IMG/VR virus record: IMGVR_UViG_3300020477_000038
Coordinates: 1 to 46,101 of that record
DNA length: 46,101 bases
Direction: 5' to 3' (one strand)
Origin: a virus
Below the pieces are notes generated by a model. That model searched no databases and had not been told where the DNA came from. It worked only from the letters and a program-made list of their open reading frames with translations. Below are positions 1 through 46,101 of the stretch, piece after piece. Made by a program: the position numbers and the translations under genes. Numbering within the stretch: position 1 is the stretch's first letter; every line of letters starts with the position of its first letter.

Positions 1-20
1 TGGCGAATAAAAACGATTTT

Positions 21-106
21 GCGGAAGTGGTGGAATTGGTAGACACGCCATCTTGAGGGGGTGGTGAGCTTAGCTCGTGAGGGTTCGATTCCCTCCTTTC
101 GCACCA
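21..106 (+). tRNA. tRNA-Leu(GAG)
   Basis: An 86-nt tRNA with a long variable arm. The acceptor stem GCGGAAG pairs with CTTTCGC and CCA is encoded. The T-arm carries GGTTCGATTCC. The anticodon stem CCATC/GGTGG closes a TTGAGGG loop, giving anticodon GAG (leucine, CUY codons). The integrase gene ends about 90 bp downstream, pointing toward it. That is the usual arrangement when a phage uses the 3' half of a tRNA gene as its attachment site, so this end is inferred to be attL. The core repeat was not found again in the window. Confidence 0.97.
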
Positions 107-118
107 TACATAAATAAA

Positions 119-152
119 GGGCTACAGCCGATTTGGTTAGTAGCCCTTTTTT
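119..152 (+). terminator. intrinsic terminator after tRNA-Leu
   Basis: GGGCTAC (119-125) pairs with GTAGCCC (140-146), followed by six T residues. Flanking A/T pairs extend the stem to nine. On the opposite strand the same hairpin is followed by a T-rich run, so it may also end the integrase transcript. It closes the tRNA unit immediately outside the prophage genes. Confidence 0.8.
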
Positions 153-156
153 ATTG

Positions 157-189
157 TGTGGTCAAACTGTGGTCAAACTGTGGTCAAAC
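157..189 (+). repeat. three tandem 11-bp repeats, possible integrase arm sites
   Basis: TGTGGTCAAAC occurs three times head to tail with no spacer, between the tRNA terminator and the integrase stop codon. Lambda-type integrases bind short direct arm-type repeats on each side of the core site. Position and tandem form fit such sites, but binding is inferred only. Confidence 0.55.
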
Positions 190-197
190 TCATTTCG

Positions 198-1334
198 CTA
201 AAGCGCGATTTCACCGTGGGGAACTTCGACATATTTGTCGTGATTTTCGGTGTAAGTCTTGGTTGATCTGGCGTCTCTATGAGCCATTCTTGATTGTGGG
301 TCTATCCCCATTTCTTTAAATAATTTTCCAGACAATGCGCGGATCTCGTGAAAGGTTGGACGCTCTTTACTTTCCATATTGTCAAAAAGTCCGGTTTGAT
401 CCCGGTATTTATTAAACTGCTTAGTTAAATATTCTGGCGCCACCTGGTTAGGGTGGGTGCAATGCTCGCTCATGCCTTTGGTTCTGCTGTCTGGCAGGCG
501 GTGAACGACAAACGGGCACAACACACCATCCTTACTTCTATCCAATATTTCCTTAAGCGCTGCGCCAATGGGTATAGCTACGTGCGCCTCTTCGTTACCT
601 ACAACCTTTTGCCGGTTGATAAAAAGAGTGCCGTAAATACCGTTTACCGGGCTGTCATGCCACACACAACCGTTCCTGACTTGGCTTGGCGCTCGCAGTC
701 TATATTCGATGCGCGTAATCTCAAGCCGTGCGTGTGTAGTCTGCAGTGACAAATCCATAGCAGTTTGAAGCCAGAGCGGGGCAATGGCATGGATAGCTTT
801 GTATTGCTCCACGGTTATGCGCTGGCGTTCTTTGGGTTTTGGTTTCTTGCGCATAATGCCATCAGCCGGATTATTCAGCATAAGTCCAGCATCCACCACG
901 TAACCAAATAGCTTGCGCAGGAACGATATTTTTTTGTTGTAGGCGTCACCCTCTAAATTAGAGTGGTACTTTAAAAGATAATCCTGGCACGTTTTGCGAT
1001 CAATGGAATCAATTGGCATGATGAAAAACTCACGCGCACGTATCATATCTTGATCTAAATAACTGCGAACCTTTTTTGATAGCGTCTCACGCTCGTCTAT
1101 ACGGCGTAAAACATCATCAAAAGGGATTAGCACGTCATCATGCTTTAAAAGCATGTCTACGCCGTAATCAGGCCGCATTTTCGCGTTGTAGGCATTCGCC
1201 AGCGCAATGGCCTTGTATTTATCCTTGCCAAGCGTCTTACGCTTGCCGTTTATCAGTGTGAGTCGGTAACACTGCCTGCTGGTATCAAAGCGAAGGTAGG
1301 CAGGTAAACCGTATTTACTAGGGCGAGGGCTCAT
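198..1334 (-). CDS. int: lambda-family tyrosine integrase
   Basis: A 378-residue tyrosine recombinase that would integrate and excise the prophage at the neighbouring tRNA-Leu. The N-terminal ~65 residues resemble the arm-binding domain of lambda Int (PRPSKYGLPAYLRF), followed by a core-binding region. Catalytic residues can be read: Arg203 (HARLEITRIE), His329 and Arg332 (HEIRAL), His352 (MAHRD) and nucleophile Tyr361 (STKTYTE). The C-terminal layout closely follows lambda Int. The start overlaps the excisionase stop (ATGA), so the two are co-translated. Length is normal and no lesion is visible. Confidence 0.95.
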   Translation of the reverse strand: MSPRPSKYGLPAYLRFDTSRQCYRLTLINGKRKTLGKDKYKAIALANAYNAKMRPDYGVDMLLKHDDVLIPFDDVLRRIDERETLSKKVRSYLDQDMIRAREFFIMPIDSIDRKTCQDYLLKYHSNLEGDAYNKKISFLRKLFGYVVDAGLMLNNPADGIMRKKPKPKERQRITVEQYKAIHAIAPLWLQTAMDLSLQTTHARLEITRIEYRLRAPSQVRNGCVWHDSPVNGIYGTLFINRQKVVGNEEAHVAIPIGAALKEILDRSKDGVLCPFVVHRLPDSRTKGMSEHCTHPNQVAPEYLTKQFNKYRDQTGLFDNMESKERPTFHEIRALSGKLFKEMGIDPQSRMAHRDARSTKTYTENHDKYVEVPHGEIAL

Positions 1335-1540
1335 GCTGAATCCCTAATCAGTTCGTCAAGCTCCATATCAACGGCGCTCAATTGGTCCAACGTTTGATCC
1401 TCGCGAATTAAAGTACCGCGACCATTCAGTATCCCAATCAGTCGACCTTTAGCAATATAACCCTTAATGGTGCGGTTATCCCAGGCTTTCCCGGAGAACT
1501 CCCGTTTTTTCCATTCTTTAAGTTGCATGTATTTAGCCAT
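1331..1540 (-). CDS. xis: excisionase-like winged-helix protein
   Basis: A 69-residue basic protein beginning MAKYMQLKEWKKREF. The pattern LKEW...TIKGYIAKGRLIG...LIRED matches small lambda/HK022-type Xis proteins with a MerR-like winged helix. These bend DNA and bias integrase toward excision. A strong AGGAGG Shine-Dalgarno sits seven bases before the ATG. The gene overlaps int by four bases, as in other int-xis pairs. The family call rests on position, size and motif pattern. Confidence 0.8.
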   Translation of the reverse strand: MAKYMQLKEWKKREFSGKAWDNRTIKGYIAKGRLIGILNGRGTLIREDQTLDQLSAVDMELDELIRDSA

Positions 1541-2339
1541 TGCAATACCTCCTCATATGCTGATCGGCTTTATCCCGCGCCCATTGCTCAATATTTTCAG
1601 TCGTTTTATTCCTCATGGCGCTAATCGAGGACAGTAAAGAATAAATTTCACCTTTGCCAACTGGCGCCAACTTCGATCCCCCAATTGCATTCCCGTTATA
1701 CTCAGGCGCTAATATGTGTATATAAATGCTTTCAAGAATATTTAGATTTTCTTTTTCGCACTCAATAAAGGCGTAACTATCAAAATCCTTAACGCCTTCT
1801 AAAGCGTGATTTCCAATCCTGCCTAACACGCTTACACTTTGCCCAACATAAACAATCCTTTTATTGCGGATCAAAAAGTAAACGCCAGCGGTAGGCACGT
1901 CCACTGATGACGCGTTAACGATCTCCTTCTCATTTGCTATTGGTTGAGAAACCATATATTTAGCATGTGCAAATAACTCTGCACTTTTATATTGATCGTT
2001 CAATATTTTTATATTTTTCTCTAATCCACTTGCTTTCAGTTCAAGCTCATCTATGTATTTCTCGAGACTTTCCGCTTTGTATAAACTCACTCTTGGAGGA
2101 TTGATAGAGCACCCGCAACCCCTGGCCTTTGCTATCACATGAGAAACTTTATATTTTTTGCTGCCATCATGGAGTATCGGTGAAAAATCACGGCCTTCAC
2201 GAATTTTTTTCATTACCCAAGAATTTGCTTTCATTTGGTCGACATTGAACAACTTGCCTAATTTTCCAAGTGTCAAATAACTCCTGAAGTCATCACCACT
2301 AATAAATTCAGGCCTTTTTATTTCAGATGTGAAAGTCAT
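1533..2339 (-). CDS. GIY-YIG domain protein
   Basis: 268 residues. The C-terminal half carries a GIY-YIG nuclease-like core: GVYFLIRNKRIVYVGQS, then an Arg in GRIGNH, then FIECEK, the glutamate in LNILESIYI, and a LAPEYN end. The N-terminal half is charged and partly coiled-coil, with a possible DNA- or partner-binding role. A GAGAGG ribosome site lies six bases before the ATG at 2339, so the in-frame ATG 27 bases upstream is not used here. The end overlaps the xis Shine-Dalgarno. Possible roles are a phage endonuclease, host takeover, or a homing-type remnant. The substrate is unknown. Confidence 0.75.
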   Translation of the reverse strand: MTFTSEIKRPEFISGDDFRSYLTLGKLGKLFNVDQMKANSWVMKKIREGRDFSPILHDGSKKYKVSHVIAKARGCGCSINPPRVSLYKAESLEKYIDELELKASGLEKNIKILNDQYKSAELFAHAKYMVSQPIANEKEIVNASSVDVPTAGVYFLIRNKRIVYVGQSVSVLGRIGNHALEGVKDFDSYAFIECEKENLNILESIYIHILAPEYNGNAIGGSKLAPVGKGEIYSLLSSISAMRNKTTENIEQWARDKADQHMRRYCNG

Positions 2340-2349
2340 AGTCAGCCTC

Positions 2350-2532
2350 TCAGTGAATAGAGCCAAAAGGACCGCAATTTACATCAAGGAAATGAGCAAG
2401 CTTTAATTCTTCTATTGCACTTTCCAGTTCTTCTGCGCCACAATCAAGCTCAATGTGATTACAACTACCGCTTTGAACCATCATTTCTAAAGCCCGCATT
2501 GCGAGCTCGCTTAAATTTTTATCCGAATCCAT
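2350..2532 (-). CDS. small acidic protein, unknown function
   Basis: About 60 residues (MDSDKNLSELAMRALEMM...), mainly helical and acidic with three cysteines. No family recognised. The ATG overlaps the upstream stop as TGATG and is preceded by GGGGGTGAG, so translation is coupled to the gene before. It sits in the early leftward operon, where lambdoid phages keep non-essential host-interaction genes. Confidence 0.6.
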   Translation of the reverse strand: MDSDKNLSELAMRALEMMVQSGSCNHIELDCGAEELESAIEELKLAHFLDVNCGPFGSIH

Positions 2533-2740
2533 CACTCACCCCCGTTAACTATATGGCTTACTTCCCTAACACCATTACCAACGTGATATCTGTTACCGTC
2601 ATCGGTGTGAATCTCCGTTCCATGATTGCCGTTGTAGCGAATTTCAAAAAAAACAACGATACGCCCAATGCAAATTTCGTAATGTGGGCTGTTAACACCG
2701 TACGGTTTAAATTTATGTGTTCTCATCACTCACCCCCGTT
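2530..2740. repeat. 17-bp gene-junction repeat, two copies
   Basis: CATCACTCACCCCCGTT occurs at 2530-2546 and 2724-2740. Each copy spans a stop/start junction and encodes the same NGGE* ending for the upstream gene plus the ribosome site of the downstream gene. A weaker relative occurs near 7994. Such identical junctions could let single genes be gained or lost by homologous recombination. Confidence 0.7.
2532..2726 (-). CDS. small protein, unknown function
   Basis: 64 residues (MRTHKFKPYGVNSP...), rich in His, Gly and aromatic residues with a beta-like central part (EICIGRIVVFFEIRY). No family recognised. The start overlaps the stop of the coiled-coil gene as TGATG, and its own C-terminal NGGE plus junction DNA copies the end of that gene (see the 17-bp repeats). 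Confidence 0.55.
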   Translation of the reverse strand: MRTHKFKPYGVNSPHYEICIGRIVVFFEIRYNGNHGTEIHTDDGNRYHVGNGVREVSHIVNGGE

Positions 2741-3271
2741 TAGTTGTTGGTGTAGTTGGTTTAACTTGCCAGTCAACGCATCGTGCAGCCACATATATCC
2801 GGCAACCTCTTTTGGGCAGTGGTGATTTGCAACACCAAGAGGGACAAGCGCGAACTCATCAAGCGCCTTAATCTGCTGCTCGATGGCGAACCTATCAGCC
2901 CGGCCACTATCAATGAATCGCTTCATGCTTATCATGCGCTCGTTTTCAAGCTCCCGCTCAACTTCTGCTAGGCGTTTTTCTGCGGATTCGGCGCGTTTCT
3001 TCCACTCTGCTCTATCAAGAAGAATATTTTTGTATCTTTGTTTCCGCCGCTCAATATCATGGCGCAAAGCTGATACTTCTTCAGGGTAGCCCTCGAAATT
3101 TGCCAAGTCGTTATAGGCTTTATCAAGCTCAGTTTCCAGCTCAGCAATGCGCTGCTGCAATCCTTCGCAATTGCACTCTGGCAATGTCTTAGCTAGCAAC
3201 AATGTGTTTTCTTGCTGCAACTCTGCAATCCGCTCACGCTGTTCATTGATGATTTTGTTTAGGTCAGTCAT
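2726..3271 (-). CDS. coiled-coil protein, unknown function
   Basis: 181 residues dominated by heptad-like helices (IAELQQENTLLL, IAELETELDKAYNDL, AESAEKRLAEVERELENER). The globular tail contains HHCPKEVAGYMWLHDAL. No enzyme motif is visible. Proteins of this build are common in the early region of lambdoid phages, with no agreed role. A GAGGTG ribosome site lies four bases before the ATG, and the start overlaps the end of the upstream gene by a few bases. Confidence 0.7.
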   Translation of the reverse strand: MTDLNKIINEQRERIAELQQENTLLLAKTLPECNCEGLQQRIAELETELDKAYNDLANFEGYPEEVSALRHDIERRKQRYKNILLDRAEWKKRAESAEKRLAEVERELENERMISMKRFIDSGRADRFAIEQQIKALDEFALVPLGVANHHCPKEVAGYMWLHDALTGKLNQLHQQLNGGE

Positions 3272-3860
3272 TGGTCACCTCGTATTTGCGCTCTATTGCT
3301 GCCCACTCATAGGGGCACATTGTTTTCATTAGGTCTAGCGCTTTATACTCCGTGATTGTGGGCTTGATGGGCCTTAATGAATTGGTAAACTCGGTAACTT
3401 TATTTCCGTTTTCATCAAGAACCCATGACTCCGCACCGTCTACAGCCAACACTCTGCATTTTTTACCGCCGCCATGGATATGCGTCCACTCAGGCTCGCT
3501 CTTGGCTTTCTTAGCAGCAACACAGGCTTCGAATTGTTCGCGGGTGCAGACAAAATGATAACCCTGACTTTCACCAAGCGTTCTTGAAGTATTTGTGTAT
3601 TTGCCTGTTGATTGATGGAAATAAAGTTTGTCTCCATGTGAGTAAGGCCACTTTCCGTCGTGGTCAGCAACCGCATCCTCAACCGTTTTGCGTGGCTGTG
3701 GTCGTGTGGCTATGGTTTCGTAATCCCCTATAGGTTCAATCCACTTTGACCTACTCCAAGTTTGACCGCCGACATTAAACCACCTCATATAACCGAGAGG
3801 GACACAAACCCTCAACTCAACTGCACCCTCTGGTGCCAAATCCCAATTGATATCACTCAT
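3264..3860 (-). CDS. hypothetical early protein
   Basis: 198 residues starting MSDINWDLAPEGAVELR. The GGAGGGG ribosome site just before the ATG at 3860 selects this start over an in-frame ATG 18 bases upstream. The sequence is rich in Trp/Tyr and Gly with short beta-like segments (GGKKCRVLAVDGAESWVLDENG). No catalytic motif is recognised. It is probably a soluble phage accessory protein. Confidence 0.65.
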   Translation of the reverse strand: MSDINWDLAPEGAVELRVCVPLGYMRWFNVGGQTWSRSKWIEPIGDYETIATRPQPRKTVEDAVADHDGKWPYSHGDKLYFHQSTGKYTNTSRTLGESQGYHFVCTREQFEACVAAKKAKSEPEWTHIHGGGKKCRVLAVDGAESWVLDENGNKVTEFTNSLRPIKPTITEYKALDLMKTMCPYEWAAIERKYEVTND

Positions 3861-3868
3861 AACCCCTC

Positions 3869-4198
3869 CTAACAGCAATAAAGCGATGAAGTTTGTCGCG
3901 GCGGCTTAAATGCCAGCGCCGCATTCCAGTTAGCCGGGTTTGGCTCTGGTTTGATTTTTTTACGGCCGGCTTTAGTTGGCTCGCCAATAGCTACCACTTT
4001 CACTTTTCTACCTGGTAGCGGGGTTTCCTCAGTTTTATAGCGCTGAGAGTTTCTTAGGCGCAGCAGTACGCCGCTGGCATAACGCGGGTTAAATCCCATG
4101 GCCTTGGCCAGTTCGCCAGCTGTCCACCAACCACCGCGTCTAAGCATAAGCATTGCTGCCTGGTAGTTCTTGTTTTGATTTACTACTGTTTGTGTCAT
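3869..4198 (-). CDS. winged-helix-like protein, paralogue of the gene at 16231
   Basis: 109 residues. Residues ~15-70 form a compact helical domain (LMLRRGGWWTAGELAKAMG...ASGVLLRLRNS) followed by TEETPLPGRKVKVVAIG. Nearly the same motif string appears in the protein at 16231-16488, so the two are paralogues placed in opposite arms. Predicted DNA-binding protein of the kind that controls phage early genes; its target is unknown. The basic C-terminal tail differs from the paralogue. Confidence 0.65.
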   Translation of the reverse strand: MTQTVVNQNKNYQAAMLMLRRGGWWTAGELAKAMGFNPRYASGVLLRLRNSQRYKTEETPLPGRKVKVVAIGEPTKAGRKKIKPEPNPANWNAALAFKPPRQTSSLYCC

Positions 4199-4271
4199 TG
4201 AGTAACCCTTAGCCCCCCGAAGGGGGAGTAATTTTCTTTATCTTTTAGTAATAGAAGTTACTGGGAGCGGC

Positions 4272-4808
4272 CTAAGCCGCTTCCTTATTTTCGACCTTGT
4301 TAAGCGAATCAAATTGAGTCGCAGTAATTTCTTCAAACTCATCCGGGATTTTCGGCATATCCCCAGACTGGCCGTGGATAACGCCAATAACAACGTTATT
4401 GGGTCGTCCGAAAACAGACCTGCAAAGACTTAACCCAATGAAAGCTTCAGTTGGTATCCCATATTTTCTGCAAACAAACTGAGTGATACTTTGGTATTTA
4501 TTGAGAGCAGATTCAGCCTTGGCTAAAACTTTTCCGGTCTGGCTTCGTGCTCGCGGCGAATAAACGTAGTAACCTTCTAACCTTTCAGCTTTGACTTTAA
4601 ATTCGGGATTTTCCTGCTTGTCTTTGAAGCCGAGTGAAAGGCGTACATTACAGACACCGTGTGAATAAAACACGGCGTCAGCCCCAGTATCCGCTTTAAG
4701 TTTTTCTGTAATCTCATGGCGCATTTTGGATGTTATTTCCGCACTGTTGATAACATCTGGTGCGAATTCATCTTTAAGCCTGAGGTAAATTCGTATTGGC
4801 TGATTCAT
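4272..4808 (-). CDS. hypothetical protein of the recombination cluster
   Basis: 178 residues (MNQPIRIYLRLKDEFAPD...). The ATG at 4808 overlaps the nuclease stop as TGATG, so it is translationally coupled to the exonuclease and RecT genes. Mixed alpha/beta composition; no motif recognised. Neighbourhood suggests an accessory role in homologous recombination or host-nuclease control, by context only. The 70 bases after it hold a CCCCCC/GGGGG inverted repeat without a clear T-run. Confidence 0.6.
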   Translation of the reverse strand: MNQPIRIYLRLKDEFAPDVINSAEITSKMRHEITEKLKADTGADAVFYSHGVCNVRLSLGFKDKQENPEFKVKAERLEGYYVYSPRARSQTGKVLAKAESALNKYQSITQFVCRKYGIPTEAFIGLSLCRSVFGRPNNVVIGVIHGQSGDMPKIPDEFEEITATQFDSLNKVENKEAA

Positions 4809-6544
4809 CACGCTGCCTCCGAACTATGCTGCTGAATATAATCATCAGCCCGGCGCTGCAATTCTTCTGCAAATGGCGAATCCTCGCTGGCCGTAATTGA
4901 CGATACAAAGTTAATGATGCCGTTGATTTCCATAATGCTTAGCTTGCGCTTGCTGGTGTCCGGCTTTTTGCTGTTAGGGTGGCCCAGGTATTGCGCTGGC
5001 TTCGCTTCCGGTTCGCATTCAACTTCTGGCGCTTCATTGGTGGTTACCTCCTGTTTGGACTGTTTATCCACTTCGGCCTGCGCTTTAGCTGCTGAGGCTT
5101 GTTGCTCACGAATTTCCTGTTCGCGCTTGGCTGATTGCTCTGCCTCCTTGCGTTCCTGTTCCGCTTTACGCTTGGCGTCTTCTTCTGCTCGCAACTTAGC
5201 TTTTGCTTCACGTTTTGCCTTGGCTTCTTCCTCAGCACGGATACGGGCGCGTTGTTCTTCCTCGCGCTTAGCTTCGCGCTCTTTGTGGTCAGCAATTCTT
5301 GATTTAACAAGCGCCTTAAAGTCGTCAGCGGCCTTGAATGCTATTTGCTGCCAGTCACTGAATAGAAAATCAAACTCCCGGTGATCAGCAATAACCAGCA
5401 TGTTTTCCATGGCTGAATCGCGGTAACTGGAAATTTCAATTTTCGCCCGGGCAACTTCGCCAGCTGCTGCGTCTTTGAGTGAATCAATGGTGCGTTTGCC
5501 TTTCATGGCATTGGCGATATTGACGGACAGGGCAGGCAGGTTAGCGTTGATTTTGTTTTCCGCCTCGTTCTTCGCGGCGATAATATCGGCATTTGCCTTA
5601 GACATAATTTCAGCGCGGATTTCTTCTTTACGCGCTTTAATCTGTTTTCCCTCGGCCAGACGAGCCTGACGGATGTTCTCTGCGATAAAGCGCATATCTT
5701 TGACAAAAGCGTCAATGCTGTCGATTTCGCCCATTACCCGGTCACAAGCGTCTTTTATATCGCCCTCAGCTTTGCTGAATACCTTTTGACGGGCTTCGGC
5801 ATTAGCGAAATCTTGATCGCTTTCCAGTGGCTTCTGTGATTGCTCTACAAGTACAAGCGCCGCCTGCTTATAGGCTTCAAGGTTTGACTCAAGTGCCAGG
5901 CCATTCATTTTGTAGTTGATGGCTGGCAAAGAAATGTCTGCTTTTTCAGCTTTAACTTTTTCTGATTTAGCTTCCGGCGTGTGCGCCATTAAATCTTTTG
6001 AAAACTGAGCCCAGCCTTTTAGTAATTTTTCACGGCGTTCCGGCACTGACTCATAAAACATATGTTGAAAATTGTTGGCAGTGCCATCACTGGTAACAAA
6101 CAAAACTCTTTCCGCACCAGATACTAATAACTGATGCTCTAACTGCCAGTAGTAATGTGGCTCTAAAACGTTGTTTAGTACATTTTCAGCAAGCGTTTTG
6201 TTCCAGAGTTTGTGCTCGAAAAGAATATCCTCAAACATGGTAATGCCGTCGAATGATGCCAAGTAAGTAGATTCATCATCGATAGCAACAGCAGGCTTTA
6301 AAGGCTCCCCGATAACTTGACTTGCTATTGGTCTGGCCATTTCTTCGGTTTCGTGGCCGCGCTCGAAAAGTTTTAAGGTGTAATCATCTACTATGCTGGT
6401 CCAGCCTTTTTTGTGATCAAGCAAGTTCGTGCGGCTGATGTTTTTATGCTCACCCATCATGGCCGGCGCTTCTGATGCCGTAAAATACTTGGCTCGGCAT
6501 TCAAGCCATTCTTTTGTACCTTGAGCTAAATCTAAAATTTTCAC
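4808..6544 (-). CDS. lambda-exonuclease/YqaJ-type nuclease with long coiled-coil tail
   Basis: 578 residues. Residues 1-190 fit the YqaJ/lambda-exonuclease fold: Arg17 and TASE (22-25), Asp99 in SFDG, Glu110-His-Lys112 (EHK in place of the usual E-x-K), and a YYWQLEHQ helix near 140. Such enzymes resect double-stranded ends 5'-3' to feed the RecT annealing protein encoded just upstream. Residues ~200-520 are highly charged coiled coil with long Glu/Lys/Arg/Ala runs, much longer than the ~225-residue lambda enzyme. The GTG start overlaps the RecT stop (GTGA). Confidence 0.85.
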   Translation of the reverse strand: MKILDLAQGTKEWLECRAKYFTASEAPAMMGEHKNISRTNLLDHKKGWTSIVDDYTLKLFERGHETEEMARPIASQVIGEPLKPAVAIDDESTYLASFDGITMFEDILFEHKLWNKTLAENVLNNVLEPHYYWQLEHQLLVSGAERVLFVTSDGTANNFQHMFYESVPERREKLLKGWAQFSKDLMAHTPEAKSEKVKAEKADISLPAINYKMNGLALESNLEAYKQAALVLVEQSQKPLESDQDFANAEARQKVFSKAEGDIKDACDRVMGEIDSIDAFVKDMRFIAENIRQARLAEGKQIKARKEEIRAEIMSKANADIIAAKNEAENKINANLPALSVNIANAMKGKRTIDSLKDAAAGEVARAKIEISSYRDSAMENMLVIADHREFDFLFSDWQQIAFKAADDFKALVKSRIADHKEREAKREEEQRARIRAEEEAKAKREAKAKLRAEEDAKRKAEQERKEAEQSAKREQEIREQQASAAKAQAEVDKQSKQEVTTNEAPEVECEPEAKPAQYLGHPNSKKPDTSKRKLSIMEINGIINFVSSITASEDSPFAEELQRRADDYIQQHSSEAA

Positions 6545-7368
6545 GCTGCTTCTCCTTTTTCAAGCTTGCGGATCTGCTCTTGTATTTCGTCAGGAACAAT
6601 AAACTCTGCTGAAATACTCTCGATAATGTCATCAGGCGTTGCTTTGCCGGCCGATATAAACTTGATCCATTTGGGTGAAAGTGAATCAAATTTATCCTGC
6701 GTGTATTCAGGTTTCTCTGATGAATCAGAGCGCTGAGGAACCTCGTTAACAGAGCGCTCTTCTCGCTTCCCTGGCTCATCAAATTCATCGGGCGTATAAA
6801 CACCCAAAATAACTTCTGGACAGTAAAGGCGAGCCCACCGCTTTGTGCCAACATAGGCAATTTGCTGGCGAGGATCGCTTTTCCAGTTGGGTGAATTCCG
6901 AGTGGTGATTAATGCGAGATCTACTTTTAACGATCGAGCCTCATTTTCACCTTTAAACGTTGCTGATACCTCTACACCGAGACCAGCTTCGTTTTCCTTT
7001 CTTAAACCACTGGCAATGTAAGCATCCCAATCACCGTAGTATTTGAACTTCAAACGCTCTTTGATAGGGGCGTTCGCAATAACAACAGCGTTTACAAGTT
7101 GAGCTTCATAACCGAGATTACCATTTACAATGTGCGTCTTTTGAGCCACAGCAAACGGATCCATATTCCAGCGAGCAGACTGCATAACAATAGCCATACA
7201 GTCGGCTGAGTTACCCTGTAAATGCTTGGGAACCGTGCAATGCCCCTGAGCCATCATTTCAGAGAATGCGATTATTTGATTCATTGCCTGGCTATTAAGA
7301 ATCAAGCCTTGCGGTGTGACGTTGGTAGTCACGCCGTTTTGATTTTGAGCAACTGCTGAGTTATCCAT
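6541..7368 (-). CDS. recT: RecT-family single-strand annealing protein
   Basis: 275 residues. The central region is typical of RecT: HLQGNSADCMAIVMQSARWNMDPFAVAQ, then GYEAQLVNAVV and WARLYCPEVILGVYTPDEF. It would coat resected DNA and anneal it, working with the nuclease encoded directly downstream (exo/bet-like pair). The ATG at 7368 has a perfect AGGAGG seven bases upstream; an in-frame ATG 45 bases earlier lies inside the preceding gene and lacks one. The C-terminal ~60 residues are acidic. Confidence 0.92.
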   Translation of the reverse strand: MDNSAVAQNQNGVTTNVTPQGLILNSQAMNQIIAFSEMMAQGHCTVPKHLQGNSADCMAIVMQSARWNMDPFAVAQKTHIVNGNLGYEAQLVNAVVIANAPIKERLKFKYYGDWDAYIASGLRKENEAGLGVEVSATFKGENEARSLKVDLALITTRNSPNWKSDPRQQIAYVGTKRWARLYCPEVILGVYTPDEFDEPGKREERSVNEVPQRSDSSEKPEYTQDKFDSLSPKWIKFISAGKATPDDIIESISAEFIVPDEIQEQIRKLEKGEAA

Positions 7369-7651
7369 GATTAACCTCCTTAGAAAAAGCACTTCCTTGT
7401 GCTGGACGTACAACCAACTGATTGCGCAAGTCGAGCGTGAATTTTTTGACGGCGTTCTGCCACCCCGGGATCATGTAAAGAAAATCAGTGCGGGTTTTCC
7501 GAGCTGGGTATTCTTCCGGGAAAATTTGAGTAACTGAAACGCCATCGCCGTAGACAGTCCAATCGATAACTTTGCCCTGGTCTTTAAGTGCCTGGCAGAT
7601 ATCGAGCATGTATTGCATGCTCAGTGGTAATTGCTCTTTGTTGTCGTCCAT
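7361..7651 (-). CDS. hypothetical protein upstream of recT
   Basis: 96 residues (MDDNKEQLPLSMQYMLDIC...), soluble, with basic residues at the C-terminus. No family recognised. It overlaps the RecT start by eight bases and carries the RecT ribosome site in its last codons, so the two are probably coupled. A role in recombination is suggested only by context. Confidence 0.6.
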   Translation of the reverse strand: MDDNKEQLPLSMQYMLDICQALKDQGKVIDWTVYGDGVSVTQIFPEEYPARKTRTDFLYMIPGWQNAVKKFTLDLRNQLVVRPAQGSAFSKEVNHG

Positions 7652-7715
7652 CGTATTATCCTTAGTTGCTAATTGGCCGCTTTCGTCTGCAAACTATGAC
7701 GGCCGTTTGGTTGGA

Positions 7716-7737
7716 GCCCCGTGACAGGGGCTTTTCT
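7716..7737 (+). terminator. hairpin with T-rich tail
   Basis: GCCCC (7716-7720) pairs with GGGGC (7727-7731), followed by TTTTCT in plus-strand orientation. The flanking genes run on the minus strand, so it would stop antisense transcription or act as an RNA-processing hairpin between 7736 and 7651. A minus-strand T-run is absent. Confidence 0.35.
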
Positions 7738-7996
7738 AAATTAAAACTTCCTGATGTGGTACCGACACTGGGCGGTTCCTGACATCCACCACATCAATAA
7801 GTGGATCCTTTTCAAAGCCTGCACAAATCTCAGTGCAGAAAGCCTGCTTATGGTGCTTATTGCACTTGCCGGTTTGAGTTCGGGTAGGGATGTCGCCAAG
7901 CTGGTGAGACTCGTACAGGCAAAGCTCATCTTCTTCCCAGCCTGTTGGTTCGTAATGAGTGCAACTGATGCACGCCTTTGGCATTGAGATATTCAT
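7736..7996 (-). CDS. small cysteine-rich protein
   Basis: 86 residues with cysteine/histidine pairs (ACISCTHYEP, LCLYES, GKCNKHHKQAFCTEIC) that look able to bind a zinc ion. The last third is not Cys-rich. No family named with confidence; phage proteins with CxxCxHYEP headers are common. The ATG overlaps the preceding small membrane gene stop as TGATG, with GGAGG nearby. Confidence 0.65.
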   Translation of the reverse strand: MNISMPKACISCTHYEPTGWEEDELCLYESHQLGDIPTRTQTGKCNKHHKQAFCTEICAGFEKDPLIDVVDVRNRPVSVPHQEVLI

Positions 7997-8085
7997 CACT
8001 CATCACCTCCAAAAAATACCCTGGCTATAAACAGCGCAACCGCAAACATAAATGCGATAACGCCGACTACCCATAACCAAATCAT
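7996..8085 (-). CDS. 29-residue membrane peptide
   Basis: A 29-residue open frame, MIWLWVVGVIAFMFAVALF followed by IARVFFGGDE: one hydrophobic helix with a charged end. Its ATG overlaps the stop of the upstream gene as ATGA and its stop overlaps the next ATG as TGATG. This double coupling, typical of this operon, makes it convincing despite its size. It would insert into the inner membrane; role unknown. Confidence 0.7.
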   Translation of the reverse strand: MIWLWVVGVIAFMFAVALFIARVFFGGDE

Positions 8086-8495
8086 GCTGCTTCCAGCACT
8101 TCTTCAAAGTCACTGACAGCTTCCCAAATCGCCGTGATAGCCATTTCTTTTATCATTGACTCAATGTAGTGCTTAGCGCTTAAAGGGTCGTTCAGGGCTT
8201 TGTCGTAAAGAGCATCGAAGTTGTCCGGCTCTTCTTTAAATGCTTCAACAAGACCGTCACGGGTAATTTCGCGAGTTTCTTCTGGTGATTCGAATGTAAC
8301 CGATCCGGTATCAATGAATTGCTCAAGGTGCCAGGCCGCTAAATCATTCATGCCTTGGTTAAGGTGAGTAGGGCGATACAAATCAACCAGGCGAACAAGG
8401 TTCATTGGTACGCAGCGTGTATCAATGTGCGTTACCTCTACCGGCTGGCGGTTTACGTGGGTGTCGATTTGGTTTTGTACGAAGCAGTTAGTCAT
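8082..8495 (-). CDS. hypothetical early protein
   Basis: 137 residues (MTNCFVQNQIDTHVNRQPV...), acidic and mainly helical in the C-terminal half. No family recognised. An AAGGTG ribosome site precedes the ATG at 8495, preferred over an in-frame ATG 45 bases upstream. It belongs to the leftward early operon between the antirepressor and recT. Confidence 0.65.
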   Translation of the reverse strand: MTNCFVQNQIDTHVNRQPVEVTHIDTRCVPMNLVRLVDLYRPTHLNQGMNDLAAWHLEQFIDTGSVTFESPEETREITRDGLVEAFKEEPDNFDALYDKALNDPLSAKHYIESMIKEMAITAIWEAVSDFEEVLEAA

Positions 8496-8505
8496 GGTTA
8501 TCACC

Positions 8506-8700
8506 TTATTTATCAGATTGGCACATAACTGCTTTCCCAAATATCATTTTAAAATGCGTGCAACAGACATAAGCTGTGTAGTTGTGCCTAAATATATCTG
8601 GATCATCATGCAGAATTTCTTCACCGACTTTATGCGTAGCTGGTGAGCCGCATAGGCTGCAATTTTCTCCTTCACATGATTTTGAAATGAAGTGGTTCAT
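8506..8700 (-). CDS. small cysteine-rich protein
   Basis: 64 residues with CEGENCSLCG and a later YVCCTHF, a spacing that could form a zinc-binding treble-clef or ribbon. The start overlaps the stop of the antirepressor gene (ATGA), so the two are co-translated. Function unknown. Confidence 0.65.
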   Translation of the reverse strand: MNHFISKSCEGENCSLCGSPATHKVGEEILHDDPDIFRHNYTAYVCCTHFKMIFGKAVMCQSDK

Positions 8701-9404
8701 GCGGCATTCTCCTGAAAGTATTTCTTGTGGAAATGAAGTTGTCCTTTCGCTGTAATAAGCGTTTTAAACCATACCTGCCGTTCGCCAGCTTGGTCGGTGC
8801 GAACACCCTCTTGAAGCTTTAATAAGCCTTGATCAACATATTTCTGATAAGGCTTGTTTCGGTCCTTAAGGCTGCTCATCAAGTAACCTTCATCGCGTAG
8901 CAGCTCATACAACTTGTTCTGGCCAGTGCCTACCGACTTGGCAAAGTCGCGAAATGAAACTGAATTGATTGCCTCGTTAACTGAATCGGCAAAAGCAATC
9001 TTTGGCTTGGCGGCCTCTAACTTGTCAGCCATATCAGCAGCAAGGCGTAATGCCTCCGCGAATGACTGAGGGACTGTTGCTTGTACTTGGTAACTGCCAG
9101 TCTTGCGAATAGACGGAAGAACTTCTGATACTACCCATTCTTCAAACGCTTCAGCCTCTGGCATTTTTGAGCGCATGATTAAGCGGTAAACATCACGCTC
9201 TGGAACTAAAAGCATTAGCTGATCACCGCTACTGGTAGGGATATAACGTTTCGTTACCCCCTTGCAGTGATCGCTTATTGCTTTACTGACATTTGAATAG
9301 CCAAGAATTGTTGCTACATCCTTTGCAACAAACATAGGTTCATCGCTCAACTGAACTGTGCGGATCTCGTTTTTTTGGAACTTGAAAGGAATTACATTGT
9401 TCAT
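8697..9404 (-). CDS. Bro-N / KilA-C type phage antirepressor
   Basis: 235 residues. Residues ~1-110 form a Bro-N domain (FVAKDVATILGYSNVSKAISDHC...EAFEEWVVSEVLPSIRKTGSYQ); residues ~125-230 form an ANT/KilA-C domain (FADSVNEAINSVSFRDFAKSVGTGQNKLYELLRDEGYLM). Such two-domain proteins act as antirepressors that disable a CI-type repressor by protein contact. It is the first gene after the leftward promoter, whose two operators match those at the repressor and cro starts, so it is probably silenced in the lysogen. Confidence 0.85.
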   Translation of the reverse strand: MNNVIPFKFQKNEIRTVQLSDEPMFVAKDVATILGYSNVSKAISDHCKGVTKRYIPTSSGDQLMLLVPERDVYRLIMRSKMPEAEAFEEWVVSEVLPSIRKTGSYQVQATVPQSFAEALRLAADMADKLEAAKPKIAFADSVNEAINSVSFRDFAKSVGTGQNKLYELLRDEGYLMSSLKDRNKPYQKYVDQGLLKLQEGVRTDQAGERQVWFKTLITAKGQLHFHKKYFQENAA

Positions 9405-9419
9405 GTTTTAGCTCTTCAT

Positions 9420-9478
9420 GTAAATCATATGCTTTACATAATAGTCGCTAAATTACTCTTGTCAAGTATATGCTTTAC
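9420..9478. promoter_or_regulatory. OL-like operators, two copies
   Basis: GTAAATCATATGCTTTAC (9420-9437) and GTCAAGTATATGCTTTAC (9461-9478) share 15 of 18 bases. The same imperfect palindrome recurs at 11562-11579 and, inverted, at 11616-11633. They bracket the pL promoter, so a bound repressor would block it. The ligand is inferred to be the HTH repressor at 11133 and possibly the Cro-like protein. Confidence 0.75.
9438..9465 (-). promoter_or_regulatory. leftward early promoter (pL-like)
   Basis: On the minus strand a perfect TTGACA -35 box (9465-9460) is followed after 16 bp by TATTAT (9443-9438). It reads into the antirepressor gene. One operator covers the -35 side (9461-9478), another the start-site side (9420-9437). 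This is the only sigma-70-like promoter of this quality seen before the leftward operon. Confidence 0.8.
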
Positions 9479-9487
9479 TTTTTAGTT

Positions 9488-9512
9488 GAAAAAATACCCA
9501 CTAAAATGTGGG
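9488..9512 (-). terminator. intrinsic terminator of the immunity operon
   Basis: On the minus strand CCCAC-ATTTTA-GTGGG is followed by TATTTTTT. It lies about 20 bases after the stop of the gene at 9531 and before the pL promoter, so it would end the repressor/kinase/partner transcript and insulate the leftward operon. Confidence 0.75.
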
Positions 9513-9530
9513 CATTGCAAGGAGGGGAGT

Positions 9531-10400
9531 TTATGCAGCTATAAGAAGCCTCTTGGCTGCTTTCTCAGGAGAGGAGGTTGCTATTAAAACAATTTCTTTT
9601 TTATCAGCTTCCTCTTCATAAAGACTTAAGTAGTCTTGAGCATCTTTATATTGCTTGTCAGTGTAGCTAACTTCATCAAATTCAGGCATGAAAACTATCA
9701 ATTCCTTTTGGGTTAGATCGAAAGAATAATCCCTAACAACGGAAAGATCCCATAGCAACTTCTTGGCCTCGTTCCATGAAGCGTTAACTCTTGCAGGATT
9801 CATCGCGGCAAGATTTGCAACATAGTGATTGGAAACATAGTGGTAGCTATGTATTTTACCTATTTTAAAATTGAAGTTCTTTTTGAGATTATTATCATGC
9901 TCTAGAACTTTTCCTTTAACCTTCTTAATCCATCTTGTACTTAACGGACTGGATTTGTCTTTAGATACAGAGTATTCATCTTCTGCATCCTCTTCAATAA
10001 AGTTTAAAGAGGCTAGAGAGGCATGGTTTTGAATTGCGCTTTTTAAAAGATCCTTTAGTCCTGATGAATGCATCGTTTCAATCTCAGTGACAAAAGAATT
10101 TTGATATGGAGGTTTATAGTCAAAAAGACTTCCCTCAGAGCTCAACCATGCAGTTAAATCATCTGAGATAACACTTATTAATCCTTGAACGCTTTGAGAC
10201 TGCCCCCCATACATACATAAGAGAGTTTCTTTACTTATAGTTTGCACAACTCTAAATTCACCGGAGTTCATTTTAGCAGCTGCTATAACAGTTATTCGTT
10301 CTCCTGAAAGAATTATTGGCTCCAACTGAACGGATAGGTAGCTACCTTGACTCTCTGGTAAAGGAGGAAACTTTGTTTTTAATACGTCTAGGTTAACCAT
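9531..10400 (-). CDS. partner protein of HipA-like kinase, unknown function
   Basis: 289 residues; no family recognised with confidence. The N-terminal ~110 residues look like a compact alpha/beta domain (GSYLSVQLEPIILSGERITVIAAAKMNSGEF...), a layout that recalls partners encoded beside HipA-like kinases, such as DUF3037, without clear motif identity. The middle is charged, and the C-terminus ends with IVLIATSSPEKAAKRLLIAA. It overlaps the kinase gene by eight bases and shares its transcript. The A+T-rich composition of this operon contrasts with the flanking genes and suggests separate acquisition. A partner or substrate role is inference. Confidence 0.7.
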   Translation of the reverse strand: MVNLDVLKTKFPPLPESQGSYLSVQLEPIILSGERITVIAAAKMNSGEFRVVQTISKETLLCMYGGQSQSVQGLISVISDDLTAWLSSEGSLFDYKPPYQNSFVTEIETMHSSGLKDLLKSAIQNHASLASLNFIEEDAEDEYSVSKDKSSPLSTRWIKKVKGKVLEHDNNLKKNFNFKIGKIHSYHYVSNHYVANLAAMNPARVNASWNEAKKLLWDLSVVRDYSFDLTQKELIVFMPEFDEVSYTDKQYKDAQDYLSLYEEEADKKEIVLIATSSPEKAAKRLLIAA

Positions 10401-11130
10401 TGTAAACTAGCCCCATTTGTTTCATTCCCAATTGTTGCTCTATTAGTAGAGATAAAACAGAAAGTCGCTGCTCGAAGAATTTCAGCATTTCATCTTCATA
10501 AGTATCACTAATGATATTAGCGGATTTTAGTTCACTTGTAATCTGATTAACAAAGTCTAATCGAAAATTTGGTATAGGCTTTTCTAAGTCCTTAAGCAGC
10601 CTTCTTTTTCCCAACTCATCATCCTTGTTTAAAGCAGCAGTAAGCGTATTAATAATTCCGTTATCATAAGAAGGTATATTAAAATCTCCACACAGACACT
10701 TTTCATGATCTATTAAGTATATCTGCCCAGACCCTTTGATGAGTATGTTTTGTTGATTCCTATCAGGATTCTTTATCCATTCATCAAAGCATGCTGCTTC
10801 ATTTTTTTTCTTCCACTTATCCCAAACAATATTTACAAAAGTCTTATTGGTAACTAAAAGCGCAAAAATAGAAGGACTCTTTAAATCTTTACTCGCAAAA
10901 ACATATTCATCATTCCAAATTCCAATAATAGGATTTGGTGAATTTAATCCAACTTCGTTTGCTAACCTAGCAACCACGTACTCGATTACAATTTTTTCTG
11001 ATGTGAGTCTTTTTATGTATGCCCGTTCTATGGTTTCTGCAACTTGTATATTGCCCAAATAAACCTGGTTAGATGTATCAAGCTCAAGCTTTTTTGGATT
11101 CCCTGAAACCGTCCCTAGTTCAATTCCCAT
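10393..11130 (-). CDS. HipA-like kinase-fold protein
   Basis: 245 residues. A predicted ATP-lysine lies at Lys40 (ERAYIKRL). The catalytic loop reads NPDRNQQNILI (Asp123, Asn128), and Asp141 of the metal motif lies in YLIDHEKC. This order matches small HipA-like kinases rather than full HipA, which has ~440 residues and an N-subdomain 1. HipA proteins phosphorylate translation factors or tRNA synthetases; the target here is unknown. It sits directly after the phage repressor gene in the same operon, a place lambdoid phages use for lysogen-expressed exclusion genes such as rexAB. Confidence 0.8.
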   Translation of the reverse strand: MGIELGTVSGNPKKLELDTSNQVYLGNIQVAETIERAYIKRLTSEKIVIEYVVARLANEVGLNSPNPIIGIWNDEYVFASKDLKSPSIFALLVTNKTFVNIVWDKWKKKNEAACFDEWIKNPDRNQQNILIKGSGQIYLIDHEKCLCGDFNIPSYDNGIINTLTAALNKDDELGKRRLLKDLEKPIPNFRLDFVNQITSELKSANIISDTYEDEMLKFFEQRLSVLSLLIEQQLGMKQMGLVYNG

Positions 11131-11132
11131 TT

Positions 11133-11561
11133 TTATTTAACCTTAGATCGATCTATCACACTTTGAATTGTTGACATGAATATGTTTTTTTCATCCTCTG
11201 AAAGCTCTATACCAGAATCTACTAACTTCATAAACATATGAAGAACGGCTTTAGATCGGGGGGTTGCTTTCTCTAAAGCTTCAACCGCATAAGGTATTAC
11301 ATTTTCTTTTGCAGAAGACTGACCAGTGAGCTCACCCGTCAAAACAGATAAAAAATCTGGTTCTTCAACGCCGTAAAAAACCGCGGCTTTAGCTAAGTTT
11401 GTATTTGTGATCCTTCCAGTTCGAAACCAGTTTGTTACGGCCTGCCTGGTGACATCACAAAAATCGGCGAGAGCAACTTTCGTCTTGCTCCTGTCAGAGG
11501 ATTTATGAACATCCGTTAGCCAGCTTATAACTAGCTCTTTGTGTCTATCTTCTAGTTCCAT
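11133..11561 (-). CDS. short HTH phage repressor without peptidase domain
   Basis: About 142 residues (MELEDRHKELVISWL...). A helix-turn-helix spans roughly residues 30-60 (KVALADFCDVTRQAVTNWFRTGR); the rest is a helical tail for dimerisation. No LexA/S24 self-cleavage domain is present, so SOS-driven cleavage is unlikely and the antirepressor may be the inducing agent. Divergently placed from the Cro-like gene, it occupies the cI position. An in-frame ATG at 11588 would add nine residues and place an operator inside the gene. Neither ATG has a clear ribosome site, so a leaderless message as for lambda cI is possible. Confidence 0.8.
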   Translation of the reverse strand: MELEDRHKELVISWLTDVHKSSDRSKTKVALADFCDVTRQAVTNWFRTGRITNTNLAKAAVFYGVEEPDFLSVLTGELTGQSSAKENVIPYAVEALEKATPRSKAVLHMFMKLVDSGIELSEDEKNIFMSTIQSVIDRSKVK

Positions 11562-11633
11562 GTAAATATAATGCTTTACAAAATTCATTTCTTAAAGCAA
11601 TCTACAGTTGACAAAGTAAAGCAAGTGATTTAC
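11562..11633. promoter_or_regulatory. OR-like operators, two copies
   Basis: GTAAATATAATGCTTTAC (11562-11579) and GTAAAGCAAGTGATTTAC (11616-11633) match the OL copies; the second reads GTAAATCACTTGCTTTAC on the other strand. The first touches the repressor start and the second lies between the -35 and -10 boxes of pR. Centres are 54 bp apart. This gives a lambda-like two-sided switch. Confidence 0.8.
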
Positions 11634-11636
11634 TTT
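11608..11636 (+). promoter_or_regulatory. rightward early promoter (pR-like)
   Basis: A perfect TTGACA (11608-11613), a 17-bp spacer and TACTTT (11631-11636) lead into the Cro-like gene. An 18-bp operator fills the spacer, so binding would exclude polymerase. Confidence 0.8.
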
Positions 11637-11667
11637 TCTTCGTGGTTTCATTCAAAAGGTGCAAGAA

Positions 11668-11844
11668 GTGAAAAATTCTCAAATTGCCAAACACTTTGAT
11701 GTATCGAGGCAAGCTGTTTATGGATGGTTCAAAAAAAAGGTTCCAGCCGAAAGAGTGATAGAGCTCGAAAGGATAAGCGGTATTCCACGCCATGAGCTTC
11801 GACCTGACATTTACCCGCCCGAAGAATACAAACAAGCCAGCTAA
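11668..11844 (+). CDS. Cro/YdaS-like DNA-binding protein
   Basis: 58 residues with an N-terminal helix-turn-helix (NSQIAKHFDVSRQAVYGWFKKK) and a typical YdaS/Cro ending (VPAERVIELERISG...ELRPDIYPPEEY). As first gene after pR it should bind the same operators as the repressor and favour lytic growth. The GTG at 11668 is chosen because AAAAGG lies eight bases before it; a GTG nine bases earlier is too close to that site. Confidence 0.85.
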   Translation: MKNSQIAKHFDVSRQAVYGWFKKKVPAERVIELERISGIPRHELRPDIYPPEEYKQAS

Positions 11845-11860
11845 CACGGAGAACTTAGCT

Positions 11861-12049
11861 ATGTATGCAGATCCACGAAAAATCAAAAAGAACGAAGTGA
11901 AAGTTCGTTTTGACGATGATGTGAATGAGTTGCTTGATGCGCTGGTGAAGAACACCGGCGGACAAAAAGCGGTTCTGGTACGTGACATATTCATGCGCGG
12001 ACTTAAAGCGTCTGTATCGGAATCTGAAAACAAGCTTACGGCGGCTTAG
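11861..12049 (+). CDS. ribbon-helix-helix regulator
   Basis: 62 residues (MYADPRKIKKNEVKVRF...). A beta segment (EVKVRFDD) followed by two helices (VNELLDALVKNTGG, KAVLVRDIFMRGL) fits the Arc/MetJ-type RHH fold, which binds DNA as a dimer. It occupies the slot of lambda cII after cro, so a role in the lysis-lysogeny decision is plausible but inferred. GGAG lies nine bases before the ATG at 11861. Confidence 0.75.
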   Translation: MYADPRKIKKNEVKVRFDDDVNELLDALVKNTGGQKAVLVRDIFMRGLKASVSESENKLTAA

Positions 12050-12064
12050 ATTGCCTTGGAAGAG

Positions 12065-12083
12065 CCCCGAAAGGGGTATTTTT
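12065..12083 (+). terminator. intrinsic terminator (tR1-like)
   Basis: CCCC-GAAA-GGGG (12065-12076) with a GNRA tetraloop followed by TATTTTT. It lies between the RHH gene and the next small gene, the place where lambda has tR1, and would limit read-through from pR unless antitermination or leakiness operates. No N-like gene was recognised. Confidence 0.75.
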
Positions 12084-12105
12084 AGACCTTTTCAGGGCCT
12101 CAATA

Positions 12106-12312
12106 ATGACTGAAACCATAGAGCTTAGCGAGGAAGAAATGGAAATCGTTCAGCAAGTCGCAAAAGAAATGGACATTAATTTAAATCAGGCTGCTCAGCT
12201 AATCATTGAACGTGGAATTCAAGGGTTGCTAGCTGATATTTCACCAACAACGATGGCTTTAAAGGGCGTTTTAAGGGCCTCAAAAGCCCAAAACAACGGC
12301 GGGGCCGCCTAA
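12106..12312 (+). CDS. small helical protein, unknown function
   Basis: 68 residues (MTETIELSEEEMEIVQQVAKEMD...), acidic at the start with a helix-turn-helix-like middle (INLNQAAQLIIERGIQGLL) that could be an RHH or dimerisation motif. Its stop overlaps the next ATG (TAATG), so it is coupled to the following gene. No family named. Confidence 0.65.
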   Translation: MTETIELSEEEMEIVQQVAKEMDINLNQAAQLIIERGIQGLLADISPTTMALKGVLRASKAQNNGGAA

Positions 12313-12794
12313 TGTCAGAGCCAACCAACATCCAACACCGGTATATCGCATACATCGACCATTACATTCGCTGCTTTGATAATTTCCCGAGCGTGGCTGT
12401 ATTGGCTAAAGCGTTTGGCGTAACGCAGGGCGCATCTTATCAAAACTGCATGCTTTTGGAGCGAAAGGGCTTTTTAAAGAAAGTGCCTGGTCGCAAATGC
12501 TACCAGCGCACCATCAAATTTAAACAGTATATGGCCAGCTGGCCGAAAGGGGAGGCTCATCGCAAAAATAACTCCCTTACTAACAAACTCTATCCCTCTG
12601 TAATGGTAAAGGAAAGCACTGATTTAACTATCAACAAGAGTGATTGTGGGAGGTGCTACACGGTTATCTTCAAAGATTCTAAAGGGGCAGTCTCCGGCAA
12701 TGAGAGTGACCTCGCCACCGATAGGAATGCTATATGTCGCTGTGCCGAAGACGCCAAAATCAACTGTGACGACAGTGGCCCCGAGACGAGATGA
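12312..12794 (+). CDS. winged-helix-type protein
   Basis: 160 residues. Residues ~8-70 look like a LexA/MarR-type winged helix (RYIAYIDHYIRCFDNFPSVAVLAKAFGVTQGASYQNCMLLERKGFLKKVPG). The C-terminal third, from about 12624 on, is antisense to a well-formed minus-strand gene and has a less natural composition, so the true end or constraint of this part is uncertain. Likely a DNA-binding early regulator. Confidence 0.65.
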   Translation: MSEPTNIQHRYIAYIDHYIRCFDNFPSVAVLAKAFGVTQGASYQNCMLLERKGFLKKVPGRKCYQRTIKFKQYMASWPKGEAHRKNNSLTNKLYPSVMVKESTDLTINKSDCGRCYTVIFKDSKGAVSGNESDLATDRNAICRCAEDAKINCDDSGPETR

Positions 12795-12848
12795 GGAAAG
12801 TATGACTTTATCGCCTTTTTTCCAATCACCTTTGTGTTCTTTAAGCAT
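12624..12848 (-). CDS. small antisense gene, beta-rich protein
   Basis: 74 residues (MLKEHKGDWKKGDKVIL...), with alternating hydrophobic and glycine residues typical of a small beta barrel (GATVVTVDFGVFGTATYSIP). GGAGTG lies five bases before the ATG at 12848. It overlaps the tail of the plus-strand winged-helix gene end to end. The protein looks more natural than the plus-strand frame here, so it is probably real. Function unknown. Confidence 0.6.
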   Translation of the reverse strand: MLKEHKGDWKKGDKVILSSSRLGATVVTVDFGVFGTATYSIPIGGEVTLIAGDCPFRIFEDNRVAPPTITLVDS

Positions 12849-12932
12849 AATTTCACTCCATTGTTTGCTAGTTGGTTTTTTGGTCAATTCCAGATTAGCA
12901 GACAGTGGCAGTGAAATAAACGAGGTGACCGC

Positions 12933-13136
12933 ATGAACGGGTTAATCGCGCTTTGGGTATGTTCGCAGGTGGCAAACCTCCCGGCCGTCAACAACTGTCA
13001 CAGTCAAAGCGAATACGCAATGCCGTGCGCTAACGATTTTAGTGTATTTCAACATCATCAATCCTCCCATTTGTTGTACGAACAGCCTACCAGCTGGCCG
13101 GTGCGGGAAAAACTGAACAAAGGAGCGGTTTTATGA
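12933..13136 (+). CDS. doubtful small frame in the rightward operon
   Basis: 67 residues with GAGGTG five bases before the ATG and an ATGA overlap with the next gene, both favouring translation. Residue use is odd (many Gln, His, Ser, Asn and few repeated patterns) and the strand opposite carries a 38-residue frame with a stronger ribosome site. It may be only a translated leader that couples the next gene. Confidence 0.35.
   Translation: MNGLIALWVCSQVANLPAVNNCHSQSEYAMPCANDFSVFQHHQSSHLLYEQPTSWPVREKLNKGAVL
12942..13058 (-). CDS. 38-residue antisense gene
   Basis: A 38-codon frame starting MMLKYTKIVSARHCVFALTV and ending REVCHLRTYPKRD. GGGAGG lies four and seven bases before two adjacent ATG codons, the better spacing being to the second (13055). 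The sequence looks like a small beta-rich basic protein. It is one of three minus-strand frames nested in the rightward operon. Confidence 0.5.
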   Translation of the reverse strand: MMLKYTKIVSARHCVFALTVTVVDGREVCHLRTYPKRD

Positions 13137-13477
13137 GCGAATGCAAATTAAAAATACAGGTTGATGTAAGCCGGATTACAGAACTTCTCAAAGAAGTTGA
13201 GCAAGCCGACTTAACTGAGGAATCACTTAAAAGCTTTCTTGAAGTCTTTGAGCGCCTTGTCGATGCTGGCCATTTGTTTAAGGAAGTCGTCCCGGTCGAT
13301 CTTGGTGATAGTTCCACAGCTGCAGGTGAAAGAGTCGTTTCGTTTTATCCAACCAATACTCTTATTGGTCTTTTTACTGCACTTCTGGCAGGTGATCGGG
13401 ATTTCAGCGCTATCGAGCATAGTCATTCCTTTGTCAGTTGTTCAAAAACTAAACATAGCAAAGGAGAGGCCCAGTGA
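13133..13477 (+). CDS. hypothetical early protein, partly overlapped antisense
   Basis: 114 residues (MSECKLKIQVDVSRITELLKE...). AAAGGAG lies seven bases before the ATG, and the stop overlaps the next GTG (GTGA). The first ~50 residues look like a sound amphipathic protein; from 13223 to 13420 the opposite strand encodes a zinc-ribbon protein. Either both are used or the plus frame is constrained mainly at its N-terminus. Function unknown. Confidence 0.5.
   Translation: MSECKLKIQVDVSRITELLKEVEQADLTEESLKSFLEVFERLVDAGHLFKEVVPVDLGDSSTAAGERVVSFYPTNTLIGLFTALLAGDRDFSAIEHSHSFVSCSKTKHSKGEAQ
13223..13420 (-). CDS. small zinc-ribbon protein, antisense
   Basis: 65 residues with a clear zinc ribbon: IPITCQKCSKKTNKSIGWI then FTCSCGT, followed by an amphipathic helix (DDFLKQMASIDKALKDFKKAF). 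This arrangement is familiar from short phage and plasmid proteins of unknown role. AAGGA lies six bases before the ATG at 13420. The minus-strand sequence upstream contains an extended TGCTATGTT box that could serve as a promoter. It overlaps the plus-strand gene at 13133. Confidence 0.7.
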   Translation of the reverse strand: MLDSAEIPITCQKCSKKTNKSIGWIKRNDSFTCSCGTITKIDRDDFLKQMASIDKALKDFKKAFK

Positions 13478-13617
13478 GAAGTGCTTTTCATTCATGGTTG
13501 CGCCGGAATTTTCCGGCAATCGAGCGCCACAAAAACCTTATCGCGTTTTCTGTGTTTTGGGTGGCCCTGAGCATACCTATCATTTTTAAGACGGCGCAGT
13601 TGGCCGGTATTGAGTAG
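13474..13617 (+). CDS. 47-residue membrane protein
   Basis: Starts GTG at 13474 (MRSAFHSWLRRNFPAIERHK), overlapping the upstream stop as GTGA, with AAAGGAG seven to eight bases before. A basic amphipathic start is followed by one hydrophobic helix (NLIAFSVFWVALSIPIIF). A small inner-membrane protein of unknown role; size and place recall small early membrane proteins of lambdoid phages. Confidence 0.65.
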   Translation: MRSAFHSWLRRNFPAIERHKNLIAFSVFWVALSIPIIFKTAQLAGIE

Positions 13618-13625
13618 GAAAGGTT

Positions 13626-14114
13626 ATGCCAGAGCTTACTGATGACGATGTATTAAAACTGTTTGAGCCAGGCTCGGAATATACCCGCGAGCAGTTGTGC
13701 GAATTGGCAAACGCCTACGATCACGAAAGTAGTGTTTATCTAAGTCGGGCACTTGGCAGGCTGAAACGCTGGGACAAGGTAGCCAAAAGCGAATCAGGAA
13801 GCTGGTATCTCGTTGAGGGTAATCACTTTGCAGAAGCTATTACCGAGAAATCCATAGCTAAGCCGCCAAAAGAGCCTAAGCAGGTAAAGGTTAGCACGCC
13901 TGTTAGTGAGGTCACTGAAAAGGCGGAAGTTGATAGCGACATTAATACGGCGCTGCTCAGGGTAGCAAACAGGTTTAACCGTTTCGGTGAAGTTTCCAGC
14001 CTGGAAGATAAGCTTTATACGCTTGAGTTTCTGGGTAAGTTGCTGGATCCGACTATCGACAAAGTTTTCAAGTCGATAGCTGATGATTTAAGGCGGCTCA
14101 ATGGCGATGTTTAA
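13626..14114 (+). CDS. hypothetical protein with winged-helix-like start
   Basis: 162 residues. Residues ~1-70 resemble a winged helix (LTDDDVLKLFEPGSEYTREQLCELAN...LSRALGRLKRWDKVAKSESGSWYLVE). A Lys/Pro-rich linker follows, then a C-terminal helical part (LEDKLYTLEFLGKLLDP). AGGAAAGG precedes the ATG. As last gene before the 560-bp gene-free stretch and the replication genes it may regulate replication or early transcription; this is inferred from place only. Confidence 0.65.
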   Translation: MPELTDDDVLKLFEPGSEYTREQLCELANAYDHESSVYLSRALGRLKRWDKVAKSESGSWYLVEGNHFAEAITEKSIAKPPKEPKQVKVSTPVSEVTEKAEVDSDINTALLRVANRFNRFGEVSSLEDKLYTLEFLGKLLDPTIDKVFKSIADDLRRLNGDV

Positions 14115-14675
14115 CGTCTGGTATATGCGTAGCCCAGTTGTACTGAATCATGTGTCCTCATGCCTGTAGTTCCCGGACAACTGGATCAGCTGAATATACA
14201 AGCCGGAGTTCACAGGTTCTCTTGCATCTGGTAGCCACGCCAGGGGCGACAAAGTGGCAAACACTCTTATGAGTGCGTTTTGGAAAGGCGGTTAGCACAT
14301 TTCTTGTCTGTCGTTTGTTCGGCGTGTTAGCCGTCTTTACCAAAGCGTTACAACCCCGAATAAAACGGGGCGTTACAGCCGTAGGTTGGGCGCTTTCCCG
14401 AGTCTCTGAAAAAAGAGAGCCAGTTTTACCGACTGCAGTGAGGGTTACAGAACAAATAGGTACCGGTAAGGCAGTTAACTGGCCAGTGACGTTAACACCG
14501 GTTATGAGCGGCGGAATGCGGCATTAGCAGTGCTGGCTGGTAGGTGTGGCTCACCTACGAAACAAACGAGCCAACTAAAAGGCGCGTTCAGCCCGCAAGG
14601 GCCGAACGCAAGACAATAAAAAACCCGCTAGGTCGGCAAACCAAAACGCGGGTTATTCATCAATCGAGGTTAATT
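14115..14675 (+). ncRNA. 561-bp structured stretch without a convincing gene
   Basis: No frame here has a good ribosome site. Several inverted repeats follow each other: CCCCG/CGGGG (14354-14370), CTCT/AGAG around 14404-14418, GTAGGTG-TGGCT-CACCTAC (about 14540-14558), GCGTTC...CCC-GCAA-GGG...GAACGC (about 14583-14608) and AACCCGC/GCGGGTT (about 14622-14653). The last three crowd into the 120 bases before the initiator gene. GCGTTACA occurs twice. It could be a structured RNA, a long 5' leader, or an origin-associated region. The call as RNA is inference. Confidence 0.4.
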
Positions 14676-15473
14676 ATGACGCAAACAGCGGAAGTAATCA
14701 ATTTTGCGAGGCCATACGTGAAAGCAGACATAGACAACGGCTATGACAGACTCGCCCACGACTTAACTAATGCTTTAGCCAGGAACTATTCAAGCTTATC
14801 TGGGTGTGAGTATCAGGTTGTATTCGCGCTAATATCAAAAACGTTCAGATTCCAAAAAAGTAGTGACTGGATTGCCAATATCCAACTTTGTGAAATAACA
14901 GGTATGAGTGATGCGCATATTAGTAAAACGCTGCGCTCACTAAAGGCTAAAAATGTCGTCATCAAGCAGGGTAAAAAGACGGGTATAAACCCGGTTATTA
15001 GCGAATGGAAACTTAACCAATCAGTTAATAAAAGAGAAAATAAAAACTTAACCAATCAGTTCGATGAACTTAACCAATCAGTTCAGAAAGTTAACCAATC
15101 GGTTAAGAAAAAACAACCAATTAGACCCACACAAAAGAAAGAAACTAATACAAAAGAAACTAATACAAAAGAAAAGGTAGGCGCTAAACGCGCTACCCGT
15201 ATCCCTGAAAATTTCTCTGTAACGCCTGAGATGGAATCATGGGCAAAAGCAAAAAACTTCACTTTCAACCTGCAATCAGAAACTGAGAATTTCATTCTGT
15301 ACTGGCAGGGCGAAGGTAAAACCAAAGTAGACTGGCAAGCCACTTGGAAAAGCTGGATGAACAGAACTCAGCAACGTTTTGGTAGCGCTGGTGCTCCACG
15401 GCAATCAGCCAGCAGAGCCAGACCTGAAAACTTTAGCAGCAAAGACTATGGCAACGATCTGGTGAGGTTTTAA
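14676..15473 (+). CDS. lambda O-like replication initiator
   Basis: 265 residues. The N-terminal ~120 residues fit the phage O-type initiator winged helix (GYDRLAHDLTNALARNYSSLSGCEYQVVFALISKTFRFQKSSDWIA...MSDAHISKTLRSLKAKNVV). A repetitive Asn/Lys/Gln linker (residues ~112-170) is encoded by the iterons. The C-terminus (WAKAKNFTFNLQSETENFILYWQGEGKTKVDWQATWKSWMNR) is the part that usually contacts the loader. CGAGG precedes the ATG at 14676. It pairs with the DnaC-like gene just downstream, as O with P. Confidence 0.85.
   Translation: MTQTAEVINFARPYVKADIDNGYDRLAHDLTNALARNYSSLSGCEYQVVFALISKTFRFQKSSDWIANIQLCEITGMSDAHISKTLRSLKAKNVVIKQGKKTGINPVISEWKLNQSVNKRENKNLTNQFDELNQSVQKVNQSVKKKQPIRPTQKKETNTKETNTKEKVGAKRATRIPENFSVTPEMESWAKAKNFTFNLQSETENFILYWQGEGKTKVDWQATWKSWMNRTQQRFGSAGAPRQSASRARPENFSSKDYGNDLVRF
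15011..15104 (+). other. iterons inside the initiator gene, likely phage origin
   Basis: ACTTAACCAATCAGTT occurs at 15011-15026, 15046-15061 and 15068-15083, and with two changes at 15089-15104 (AGTTAACCAATCGGTT). The last three are spaced 21-22 bp, two helical turns. An A-rich run with a GAAACTAATACAAAA direct repeat follows to about 15176. This copies the plan of lambda ori: iterons plus A+T-rich DNA inside gene O. Confidence 0.75.
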
Positions 15474-15475
15474 TC

Positions 15476-16234
15476 ATGAATGTTCAAAAGGTAACAGTGA
15501 ATTGCGAAAAGCACGGTGATTATGAAGCCAACCAAATGGATATCTATGGCAAGGCTATAACCACGACAAAGTGCCCAAAGTGTGCTGTAGAGCATCTTGA
15601 AGAAACCAAGCGTAAAGAGCGTGAGGCCAGCGAGTTTGCCAAGAAAATAAGAATTGAAACAAGCGTAAATAACTTTGAGCGTTGCATTCCTGCCAGGTTC
15701 AAACACGCTACGCTTGAAAACTATGTAGCAGACACTCCGCAAAAACAAGAGAAGTTAAAAGCCTTTGAGCGCTACTCGGCAGCCTTTGGAAACAAGATTC
15801 AGGAAACTGGTGGAGGGCTAATACTTACCGGAAACCCTGGCACTGGTAAAACGCATTTATCAATAGGCCTTGGTCGTGAGCTGGCCAGTGTTGGTTGGCA
15901 TGTTGCCTACGTAAACCTCACTAACCTAATCAGGAGGATCCGTTCAACCTGGACAGATGAAACGCAAAGCGAAGATGAAATTATTCGCAGGCTTCAGGAT
16001 TTAAACCTTCTGATCATCGATGAGGTTGGCGCGCAAACCGGAAGTGATAACGAAAGAAATATCATATTTGAAATTGTGAATGGCCGGTATGAGCAGGTAA
16101 AGCCAACAATCATCATATCGAATTATTCTGTCAAAGAGGTTGCTGACTTCATCAGTGAGCGAAGCGTTGACCGCATTACCCAAGGCGGGGCCGTTCTTAA
16201 CTTTACTTGGGAAAGCTACAGAGGTGCAGCATGA
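15476..16234 (+). CDS. DnaC/IstB-like AAA+ helicase loader
   Basis: 252 residues. The N-terminus has a metal-site-like CEKHGDY and CPKC. Walker A is GNPGTGKT (119-126), Walker B LLIIDE (178-183), followed by a sensor-like ISNYS and the arginine in SVDRI. It would load the host replicative helicase DnaB onto the origin opened by the O-like protein upstream, as DnaC-type loaders of many lambdoid phages do. Two bases separate it from the initiator gene, and its stop overlaps the next start. Confidence 0.9.
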   Translation: MNVQKVTVNCEKHGDYEANQMDIYGKAITTTKCPKCAVEHLEETKRKEREASEFAKKIRIETSVNNFERCIPARFKHATLENYVADTPQKQEKLKAFERYSAAFGNKIQETGGGLILTGNPGTGKTHLSIGLGRELASVGWHVAYVNLTNLIRRIRSTWTDETQSEDEIIRRLQDLNLLIIDEVGAQTGSDNERNIIFEIVNGRYEQVKPTIIISNYSVKEVADFISERSVDRITQGGAVLNFTWESYRGAA

Positions 16235-16488
16235 GCAAATCAAGAGAGGCCGCTGAAATCATGTTGGCAAATGGAGGGTGGTTCACAGCTTATACACTAG
16301 GAAAGGCAATGGGGCTGCCATCTCAAAAGGCGTCAGGTTTTCTGTGGAATATCCGCAACAGCCCAATGTATCAAACTGAAGAAACGCCGCTTCCAGGTAG
16401 AAAAATAAAGCTGATCGCCATTAACGGCCGGAAGAGAACTGAAAAGTCGCTCTGGAATCTGGCGCTGTTTGGAGGGAAGAAAGCGTGA
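16231..16488 (+). CDS. winged-helix-like protein, paralogue of the gene at 3869
   Basis: 85 residues (MSKSREAAEIMLANGGWFTAY...). The motif GGWFTAYTLGKAMG...KASGFLWNIRNS...TEETPLPGRKIKLIAI repeats that of the leftward gene at 3869-4198, so a duplication placed one copy in each early operon. The ATG at 16231 overlaps the loader stop (ATGA). Predicted DNA-binding, target unknown. Confidence 0.7.
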   Translation: MSKSREAAEIMLANGGWFTAYTLGKAMGLPSQKASGFLWNIRNSPMYQTEETPLPGRKIKLIAINGRKRTEKSLWNLALFGGKKA

Positions 16489-17072
16489 AAATTTACAAAG
16501 TGATTTACGCCGATCCACCTTGGCAATTCAACAGCAAGAAAACGGGCGGCTCTATGAAGTCCGGTGCCGCACAAAAATATGACGTTATGGACACTGAAAG
16601 CATGAAGCAATGGGATATTCCAGCAATATGCCAAGACGACTGCTTGCTGGTTATGTGGTACGTGGGCGCCATGCCGAAAGAAGCAATTGAACTTGCTGAA
16701 GCGTGGGGTTTTCGTCTTGTAAACATTAATGGCTTTGTGTGGGATAAAGAAACGAAGCACGGTAAGGACTTTTTTGGCATGGGAAGCATTACTCGCGCTT
16801 CAACTGAATCGGCTTTAGTCGCTGTTCGCGGTAAGACTAGCAATATCATCAAAGATCGATCTGTACGTTCACGCATTCGCGCCAAAGTTGGTGAGCATTC
16901 AGAAAAGCCACAGGCATTTAGAGAAGCTATCGAAAAGCTATGCGGTGACGTTCCTCGCCTGGAAATGTTCGCAAGAAAACAAACGCCAGGTTGGGATGTG
17001 TTTGGCAATCAAGTTGATGGTTCTATCTCAATCCCATTTAGTCGCCAATTAACATTGGGAGCAGTGGCATGA
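16485..17072 (+). CDS. MT-A70 family adenine methyltransferase
   Basis: 195 residues starting with GTG (MKIYKVIYADPPWQF). DPPW at 10-13 is the catalytic motif of N6-adenine methyltransferases of the MT-A70 class; a WGFRLVNINGFVWDKE region and SEKPQAFREAIEKLCG (substrate/SAM pocket) follow in the expected order. It could modify phage DNA against host restriction or regulate transcription. The start overlaps the previous stop (GTGA). Confidence 0.88.
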   Translation: MKIYKVIYADPPWQFNSKKTGGSMKSGAAQKYDVMDTESMKQWDIPAICQDDCLLVMWYVGAMPKEAIELAEAWGFRLVNINGFVWDKETKHGKDFFGMGSITRASTESALVAVRGKTSNIIKDRSVRSRIRAKVGEHSEKPQAFREAIEKLCGDVPRLEMFARKQTPGWDVFGNQVDGSISIPFSRQLTLGAVA

Positions 17073-17221
17073 GCAACCTACAACCAAAAAACTGGATCCG
17101 CCCACCTTACGCCAAGGAAGGAAAAAGCGTAAGGAAGCGCTGGATGCCGCCGAGGAACGGGCCCATAAACAGCCGGCCAATATCTTTGAGGATTTTGAGC
17201 AGATGTTTAAGGAGTTGGCGT
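17069..17221 (+). CDS. small gene with candidate -1 frameshift
   Basis: The ATG at 17069 overlaps the methyltransferase stop (ATGA). Frame 0 reads MSNLQPKN and then becomes unlike a protein. It contains A AAA AAC, an exact -1 slippery heptamer, near 17086-17092. The -1 frame then reads LDPPLRQGRKKRKEALDAAE, followed by ERAHKQPANIFEDFEQMF, and stops at 17219-17221, overlapping the next GTG start as every neighbour does. The -1 frame has no usual start codon of its own. Either a programmed frameshift makes a ~50-residue protein or one A is missing from the homopolymer. Function unknown. Confidence 0.6.
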
Positions 17222-17414
17222 GAGAGATAAAATCATCATTTCCGTACTGGTAACCGCCATTGCTTATTGCATTGGCGCCATGCTGGTAATAGCAGGGCTA
17301 ACTACAGCCAACGGTCTGGCGGTGTTGGCGGTAATAGCCACATGCTCTGTAATCGTTGTTAATCATCTTTGCCGGGCAATGTGTTCGCGCCGTAGGAGTA
17401 AGCGCAATGGCTGA
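17220..17414 (+). CDS. small membrane protein with two helices
   Basis: 64 residues starting GTG (MRDKIIISVLVTAIAYCIGA...). Two hydrophobic segments (~5-27 and ~30-49) are followed by a basic Cys/Arg-rich tail. The start overlaps the preceding stop (GTGA). Inner-membrane location predicted; function unknown. Confidence 0.65.
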   Translation: MRDKIIISVLVTAIAYCIGAMLVIAGLTTANGLAVLAVIATCSVIVVNHLCRAMCSRRRSKRNG

Positions 17415-17865
17415 AGCACTTTTGAAGCGAGTAGGGGAAGGCTTTTTGCCGGTACCCAGCGCTAACGACCCGGACGCATTTAAAAGCGTGCATGCTGGTG
17501 AAACTATTAGAGTGGTATTCACAAAGCCTCGCAACTCAAAGTATCACCGCAAATTCTTCGCCATGCTAAATGTTGGGTATGAAGCATTTGAGCCCCCAGA
17601 GCAGTTACACAAAGGGTTGCCAGTTCAGAAGAACTTTGAGCGCTTCCGCAAAGACGTCATTATCTCCGCCGGGTTTTATAACGTGGTCGCCAATCTGAAA
17701 GGTGAAGTACGCGCCGAGGCCCATTCTATCAGCTTCGGTAATATGGGTGAGGAAGAGTTTACCAAGTTATATAACGCCTGCTGTAACGTACTGCTTCAGC
17801 GGGTGCTGAGAAACTATACCCGCGATGACTTGGACCGTGTTGTTGAAGAGTTGGTGAGGTTCTGA
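17407..17865 (+). CDS. DUF1367 family protein
   Basis: 152 residues. Follows the DUF1367 pattern of lambdoid nin-region proteins: GEGFLPVPSANDPDAFKSVHAGE, then FTKPRNSKYHRKFFAMLNVGYEAFEP and a C-terminal LNYTRDD-like stretch. Their biochemical role is not established; they are placed near ninB/ninG recombination functions. GGAG lies eight bases before the ATG at 17407, which overlaps the previous gene end. Confidence 0.82.
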   Translation: MAEALLKRVGEGFLPVPSANDPDAFKSVHAGETIRVVFTKPRNSKYHRKFFAMLNVGYEAFEPPEQLHKGLPVQKNFERFRKDVIISAGFYNVVANLKGEVRAEAHSISFGNMGEEEFTKLYNACCNVLLQRVLRNYTRDDLDRVVEELVRF

Positions 17866-18431
17866 TGAGTAAACGCCAGTGCGCCCACTGCAAAACACGC
17901 AAACCGGCCGAGCAAATGCTTATCCGGGGTTTAAAGGCGTACTGCAGTCAAGAACACTTCATTGAATGGGCCGCTGGCAATGTTTCATCACTGGCAAAAA
18001 AGGGGAAATCCATTGAACGCAAAAGACGCCAGGCGAAAAAAGAAAAACTCAAAACAAAATCGCAACACTTACGAGAGGCCCAATCGGAATTTAACAAGTT
18101 TATCCGTATCAGGGATGCGAAGGAGCCGTGTATCTCTTGCGGTCGCTTTCACACTGGCAAGTATGACGCCGGTCACTATCGAACAACCGGAGCGAATCCA
18201 GAATTAAGGTTTGATGAGGACAATTGTCACCGTCAGTGTGTCCCATGCAATCAGCATTTATCCGGAAATTTAATTAACTACCGCATAAATCTGATAAACA
18301 AAATCGGCATTGAGCGAGTCGAGCGCCTTGAAGGTCCACATGAGTTACCAAATTGGACCATTGAGCAGATACAAGAAATAAAAAAACACTACCGTCAGAA
18401 ATGGCAGGAATTAGAAAAGAAAGCGGCTTAG
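17865..18431 (+). CDS. ninG: NinG / Rap recombination protein
   Basis: 188 residues. The N-terminal zinc site (CAHCKTRKP...AYCSQEH), a basic coiled middle (KRRQAKKEKLKTKSQHLREAQ) and a nuclease-like core (CISCGRFHTGKYDAGHYRTTGANPELRF...NCHRQCVPCNQHLSGN) match NinG/Rap. In lambda, Rap is a structure-specific endonuclease that resolves recombination intermediates in the RecBCD pathway. The start overlaps the previous stop (TGATG). Confidence 0.92.
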   Translation: MSKRQCAHCKTRKPAEQMLIRGLKAYCSQEHFIEWAAGNVSSLAKKGKSIERKRRQAKKEKLKTKSQHLREAQSEFNKFIRIRDAKEPCISCGRFHTGKYDAGHYRTTGANPELRFDEDNCHRQCVPCNQHLSGNLINYRINLINKIGIERVERLEGPHELPNWTIEQIQEIKKHYRQKWQELEKKAA

Positions 18432-18452
18432 CCGTGCGCTAATGAGGTTGAA

Positions 18453-18713
18453 ATGGTATCAAATCCAACATTGCCAGAACTTAATGATAGTCGGCCAATA
18501 CCTCGCGGTGGTCTAGTTATTAGGTATGCAAGGAAATTGCGAGGCTATACAATTTTAGAGTATTCGCATTCAGTTGGTTTAGCTAAAAACACCCTAAGCA
18601 ATTGGGAGCGAGGAGTGTGTGAGCCGAGTTTCTTTATGGTTATGACAATCCTGAACGATTTAAAAGTAGATTTAGTGGAGGCCTATAAAAATGCACAAAG
18701 ACCAGCCAACTAG
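18453..18713 (+). CDS. XRE-type helix-turn-helix protein
   Basis: 86 residues. A XRE helix-turn-helix lies at about residues 22-78 (VIRYARKLRGYTILEYSHSVGLAKNTLSNWERGVCEPSFF). GAGG lies six bases before the ATG. It sits just before the Q-position gene, so it may tune late transcription, by context only. Confidence 0.75.
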   Translation: MVSNPTLPELNDSRPIPRGGLVIRYARKLRGYTILEYSHSVGLAKNTLSNWERGVCEPSFFMVMTILNDLKVDLVEAYKNAQRPAN

Positions 18714-19119
18714 AACTATCAAGCAAACCCGCTCAGAGTTGCGTGAATGGGGTCGGTTCTGGCAGCGTTACGGTACTGAAGTCAGTTCAGGCGGTAGTTT
18801 ATTTGCTGCAATGATGCAGCGGTATCAAAAGAGCGATAGTAAATACCACAGACGGCGTAGAGTTAATAAAGATGACATTCGGTCAAACATGCCTGAAGGA
18901 GCGCAGCGCCCGGTTAGCGCTGATTGCTCACCCTCACGAACATCAGTTGCCTACTATGAGCGAGAGGTGTTTGTACCATGGAGTCTGCAAGGCCTGGATG
19001 ATTTTATTGAATCTATGCAGCGGGAGTGCTCTGAAGCATTACGTAGAAGATACGTAGAGGAAGAGGATGTTAGAGGTGTTTGGCTGGATAGGGCTGAAAA
19101 ACTTGTTATGTTTAGGTAA
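18691..19119 (+). CDS. putative late-gene regulator (Q position)
   Basis: 142 residues (MHKDQPTRTIKQTRSELREWGRFW...). Basic and helical, with LREWGRFWQRYGTEVSSGGS at the start and LDDFIESMQRECSEALRRRY near the end, resembling the general form of Q-type antiterminators without a decisive motif. It is followed at once by an A+T-rich promoter-like stretch and a terminator, the pR'-tR' plan on which lambda Q acts, and then by the lysis genes. Role inferred mainly from place. Confidence 0.5.
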   Translation: MHKDQPTRTIKQTRSELREWGRFWQRYGTEVSSGGSLFAAMMQRYQKSDSKYHRRRRVNKDDIRSNMPEGAQRPVSADCSPSRTSVAYYEREVFVPWSLQGLDDFIESMQRECSEALRRRYVEEEDVRGVWLDRAEKLVMFR

Positions 19120-19149
19120 AACACCAGATATTGGGTTTTTAAATGCCTC

Positions 19150-19222
19150 ATTTTGGGGTATAAATATATAAAATACGCGAGAAATGACTCAGGCTCTTGA
19201 ATGAAAATTCAGGGGCTTTTTT
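19150..19222 (+). terminator. late leader: A+T-rich promoter-like stretch plus terminator
   Basis: GCTCTTGAAT (19193-19202) pairs with ATTCAGGGGC (19207-19216) around a GAAA loop, followed by TTTTTTATT. Upstream lies TATAAATATATAAAAT (about 19160-19175), which holds plausible -10 boxes, without a clear -35. A short transcript stopped here and extended by the Q-position protein would switch on the late genes, as in lambda. Confidence 0.65.
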
Positions 19223-19240
19223 ATTGCCTAAAGGAAAGTG

Positions 19241-19627
19241 ATGTTTCAGCTCAGTGAAAGAAGTAAACGCCATTTAGACGGCGTTAACCCTAAACTGGTT
19301 GAAGTGGTTAAACTCGCCATACAATTGACGAAAGTTGATTTCGGTATCCCTATCACGGGCGGCTACCGCACAGCAGAGCAGCAGCGCGCACTTTATGACG
19401 CTGGCAAGTCTCAGCGGGACGGTTATCAAAATAAATCACACCACCAAGCCGGTAATGCGGTAGATGTATTTGCCTATGTAGATGGTAAGGCCAGTTACGA
19501 TATGGGTGATTTAGCCCAAGTGGCAGCTGTCATGCTTGAAGCCGGTCACCGGTTAGGTGTCAGCATCCGCTGGGGTGGTCTTTGGAAGTCATTTATTGAC
19601 GCTCCACACTTCGAGTTGGCAGAATGA
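19241..19627 (+). CDS. M15-family endopeptidase (endolysin)
   Basis: 128 residues. VanY/L-alanyl-D-glutamate peptidase pattern: ITGGYRTAEQQRALYDAG, the zinc motif H-x6-D in HQAGNAVDVF, and a C-terminal DAPHFEL with the third ligand. Like T5-type phage endolysins it would cut the peptide of the murein at lysis. No signal peptide, so it depends on a holin. AAGGAA lies five bases before the ATG at 19241. It overlaps the next gene by four bases. Confidence 0.88.
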   Translation: MFQLSERSKRHLDGVNPKLVEVVKLAIQLTKVDFGIPITGGYRTAEQQRALYDAGKSQRDGYQNKSHHQAGNAVDVFAYVDGKASYDMGDLAQVAAVMLEAGHRLGVSIRWGGLWKSFIDAPHFELAE

Positions 19628-20040
19628 ACTGGCTAACTACACTTGCATCACCAATCACGGCAATCGTTAAGGGCGTATCCGGCTTTGTCTCTAAAAAGCA
19701 GGAAATCACTGCCAATAAAGAAAAGGCTATAGCAAAGCTTAAACAGTCAAAACAAGAAGGCCAGCAGCATATCATTCTTACTGATGCCGAAGGCGAGGCA
19801 ATGCTTGCCAATGGCTTGGCCGGCAGTTGGAAAGATGAGTACGTAACCATCGTTATCACATTTCCAATTGTGCTGATTATGCTTGGCACGTTGTATTTTG
19901 CATTCACCCAGGATGACAGAATGCTTCAGGCAGGAGTTGAGTCAATCAAAGCGCTTGAATCTGCCGGTGTCGATATGGGTTTTCTCATGGAAGCTGTTGT
20001 TCTGGCCGCCATAAGCCTGAAAATATGGCGAAAATCTTAA
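19624..20040 (+). CDS. membrane protein of the 3-TM holin type
   Basis: 138 residues. An N-terminal amphipathic part, a charged Lys/Glu/Gln helix (~25-60), then SWKDEYVTIVITFPIVLIML, a transmembrane helix preceded by the SWKDE motif common in GTA/3TM-type phage holin families, and a second hydrophobic stretch near the C-terminus (VDMGFLMEAVVLAAISLKIW). Sits directly behind the endolysin (ATGA overlap). It may be the holin or a lysis accessory; a second holin candidate follows. Confidence 0.7.
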   Translation: MNWLTTLASPITAIVKGVSGFVSKKQEITANKEKAIAKLKQSKQEGQQHIILTDAEGEAMLANGLAGSWKDEYVTIVITFPIVLIMLGTLYFAFTQDDRMLQAGVESIKALESAGVDMGFLMEAVVLAAISLKIWRKS

Positions 20041-20045
20041 ACTAA

Positions 20046-20073
20046 TTGACAATAACATAACTGTATGTATATC
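20046..20073 (+). promoter_or_regulatory. promoter before the second holin candidate
   Basis: TTGACA (20046-20051), a 16-bp spacer and TATATC (20068-20073). It lies in the only real gap of the lysis cluster and would give the downstream gene its own transcript, starting almost at the ATG at 20081. Confidence 0.55.
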
Positions 20074-20110
20074 CAGTAAAATGCAAGTGTGTGAACAATT
20101 GAGACATATC

Positions 20111-20401
20111 ATGCACGTAATACAGCAGAATATTAATGACGACCAATCAATGATCGATAAAGCCAGCGCAACAACTTACACAAGTGGGGCACTGACGGCA
20201 TTGTGGGGGTTCGTCACCTCTCAAGAGTTCGGAATATTTTTCGGTATTTTTATCGGTAGCGCCACTTACCTTTTAACGTGGTGGTACAAACAGAAAGACT
20301 TGGCATTTAAGCGGGCTGATGAACGGCGCAAACAAGAATTGCACGAGGCCACTATGCAGGCTATGGCAAATAACGCACCGGAAAACATAAAAGAAGAATA
20401 A
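20111..20401 (+). CDS. class II-like holin
   Basis: 96 residues from the ATG at 20111 (MHVIQQNINDDQSMIDKASA), 106 from the in-frame ATG at 20081. Two hydrophobic segments (TYTSGALTALWGFV, FGIFFGIFIGSATYLLTWWY) are followed by a highly charged tail (KQKDLAFKRADERRKQE), the build of HP1/lambda-S21-type holins. Two starts in frame are typical of holin/antiholin pairs, but neither has a strong ribosome site. It would form the hole that releases the endolysin. Confidence 0.75.
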   Translation: MHVIQQNINDDQSMIDKASATTYTSGALTALWGFVTSQEFGIFFGIFIGSATYLLTWWYKQKDLAFKRADERRKQELHEATMQAMANNAPENIKEE

Positions 20402-20404
20402 CTC

Positions 20405-20812
20405 ATGATTGTCATCTTTGGCCGTTCCAATCACTGGATTTCACGGCTGATAAGATGGCGCACAAGGTCAGATTGGTCCCATGTCGGAATTGTTGATCTT
20501 AACCGAGTGTTAGAGTCAAAAGGTCCGATAGGCGTACAGTTTACCCCGATCAGCGAATTCATAGCGCGTTACACTCACACCGAGATTCGTTGTCTCCCTG
20601 GCAGCATAGAAAAAGCAAAATCAAAACTCGGTGCTCCATTCGATAGGCGTGGGCTGAAAGGGTTATTTTTTAAATTAAAAAACACTCACGATAAAAAAGC
20701 GTGGTTCTGCTCTGAGTTAGTCGCATACGCATCTGATGAAATACACGATGATGACGCACACTTAGTAACACCAGAGCGTATTTATAGGTTAAGCACAAGG
20801 TTACCGAAATGA
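20405..20812 (+). CDS. permuted papain-like (YiiX/NlpC-type) protein
   Basis: 135 residues. His26 in WSHVGIVD comes before Cys102 in WFCSELVAYA, the circularly permuted order of YiiX/YebB-like NlpC/P60 proteins; Glu60 (HTEIRCLPG) could complete the site. Family members are amidases or thioesterases. In the lysis cluster, peptidoglycan or lipid cleavage is plausible. The start is four bases after the holin stop. Confidence 0.75.
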   Translation: MIVIFGRSNHWISRLIRWRTRSDWSHVGIVDLNRVLESKGPIGVQFTPISEFIARYTHTEIRCLPGSIEKAKSKLGAPFDRRGLKGLFFKLKNTHDKKAWFCSELVAYASDEIHDDDAHLVTPERIYRLSTRLPK

Positions 20813-21063
20813 GCGTTGAGATTTCAAATCAACAAGTTTTCCCTAAGTTCGACGGCGAGGCCGTTTTGTCTATTAAGTTTGTTGATGGATCGCCGCAGTT
20901 GGAATTCAATGCCGGGGATGGGTGGGAGCCGTTTGGGGAAGGTTTGTATACCTCAAGCACTGCAGTCGGTATCAGTGGTCACCCAGAGTTGGACTACAGA
21001 ATGAATAATATTGGCAATTCAGTCATTAGGTTGCTGGGCAGTAAAAACGGTATTCCGCTTTAG
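20809..21063 (+). CDS. hypothetical late protein
   Basis: 84 residues (MSVEISNQQVFPKFDGEAVLS...), beta-rich with many Gly/Asn. The ATG overlaps the preceding stop (ATGA). No family recognised; it could be a small virion or fibre-related protein. Confidence 0.6.
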   Translation: MSVEISNQQVFPKFDGEAVLSIKFVDGSPQLEFNAGDGWEPFGEGLYTSSTAVGISGHPELDYRMNNIGNSVIRLLGSKNGIPL

Positions 21064-21071
21064 GGATTATT

Positions 21072-21641
21072 ATGACCGCTCGACTTGATGACAATCTCGG
21101 AAAGTTTTTCGATAAAGCTTTTCAGAAGATTGAGAAGCAGATTGAATTTGCTGCTTTGCTTACAGCTAACGCTATTGCAGAGGATGTTAAAACTGGTGTC
21201 GAGCGCCAGTTAAAGTCTGATATAGATAGACCAACACCATTTACCAAGAAGGCATTTAGAGTTAAGCGAGCCAATAAAAAAACGCTGGCAGCCACCGTTG
21301 AAATAAAGCCCGTCCAGGCAAAGTATCTAAAGTATCAGATAGAAGGTGGCACTCGACGTAACGAACCTGTTGTTATCCCTCGCAAGCGGGCAGCAAATAG
21401 GTACGGTAATTTACCAAGAGGCAAGCTAAATCGCTTACGTCAACAGGGCAAGTCATTTATAGCTGATGGTTTAGTGCTGCAAAAGATGAAGAGAAAGAAT
21501 AGACCTTTGGCATTCCTCGCTGATGAAGCGAAATATAAAAAGCGCTTCAAGTTCTTCGAGAGGGCGCGCGGTACAGCCAACAAGGTAGCTCAAAAAAGAT
21601 ACAGTGAGTCAATAAAATATGCTTTATCAACAGCTAGATAG
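21072..21641 (+). CDS. tail-completion-like protein (gpZ/HK97 gp10 type)
   Basis: 189 residues, strongly basic. The order (N-terminal helices, RPTPFTKKAFRVKRANKKTLAATVEIKPVQAKYLKYQIEGG..., VIPRKRAANRYGNLPRGK, then an Arg/Lys-rich C-terminus) resembles lambda gpZ and HK97 gp10-like neck/tail proteins, which complete the tail top. In lambda such a gene lies after the capsid genes; here it precedes the terminase. The family assignment is by overall pattern. Confidence 0.6.
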   Translation: MTARLDDNLGKFFDKAFQKIEKQIEFAALLTANAIAEDVKTGVERQLKSDIDRPTPFTKKAFRVKRANKKTLAATVEIKPVQAKYLKYQIEGGTRRNEPVVIPRKRAANRYGNLPRGKLNRLRQQGKSFIADGLVLQKMKRKNRPLAFLADEAKYKKRFKFFERARGTANKVAQKRYSESIKYALSTAR

Positions 21642-21791
21642 CGAGTTGCACACCGCTGGTGCAAAAAAGGTACTTTCCAGACCCCCTTTAGCCCGAGGGT
21701 AATTTGCACCCCGAAGTTTGGCTATTTATGAGTTATTTTCGCTTCAAGTTGTTGTGTTATGCCGTTTCACTTTTCACGAACCTAAAGAATT
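21642..21791. other. gap before small terminase, candidate cos region
   Basis: GGTGCAAA (21658-21665) and TTTGCACC (21703-21710) form an inverted repeat around a C/G-rich centre. A further TTTTCACGAACC occurs near 21771. In lambda-type phages cosB/cosN lies just before the small terminase gene, and the next gene is Nu1-like. The cut site cannot be located from sequence alone. Confidence 0.35.
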
Positions 21792-22307
21792 ATGGACCCG
21801 CATTTAATAAATAAAAAGAACATGGCGGCGTCTTGTGGCATATCCACGCAAGCCTTTGATAAGTGGGGCGTAAAACCTTACAAGAAATCAGGCCGTCAAC
21901 AGTTTTACCGTGTTCAGGATGTGATTGAAAACCGGGTTGAAAACGAACTTAAAAAAAATAACAACCGAGTTAACCACGGTAGCGAGACAATTGATATTGA
22001 GTATGAGAAAGCAAAGCTCACTCAACAGCAGCGGATCACGCAAGAAATTAAAAATGAAATTTTAGAGGCCAGAGCGATCCCGGTGGAAGCCGCCCGCGAT
22101 GTGTTAGCTAGAATTCTGGCGCAAATTGGGGCAACCCTTGATGCCTTAGCTCCAAACATTAAACGGCGGCACCCTGAGATTGAACAGCGCATTATCGACT
22201 TTATTAAGTCAGAGACGATCAAACACCAGAATGAGGCCGCCAACCTCGATAATTACATAGACGAAATATTAGACGATGTTGTCACCCAGGCAGAGGCGAA
22301 AATTTAA
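21792..22307 (+). CDS. terminase small subunit, Nu1-like
   Basis: 171 residues. The N-terminal winged-helix DNA-binding domain (LINKKNMAASCGISTQAFDKWGVKPYKKSGRQQFYRVQDVIE) is typical of Nu1; the middle and C-terminal helices (EYEKAKLTQQQRITQEIKNEI) would join the large subunit. It recognises cos and recruits the packaging motor. It overlaps the large subunit gene by 32 bases. Confidence 0.9.
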   Translation: MDPHLINKKNMAASCGISTQAFDKWGVKPYKKSGRQQFYRVQDVIENRVENELKKNNNRVNHGSETIDIEYEKAKLTQQQRITQEIKNEILEARAIPVEAARDVLARILAQIGATLDALAPNIKRRHPEIEQRIIDFIKSETIKHQNEAANLDNYIDEILDDVVTQAEAKI

Positions 22308-24243
22308 GAAAGCGCTGAAGGATGGGTTAAACGTTTTATATCGCTCGCCACCATTAACCGGGGTGGAGTGGGCTGATGAGCATTTCTATATGTCGCCAGA
22401 GTCCTCCTATATTGAGGGTAAATGGAAAACTGCACCGAGTCAGATAGCCATTCTGAACTCGATGTGTAACGACGATATCCGAGAGGTGAACTGGTTAAAG
22501 TCCGCCCGGGTCGGTTACACAAAACTTATCTGTGCGGCGATCGGTTATTTTGTTGAGCACAAGAAACGCAATATTGGCGTGTGGCAACCGGATGACGGTG
22601 CCAGGGACGCATTCAGCAAAAAACACATTGATCCCATGTTGCGTGATGTGGATGTGGTCCGCTCAATATTCCCATGGTTAAACAAGAAACATAAAAACAA
22701 CACCATTGAGAATAAAGGGTTCTCAAACCGTCGAGAGCTTTTCTTGCTCGGTGGTAAGGCGGCGAAGAACTACCGCGAAAAATCCCTTGATGTGTGTTTT
22801 TACGACGAGCTATCAAAGTTCGATCGTGATATTGAGGGTGAAGGCTCACCCACATTCATAGGTGATAAGCGCCTGGAAGGTTCAGCGTTTGGCAAATCCA
22901 TTCGCGGATCCTCACCAACGGTCCTGGGTGAATGCCAGATGACCGAGGCGGCGGAAAGTTCAGAGCACCGCTTTAAACGTTATATCCCTTGCCCGCATTG
23001 CGGCACACACCAAGTGTTAGTGTTTGGTGGTAAGGGGGCTGAATATGGCCTTGAGTGGGATAAGGAATTAGAAGGTACTGAACGCGCTAGAACGGCTCGG
23101 TACCGCTGTAAAGAATGTGACGACACATTCAGCTATTCCGATTTTCTTGAGGCGGATAAGCAAGGTTACTGGTTAAGTGATAATGGGCTGGCTACCCATG
23201 ACAGCATCACGTTCTATCATGCTGAAGGGTATCCAGAAAAAAAATCCATTGCGCCCACGCCTGAATCGGTAACGTGGATCTTAAACTCCCTTTACTCCAA
23301 CTTTTCGCCCTGGTCGCGGATTGTCATTGAGTGGTACAAGGCGCAAAAAAACAAACTCACTCTCAAATCATTCATCAATACCACGTTGGGTGAGGCGTTT
23401 GAAGAGTTAGAAAAAACCGCCACCGAGCCTGAACATCTGTTAGCAAGGCGTGAGCACTATGATGCTCAGGTGCCTGATGATGTGGTGTATATGACGGTCG
23501 GCGGTGATATGCAGGATCACTGGTCAGAATTTGTTGTATATGGCTGGGGAGCTGGTGAAGAGTGTTATGTTATTGATTTTTTTGAGGTGCACGGCGATCC
23601 ATCCCGGCCAGAGTTTTGGGATCAACTTGAGAAGCCTTTGAGGCGGTCTTACAAAAAAGCCAACGGCGAAATTATGAACTGGGCTACCGGGGTCTTTGAC
23701 TCGGCAGGCCATTACACTGATGAAGTGTACAAGTTTACTAAGCGCTTTGGTGTGATGCGTTTATTTCCGGGCAAAGGCGCTAGCGAATATGGCAAGCCCA
23801 TTGCCACTAAGCCGAAAAAGAAAAACGGCCACGGCGTGTACCTAATTTCTATTGGTACCGATAACGCTAAGGATTTAATTTCAGACAGGCTTTGCATAAA
23901 ACCGGCAGAAAGGGGGGTTCCTAACCCCGGATTCATTCACTTCCCAATTAAAGAATGGTGCGAATTATCATTCTTTGAGCAGTTACTGGCTGAATCGAAA
24001 AAGCCACAAAAGTATAAAGGCGGCATCCGATACGTTTGGGATTGCCCTGACGGGAAGAGAAACGAAAAAATAGATTGTCAGGTTTACGGCCTGACAGCGC
24101 TTCGAATCGCTCAGCAATACTTTGCATTAGATCTCGATATTCTTAGTGCAAAAATTAAACCACAAGCAATTCAAACAACGCAGTCAAATGATGCCAACAA
24201 AAGCATGCAGGATCTAGGAAAACTATTTAATGGCAACCGCTGA
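22276..24243 (+). CDS. terminase large subunit, gpA family
   Basis: 655 residues, close in length to lambda gpA (641). A deviant Walker A WLKSARVGYTK (73-83) with the same SARVGY core as gpA, Walker B CFYDE (Asp177-Glu178), a zinc-like CPHCG...CKEC pair near 240-280, and a nuclease domain (VGGDMQDHWSEFVVYGWG, then FDSAGHYTDEVY). It is the ATP-driven packaging motor and cos endonuclease. Assigns this phage to the lambda-type cos packagers. Confidence 0.95.
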   Translation: MLSPRQRRKFKKALKDGLNVLYRSPPLTGVEWADEHFYMSPESSYIEGKWKTAPSQIAILNSMCNDDIREVNWLKSARVGYTKLICAAIGYFVEHKKRNIGVWQPDDGARDAFSKKHIDPMLRDVDVVRSIFPWLNKKHKNNTIENKGFSNRRELFLLGGKAAKNYREKSLDVCFYDELSKFDRDIEGEGSPTFIGDKRLEGSAFGKSIRGSSPTVLGECQMTEAAESSEHRFKRYIPCPHCGTHQVLVFGGKGAEYGLEWDKELEGTERARTARYRCKECDDTFSYSDFLEADKQGYWLSDNGLATHDSITFYHAEGYPEKKSIAPTPESVTWILNSLYSNFSPWSRIVIEWYKAQKNKLTLKSFINTTLGEAFEELEKTATEPEHLLARREHYDAQVPDDVVYMTVGGDMQDHWSEFVVYGWGAGEECYVIDFFEVHGDPSRPEFWDQLEKPLRRSYKKANGEIMNWATGVFDSAGHYTDEVYKFTKRFGVMRLFPGKGASEYGKPIATKPKKKNGHGVYLISIGTDNAKDLISDRLCIKPAERGVPNPGFIHFPIKEWCELSFFEQLLAESKKPQKYKGGIRYVWDCPDGKRNEKIDCQVYGLTALRIAQQYFALDLDILSAKIKPQAIQTTQSNDANKSMQDLGKLFNGNR

Positions 24244-24445
24244 GCAAACCGCACAATTAAACGAGGCCAGAACGGCCCGTCATAAATTAATGACGGGTAC
24301 CGCTGTAGTGAGTGTGAATAAAGATGGGATGTCGGTTAGCTATACCCGCGCAAATCTGTCAGAGCTCAATTATTACATTGAACAACTGGAGCGCGTGGTT
24401 GAAGGCTCTGGCCGCCGCCGTGCGCCTGCTGGGGTGAGATTTTGA
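24230..24445 (+). CDS. head-tail joining protein gpW-like
   Basis: 71 residues: an N-terminal helix (EQTAQLNEARTARHKLMTG), a beta hairpin (TAVVSVNKDGMSVSYTRA), and a second helix (NLSELNYYIEQLERVV), the gpW fold. It plugs the portal so that gpFII and tail can attach. The ribosome site is AGGAAAAC. It overlaps the terminase and portal genes, as in lambda A-W-B. Confidence 0.92.
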   Translation: MATAEQTAQLNEARTARHKLMTGTAVVSVNKDGMSVSYTRANLSELNYYIEQLERVVEGSGRRRAPAGVRF

Positions 24446-26043
24446 AAGACGTTAAAATTTTAGACGCCCACGGCAATCCGATCGCCAGTTCTTACCGTGG
24501 TGCAGCTGGTGGATTTGGTAACCAGCTGATTGACTGGGCACCGTTATTAAAATCAGCCGATGCCAGTTTACTCCCTGATCTGCAGATGGGTAACGCCCGC
24601 GCGGATGATCTTGTCAGGAACAACGGCTTTGCCAACGGAGCCGTGCAGATGCACGTTGATAACGTGGTGGGCTCATTGTTTAGGCTTAGCTATAAGCCAC
24701 AGTGGAAAATATTGGGCATTGCTGAGGCTGACGCCCGCGATATGGCGGTGGATGTTGAAGCGGCGTTTCGTGAGCATGCAGAGGATCCAGTTGGTTGCTA
24801 TTTTGACGCTGAGCGAAAACGCACGTTTACCATGATGGTAAGGGAGGCGGTTGCCACTCACGTTAATCTTGGTGAGGCAATGGCCGCCGCCGAATGGATC
24901 CGCCGCCCAGGCAGCCCGTTTCGCACTGCAATTAAAATGATTTCGCCAAAGCGTGTATCAAATCCGCATGGTGTTTCAGATTCACAGTTTTTACGCGGCG
25001 GGGTAGAGCAGGATCGGCATAGCGCCGCGATTGCATATCACGTCATTAATCCACGTTATGGCTTTGGTGAAAGCCTCATGGGTTATGGCTGGGGTGAGTG
25101 GCGCCGGGTCGCCAGAGAAACCCGCTGGGGCCGCCAGCAATTCATTCATGTGTTTGAACCATCTGAAGATGGGCAATCACGCGGGAGCAATAAATTTTTA
25201 TCGGTCATGGAACAGTTGTTCATGATTGATAAGCTGCAACTGACAAAACTTCAAAACGCGATCATTTCCGCGATGTATGCCGCCGTTGTTGAATCTGAAC
25301 TGGATTCAGAAACCGCGCACAATATGATTTTAGGTGCTGGAGCTGGTAACGACCAGGTGCAAAAAGGGCTGGTTGATTTAATGGCAATGTCTGCTGCCTA
25401 TCACCAGGGTGCCAATGTCAAAATGAACGGGGCGAAAATCCCACATTTATTCCCTGGTGAAAAATTAGAACTTAAAACGCCTTCTCATGCGGACAACGGG
25501 TTTGCCGATTTAGAGGCTTCCATTCTGCGCTATACCGCAGCAGGTATGGGAGTGAGTTACGAACAGATCGCGCGGGATTATTCAAAAGTCAATTATTCCA
25601 GCGCGCGAGCATCAATGATGGAGTCATGGCGCCATTTCATGGGCCGCCGAAAAGTCATCGCTGGTAAGTTTGCCTCATCCTGTTTTTCTCTGTGGCTGGA
25701 AGAAGCTATAAGCCGCAACGTGATCACGCTGCCTCGAAAAGCAAAGTATAACTTTTATCAACGCAAATCTGCCTGGTGTAATGCTGAATGGATCGGCTCC
25801 GGCCGTCTGGCTATCGATGGATTGAAAGAAGTCAAAGAGGCGGTATTACGTATTGAGTCCGGTCTGTCTACTTATGAAAAAGAACTGGCCATTATGGGTG
25901 AGGACTATCAGGAAATATTTAGTCAGCAGGTGAGAGAAACTGCAGAACGCAAAGCAGCGGGGTTACCGCCTGCCAGCTGGGAGCAGGTAAACCGATTTGG
26001 TGCTGAACAGCCAGAACAAAACACAGAAGGAGAGGCCGCGTAA
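24442..26043 (+). CDS. portal protein, gpB family
   Basis: 533 residues, the length of lambda gpB (533). Motifs such as DDLVRNNGFANGAVQMHVDNVVG, EDPVGCYFDAERKRTFTMM and YEQIARDYSKVNYSSARASMMESW are typical. It forms the dodecameric DNA portal. The start is TTG at 24442, overlapping the gpW stop (TTGA). Confidence 0.95.
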   Translation: MKDVKILDAHGNPIASSYRGAAGGFGNQLIDWAPLLKSADASLLPDLQMGNARADDLVRNNGFANGAVQMHVDNVVGSLFRLSYKPQWKILGIAEADARDMAVDVEAAFREHAEDPVGCYFDAERKRTFTMMVREAVATHVNLGEAMAAAEWIRRPGSPFRTAIKMISPKRVSNPHGVSDSQFLRGGVEQDRHSAAIAYHVINPRYGFGESLMGYGWGEWRRVARETRWGRQQFIHVFEPSEDGQSRGSNKFLSVMEQLFMIDKLQLTKLQNAIISAMYAAVVESELDSETAHNMILGAGAGNDQVQKGLVDLMAMSAAYHQGANVKMNGAKIPHLFPGEKLELKTPSHADNGFADLEASILRYTAAGMGVSYEQIARDYSKVNYSSARASMMESWRHFMGRRKVIAGKFASSCFSLWLEEAISRNVITLPRKAKYNFYQRKSAWCNAEWIGSGRLAIDGLKEVKEAVLRIESGLSTYEKELAIMGEDYQEIFSQQVRETAERKAAGLPPASWEQVNRFGAEQPEQNTEGEAA

Positions 26044-26055
26044 GCGGTCTTTTTT
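26034..26055 (+). terminator. terminator-like hairpin between portal and protease genes
   Basis: GGCCGC-GTAA-GCGGTC followed by six T residues. It starts inside the portal stop and ends at the next ATG. Within a late operon it would act as a processing or attenuating hairpin if late transcription is antiterminated. Confidence 0.6.
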
Positions 26056-27330
26056 ATGCCTATGATCAATCAACTCACTAACCAGTTTATGGCAATGGAT
26101 CCTAAACATGCCAAAAGCCTGGTTGGTTCTCTGGCGTTACAAAACAAAACCGGCGTCACTGTTTTTGATGCGACCGGACAGGTTGAAGTGAACGAAAAGC
26201 CGCGCATCAATGATGTGTTAGCCGGGTATCACGGCGGGGTGGATAGTTACGACCAGAAGCCTTTTCATTTCATCGATGGAATCGCGGTTATACCAGTAAC
26301 AGGAACGCTACTTCACAAGTTGAGTTGGTCCTCTTCCTGGGCCACCGGTTATAATTACATTGTTTCTAAATTCGATGCCGCCAACGCTGATCCGGATGTA
26401 AAGGGTATTTTACTGGTGATCAATTCCCCGGGCGGTACGGTGGCCGGCTGTTTTGATGCAGCCGACCATATTGCAGAAAACAAAGGCGCTAAGCCGTTGT
26501 GGGCCATCTATGACGATATGGCCTGCAGCGGCGCCATGTGTATCGGCAGCGTTGCGGATAAGCGGTTTACTACACAAACCGCGCTTTCCGGCTCTATTGG
26601 TGTGGTGCAAATCCATGCCAGCTATGAAGAAATGCTAAACGATGCTGGACTTGCCGTGACGCTGATTTATTCCGGCTCACACAAAGTGGACGGCAACCCG
26701 TATAAAAACCTGCCTGATGATGTTTACGAATCCTTCAAATCGCAATGTGACAACTTACGAGGCCAGTTTGCAGAAAAAGTGGCCTCAAATATTGGTTTGT
26801 CGCTTGATGATGTGATGGCTACGGAAGCGAAAACTTACACCGGCCAACAAGCGGTTGATGCGGGCTTGGCGGATGAAGTGATCAACGCGCATCAAATCCT
26901 ATCCCATTTCAATCAACACCTGTCCGACTCGGACAGTTCAACACTAAGGAATATCACGATGAGTGATCAAACCACCCCTGTGGCTGAAGAGTCGGTAGAT
27001 ACCGTTGCTGAAGCCCAAGAATCAGCACCCGCACCCAATGCGGCCGCTGATGAGCGCCAGCGCATTGGCGCCATTGTTAATGCACCAGAGGCTGAGGGGC
27101 GTACCGATTTAGCGCGCCATTTAGCGTTTGAAACGGATATGTCAGCTGAGGCGGCCGTAAGTGTATTAAAGGCTTCACCAATGGCAAGTGTCGCGTCTAA
27201 TGAAAACTCATTGGATGCCGCCATGGCCGGTACCGAGCAACCAAACATCACCGCTATGGCTGATGATGCAGAGGAATCAGAAGCATCGCAGTTTGTAGCA
27301 GCTTATAAACACGTCGTTGGAGAGAAATAA
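26056..27330 (+). CDS. capsid maturation protease (S49, gpC-like)
   Basis: 424 residues. A signal-peptide-peptidase-type domain covers ~1-290, with PGG at 125-127, catalytic Ser158 in DDMACSGAMCIGS and Lys210 in YSGSHKVDGNPY. The C-terminal ~120 residues are acidic and Ala-rich, the scaffold part. It cleaves scaffold and processes the prohead as gpC does. The in-frame ATG at 26062 is an alternative start. Confidence 0.93.
   Translation: MPMINQLTNQFMAMDPKHAKSLVGSLALQNKTGVTVFDATGQVEVNEKPRINDVLAGYHGGVDSYDQKPFHFIDGIAVIPVTGTLLHKLSWSSSWATGYNYIVSKFDAANADPDVKGILLVINSPGGTVAGCFDAADHIAENKGAKPLWAIYDDMACSGAMCIGSVADKRFTTQTALSGSIGVVQIHASYEEMLNDAGLAVTLIYSGSHKVDGNPYKNLPDDVYESFKSQCDNLRGQFAEKVASNIGLSLDDVMATEAKTYTGQQAVDAGLADEVINAHQILSHFNQHLSDSDSSTLRNITMSDQTTPVAEESVDTVAEAQESAPAPNAAADERQRIGAIVNAPEAEGRTDLARHLAFETDMSAEAAVSVLKASPMASVASNENSLDAAMAGTEQPNITAMADDAEESEASQFVAAYKHVVGEK
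26959..27330 (+). CDS. nested scaffold protein (Nu3-like)
   Basis: AAGGA lies eight bases before an internal ATG at 26959 (MSDQTTPVAEESVDTVAEA), in frame with the protease gene. The 123-residue product is the acidic C-terminal part alone. This reproduces lambda Nu3, which starts inside gene C and templates capsid assembly. Supported by position and ribosome site; expression not shown. Confidence 0.75.
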   Translation: MSDQTTPVAEESVDTVAEAQESAPAPNAAADERQRIGAIVNAPEAEGRTDLARHLAFETDMSAEAAVSVLKASPMASVASNENSLDAAMAGTEQPNITAMADDAEESEASQFVAAYKHVVGEK

Positions 27331-27689
27331 TGACAGTCGAAACTTACAACTATGACGATATCACCAGCGGCAGCGATGCCATTGCTACTACCGCAGTGAC
27401 TATCCTTTCCGGCCAAGATTTGGCCGCCAATACACCGATTGGTCAAGTGACCGCTTCAGGCAAATTTGTGGAGTGTAACCCCAGTGCCAGTAATGGCAGT
27501 GAGACACCGGTATACATCACCGCTCAAGCGATCGATGCGACAGGCGGTGACGTAGTGGCGCAAGTCTATAAAGCGGGTACGTTTGATCCTGAGCAACTCG
27601 CCTGGCATGCAAACTTTACTGCCACCACTAAATTACTGGCGTTTGTCGGTACCCCTATCAGCCTGCAAGCGCAAGCCGCTGAACTTTAA
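27330..27689 (+). CDS. head decoration protein gpD-like
   Basis: 119 residues of Gly/Ala/Thr-rich beta structure (SGSDAIATTAVTILSGQDLAANTPIGQV...VYITAQAIDATGGDVVAQVYKAGTF), the pattern of lambda gpD-type stabilisers (110 residues). It trimerises on the expanded capsid. The ATG overlaps the protease stop (TAATGA). Confidence 0.9.
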   Translation: MTVETYNYDDITSGSDAIATTAVTILSGQDLAANTPIGQVTASGKFVECNPSASNGSETPVYITAQAIDATGGDVVAQVYKAGTFDPEQLAWHANFTATTKLLAFVGTPISLQAQAAEL

Positions 27690-27700
27690 GGAGTTGAATC

Positions 27701-28735
27701 ATGGCTTTTAATGCATTATCAACCAGCACTATGCTGGATATTGTTCGCACGGTTGGTAAATTCGAACCGTTCTTTTTATCTGTTTTCTTTCCGTCTGTGG
27801 TGAATTCACCGAGTGAAACTATTCACTTTGATGCAGTTTCAGAAGATGTGGTGATGGCGCCGTTTGTTTCGCCTGTTATCGCTGGTAAGGTCCACAAAGA
27901 TCGAGGCGGGGAATTGCGCACGTTTAAGCCTGCTTACGTTAAACCGAAGCATGCGGTGAAACCCAATCAGCTGTTAAAGCGCCGCCCGGGTGAAGCATAC
28001 CTTGGCAACTTAACCCCTGCTCAGCGTAAGCAAGCCGCAGTGACTGATAATCTGATGCGCCAGGATAAAGCGATCAGTGCCCGTGAGGAATGGATGGCCG
28101 CTCAAGCGGTGTTGACGGGTTCTGTAACCGTGGTTGGTGAAGATTACCCGGAACAGCAAGTGGATTTCCAGCGCAGCGCCTCAAACAGTATTACGCTGGC
28201 TGGTTCAGCTAAGTGGGATACAGTGGACGTTGATACTTACGATCCTACCGATGATATTACCACCTGGTCTGAAAATGCTACCGGCGCGGTAAACGTTGCT
28301 GTAATGGGTAAAGGTGCTTGGACTAAATTTAGCTCTTTCAAAGCGGTTAAAGACAAGCTTGATACCCGCCGTGGTAGCTCTTCAGTCATGGAAACGGCCG
28401 TCAAAGATCTAGGCATGGTAGTAAGCTTTAAAGGCTATTTTGGCGACCTTGAAATTTGGGTGTACACCGGCCAGTTCACCGATCCTGAAACGGGCTCAAA
28501 AGATTATTACATGCCGGTGAACAAGGTGTTACTCGGTAATAAATCTTACGAAGGTGTGCGTTGTTACGGCGCGATTGAAGATATTGACGCTGCCGATGAG
28601 GGTATTGTGGCGGCATCCCGCTGGCCAAAGAACTGGAAACAAGACGATCCATCGGTTGAATATGTAATGACCCAATCAGCACCGCTGATGGTCACGCCTG
28701 ATGCTGACGCATTCGTTGATATCACTGTTTACTAA
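27701..28735 (+). CDS. major capsid protein gpE-like
   Basis: 344 residues (lambda gpE 341). Typical stretches include FEPFFLSVFFP, RRPGEAYLGNLTPAQRKQAAVTDNL, YFGDLEIWVYTGQF and a C-terminal SAPLMVTPDADAFVDITVY. HK97-fold shell protein. AAGGAG lies seven bases before the ATG. Confidence 0.95.
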   Translation: MAFNALSTSTMLDIVRTVGKFEPFFLSVFFPSVVNSPSETIHFDAVSEDVVMAPFVSPVIAGKVHKDRGGELRTFKPAYVKPKHAVKPNQLLKRRPGEAYLGNLTPAQRKQAAVTDNLMRQDKAISAREEWMAAQAVLTGSVTVVGEDYPEQQVDFQRSASNSITLAGSAKWDTVDVDTYDPTDDITTWSENATGAVNVAVMGKGAWTKFSSFKAVKDKLDTRRGSSSVMETAVKDLGMVVSFKGYFGDLEIWVYTGQFTDPETGSKDYYMPVNKVLLGNKSYEGVRCYGAIEDIDAADEGIVAASRWPKNWKQDDPSVEYVMTQSAPLMVTPDADAFVDITVY

Positions 28736-28745
28736 CTTCGCTTTT

Positions 28746-28771
28746 GGGGCTTCGTGCCCCTTTCTATTTTT
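28746..28771 (+). terminator. terminator-like hairpin after the capsid gene
   Basis: GGGGC-TTCGT-GCCCC followed by TTTCTATTTTT, directly after the capsid stop and before the next ribosome site. It may trim or stabilise the highly expressed capsid message. Confidence 0.65.
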
Positions 28772-28782
28772 AAGGAAACATC

Positions 28783-28947
28783 ATGGCAACTCAAAGCACT
28801 GATCAAGCAGCAACCAGCAAAACCAAAAAAGTGACGCTACTGAAAACTGTACAAATTGAGCCTGGCAAAGCGCCATTAGCGCCAGGTGAACACACGTTGT
28901 CCACTGCTGTAGCGAACGACTTAATTAAAGACGGTCTGGCAGAGTGA
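28783..28947 (+). CDS. small head gene, unknown function
   Basis: 54 residues: MATQSTDQAATSKTKKVTLL, then VQIEPGKAPLAPGEHTLSTA and an acidic end. TAAGGA lies six bases before the ATG, and the stop overlaps the next GTG start (GTGA). It stands where lambda has FI, between capsid and FII, so a packaging/assembly helper is possible; no motif confirms it. Confidence 0.65.
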   Translation: MATQSTDQAATSKTKKVTLLKTVQIEPGKAPLAPGEHTLSTAVANDLIKDGLAE

Positions 28948-29225
28948 GCATTCTGGATATTCTGGCTACCGCCAGTGCTGACACCCTGGAGCATTTAGGG
29001 GAACCAGTCACGGTAAACGGCGCAGAATATACCGGTATTCATAACGAAATAGAGTACGAAGACGAAACCGGTATTAAAAAGATGGTAACGGTTTCGTTTT
29101 CACTCTCTGACGTAAAGCTGTTTAGTCGGGGGGATCCGGTGATTGCACGTGATGTTAATTACAGGATTGACAAAATCCCACCGACTGACTCGCCACTGGT
29201 TGATATTGAGTTGAAATATGCTTGA
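28944..29225 (+). CDS. head-tail joining protein, gpFII-like
   Basis: 93 residues starting GTG. Beta-rich (VTVNGAEYTGIHNEIEYEDE...MVTVSFSLSDVKLFSRGDPVIARDVNYRIDKIPPTDSPLVDIEL), matching small gpFII/XkdH-type connectors that bridge the gpW-capped portal to the tail. Size and place after the FI-slot gene agree. Confidence 0.75.
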   Translation: MSILDILATASADTLEHLGEPVTVNGAEYTGIHNEIEYEDETGIKKMVTVSFSLSDVKLFSRGDPVIARDVNYRIDKIPPTDSPLVDIELKYA

Positions 29226-29637
29226 TCCCTCTATCATCTTTGATCTGTTTATCAAGGTCGTCCGGTTTTCACTGGCGATTGATTCAGAGATTACCGTTAT
29301 TCAGGGTGAGCTTGATACTGAAACTGATTTTCCGTTGGTGGCGGTGGCCTCTGGCCCAGTGATCACCAGCGATTTAACAAAACAATCTCAGCAGAACGAT
29401 TTCACGGTGAATGTTGATGTGTATTTGCGAAGCAGCGAAAAAGACTATTTCAAAGATATCACCGCCATTATTGAAAAAATAAAACGTGGATTAACCAGTT
29501 CCAGAGAGTTGGCCATACTCCCGATTTTCAAAATCGAACTGCAACAACAATCTGAACCAAACCGCAGCGCGGAAGGGGTTGAATATTCCTCTCACACCCG
29601 CCTTGAGTGGTTAATTGAATACCATACCGAAAGGTAA
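29218..29637 (+). CDS. tail terminator gpU-like
   Basis: 139 residues (MLDPSIIFDLFIKVVRFSLAI...) with an alpha/beta pattern (FTVNVDVYLRSSEKDYFKDITAIIEKIKRGL) like gpU/STM4215-type tail terminators (lambda gpU 131 residues). It would cap the polymerised tail tube. Assigned from place just before the tube genes and from fold pattern. Confidence 0.65.
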   Translation: MLDPSIIFDLFIKVVRFSLAIDSEITVIQGELDTETDFPLVAVASGPVITSDLTKQSQQNDFTVNVDVYLRSSEKDYFKDITAIIEKIKRGLTSSRELAILPIFKIELQQQSEPNRSAEGVEYSSHTRLEWLIEYHTER

Positions 29638-29655
29638 CCAATCGAATTAAACGAA

Positions 29656-29680
29656 CCCGCCAAACGGCGGGGTTTTTATT
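29656..29680 (+). terminator. terminator-like hairpin before tail-tube genes
   Basis: CCCGCC-AAAC-GGCGGG followed by GTTTTTATT. It lies in the short gap before the first tail-tube gene and may set the 5' or 3' end of abundant messages. Confidence 0.7.
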
Positions 29681-29704
29681 GCCTAAAATCCAAGAGGAAC
29701 CATC

Positions 29705-30124
29705 ATGGCAGGTGAAATTAACGGTACTAAAGTACTGATCAAAAAAGATGGCCAAACCATTGTTGGCCAAATGGAAGCGACCTTAACGTTTGGTGGCACG
29801 CCAATTGATATCACCAACAAGTCAACTAACGACTGGGTAACGTTGCTCAACAACAACTTATCCGGCAAACAGTTAACCATTGCTGGCACCATTATCTATA
29901 ACGATAACGCAGCCTACAAAGCGATCCGAACTGCCGCGCAAACCGGCAATCAGGACACTTACACCGTTTTCTATAACGCAGGCCTTGCAACCGACGAAGA
30001 ATTTTCAGCGACTATGGTGCCAACAGGTTTATCTGATGCGCTGACAATGGGCGATAAGGTGACTACCTCGATCACTTTCCTATCGAGCGGAGCAGTTGCG
30101 CACACTCAACCTTCCGCGAGTTAA
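29705..30124 (+). CDS. major tail tube protein, copy 1
   Basis: 139 residues (MAGEINGTKVLIKKDGQTIV...). TP901-1-type tail-tube pattern: a beta-strand core, then FGGTPIDITNKSTNDWVTLLN, GTIIYNDNAAYKAIRTAAQTG, and MGDKVTTSITFLSSG. Ring-forming subunit of the tube. GAGGAA precedes the ATG. A paralogue follows immediately. Confidence 0.85.
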   Translation: MAGEINGTKVLIKKDGQTIVGQMEATLTFGGTPIDITNKSTNDWVTLLNNNLSGKQLTIAGTIIYNDNAAYKAIRTAAQTGNQDTYTVFYNAGLATDEEFSATMVPTGLSDALTMGDKVTTSITFLSSGAVAHTQPSAS

Positions 30125-30127
30125 ATT

Positions 30128-30541
30128 ATGGCTGGTGAACAGAACGGCACAAATTGCCTCTTATATCGTCTTGATGAGGGAGGCAGCGATCAAGATGAGG
30201 TACTGGTGGGTCAACTTGAGCTGAACCGCACATTCAATGGCGCACCAATCGATATAAGCAGCAAAAGTGATAATGACTGGATAAAGTATATCAATAATGA
30301 GATGGCAGGCCGGGGTAATACAATCTCTGGCACCATCGTTTATAACAATGATGCGGAATATGCTCAGATGCGCGCTGATGCTCAGGCTGGGGTAATTCGG
30401 GTGTATGTGCTCGATTATACCGGGCTGGCGGCTGATGAACTTCGTTTTGAGGGGATCGCCGGTGGTTTATCTGATGAACTCCCAGTGGGCGACAAAGTGA
30501 CCACCAGTTTTACTATCACGTCAACCGGGGTAGATCTGTAA
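30128..30541 (+). CDS. tail tube protein, copy 2
   Basis: 137 residues, homologous throughout to copy 1 (MAGEQNGTNCLLYRLDEG, FNGAPIDISSKSDNDWIKYIN, GTIVYNNDAEYAQMRADAQAG, VGDKVTTSFTITSTG). It arose by tandem duplication and diverged to about half identity by eye. It may build a distinct ring or mix into the tube. The stop overlaps the chaperone start (TAATG). Confidence 0.82.
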   Translation: MAGEQNGTNCLLYRLDEGGSDQDEVLVGQLELNRTFNGAPIDISSKSDNDWIKYINNEMAGRGNTISGTIVYNNDAEYAQMRADAQAGVIRVYVLDYTGLAADELRFEGIAGGLSDELPVGDKVTTSFTITSTGVDL

Positions 30542-30951
30542 TGCAATTCAAGCTTTGTTATAAAACTTACCCCTTCAAAATGAACCTGGCTGCAATGAAG
30601 CAGTTTAAGGAGCGCACCGGCCTGGATTTATGGTTTACGCTGGTGGCGTTCCTTGAATGCTACGTTGAGAATCAACACAAACCCACGCTAACACTCATGC
30701 GCGCCCTGTTTCAAAAGTTGGATTTTGAAACCGCTTCAGAAGTGTTGTATTGCTTGATCCAACAGGCAGAGAAATCCATTGAGATTGAGCAACTGCAAGA
30801 TGCCATGTTTCGTGTTGGCTGGCGGCCTGTTGATGCAGAAGACAGCGAGTTTAGGCAACCCTGGCCACTGGTGATGGTCGATATTGCCAATCAGATTGAC
30901 CGGCAGTTACAGCAGGCCATTGACGTAAAAAAAAAGGCACCCGATGGTTAA
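30541..30951 (+). CDS. tail assembly chaperone, upstream frame (gpG-like)
   Basis: 136 residues (MQFKLCYKTYPFKMNLAAMKQ...), helical, between tube and tape measure genes where lambda has G. Near the end it contains nine A residues, including A AAA AAG (30930-30936). A -1 slip there continues into the frame of the next gene, giving a gpGT-like fusion. The chaperone coats the tape measure during tail assembly. Confidence 0.82.
   Translation: MQFKLCYKTYPFKMNLAAMKQFKERTGLDLWFTLVAFLECYVENQHKPTLTLMRALFQKLDFETASEVLYCLIQQAEKSIEIEQLQDAMFRVGWRPVDAEDSEFRQPWPLVMVDIANQIDRQLQQAIDVKKKAPDG
30930..30936 (+). promoter_or_regulatory. -1 slippery site for chaperone fusion
   Basis: A AAA AAG in frame 0, inside an A9 run (30927-30935). 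After a -1 slip the reading goes GTRWLTIPKAVKTDPFDF and runs on to 31187. Lambda-like phages use this device to make a few percent of a longer chaperone. Confidence 0.8.
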
Positions 30952-30965
30952 CCATACCGAAGGCG

Positions 30966-31187
30966 GTGAAAACAGACCCGTTTGATTTTGACTACTGGGC
31001 CAATTTTAAGGCGGCCGTTAAACAGGGTATTGCGCCCTCAGAAGTCTGGCAACTGGATTACCCCGAACTTTTTCACATTCTTGAGCTATCAGCCGCCACC
31101 GGCGGGTTTGATATTGCGATGATGATCAATGCTGAACGCCGTTCAAATGGCGCCCGCGATCCAAGGTATTTAATCGATGAGCACTGA
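30966..31187 (+). CDS. tail assembly chaperone, -1 frame part (T-like)
   Basis: 73 codons from a GTG at 30966 (MKTDPFDFDYWANFKAAVKQ...), but more probably expressed as the C-terminal part of the frameshift product begun at 30541. No ribosome site suits the GTG. The T-like domain would bind the tube protein while the first domain holds the tape measure. It overlaps the tape measure start. Confidence 0.75.
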   Translation: MKTDPFDFDYWANFKAAVKQGIAPSEVWQLDYPELFHILELSAATGGFDIAMMINAERRSNGARDPRYLIDEH

Positions 31188-33570
31188 AGAATTTTTATTT
31201 CGGATCGCGGCTGACACCAAAGAGTTGAGGGAAGAACTCAAAAAAGCCCGAGCCGAAACCGGCAAGTTTTCCGACGATTTGGACAAGGCCAACGAAAAAG
31301 GCTTAACCCTTAATACGTCACTGAGCAAGGTTGCCTCTGGAGTGGCTATGGTGGCCACCGGCGTGGCGGCTGCTACCACCGCGTTTATTGCTTACTCCAC
31401 TGCGCAGGGTCGCGCTATACGTGAAACGGAAATCATGGCGCAGGCGGCCGGGCTGTCTGTGGAAGAGTTCCGCAAAATGTCCTTTATTATGGGCACGGTG
31501 GGGCTGGACGGTGAAAAGTTCGGCGACATTATGAAAGACACCCAGGAGCGGATCGGGGATTTTCTCGCCACCGGCGGCGGTCCGTTTCAGGATTTCGCGG
31601 ACGTTATGGGCTACACCAAAGATGAGGCCATTGCCTTAGCCTCTGAGTTTGAAACCATGAGTGGGCAAGAAGTGCTGCAGGCCATGGTAACCCGTATGGA
31701 AGAGGCCGGTAAAAGCACTCAACAGATGAGTTTTGCCCTTGAGGGCATGGCATCAGATACCACCAGGCTGATCCCGCTACTTAAAGATGGTGGCGCCCAG
31801 GCAGCAGCGTTGGGTGAAACGTTCGATAAAATCAACGTGCCACTGTCTGAGGAAGAAAACGCGCAGTTCCGCGCGCTGGCTGATAACGTTGATTTAGCAC
31901 AAACCTCGTTTGTGAATTTTCTCAATAATGCGATCGCACCGTTTCTGCCGGCCATTAATGCCGCTGCAAATGCGTTGGCTGAATTTTTCGCTTCAGCGCA
32001 GACTGAGGTCGATCTTGACCGGATTGTTGATGACAACGAACTAGTTAAGCAGGTTGATACGCTCACGGAAATTAACAGGTTGGAAGCGAGCATCAATGAA
32101 AAACTTGAACAACAAAAAAACGCAAGGAAGTTAGGAAGACCTGGTGCTGTTAGTGAAAAGTTAGAAGCGGAATATCAAGCGGCCGCTGAGGCCATCACCG
32201 CGCAGCGAATAGCGATTGAGGAGAGGAATAAAGCTGAGCAGGAGTCCATCGATTTAGAAAGTGAGAAAGGCACTATCAAATCGAATACCGGTGCAGACTC
32301 AATAGACATCAAGCAAAATCTTATTGATGAACTCAAAGATCGTGAAGATGCAAAAAAAACGGCGATCCAGTTGCTTAAAGAAGAGCGTGGAGAGCGCTTA
32401 AAAATACTAGCCGCCATGTTTCAGGGTGAGGCAAGCTTAACCGCATCAGAACTTAAAAAGAAAAACGAGCTCGCCAAACAAATCCATCAAGATTATTTCT
32501 ATCAGGTAAACCAACTGGCCAAAACTCAGAATGAAAGGCGTGTTGAGGGGATGGCCGCCGAGTTATCGACGTTAAATGATTTACTGGCGAACAAATTAAC
32601 CTCTCAGGAAAACTATCAGGCCCGCGTCAATGAAATGTTGGGTCTAGACAGTGATAGTGATTCAACCGAACTTGAGAAATTACAACAGGAACGGTCAGAG
32701 CGACTGCAAATTCTTGAGCGCTCATTTGATGAAGAAGCAGAATTAACACATGATCAATTGCAGCAAAAGAATGAAATATCAAAGCAAATAGAAAGCGACT
32801 ATATTGATTCAATCAATGAGTTAGTGCAGACGCAAGAAGAAAAACGCCTTGAAGCGGCAGAGCGTGAGTTATCAGGGCTGGCTGAGTTATTTGAAAACAA
32901 ACTGATTTCACAGGAGCAGTACGAAGAAAAGCGCCGGGAAATCATTGGGCAGTACGATCCTACCAGTCTGGATCCGGAAGCGCTGGAAGAAAAAAACCAA
33001 CTGGAACTGGAGCAATTGCGTGAAAAATTGGGTGAGCAATTAATCTCCTATGAGGATTATTACACCCAGTTAGCGGATCTTCAAAAGAAAGACACTGAAG
33101 AGAAGAAAAAACAAAAAGATCTCGAAAACTGGTGGTCTGAATCGTCGGTTAAAAAACAAATCGACTTAGGCACCACGCTGCTCACCTCACTGGGCAACAA
33201 CTCCAAAAAACAACATAAAATTCAGCAGGGGTTATCCGCTGCGAATGCGGGCATGAATACCGCCGAGGGGGTAACCAAGGCGCTGTCTAAACAGGATTAT
33301 GCAGGCGCGGCCTATATCGGTTTGACAGGTGCTGCGCAAATCGCCGCAATCTGGGCCTCAACGCCAGATGGTGGCGGATCATCTTCACAGTCACCCGCCG
33401 CGACGCCCGCTGAAACTCCGGCGGTTACCTACAACGAACAAACTACGACCGTGACCGATATTACTGAGGACGTCTCATCTCAGGCAATTTTCAGAATTGA
33501 GTTTACGGATGAAGTGGTCGATGCCGTGGCGCGCAAAATCGACAAGGCAAAAAGTGATGGCCGAGTATGA
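31177..33570 (+). CDS. tape measure protein
   Basis: 797 residues. The N-terminus (FRIAADTKELREELKKARAETGKFSDDLDKA) is a common tape-measure start; a hydrophobic stretch follows (VASGVAMVATGVAAATTAFIA); then long charged coiled coils with three related blocks ending ...NKLTSQENYQ, NKLISQEQYE and EQLISYEDYY; a second hydrophobic part (GAAYIGLTGAAQIAAIWAS) is near the C-terminus. It sets tail length; at about 0.15 nm per residue the tail would be near 120 nm. Confidence 0.9.
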   Translation: MSTEEFLFRIAADTKELREELKKARAETGKFSDDLDKANEKGLTLNTSLSKVASGVAMVATGVAAATTAFIAYSTAQGRAIRETEIMAQAAGLSVEEFRKMSFIMGTVGLDGEKFGDIMKDTQERIGDFLATGGGPFQDFADVMGYTKDEAIALASEFETMSGQEVLQAMVTRMEEAGKSTQQMSFALEGMASDTTRLIPLLKDGGAQAAALGETFDKINVPLSEEENAQFRALADNVDLAQTSFVNFLNNAIAPFLPAINAAANALAEFFASAQTEVDLDRIVDDNELVKQVDTLTEINRLEASINEKLEQQKNARKLGRPGAVSEKLEAEYQAAAEAITAQRIAIEERNKAEQESIDLESEKGTIKSNTGADSIDIKQNLIDELKDREDAKKTAIQLLKEERGERLKILAAMFQGEASLTASELKKKNELAKQIHQDYFYQVNQLAKTQNERRVEGMAAELSTLNDLLANKLTSQENYQARVNEMLGLDSDSDSTELEKLQQERSERLQILERSFDEEAELTHDQLQQKNEISKQIESDYIDSINELVQTQEEKRLEAAERELSGLAELFENKLISQEQYEEKRREIIGQYDPTSLDPEALEEKNQLELEQLREKLGEQLISYEDYYTQLADLQKKDTEEKKKQKDLENWWSESSVKKQIDLGTTLLTSLGNNSKKQHKIQQGLSAANAGMNTAEGVTKALSKQDYAGAAYIGLTGAAQIAAIWASTPDGGGSSSQSPAATPAETPAVTYNEQTTTVTDITEDVSSQAIFRIEFTDEVVDAVARKIDKAKSDGRV

Positions 33571-34295
33571 TAATTAGTAAGTCCAACATCGTATCAACGA
33601 ATAATATTTTGTTGATTTCTGGCACGCTGTCCGATGGTGCCATGGTGAATACGCGCGATCCGGACTTTTCAAGCAACGTTAGCAGTAATTCTACAACGTT
33701 TAGTATTCGATTCACGTCGGTTGGTTCCATCCAATACCTCGGCCTGCACGGACTATCTCTACCGGTTGGTTGTGTTGTGACCATTACCGGCACGGGCTTT
33801 AATCATAGTTACACGACAACCAGAGACGTTAAGAATTTAGTGTTCTATCAATCCACCCCGGCCACCGCCGGTAATCTGACGATTGAATTTTCTGGCGGTG
33901 GCAGTAAAACGATTAGCTATATTCAAGCCGGGCTGGCTACGGTTATTGATTGGGGGACGAACCCCGGGCAGCCTCTGCACTATCTGGCTTCGCAGCGCAG
34001 AACGCGGGCGGCAACTAACGAAAACGGCATGCCGGTGCGCCGGGTTCAGGAGGTTGTCATTCCCCGGCTTCGGCTCACTATGAATAACATGGCAAAAAGT
34101 TGGGCGCGTGATGATCTGCAGGCCATCAGACTAATGTATGAAACCTATGGCATATTGTCTCAGCTCGATTATGAGGATGACAGCCAGCCCGATGAAAGTT
34201 GCGCGCTGTTTGAGCTTTCTGATTTTGCTGTGTCCACGCACAGTCAGACCACCGAATTGGTCAATGTGTCATTAACGTGTAGGGCGCTGGCGTGA
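33567..34295 (+). CDS. tail-tip protein
   Basis: 242 residues (MIISKSNIVSTNNILLISGT...). Beta-rich N-terminal half with Ser/Thr/Gly, then a basic-helical patch (YLASQRRTRAATNENGMPVRRVQEVVIPRL) and an end with conserved-looking TTELVNVSLTCRAL. No catalytic motif. Position directly after the tape measure suggests a distal tail/hub component. Confidence 0.65.
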   Translation: MIISKSNIVSTNNILLISGTLSDGAMVNTRDPDFSSNVSSNSTTFSIRFTSVGSIQYLGLHGLSLPVGCVVTITGTGFNHSYTTTRDVKNLVFYQSTPATAGNLTIEFSGGGSKTISYIQAGLATVIDWGTNPGQPLHYLASQRRTRAATNENGMPVRRVQEVVIPRLRLTMNNMAKSWARDDLQAIRLMYETYGILSQLDYEDDSQPDESCALFELSDFAVSTHSQTTELVNVSLTCRALA

Positions 34296-36640
34296 TCCAT
34301 TATTTTATTGTTGAACTGGATTTGCCGGTGGTAACCGGCACCTGCACGCTCAACGGTAACCCGGGTTTTGGTACGCCGCTGACCTGCCCGGATCAAAGCT
34401 CACCGACAACCAACATCAAAACTTACCAATTCACAAATGCCAATATTATCTTAAGCACGTCAGGCATTTTTAAATGCGTTGAAAACGTCGCAGAAACCCC
34501 GCCGAAACTGAAAGCGGGCAATGGTGTGGCCAGTCGTGCAACATGCACGATCACGCTGTCTGATTTTATCGGCGATCCGAATCCAGACAGCCCCGCCCTG
34601 GTTGATACGCCAGATATTGCTAATTCCGGTACGTTTTTTGGTAAGCTTAAGGCCAGAAACATAATGGCCAACAAACCGGTCCGCGTCCTAGCCTATCAGG
34701 TAGATAATGCCAATAACCACACACTGGTTTCCACCCATCACTATATTGCCACGCAATTAAAGCGCAGTGGCCGGGATAACTGGGTGTTGTCGTGCCAGGA
34801 TGTGTTATTCCGCGCCGATAATGAAAAAAGCCAGTTTCCAAAATTGATCACCGGTCGGTTGTCATCTGATATTACGGACAGTCAAACCAGCATCACTATT
34901 GATGGTGATATTGCCGACTGGACGCCCTATGCCGATTACACCGCTGTCATTGGATCTGATTTATTGATGATCACCAACGCCACGGGAAGCAGTAGCAGTG
35001 TAACGCTTACCGTGGTTCGCGCTTCCACCATTAACATTGGCTCTCGCACTATCGCAAACACGCCAGAATCGCACAGTGGCGGTGATGAGGTATTCCGGGC
35101 GCGTAAATTTGTGGATGCGGATCTGTATGATGTACTGGCCGCCGTGTTTGAAGATGCCGATATTGCCAGCAGTTATTACAGTGCCAGCCAAATACAGGAT
35201 GAACTGGATTCGTGGCTGGGTAGCCTGTCTGGCTCTATCGATGCGATTTTCTACGAGCCCACTGAAACCACCCGTTTTCTGGATGGTTTGTGTCAAACCT
35301 TAATGCTGGATATATACACCGATGTGAGTACCGGCAATATTGTTGTTAAAGCCACCTCGCCATGGTCAAGCACCGCCGCGACGTTAACGGAAGGGGTCAA
35401 TTTTAACTATGGCTCATTGAGTATCGAAGAGCCTGAAGAACTGTATTACTCGCGGGCGTTCCTTCAGTACGACAAACGCAAATTGACGCAAAATAGCGAT
35501 GATGTGAATTTTGCCCGCTCAAGCCTTGCGTATAACACGGCCCTTGAGGGCAGTTTGTACTATGACGAAGAAAAAGTTAAAAAGCTCGGCAAATCAATCA
35601 TTCTATCCAATAAATCAAACAATATTGAAGTGGCTGATCTAACGGTCGTCCGGTTTGCTCAGCGGTTCAGTAATCGCCCGCAACGATTGACGTTCGAAGT
35701 GGAAGAGGCGGATTTAAATTTTGAGCTGGCGGATGTGATAGAAATTCTGTCCACTGATAATCAGGATGTTGACGGCAGCCCACGCCACGGCGTCCGGGCG
35801 CAAGTGGTGCAGATCGCGCCAATTAGTCGCGGCATAGGCCGCCGGTATAAGGTATCAACGGTAACCTATAATCCCTACGCAGGCAGCACGGCCGGTGAGG
35901 ATATCGTTATCAATAATACCTATGACGTGAATCTCTATACCGCTGCAGGTGGTCCGGTAACCTCCGGCACGTTTACATTTATCATTGGCCAGAATGTTGG
36001 TCAGAACGAACTCTCACAAGCGCTCAATTCCGGCTCTATCCCGTCCGGCTCAACCGTTAATATTGTCCTCATTAACGGTGCGGTATTGATGGGTAAGGGC
36101 GGGAACGGTAAAACCTCCGAGTCGGGCGCCTCGCTCGATGGTTTCTCAGGGGGGGATACCGTCACCATTCAATCGGGTCTCACAGTCAATATTTATCTCA
36201 ACGGTACTACCCCGGATTTTGGTAACGGTACGTATGTGGCGGATGGATATTTATATGCCGCTGGCGGTGGTGGCGCGGCGGCATACACCACTGATAACGG
36301 CGTGCAAGCATTTGCCTCAGGCGGCGGTGGACGAGGTAACACGCCTGGCGTCCGGGGGGTAAAGACCGATACTTATCCAACGCTCGGATCAATGACGTTG
36401 CCCGCGGACGGTACCACGTCAGCCCCTGGCGGCGGTGGTTACGCAGAGCTTAACGGCGTGGTTGCTCAGGGCGCGGCGGGTGGTGACATAGGTCAGCCCG
36501 GCGGCAGCTCCTTTAATGGTAGCGGTGGCGCCAGCGGTCGAGGGCTGATATCAAATGGCTCAACGGTGAATATTTACACTGACGGGGAGACCTCCCGGTT
36601 TGTTAATGGTTCTGGCGATACTCCAGCCTCTTTATCGTAA
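34292..36640 (+). CDS. tail hub/tip protein with Gly-rich adhesin-like tail
   Basis: 782 residues. The N-terminal ~500 residues contain alternating beta domains (FKCVENVAETPPKLKAGNGVASRATCTITLSDFIGDPN..., RLTFEVEEADLNFELADVIEIL) as in baseplate hubs of siphophages. The last ~200 residues are Gly/Ser-rich with GGGG clusters (AAGGGGAAAY, ASGGGGRG, APGGGGYAEL), like the receptor-binding loops of T-even gp38-type adhesins. It probably links the tail tip to receptor recognition. Confidence 0.7.
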   Translation: MIHYFIVELDLPVVTGTCTLNGNPGFGTPLTCPDQSSPTTNIKTYQFTNANIILSTSGIFKCVENVAETPPKLKAGNGVASRATCTITLSDFIGDPNPDSPALVDTPDIANSGTFFGKLKARNIMANKPVRVLAYQVDNANNHTLVSTHHYIATQLKRSGRDNWVLSCQDVLFRADNEKSQFPKLITGRLSSDITDSQTSITIDGDIADWTPYADYTAVIGSDLLMITNATGSSSSVTLTVVRASTINIGSRTIANTPESHSGGDEVFRARKFVDADLYDVLAAVFEDADIASSYYSASQIQDELDSWLGSLSGSIDAIFYEPTETTRFLDGLCQTLMLDIYTDVSTGNIVVKATSPWSSTAATLTEGVNFNYGSLSIEEPEELYYSRAFLQYDKRKLTQNSDDVNFARSSLAYNTALEGSLYYDEEKVKKLGKSIILSNKSNNIEVADLTVVRFAQRFSNRPQRLTFEVEEADLNFELADVIEILSTDNQDVDGSPRHGVRAQVVQIAPISRGIGRRYKVSTVTYNPYAGSTAGEDIVINNTYDVNLYTAAGGPVTSGTFTFIIGQNVGQNELSQALNSGSIPSGSTVNIVLINGAVLMGKGGNGKTSESGASLDGFSGGDTVTIQSGLTVNIYLNGTTPDFGNGTYVADGYLYAAGGGGAAAYTTDNGVQAFASGGGGRGNTPGVRGVKTDTYPTLGSMTLPADGTTSAPGGGGYAELNGVVAQGAAGGDIGQPGGSSFNGSGGASGRGLISNGSTVNIYTDGETSRFVNGSGDTPASLS

Positions 36641-36660
36641 TCATTTAGTAAGGAATTATT

Positions 36661-39600
36661 ATGGCGGCACCTATTGCCAGCGCGGGCAGTAATCAAACGG
36701 TTGATCCCGGCGAACTTGTGACGCTCGACGCATCCGGCTCAAGCGATCCGGACGGCCACACGCTCAGTTATGTGTGGCAGCAATTAAGCGGCACCACCGT
36801 AACGCTATCCAGTCCCGGCGCAGTAAACCCGACCTTTACCGCGCCCGCAACCCCGCAGGATTTGTTGTTTCGCGTGGTGGTGGATGATAGCAATGGTGAT
36901 GGCCCGACGATTTCAAGCCCGGTCACCATCACGGTGGCTGGTGCCGTAACGGCCCCCACCGCCGATGCAGGCAGTAATATTAATGATGCCAGCGTGGGCG
37001 TATTGGTGACGCTCGACGGTAGCGGCTCTACCGATCCGGATGATTTACCGCTCACCTACGCATGGACGGTGGCGGAAGTGCCGGCCGGATCAGGTATTAC
37101 CGCGCTCACCAACACGACTACCGCAAATCCGAGTTTCACCCCGGATGTGGCGGGTATTTACCGGTTCACCTTAACTGTAAATAACGGTACTGAGTCATCT
37201 GCCCCCGATAACGTGTTTGTGACGGCCATTGATCCGGCCACCATTCCGGTGGCCGATGCCGGTGAAAACCAAAACGATGCCGTTTATGGTGAGGTTATCA
37301 CCCTGGACGGCTCAGGCTCCACCGATGATGTGGGGGTGACGAGTTACCTGTGGTCTCAACTGGGCGGCCCGACAGTGACGCTATCCAGCACGACCTCTGC
37401 GCAGCCGACCTTTACCGCGCCGACTGGCACAAATGATGAAATACTGGTATTGCAGTTTTCCCTGATTGTTGAGGATGCCGACGGCAACCGCAGTGAGCCG
37501 GCCGCCGTGGCTGTATTGGTGAATCCGCACAATACCGCACCCGTGGCGGTAACCTCGGGTAATTTTACAGTTAACTGGGGTGAGACGGTGATGCTGGATG
37601 CCAGCGGATCCAGTGATGCCGATGGCGACGATTTAACCTATGTGTGGGTACAACTGGCAGGCCCGACAGTCACGTTATCGGATGTTGAAGCGGCGCAGCC
37701 TACCTTTACCGCCCCGAACGAAAACACACAATTGGATTTTGGCTTAATTGTTCGCGATACGGCAGGCGCTACCAGCTCCCCGGCGCTGTCCATTATCACT
37801 GTCGAGGAAGTAAACGGGATCCCGGTGGCGGACGCGGGTACCGCACAAATCGCCGATGCCGATGATATTGTGACGCTGGACGGTAGCGGCTCAACGGATG
37901 CCGATGGGGATGATTTAACCTATGCCTGGTCGCAACTATCCGGCACGCCGGTGGAATTAAGCAGTTACAGCGCCGCGCAGCCGACCTTTACCGCCCCGGC
38001 GTTAGCCGTGGCTGATACGTTGGTGTTTCAGTTGGTGGTTAATGATGGCCGCGATTCCAGCGCCCCTGCCACGGTGAATATTGATGTTAATGCGACCGGG
38101 TATGATTCGCAGCCACCGCGCATAACCCTTTATGGCCCGACCGTTTATGAAATCGGACAGGGCGGCACTTATACTGAGGCGGGCGCCACCGCCTATGATA
38201 GTTATGATGGTGTGGTGGCGGTGACTATTTCCGGCACGGTGGATACCGCTACCCTGGGTACTTACATTGTGACCTACAGCTCCACCGATGCCGCGGGCAA
38301 TCTTGCCAGCGTGCAGCGCACCGTTAAAGTGGTCGATCCTACTACCTTTAAAGATCATTCCGTGGGTGATTTTCACAGTGCCGGGCCAACCGCCCCAGGC
38401 CAACCGGTTGAAGATGATCCATTACTGGCAGAAAGCTTTGTTGACGGTGAGTTAGTCCGGATTGGCTGGGCGGATATTAACCCGGCGCCGGGTGTGTTTG
38501 TTTTTTCAGACATTCAGCGCCGCATTGATTTGGCCGCTGAGAATGGCAAAACCATTAGCCTGGGGATCGTCGATGGTGATGAGGCCCCCCAGTGGTTAAA
38601 AGACGCATCAGAAACGTTTACGTTTATCTTTCGTGAGGGCTCGCCCGATCAGCAAACGTTTATCGCGTGCCTGCCCTGGGATGCCAATTACTTAAGATTC
38701 AAAGCGGAATTGGTTACGGCATTGGGTAATGCCTTCGACAGCAATCCGACACTCACCACGATATATTTTAGTTATGCCGCCATGACGAACGGGTTAGAGT
38801 TTCACTGGCGGGTGGATGAGGCAGCGTACACCGCCGCCGGTTACACGCAGGAAAAACTGTTAGCATCGGCTAAAACCGTACTGGATAACTACATTGGGAG
38901 CTTCCCGAAAACACCCATTGCCATTGAGGGTCATACGGTGTTTGAGTCTGAGTATGTGTTTGAATCGCTCTATGATTACGGCTACTCACTGATAGGCGGA
39001 CGGCTGGGGATCGGCCTGTGGTGGCTCGCCTCGCGCATTGTGCTGAATACCTCAGGCAATGATTACGACACAGTGATCTGGCCAATCGCCGTGCGCTGCC
39101 AACAACAGGGCGGTTTTATTATCGGTCAGACCGTGGGTAACTTTACCGAGCGGCCGGATCGGTTCGACTCGGGAGAGGGCTGGACGTCCGAGGAAGCGTT
39201 TACCAATGAGCGGTTATTTTTCAACGGCGGTAACGCTGATGATATCACCATTGATTGCTGGGAGCTCTGGACCAAGGATTTACAAAACCCCTCAATCGTA
39301 GCGCTCATTGATAGCGTTGTGCCACCTGATCCGGTTGCTAAGGCCGGTCTGGATGCCACCGCCGAACCGGGCGAGCAGATCACGCTGGATGGCACCGCCA
39401 GTGAGAGCCCGTTGAACCTGCCGCTCACCTACACCTGGCAACAACTATCCGGCGCCTCAATTGCCAATACGTTAAGCGGGGCAGATACCGCCACGCCATC
39501 CTTTACCGCGCCATACTCACCAACGGGAACCGTGATCGTTATGGAGCTGGTGGTTTCGGATGGCAATAACACCGGCCGTGATACCGTATCGATTACCGTG

Positions 39601-40026
39601 CCAGCGGTTGATACCGATGAACATGAGGCGCTGTTTGCCAAAGTTGGTTTTTCGCAGCAGGCCTATCACATTGGCGCCTATCAGGGCGCGGGCAATACTA
39701 TCGCCCTGAAATTCCGGCCGGATAACGCGTACCCGGGCGTGCTGGTGGATGGCGATGGATACATTGATTTTGAGGCCAACAGCATCACCAAGGCTGAATT
39801 TCACGCCGGTGGCGAAGTGATTTCATCTGATGATTCCGGTGATGCGGTGGTGATCAGCGGCGCACAAATCGAAATCAAACCCGGCCAGCTATCGCTGCAG
39901 CCTGGACTCTATACCGATGCTGCAGTGGCGGTGTATTTCGCTGGCGCGACCTCGGGAATATTTTTAGCCGGTCCGGCCTCCCCCGTGGGTATGTTGCTCA
40001 CCTTCAGGAGTGCAACCGGCGCATGA
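36661..40026 (+). CDS. large fibre protein: PKD-like repeats plus glycosidase-like domain
   Basis: 1121 residues. Five PKD/K319L-type Ig-like domains (~1-475) repeat the pattern ADAG...VTLDGSGSTDxDG...LTYxWxQLSG...VTLSS...QPTFTAP. Next comes a bacterial Ig-like domain (~480-560: YEIGQGGTYTEAGATAYDSY), then a ~320-residue TIM-barrel-like domain (VRIGWADINPAPGVFVFSDI, PQWLKDA, NGLEFHWRVDE, AIEGHTVFE) with candidate acid residues in GLEFHW and IEGH. A sixth PKD domain (~895-985) and a beta C-terminus follow. Likely binds and perhaps trims surface glycans. The hydrolase family is not identified. Confidence 0.75.
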   Translation: MAAPIASAGSNQTVDPGELVTLDASGSSDPDGHTLSYVWQQLSGTTVTLSSPGAVNPTFTAPATPQDLLFRVVVDDSNGDGPTISSPVTITVAGAVTAPTADAGSNINDASVGVLVTLDGSGSTDPDDLPLTYAWTVAEVPAGSGITALTNTTTANPSFTPDVAGIYRFTLTVNNGTESSAPDNVFVTAIDPATIPVADAGENQNDAVYGEVITLDGSGSTDDVGVTSYLWSQLGGPTVTLSSTTSAQPTFTAPTGTNDEILVLQFSLIVEDADGNRSEPAAVAVLVNPHNTAPVAVTSGNFTVNWGETVMLDASGSSDADGDDLTYVWVQLAGPTVTLSDVEAAQPTFTAPNENTQLDFGLIVRDTAGATSSPALSIITVEEVNGIPVADAGTAQIADADDIVTLDGSGSTDADGDDLTYAWSQLSGTPVELSSYSAAQPTFTAPALAVADTLVFQLVVNDGRDSSAPATVNIDVNATGYDSQPPRITLYGPTVYEIGQGGTYTEAGATAYDSYDGVVAVTISGTVDTATLGTYIVTYSSTDAAGNLASVQRTVKVVDPTTFKDHSVGDFHSAGPTAPGQPVEDDPLLAESFVDGELVRIGWADINPAPGVFVFSDIQRRIDLAAENGKTISLGIVDGDEAPQWLKDASETFTFIFREGSPDQQTFIACLPWDANYLRFKAELVTALGNAFDSNPTLTTIYFSYAAMTNGLEFHWRVDEAAYTAAGYTQEKLLASAKTVLDNYIGSFPKTPIAIEGHTVFESEYVFESLYDYGYSLIGGRLGIGLWWLASRIVLNTSGNDYDTVIWPIAVRCQQQGGFIIGQTVGNFTERPDRFDSGEGWTSEEAFTNERLFFNGGNADDITIDCWELWTKDLQNPSIVALIDSVVPPDPVAKAGLDATAEPGEQITLDGTASESPLNLPLTYTWQQLSGASIANTLSGADTATPSFTAPYSPTGTVIVMELVVSDGNNTGRDTVSITVPAVDTDEHEALFAKVGFSQQAYHIGAYQGAGNTIALKFRPDNAYPGVLVDGDGYIDFEANSITKAEFHAGGEVISSDDSGDAVVISGAQIEIKPGQLSLQPGLYTDAAVAVYFAGATSGIFLAGPASPVGMLLTFRSATGA

Positions 40027-40063
40027 AAAACTTTAACGAAAAGCTTTATAAGGACCTACAACC

Positions 40064-40228
40064 ATGATCCGCAAATTAGTGCCTTCCCTGGTTGAACGTA
40101 AAATCCGCTCGCTCATCGGCGTCTCTACCGGTTCAGGGGGCGGCGGTACGCCGAGCAATTGGATCATGGCAACTGGCAACTGGAATGATGCTGGCGTGTG
40201 GAATGACAGCGCGAACTGGGTAGATTAA
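40064..40228 (+). CDS. 54-residue fibre-linked protein
   Basis: MIRKLVPSLVERKIRSLIGV, then a Gly-rich linker and a Trp-rich end (GNWNDAGVWNDSANWVD) of the kind seen at the ends of phage structural proteins. AAGGA lies nine bases before the ATG. A TTTAACGAAAAG junction element precedes it. Probably a virion connector peptide; no known role. Confidence 0.65.
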   Translation: MIRKLVPSLVERKIRSLIGVSTGSGGGGTPSNWIMATGNWNDAGVWNDSANWVD

Positions 40229-40239
40229 CGGGGTAAATT

Positions 40240-41460
40240 ATGACAATTAGCAACATTAACAACAGCGAAAGCGGCGCATCCGTTCGCAGTAAAATCAATC
40301 ACGCCATTGGCGCTGTGAACGGCATGATGGCCGGGGCGTACAATCCGCTGGATAATCATTCATCACGGGATGAAGACCCCAGCATTGCTACGGTAACGTT
40401 TGGCAGTAAAAATGCGGCTCTCACGCGGGAAGTTAGTATTTTTGATAATCTGGATAAATTCCACTTAAACGGATATATAAATCTATTTCAGTACTCTATT
40501 GGAGTAAGATTAGGTCAGGTGACAGTTAAGAGCACGGGGAATGTTGGTTCTAATAATGACCAGATTTGCGCCTGTTACTCATTTGTTTGCCCGGCAGACC
40601 GGGTAGGAATTGAGATTCTTACGAGTAGAATTTTTAACGTAAAGGTTGATGGTGTATTTATAGACAAATCAGCGTATTCGTCGTCAGGTGGAGGTTTCAC
40701 CTGGATGGATTTGCTATTCCCCTCGGAAAAACCATCAGGGCGCCTTATTCAAATTTACACGTCTGTAGAATCGTCACCAATTGCGACGGTAGCAACAGCG
40801 CCAATTTATGATGTAACAAAGCCGTTATTAAGTGACAAGAGGGTTGCATTCGTTGGGGATAGTTTTTCTGCGGGTACTGGTTCAGGAACGTATGCGGGAT
40901 TATCTTGGGTTCCCATCGTTGCTGACGCGTTTGGGTGGCATAATTTTTTACCCAATGCTGAGGGCGGAACCGGTTTTATTAACGATTTAGGTGACACTAA
41001 ATACACGTTTGCGGAACGTATACCCGACCTAGTGACGTTTGGAGCTGAAAAAGTCATTGTGTCCGGCTCCATCAATGATAACGGTAACAGCGATGCGGCT
41101 ATTGAGGCGGCGGTCACTGATTATCTCACGCAGTTGCATGCTGCCCTGCCCGGTGTCGATGTTGTTGTATTGGGTGTGCCGGGTAGATATACCGCGTCAA
41201 CCGAGGCTAACGAACTGGCTGTTAAGGCTGGCGTTGAGTCCTATAATGCGGCAAATGGCACCAACATTATTTTTGTGCCACTGCAAACCCAGCAATCAGG
41301 TGGTTTAGTGTACGGCACGGGTGATGTTGGCAGCCCTACCGGTGACGGTAATGCCGATGTATTAATGTCATCGGATGGCGATCACTATGCCTATGACGGG
41401 TATGTGTATAGCACCAACCATGTTATCCCTGAAATGGTTCGCCAGGGCGTGACATACTAG
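40240..41460 (+). CDS. tail protein with SGNH/GDSL hydrolase domain
   Basis: 406 residues. The N-terminal ~190 are a beta-rich attachment part. The C-terminal half is an SGNH esterase: GDSFSAG (Ser208), a Gly in EGGTGF (~244), Asn279 in SGSIND, and Asp379/His382 in DGDHYAYDG. Phage enzymes of this type remove acetyl groups from surface polysaccharide during adsorption. It ends the tail operon. Confidence 0.85.
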   Translation: MTISNINNSESGASVRSKINHAIGAVNGMMAGAYNPLDNHSSRDEDPSIATVTFGSKNAALTREVSIFDNLDKFHLNGYINLFQYSIGVRLGQVTVKSTGNVGSNNDQICACYSFVCPADRVGIEILTSRIFNVKVDGVFIDKSAYSSSGGGFTWMDLLFPSEKPSGRLIQIYTSVESSPIATVATAPIYDVTKPLLSDKRVAFVGDSFSAGTGSGTYAGLSWVPIVADAFGWHNFLPNAEGGTGFINDLGDTKYTFAERIPDLVTFGAEKVIVSGSINDNGNSDAAIEAAVTDYLTQLHAALPGVDVVVLGVPGRYTASTEANELAVKAGVESYNAANGTNIIFVPLQTQQSGGLVYGTGDVGSPTGDGNADVLMSSDGDHYAYDGYVYSTNHVIPEMVRQGVTY

Positions 41461-41472
41461 CCCTGTCAGCCC

Positions 41473-41493
41473 CTAAACATTTTTCGTGAAAAC
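41473..41493 (-). repeat. junction element R0 (inverted)
   Basis: On the minus strand TTTTCACGAAAAATGTTTAG, the same element as R1-R4 (42434-43286) but in opposite orientation. It overlaps the likely -35 region of the recombinase promoter (TATACT at 41510-41515), so it may act as an operator. With R1 it forms inverted repeats around the recombinase gene. Confidence 0.6.
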
Positions 41494-41540
41494 CCCTGTT
41501 CATGCGGTGTATACTGTATGAGCAGGGAATTTAACGACCT

Positions 41541-41575
41541 GTCTGCATTTTTAACCAATCAAGGAATATGCAGAC
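41541..41575 (+). promoter_or_regulatory. inverted repeat enclosing recombinase ribosome site
   Basis: GTCTGCAT (41541-41548) and ATGCAGAC (41568-41575) are perfect 8-bp arms. The 19-base loop contains AAGGAA and the right arm abuts the ATG at 41576. In mRNA the hairpin would hold the ribosome site in its loop, which could tune translation; as DNA it could bind a dimeric regulator. Confidence 0.6.
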
Positions 41576-42241
41576 ATGAGCAAATCAGACCGTCTTACCC
41601 GCCCTGAAATCAAACGCGTATTAAATACGTGTCTCGTTTTACAATCCAGTCAGTGCCGTAGAGTTGCCATTGTGTTAAGTCACGCCGGTATGCGCGTTAC
41701 TGAAATCGGATTACTCCAAACCAAGAGCGTTATTACCCAGTCCGGACAAATCCGCAGTGAAATAGCGTTACCTGCCAAAATCTGTAAAAACCTCAAACAC
41801 CGCAGCGCCTGGTTATCCAATCCAAAAACCCGTGACATACTACAAGAGTGGATCGACTACCGTTTAAAAATGAAGTGGGGAACGGGCAGCCCTGGTGAAT
41901 ATATGGGCCTTAATCCGGAAAGCCGTTTTCTGTATTCAAATCGCGGTCGGCCGTATTCACTACAGCCAAAGTATGCAAAGTTAAAGTCTGGTGAGATACG
42001 GGAATATCAATCCTGTGATGCTTTGCAGGCAATGATTACCGATACCTATAAGAAGTGCGGGCTATTCAACGCCAGTAGTCACGCTGGCCGTAAAAGCCTT
42101 GCTACGAACGCAGCGTTAAAAGGTGTTGATATTGAAGATATAGCGCAGATACTGGGGCATGATTCGCCACAAACCACGCTCGAGTATATTGTTATTGATG
42201 AAAAGCGGATCCGGGAAATGTATGCGGCTATTGATATTTAG
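41576..42241 (+). CDS. compact tyrosine recombinase, catalytic domain only
   Basis: 221 residues, nearly all catalytic domain: Arg40 (HAGMRVTEIG), a Lys68 region, His169 and Arg172 (SSHAGRKSL), His195 (LGHDSP), Tyr204 (TTLEYI). It lacks the separate arm- and core-binding domains of the 378-residue integrase at 198 and in size recalls FimB/FimE-type invertases. It lies between the tail fibres and the accessory gene set, flanked by inverted junction elements R0 and R1. It may recombine these or other sites in the right arm; its substrate is not known. Confidence 0.82.
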   Translation: MSKSDRLTRPEIKRVLNTCLVLQSSQCRRVAIVLSHAGMRVTEIGLLQTKSVITQSGQIRSEIALPAKICKNLKHRSAWLSNPKTRDILQEWIDYRLKMKWGTGSPGEYMGLNPESRFLYSNRGRPYSLQPKYAKLKSGEIREYQSCDALQAMITDTYKKCGLFNASSHAGRKSLATNAALKGVDIEDIAQILGHDSPQTTLEYIVIDEKRIREMYAAIDI

Positions 42242-42420
42242 CCGCCGCCCGCGCCATGAGATTTTTTACTTAATTGCTTAAGCGTAGCTCTTTTGTTTTT
42301 GTCATGCATCATATCAATCTTGATGTTATTAAGCTGTTGTTGCAATTCATTCACTCGGAACAAGCAAAGGCAATAACCAGCAATCACCCCAAGAACTAAG
42401 GTCGATAAAAAATCAATCAT
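42238..42420 (-). CDS. small membrane-anchored protein
   Basis: 60 residues: an N-terminal hydrophobic helix (MIDFLSTLVLGVIAGYCLCL) and a charged coiled tail (NELQQQLNNIKIDMMHDKNK). TTTGGAG lies before the ATG, just after junction element R1. It meets the recombinase gene tail to tail with a few bases of overlap. Function unknown. Confidence 0.65.
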   Translation of the reverse strand: MIDFLSTLVLGVIAGYCLCLFRVNELQQQLNNIKIDMMHDKNKRATLKQLSKKSHGAGGG

Positions 42421-42433
42421 TCTTACTCCAAAG

Positions 42434-42453
42434 TTTCACGAAAAGCAGTTTAG
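42434..42453 (-). repeat. junction element R1
   Basis: TTTCACGAAAAGCAGTTTAG on the plus strand. The TAA stop of the upstream minus-strand gene lies inside it and the ribosome site of the next gene follows. The 20-mer CTCCAAAGTTTCACGAAAAG (42426-42445) is identical in R2. Confidence 0.75.
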
Positions 42454-42728
42454 CCGATCAACTTATTGCTGAAGCCGGCCAGATCGTCTTTAGCTGCGCG
42501 CGTCATTGCATCCCGGTCATGCGAGTTAAGCAGTAGGGCTTTGTCATTTGGGCCTAATAGCCACGTTTTACCATCATTAACCCGTTTCAACCTTACCTTA
42601 ACACCTAATCTGGCAAAGTGGATGTACTGCCTCACCTGCTCATCTGTAGGAACAGGCTGCAACGTAAGCGCCGCAAATGCTAAAAGCGTTGATTTAACCA
42701 CGTTAAAGGCTGTTTGGTATTTATCCAA
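42450..42728 (-). CDS. hypothetical accessory protein
   Basis: 92 residues (MDKYQTAFNVVKSTLLAFAA...), starting TTG with GGAG eight bases before. A helical N-terminal half and a basic middle (VKVRLKRVNDGKTWLLGPNDKALLL). No family recognised. Flanked by junction elements R2 (start) and R1 (stop). Confidence 0.65.
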   Translation of the reverse strand: MDKYQTAFNVVKSTLLAFAALTLQPVPTDEQVRQYIHFARLGVKVRLKRVNDGKTWLLGPNDKALLLNSHDRDAMTRAAKDDLAGFSNKLIG

Positions 42729-42744
42729 TTTTACCGCTCCAAAG

Positions 42745-42766
42745 TTTCACGAAAAGTCATTCTAAA
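42745..42766 (-). repeat. junction element R2
   Basis: TTTCACGAAAAG followed by TCATTCTAAA. The upstream 8 bases CTCCAAAG are shared with R1, giving a 20-base identity (42737-42756). The downstream half is less conserved than in R1, R3 and R4. Confidence 0.7.
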
Positions 42767-42767
42767 T

Positions 42768-42989
42768 TTATTTGACTGCTGCCTGGTATGGTGCATTTTG
42801 TGTCAATCTCCTGTTCCACGCTTTAAGTTTGGCCAAACCTAATTGCGTTTCCACCTCAGACACCAATTGCCAAGTTCTTACTTGCTTCATTCCGGACTTC
42901 CACAAGCAGGCACCACGAACTTTCGATAATACGCTATGTCGAAACATAGAATCCCAAGCAGCAGTCAAATATATTTTCACGAAAAGCAT
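42768..42989 (-). CDS. doubtful frame inside the inverted-repeat segment
   Basis: Up to 73 codons. The outermost ATG lies inside junction element R3 and has no ribosome site; a later ATG near 42942 (MFRHSVLSKVRGACLWKSGM) has a weak TGGGA. The frame runs through the whole repeat-bounded segment. Composition is plausible (basic, Trp-containing) but it may only be an open frame in a mobile sequence. Confidence 0.3.
   Translation of the reverse strand: MLFVKIYLTAAWDSMFRHSVLSKVRGACLWKSGMKQVRTWQLVSEVETQLGLAKLKAWNRRLTQNAPYQAAVK
42769..42971. repeat. 203-bp segment bounded by 18-bp inverted repeats
   Basis: TATTTGACTGCTGCCTGG (42769-42786) and its inverted partner (42954-42971) match at 17 of 18 positions. 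The segment fills exactly the space between R2 and R3. It may be a small mobile element (MITE-like) or a large hairpin. No target-site duplication is evident. Confidence 0.6.
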
Positions 42990-42994
42990 TTTAG
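42974..42994 (-). repeat. junction element R3
   Basis: TTTTCACGAAAAGCATTTTAG, containing the stop codon of the upstream gene. Unlike R1, R2 and R4 it is not followed by a good ribosome site, because the inverted-repeat segment begins at once. Confidence 0.7.
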
Positions 42995-43248
42995 CTTGAT
43001 TGCTCGATTAATATCTCAGTGTCAAAAGGTATTTTTTGAGTCATCGTCATCATGTGACCAAAAACATTCATAAGCTCATGCATTTGCCAGCGCGTGAAGC
43101 CGTTTTCATCTTCCTGTCTAGTGAAGTCTATATTCACCCCGGGCCATGCCTTGTTAAATTCATCACTCTGGCGCTTCAATTCTTGCCTTCCAGCATCTGT
43201 TAGTTTAACTCTAACGTTATTGTTCACATTGAATTTAGTAAGTTGCAT
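42991..43248 (-). CDS. hypothetical accessory protein
   Basis: 85 residues (MQLTKFNVNNNVRVKLTDAG...), alpha/beta, with the opening VRVKLTDAGRQELKRQ typical of a recurrent small phage-protein type of unknown role. GGGGG lies nine bases before the ATG at 43248, preferred to a GTG inside element R4. It ends in element R3. Confidence 0.65.
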   Translation of the reverse strand: MQLTKFNVNNNVRVKLTDAGRQELKRQSDEFNKAWPGVNIDFTRQEDENGFTRWQMHELMNVFGHMMTMTQKIPFDTEILIEQSS

Positions 43249-43265
43249 TATTGCGCACCCCCAAT

Positions 43266-43286
43266 CTTTCACGAAAAGTAGTTTAG
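43266..43286 (-). repeat. junction element R4
   Basis: CTTTCACGAAAAGTAGTTTAG, including the stop of the RHH gene on the minus strand and preceding the next gene start. Same orientation as R1-R3. Confidence 0.72.
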
Positions 43287-43510
43287 TCCTGCTTCTTCAC
43301 GAGTTCGGCCATTTTATCCACGGCCTCACCCTCATTACGCAATTTATACCGCTTCTTAATGTCTTTCAGCGTGTCTTTAGTTTCCGGCAACACGTAAGCG
43401 TCCAGCCGCTTTTTTGTTTCCAGTTGCGACTTGTGGTGCTCCATTCTCTTTTTAGCAACGCTGCGCTTACGTTCTTCTTTTGATTGTGCCACGTCAATAA
43501 TCTGATTCAT
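43283..43510 (-). CDS. ribbon-helix-helix repressor
   Basis: 75 residues. A basic N-terminal tail (KEERKRSVAKKRMEHHKSQLETKK) is followed by an RHH-like domain: beta segment RLDAYVLPE, helix TKDTLKDIKKRYKL, helix NEGEAVDKMAELVKK. Resembles plasmid copy-control (RepB/CopB-type) RHH proteins. It is transcribed away from three palindromic operators at 43535-43616 and probably binds them, controlling itself and the divergent plus-strand set. Confidence 0.7.
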   Translation of the reverse strand: MNQIIDVAQSKEERKRSVAKKRMEHHKSQLETKKRLDAYVLPETKDTLKDIKKRYKLRNEGEAVDKMAELVKKQD

Positions 43511-43534
43511 TGAAAAGCCCGGATAATAATTAAA

Positions 43535-43616
43535 AGTTACACGGTAAACAAACTTTTGTCACTCATATTGTTTACACGGTAAACAGATTATACTATTATT
43601 TGTTTACACGGTAAAC
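43535..43616. promoter_or_regulatory. three palindromic operators in divergent control region
   Basis: GTTTACACGGTAAAC occurs at 43570-43584 and 43602-43616, and as AGTTACACGGTAAAC at 43535-43549. Arms GTTTAC/GTAAAC are perfect palindromes around three bases. Centres are 35 and 32 bp apart, about three helical turns, so bound dimers would lie on one face. They separate the RHH gene from the divergent operon. Confidence 0.85.
43568..43594 (+). promoter_or_regulatory. promoter of the right-arm plus-strand set
   Basis: TTGTTT (43568-43573) and TATACT (43589-43594), spaced 15 bp, with the second operator lying between them and the third just downstream. Binding would occlude the promoter. The -35 is weak, so the assignment is moderate. 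Confidence 0.5.
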
Positions 43617-43639
43617 GGTATTTTGAAAGGGTGAATGTT

Positions 43640-43864
43640 ATGGCTACTTATCGAGTCGAAGAATTTGGTGATGAGGTTCAGGATTTTAAAACTCAGTCTG
43701 CAGCTGATGACTGCATCGCAAAGTTTGAGAGTGAGGATAAGGCAAACGGGGTGTTTGAACCTGGTCGCTACAAGGTTAGAAAGCTTGAATCACAACCTGT
43801 TGCCCGTTCCACGCTTGATGTATACGACCCTCATGGTGAGTGGGGTTATAGTTTTCAACCTTAA
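43640..43864 (+). CDS. hypothetical accessory protein
   Basis: 74 residues (MATYRVEEFGDEVQDFKTQS...), acidic, ending in HGEWGYSFQP. AAAGGG lies eight bases before the ATG at 43640; a GTG nine bases earlier is less suited. First gene of the operon behind the three operators. No family recognised. Confidence 0.65.
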   Translation: MATYRVEEFGDEVQDFKTQSAADDCIAKFESEDKANGVFEPGRYKVRKLESQPVARSTLDVYDPHGEWGYSFQP

Positions 43865-43880
43865 CTAAAAGATCCTGGTT

Positions 43881-44084
43881 ATGGATATTGAAAAAATATT
43901 TGCAGAACGATTTAAAACCGGAGTTACCCGGCGCTCAGATGAATTTAAAGCTGGGTACATGGCCAGCCTGAAATTTGAGTCTAATGGCGAAAGGATTATC
44001 AATCCATACCGGATTGGTACGGCGCAGGCTGATGCCTTTTGGGCCGGTGCGTTTGAACGCCGGTTTGTCAAAAAATTAAATTAA
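43881..44084 (+). CDS. hypothetical accessory protein
   Basis: 67 residues (MDIEKIFAERFKTGVTRRSD...), with a helical EFKAGYMASLKFE and AFWAGAFERRF, a pattern seen in short phage/plasmid proteins of unknown function. Its TAA lies in a TTAACGAAAAG junction element. Confidence 0.6.
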   Translation: MDIEKIFAERFKTGVTRRSDEFKAGYMASLKFESNGERIINPYRIGTAQADAFWAGAFERRFVKKLN

Positions 44085-44102
44085 CGAAAAGATGGTGTGT
44101 AT

Positions 44103-44534
44103 ATGAACGGCAGAATACTTAAGAAGCTTTCAAAGAAAGCTGAGCCTTTAGTAATTGCACTTGGGTTAACAAAGTACGGTCAGCGGGTTGTGGTAAATCA
44201 ATATGATGAGCCGGTCGAATCAAACTTTGTTGACTATGACGACTGCAAAAAAGGCACTGTTGGCTATGGTGGCATGAGTGGGTATTACGAGCGGGAGTGG
44301 GATGATCTTGATTGCTACTCAATGCTTTATTCGCACGTTCTGGATCATTTCTTTGATTGGCGGAAGTGCGATGGCGAAACTTTTCCTGATATTGAATGGC
44401 CTGATCATATAAAGCGTTCGCCGGCAAATATTTTCAAAGTGGCGAGGTTCATCATTGCATATGAACAAAGCGGCAAAAAAATCGATAGGCTCTATGGTTT
44501 AGGCCCGGCCGAAGTGTTACCGGTTCTAAATTAA
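44103..44534 (+). CDS. hypothetical accessory protein
   Basis: 143 residues (MNGRILKKLSKKAEPLVIAL...), mixed alpha/beta with acidic and aromatic residues (YYEREWDDLDCYSMLYSHVLDHFFDW). No catalytic motif identified. A GTG six bases upstream is an alternative start. The stop is followed by TTTAACGAAAAGG. Confidence 0.6.
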   Translation: MNGRILKKLSKKAEPLVIALGLTKYGQRVVVNQYDEPVESNFVDYDDCKKGTVGYGGMSGYYEREWDDLDCYSMLYSHVLDHFFDWRKCDGETFPDIEWPDHIKRSPANIFKVARFIIAYEQSGKKIDRLYGLGPAEVLPVLN

Positions 44535-44553
44535 TTTAACGAAAAGGTGAAAT

Positions 44554-44982
44554 ATGGAACAAGTAATACTAATTGGGCAAAAGGGGGAGTTTAAAGCACC
44601 CGGAAAGCGCCTTGATTATTGCACTCACTTCGCTGTCACCATGGCGCGATTTGGTTATTTTGATGTCACTCACGCGCCAAGCGGTAAAGGCATCATCAGG
44701 AACTTTGAAAGAGCAATAAATGCTTTTGAAGCAATGATCCTTTTGCAAGAGGCAGCGGACGAATTAGGCATACCGACAGATGCTGATGAAAAGTCGTTCC
44801 TACAGGCAATTAATAAACCTGTAAAAGTCAAAGCGCTCGGAGATTTAAAATTCATAGAGTACTGCCAGATAAAGGACAACGTTATAACCGGTGATGAATT
44901 TCCATGGGAAAGCGATGAAACTTGCCCTCATTACCGGGTTGCTGAACTGTGCGAAAAGCACGACATAGAGTTTAACGTATAG
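44554..44982 (+). CDS. hypothetical accessory protein
   Basis: 142 residues (MEQVILIGQKGEFKAPGKRL...). Helical with hydrophobic centre (RAINAFEAMILLQEAADELG) and acidic C-terminus with two cysteines. No family recognised. AAAGGTG lies before the ATG as part of the junction element. Confidence 0.6.
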   Translation: MEQVILIGQKGEFKAPGKRLDYCTHFAVTMARFGYFDVTHAPSGKGIIRNFERAINAFEAMILLQEAADELGIPTDADEKSFLQAINKPVKVKALGDLKFIEYCQIKDNVITGDEFPWESDETCPHYRVAELCEKHDIEFNV

Positions 44983-44996
44983 GTGGAGCGAAACGA

Positions 44997-45176
44997 ATGT
45001 TATACGCAGGAATTACCAAGGTTAAACAAGATTTTGAAATATGGATACTTAGTTCCATTCCTGATTTTGATGAGTCTCTGCTTTTGAACTTCGACAAAAA
45101 AGACGGCTACACAGAGTCAGAAACGGTTAACGCTATGTGGGTTGGATTTTGTGCAGCCTATAAAATTTACCGTTAG
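44997..45176 (+). CDS. 59-residue hypothetical protein
   Basis: MLYAGITKVKQDFEIWILSS, then an acidic middle and the ending GFCAAYKIYR. GGTGGAG lies nine to ten bases before the ATG, in the TTTAACGTATAGG version of the junction element. Well-formed small gene in a tight series; function unknown. Confidence 0.6.
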   Translation: MLYAGITKVKQDFEIWILSSIPDFDESLLLNFDKKDGYTESETVNAMWVGFCAAYKIYR

Positions 45177-45207
45177 TAGAATTAATTTAACGAATAGGTG
45201 GGAAACA

Positions 45208-46101
45208 ATGAAAAAACTATGTATTTATCACGGTAATTGCGCTGATGGTTTCGGCGCGGCATGGGCAGTTCGTCATGCGCTGGGTGATGATGTTGAATTT
45301 TACCCTGGACACTATGGCCATGAAGCGCCAGACGTTACCGGCCGGGATGTGATTCTGGTCGATTTTAGTTACAAGCTCGATGTTTTACAGGATTTGTCTT
45401 TTAAGGCAAACAGCATTCTGATCCTTGATCACCACAAATCAGCACAGGAAGATTTGAAAGGGCTTGAGCCGGTTAAAGAAAAGCTGGGTTATAAAGGCTT
45501 CTTTGATGAGCTCGGCACCTGGTGTGCTTCGCAAAATAAACCGCTAATTGGTGCTTTGTTTGATATGGACCGTTCCGGGGCAATGATCGCCTGGGATTTC
45601 TTTCACGATGAGCCCGCACCGAAGCTTATTCAACACATTCAGGATCGCGATTTATGGCGTTTTGAATTGCCGGGTACTAAAGAAATCCAAGCTTGTGTTT
45701 TTAGTTACCCTTACGATTTTGAATTGTGGGACCAACTAATGACACGCGAAACATGGGCGCTTGAGGAAGAGGGTAGCGCCATTCTACGTAAGCACATGAA
45801 AGACGTTAACGAACTAATTAAGGTCGCTGCACATAGAACTACAATCGCTGGTTACGATGTGCCGGTAATGAATGCGCCATATTTCTACAGTAGCGAAGCC
45901 GGTAATATCATGAGTGAGGGTGAACCATTTGCCGCTTGCTATTACGAAACTGCCAAAGGCCGGGTTTACAGTTTGCGTTCTAAGGAAACCGGGGTTGATG
46001 TTTCTGTCATTGCTTCACTCTTTGGTGGCGGCGGCCACAAAAATGCAGCGGGCTTTAGAATTGATTTTGACAAGTTAAATACGCTGCAGGATGCCGCGTA
46101 A
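45208..46101 (+). CDS. DHH-family phosphoesterase
   Basis: 297 residues. N-terminal motif IYHGNCADGFGAA (His8, Asn10, Asp13), Asp52 in LVDFSY, DHH at 74-76 (ILDHHKSA), and the DHHA1 motif GGGGHKNAAG at 273-282. Such manganese-dependent enzymes hydrolyse short oligonucleotides (NrnB-like) or cyclic-dinucleotide products. In a phage it could recycle nanoRNAs or disarm nucleotide second messengers. AGGTGGG precedes the ATG at 45208, preferred to an upstream in-frame ATG inside the previous gene. Stop codon is at the last base of the window. Confidence 0.9.
   Translation: MKKLCIYHGNCADGFGAAWAVRHALGDDVEFYPGHYGHEAPDVTGRDVILVDFSYKLDVLQDLSFKANSILILDHHKSAQEDLKGLEPVKEKLGYKGFFDELGTWCASQNKPLIGALFDMDRSGAMIAWDFFHDEPAPKLIQHIQDRDLWRFELPGTKEIQACVFSYPYDFELWDQLMTRETWALEEEGSAILRKHMKDVNELIKVAAHRTTIAGYDVPVMNAPYFYSSEAGNIMSEGEPFAACYYETAKGRVYSLRSKETGVDVSVIASLFGGGGHKNAAGFRIDFDKLNTLQDAA

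What the first reader, a model, noticed from the sequence alone, without database searches (positions are those of the whole stretch)
9531..11588. HTH repressor, HipA-like kinase and unknown partner form one operon in the phage immunity slot
Seen: three overlapping or adjacent minus-strand genes from the divergent cI/cro region to a clean terminator, A+T-rich compared with neighbours. The middle protein shows kinase residues (Lys40, Asp123, Asn128, Asp141). Known: HipA kinases are usually paired with an HTH HipB, and lambda places rexAB exactly behind cI. Inference: the phage repressor doubles as the HipB-like partner, or the kinase and partner are a lysogen-expressed anti-phage or toxin module.
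Basis: partly seen in the sequence, partly recalled or inferred. Interest (0 to 1): 0.78.

Follow-up and report, generated by a model that had tools for sequence, protein, structure and literature searches.

The report
Lysogen-expressed kinase toxin–antitoxin pair
A dormant marine virus carries, behind the gene that keeps it asleep, a kinase and partner protein of the recently described HipAD anti-virus toxin–antitoxin type; the sleep-keeping protein itself ends in a short tail that in viral genomes I found only next to such kinases, which suggests it may be a third part of the machine.

Summary
A P24-like temperate phage (integrase, RecE/T) has one minus-strand unit: CI-like HTH repressor (11133-11588), 245-aa kinase (10393-11130), 289-aa partner (9531-10400), terminator. 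The kinase is a HipA_2-type kinase with all catalytic residues (AF2 pLDDT 94.5; PDB match CtkA). The 'unknown' partner is a divergent DUF3037 protein (profile-profile E 5e-7; reversed control 0.57). Kinase and partner are neighbours in 76 of 80 viral loci, three of the four others being cut by contig ends. They belong to the HipAD/DS-6/PDC-M66 kind, for which publications report anti-phage defence and toxicity when the DUF3037 gene is deleted. The most likely function is a lysogen-expressed toxin–antitoxin defence module.

HipB-style pairing is not general: plasmid copies lack an HTH gene and the repressors are diverse. But this repressor ends in a ~45-residue tail shared by HipAD-linked repressors whose kinases are only ~22% identical. 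Tail scans of IMG/VR that ignored the kinase returned 21 loci, all followed by the kinase. Two phages swapped the HTH/operator region but kept tail, kinase and partner. Against exclusivity: three chromosomal HTH proteins carry a similar tail without a kinase. Verdict: new variant of a known kind.

The parts
11133..11588 (-). CI-like HTH repressor P0003 (151 aa; start possibly M10 at 11561)
   Evidence: HTH_3 E 0.003, phrog_4 repressor E 0.003; four palindromic operators at the two promoter regions
11136..11279 (-). C-terminal tail of the repressor (aa 104-151), shared with HipAD-linked repressors
   Evidence: tail HMM 57.8 bits in the window; all 29 strong tail ORFs in held loci lie directly upstream of the kinase; kinase-blind scans 21 of 21
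10393..11130 (-). HipA_2-type Ser/Thr kinase P0002 (245 aa), presumed toxin/effector
   Evidence: PF20613 32.7 bits, cut-off 27; AF2 pLDDT 94.5, pTM 0.91; Foldseek CtkA E 2e-7; PADLOC PDC-M66A E 4e-6
9531..10400 (-). DUF3037-type partner P0001 (289 aa), presumed antitoxin/regulator
   Evidence: phrog_21150 E 7e-47; profile-profile with DUF3037 proteins E 5e-7, prob 92%; AF2 pLDDT 91.5, two domains
9990..10400 (-). partner N-domain (aa 1-137), divergent DUF3037
   Evidence: N-domain alone against DUF3037 profile E 3e-6, prob 88%; unrelated or reversed controls E >= 0.27
9534..9953 (-). partner C-domain (aa 150-289), most likely the part resembling XPF/ERCC1/FAAP24 nuclease-fold domains
   Evidence: Foldseek prob 1.00 but E only 5e-3; assignment to this domain is from the order of strands and helices, the output does not give the aligned residues
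9488..9516 (-). Rho-independent terminator closing the unit
   Evidence: hairpin -12.6 kcal/mol, z -3.6, followed by a U-run
11562..11579 (.). repressor operator O1, at the repressor start
   Evidence: match to GTAAAGCATATGATTTAC with up to 3 mismatches; 0.09 expected by chance in the window
11616..11633 (.). repressor operator O2, in the rightward (cro) promoter region
9420..9437 (.). operator O3, just downstream of the antirepressor promoter -10
   Evidence: 0 mismatches on the minus strand; promoter TTGACA-16-TATTAT at 9465-9438
9461..9478 (.). operator O4, overlapping the antirepressor promoter -35
11659..11844 (+). divergent YdaS/Cro-like regulator
   Evidence: PF15943 E 4e-13
8697..9404 (-). 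Bro-N/KilAC antirepressor, next unit downstream
   Evidence: PF03374 E 4e-27, PF02498 E 4e-24

Best explanation
This is a divergent HipAD-type (HipA_2 kinase + DUF3037-type protein; PDC-M66/DS-6 kind) toxin-antitoxin defence module carried by a P24-like temperate phage and transcribed with its CI-like repressor, so it is made in the lysogen. Shown: gene order, kinase fold and active site, tight pairing with a DUF3037-type partner, recurrent placement behind phage repressors, and repeated operator-like palindromes at the cro and antirepressor promoters. Inferred from the layout: one transcript, made in the lysogen. Inferred from published relatives: the kinase is a growth-stopping toxin held in check by the partner, and another infecting phage releases it so that the infection aborts. 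Inferred with less confidence: the repressor's cassette-linked tail touches the kinase-partner complex or otherwise couples it to the lysogenic state.
For: HipA_2 above cut-off and confident kinase fold. Partner directly downstream in 76 of 80 viral loci (one of them fused), with three of the other four cut by contig ends, and in 63 of 73 bacterial loci plus one fusion and two contig ends, the other exceptions being remote kinases. Conversely 15 of 16 DUF3037 genes in Pseudomonadota genomes have a kinase of this profile just upstream. Partner-DUF3037 homology by profile comparison with controls. Weak direct PDC-M66A/B hits. Published: retron-Sda1 HipA deletion abolishes defence against Bas51 and DUF3037 deletion is toxic (PMC12548924); DS-6/HipAD catalytic mutant loses defence (PMC13092281). 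Position: 32 of 49 non-redundant genes upstream of the kinase match phage repressor family phrog_4.
Against: No experiment on these proteins. P0001 itself hits neither DUF3037 nor PDC-M66B directly; the C-domain is only weakly matched (E 0.05). Identity to the validated systems could not be measured because their sequences were not at hand and the HipAD paper is not held. The pairing statistics start from a query set already made of such kinases. Co-transcription is read from the layout only.
Confidence: 0.75

Rival explanations
1. Three-component version (an extension of the best explanation): the repressor is a genuine HipB-like third component. Its tail docks on the kinase-partner complex, so repressor level or occupancy gates the toxin and ties defence to lysogeny.
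For: Kinase-blind tail scans: 21 of 21 IMG/VR loci followed by the kinase, 6 of them new; the only phage-database hit, D14P cI, is followed by kinase and partner; 46 tail loci span 21 kinase clusters below 60% identity, median 22%; L011/L012 swapped HTH and operators but kept tail+kinase+partner; called repressor and kinase ORFs often overlap by 8-52 bp.
Against: Three chromosomal HTH proteins carry a tail-like end without a kinase. Only 16 of 58 kinase clusters have the tail. Tail and kinase distances do not correlate significantly (r 0.12, p 0.09). The tail queries came from kinase-linked loci.
Confidence: 0.4
2. The tail is only a dimerisation or antirepressor-docking end of short CI repressors, linked to the pair by shared ancestry and recombination; the repressor's only link to the module is transcription.
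For: Short repressors without a peptidase domain plausibly need some oligomerisation element; kinase-free chromosomal tails exist; a KilAC/Bro antirepressor lies downstream here with its own operators.
Against: An antirepressor-like gene is seen in only 12 of 46 tail loci, within the limited flanks held; specificity for kinase-linked loci in viral contigs.
Confidence: 0.45
3. Lysogenic-conversion or stability function: the kinase modulates host physiology or enforces retention of the element rather than blocking phages.
For: The pair and a VbhA-family gene are the only annotated genes of a 3.5-kb enterobacterial plasmid, as in addiction modules; other HipA kinases cause persistence (PMC8262856 abstract).
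Against: Validated relatives give phage protection.
Confidence: 0.2

Closest known systems
HipAD / DS-6 (PMC13092281; named in Brenes & Laub 2025, not held)
   Same: Two genes: HipA-like kinase plus a protein with DUF3037 and a second C-terminal domain; from E. coli prophages, judging by the title of the naming paper
   Different: Here the partner is so divergent that it misses the DUF3037 Pfam model; the pair is in a repressor operon and the repressor carries a shared tail
PDC-M66 (PADLOC) / HipA+DUF3037 of retron-Sda1 (PMC12548924)
   Same: Same architecture; there the kinase is needed for defence and DUF3037 deletion is toxic
   Different: No retron gene among the neighbours inspected here; the PDC-M66A hit is weak and PDC-M66B does not hit P0001
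HipBA and HipBST
   Same: HipA-family kinase beside a DNA-binding HTH protein
   Different: Kinase is the short HipA_2 type without Couple_hipA/HipA_C Pfam matches; partner is not HipS or HipB; in HipBST the order is HTH, antitoxin, kinase (general knowledge), here HTH, kinase, partner
Lambda cI-rexA-rexB
   Same: Exclusion-type genes expressed with the repressor in the lysogen (general knowledge)
   Different: Unrelated proteins

Membership tests
HipAD / PDC-M66 | HipA_2-type kinase with intact active site | tested here: met
   PF20613 32.7 bits, cut-off 27; invariant residues; fold
HipAD / PDC-M66 | adjacent DUF3037-domain partner | tested here: met
   not by Pfam hmmscan, but by profile-profile, E 5e-7 whole and 3e-6 for the N-domain, with negative controls; bridging members L065, L069 hit DUF3037
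HipAD / PDC-M66 | C-terminal DUF1829-like, DNA-binding domain in the partner | tested here: inconclusive
   collinear but weak (E 0.05); XPF/ERCC1/FAAP24-like fold, E 5e-3; no DUF1829 hit
HipAD / PDC-M66 | match to PADLOC PDC-M66A and PDC-M66B models | tested here: inconclusive
   A: E 4e-6, 24 bits; B: no hit for P0001, 0.005 for relative L065
HipAD / PDC-M66 | kinase toxic without partner and required for phage defence | not testable with these tools
   needs experiments; published for relatives only
HipBA / HipBST | HipA_C and Couple_hipA / HipS domains | tested here: not met
   no such Pfam hit in P0001-P0003
HipBA / HipBST | HTH antitoxin obligatorily paired with the kinase | tested here: not met
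   pairs without HTH on plasmids; several non-HTH upstream genes in phages
phage CI-type repressor operon | HTH gene divergent from a cro-like gene with shared operator-like palindromes | tested here: met
   four palindromic sites, 0.09 matches expected; YdaS/Cro-like gene; binding itself not tested

The most novel reading that the evidence does not exclude
Temperate phages have built their immunity repressor into a HipAD toxin-antitoxin system. The HTH half sets immunity and is swapped between phages; the tail half belongs to the kinase cassette and makes the repressor a lysogeny sensor, so that loss or titration of repressor, or an incoming phage acting on it, arms the kinase.
Probability: 0.35. 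Interest if true: 0.78.

Novelty: new variant of a known kind. Interest (0 to 1): 0.6.

Why it matters
It identifies the unknown partner and the system type, adds a large phage-borne branch of HipAD-like modules, and shows that these recurrently sit in the lambda-rex-like slot. If the repressor tail is functional, it would physically join lysogeny control to a defence toxin, which can be tested directly in laboratory strains.

Tried and rejected
Direct scans with P0001 or P0002 alone in IMG/VR found nothing, and the partner alignment was not conserved enough for a scan; the kinase alignment worked. Sequence search of the PDB gave no convincing relative. An alignment meant to fold the natural kinase-partner fusion (L059) was rejected because the kinase rows aligned to the partner half. 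The fusion is one genome only (L133 is 100% identical to L059), so an assembly error cannot be excluded. A Mantel test of tail-kinase co-evolution was inconclusive. Antirepressor docking as the sole reason for the tail was disfavoured, with limited flanks. E. coli relatives of L065 and L083 were not found by megablast. The main HipAD paper and the Payne preprint are not held.

Full report
What is there. The window is a whole IMG/VR virus record of a temperate phage: integrase, RecE/RecT, O-like and DnaC-like replication genes, terminase and portal. Its terminase is 79% identical to that of Alteromonas phage P24. The finding covers one minus-strand unit, HTH repressor, kinase, partner, closed by a terminator hairpin. 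The junctions are a 2-bp gap and an 8-bp overlap. The block is richer in A+T than its neighbours.

The kinase. P0002 passes the HipA_2 cut-off. In 46 diverse homologues the F-D-E, N-x-D-R, N and I-D motifs are invariant and the presumed ATP lysine K40 is at least 90% conserved. The AlphaFold2 model is confident (pLDDT 94.5, pTM 0.91) and its best PDB match is CtkA, followed by PI3/PI4 kinases.

The partner. P0001 has no Pfam or NCBIfam hit. It is confidently modelled as two domains joined by a low-confidence linker at 138-148 (pLDDT 91.5, pTM 0.57). A profile of 50 relatives aligns collinearly with DUF3037 proteins, E 5e-7, prob 92%. The N-domain alone gives 3e-6 and the C-domain alone only 0.05; a reversed profile and the kinase profile give E of 0.27 or worse. 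Intermediate partners in L065 and L069 hit DUF3037 itself. Foldseek links the partner to XPF/ERCC1/FANCM-FAAP24 nuclease-fold domains with probability 1.00 but a modest E of 5e-3. By its strand and helix order this is most likely the C-domain; that it binds DNA is inference.

The pair. Five relatives found by protein search carry both genes in the same order: Alteromonas phage P24, Acinetobacter phage qsb1, a Marinobacter plasmid with phage genes, a Rahnella plasmid and a Cupriavidus plasmid; a 3.5-kb E. coli plasmid has a kinase with a remote partner. A scan for the kinase motif in IMG/VR gave 80 loci: 76 have the partner directly downstream (one as a fused gene), and three of the other four end at the contig edge. 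In bacterial genomes 63 of 73 have it, plus one fusion and two contig ends; the remaining seven are remote kinases, mostly from Acidobacteria assemblies. Looking from the other side, 15 of 16 DUF3037 genes in Pseudomonadota genomes have a kinase that the profile recognises just upstream.

What is published. PADLOC lists such pairs as PDC-M66. In retron-Sda1 the HipA gene is needed for defence against Bas51 and deleting the DUF3037 gene is toxic (PMC12548924). DS-6/HipAD, kinase plus DUF3037/DUF1829 protein, needs its kinase residue for defence and is predicted to form a kinase-partner-DNA complex (PMC13092281). The naming paper (Brenes and Laub 2025, reference) is about E. coli prophages by its title, but is not held, so whether it already notes the repressor slot is unknown to me.

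The slot. In 49 non-redundant viral loci the gene upstream of the kinase matches the phage repressor family phrog_4 in 32 cases and HTH_3 in 27; 7 have a peptidase S24 domain; others are Rz, NlpC/JAB, Arc, CsrA or nuclease genes. In the window the same palindrome occurs at four places, two at the repressor/cro region and two around the promoter of the next gene, a KilAC antirepressor (0.09 matches expected). The likely reading is that the repressor silences cro and the antirepressor while kinase and partner are made with the repressor in the lysogen.

The tail. The last 45 or so residues of the window repressor match a tail, predicted helical by eye ([AS]SPRSxxxLxxIxxAAxxGrLTexDxxLLxxIAxR), of other short repressors in front of such kinases, although their HTH halves differ. 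In held loci all 29 strong tail ORFs lie directly upstream of the kinase. Five kinase-blind scans of IMG/VR returned 21 loci, all with the kinase next, six of them new; the only phage-database hit, D14P, also has kinase and partner. Phages L011 and L012 are 87% identical from just before the tail through the partner, but their HTH and operator regions are unrelated, with homology returning beyond. So the tail travels with the kinase cassette and the HTH with the immunity region.

Limits of the tail argument. Three chromosomal HTH proteins carry similar tails with no kinase within about 8 kb, only 16 of 58 kinase clusters have the tail, the queries came from linked loci, and a distance-correlation test was not significant. 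Tail-bearing L198 has a kinase but no recognisable partner. I therefore treat a direct role of the tail as open, about 0.4.

Verdict. Observation confirmed; interpretation partly supported. It is a divergent HipAD-type toxin-antitoxin defence module in the repressor operon of a temperate phage, with a possible third component.

Noticed in passing
L006:4980-5381, L007:4818-5378, L008:4818-5378: Pseudomonas megaplasmids encode only the partner's N-domain, without a kinase; a candidate decoy antitoxin or anti-HipAD protein.
   Followed up: no
L198:3592-4461: Tail-bearing repressor and intact-looking kinase but no recognisable partner gene behind it (possible remnant); would be informative about whether the repressor can hold the kinase alone.
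   Followed up: partly
L133/L059:5902-7656: Kinase and partner fused in one 584-aa frame in Plasticicumulans acidivorans; the two loci are the same genome, so an assembly error is possible.
   Followed up: partly
L010:148-1835: A 3.5-kb E. coli plasmid whose only annotated genes are this kind of pair and a VbhA-family antitoxin gene.
   Followed up: no
window 9405-9480: The KilAC antirepressor has its own promoter with two operator-like sites of the repressor, so the repressor appears to control its own antagonist.
   Followed up: partly
L061, L062, L065, L082, L083: A second favoured location of the pair is the lysis/tail region (Rz-, NlpC- or JAB-type genes upstream).
   Followed up: partly
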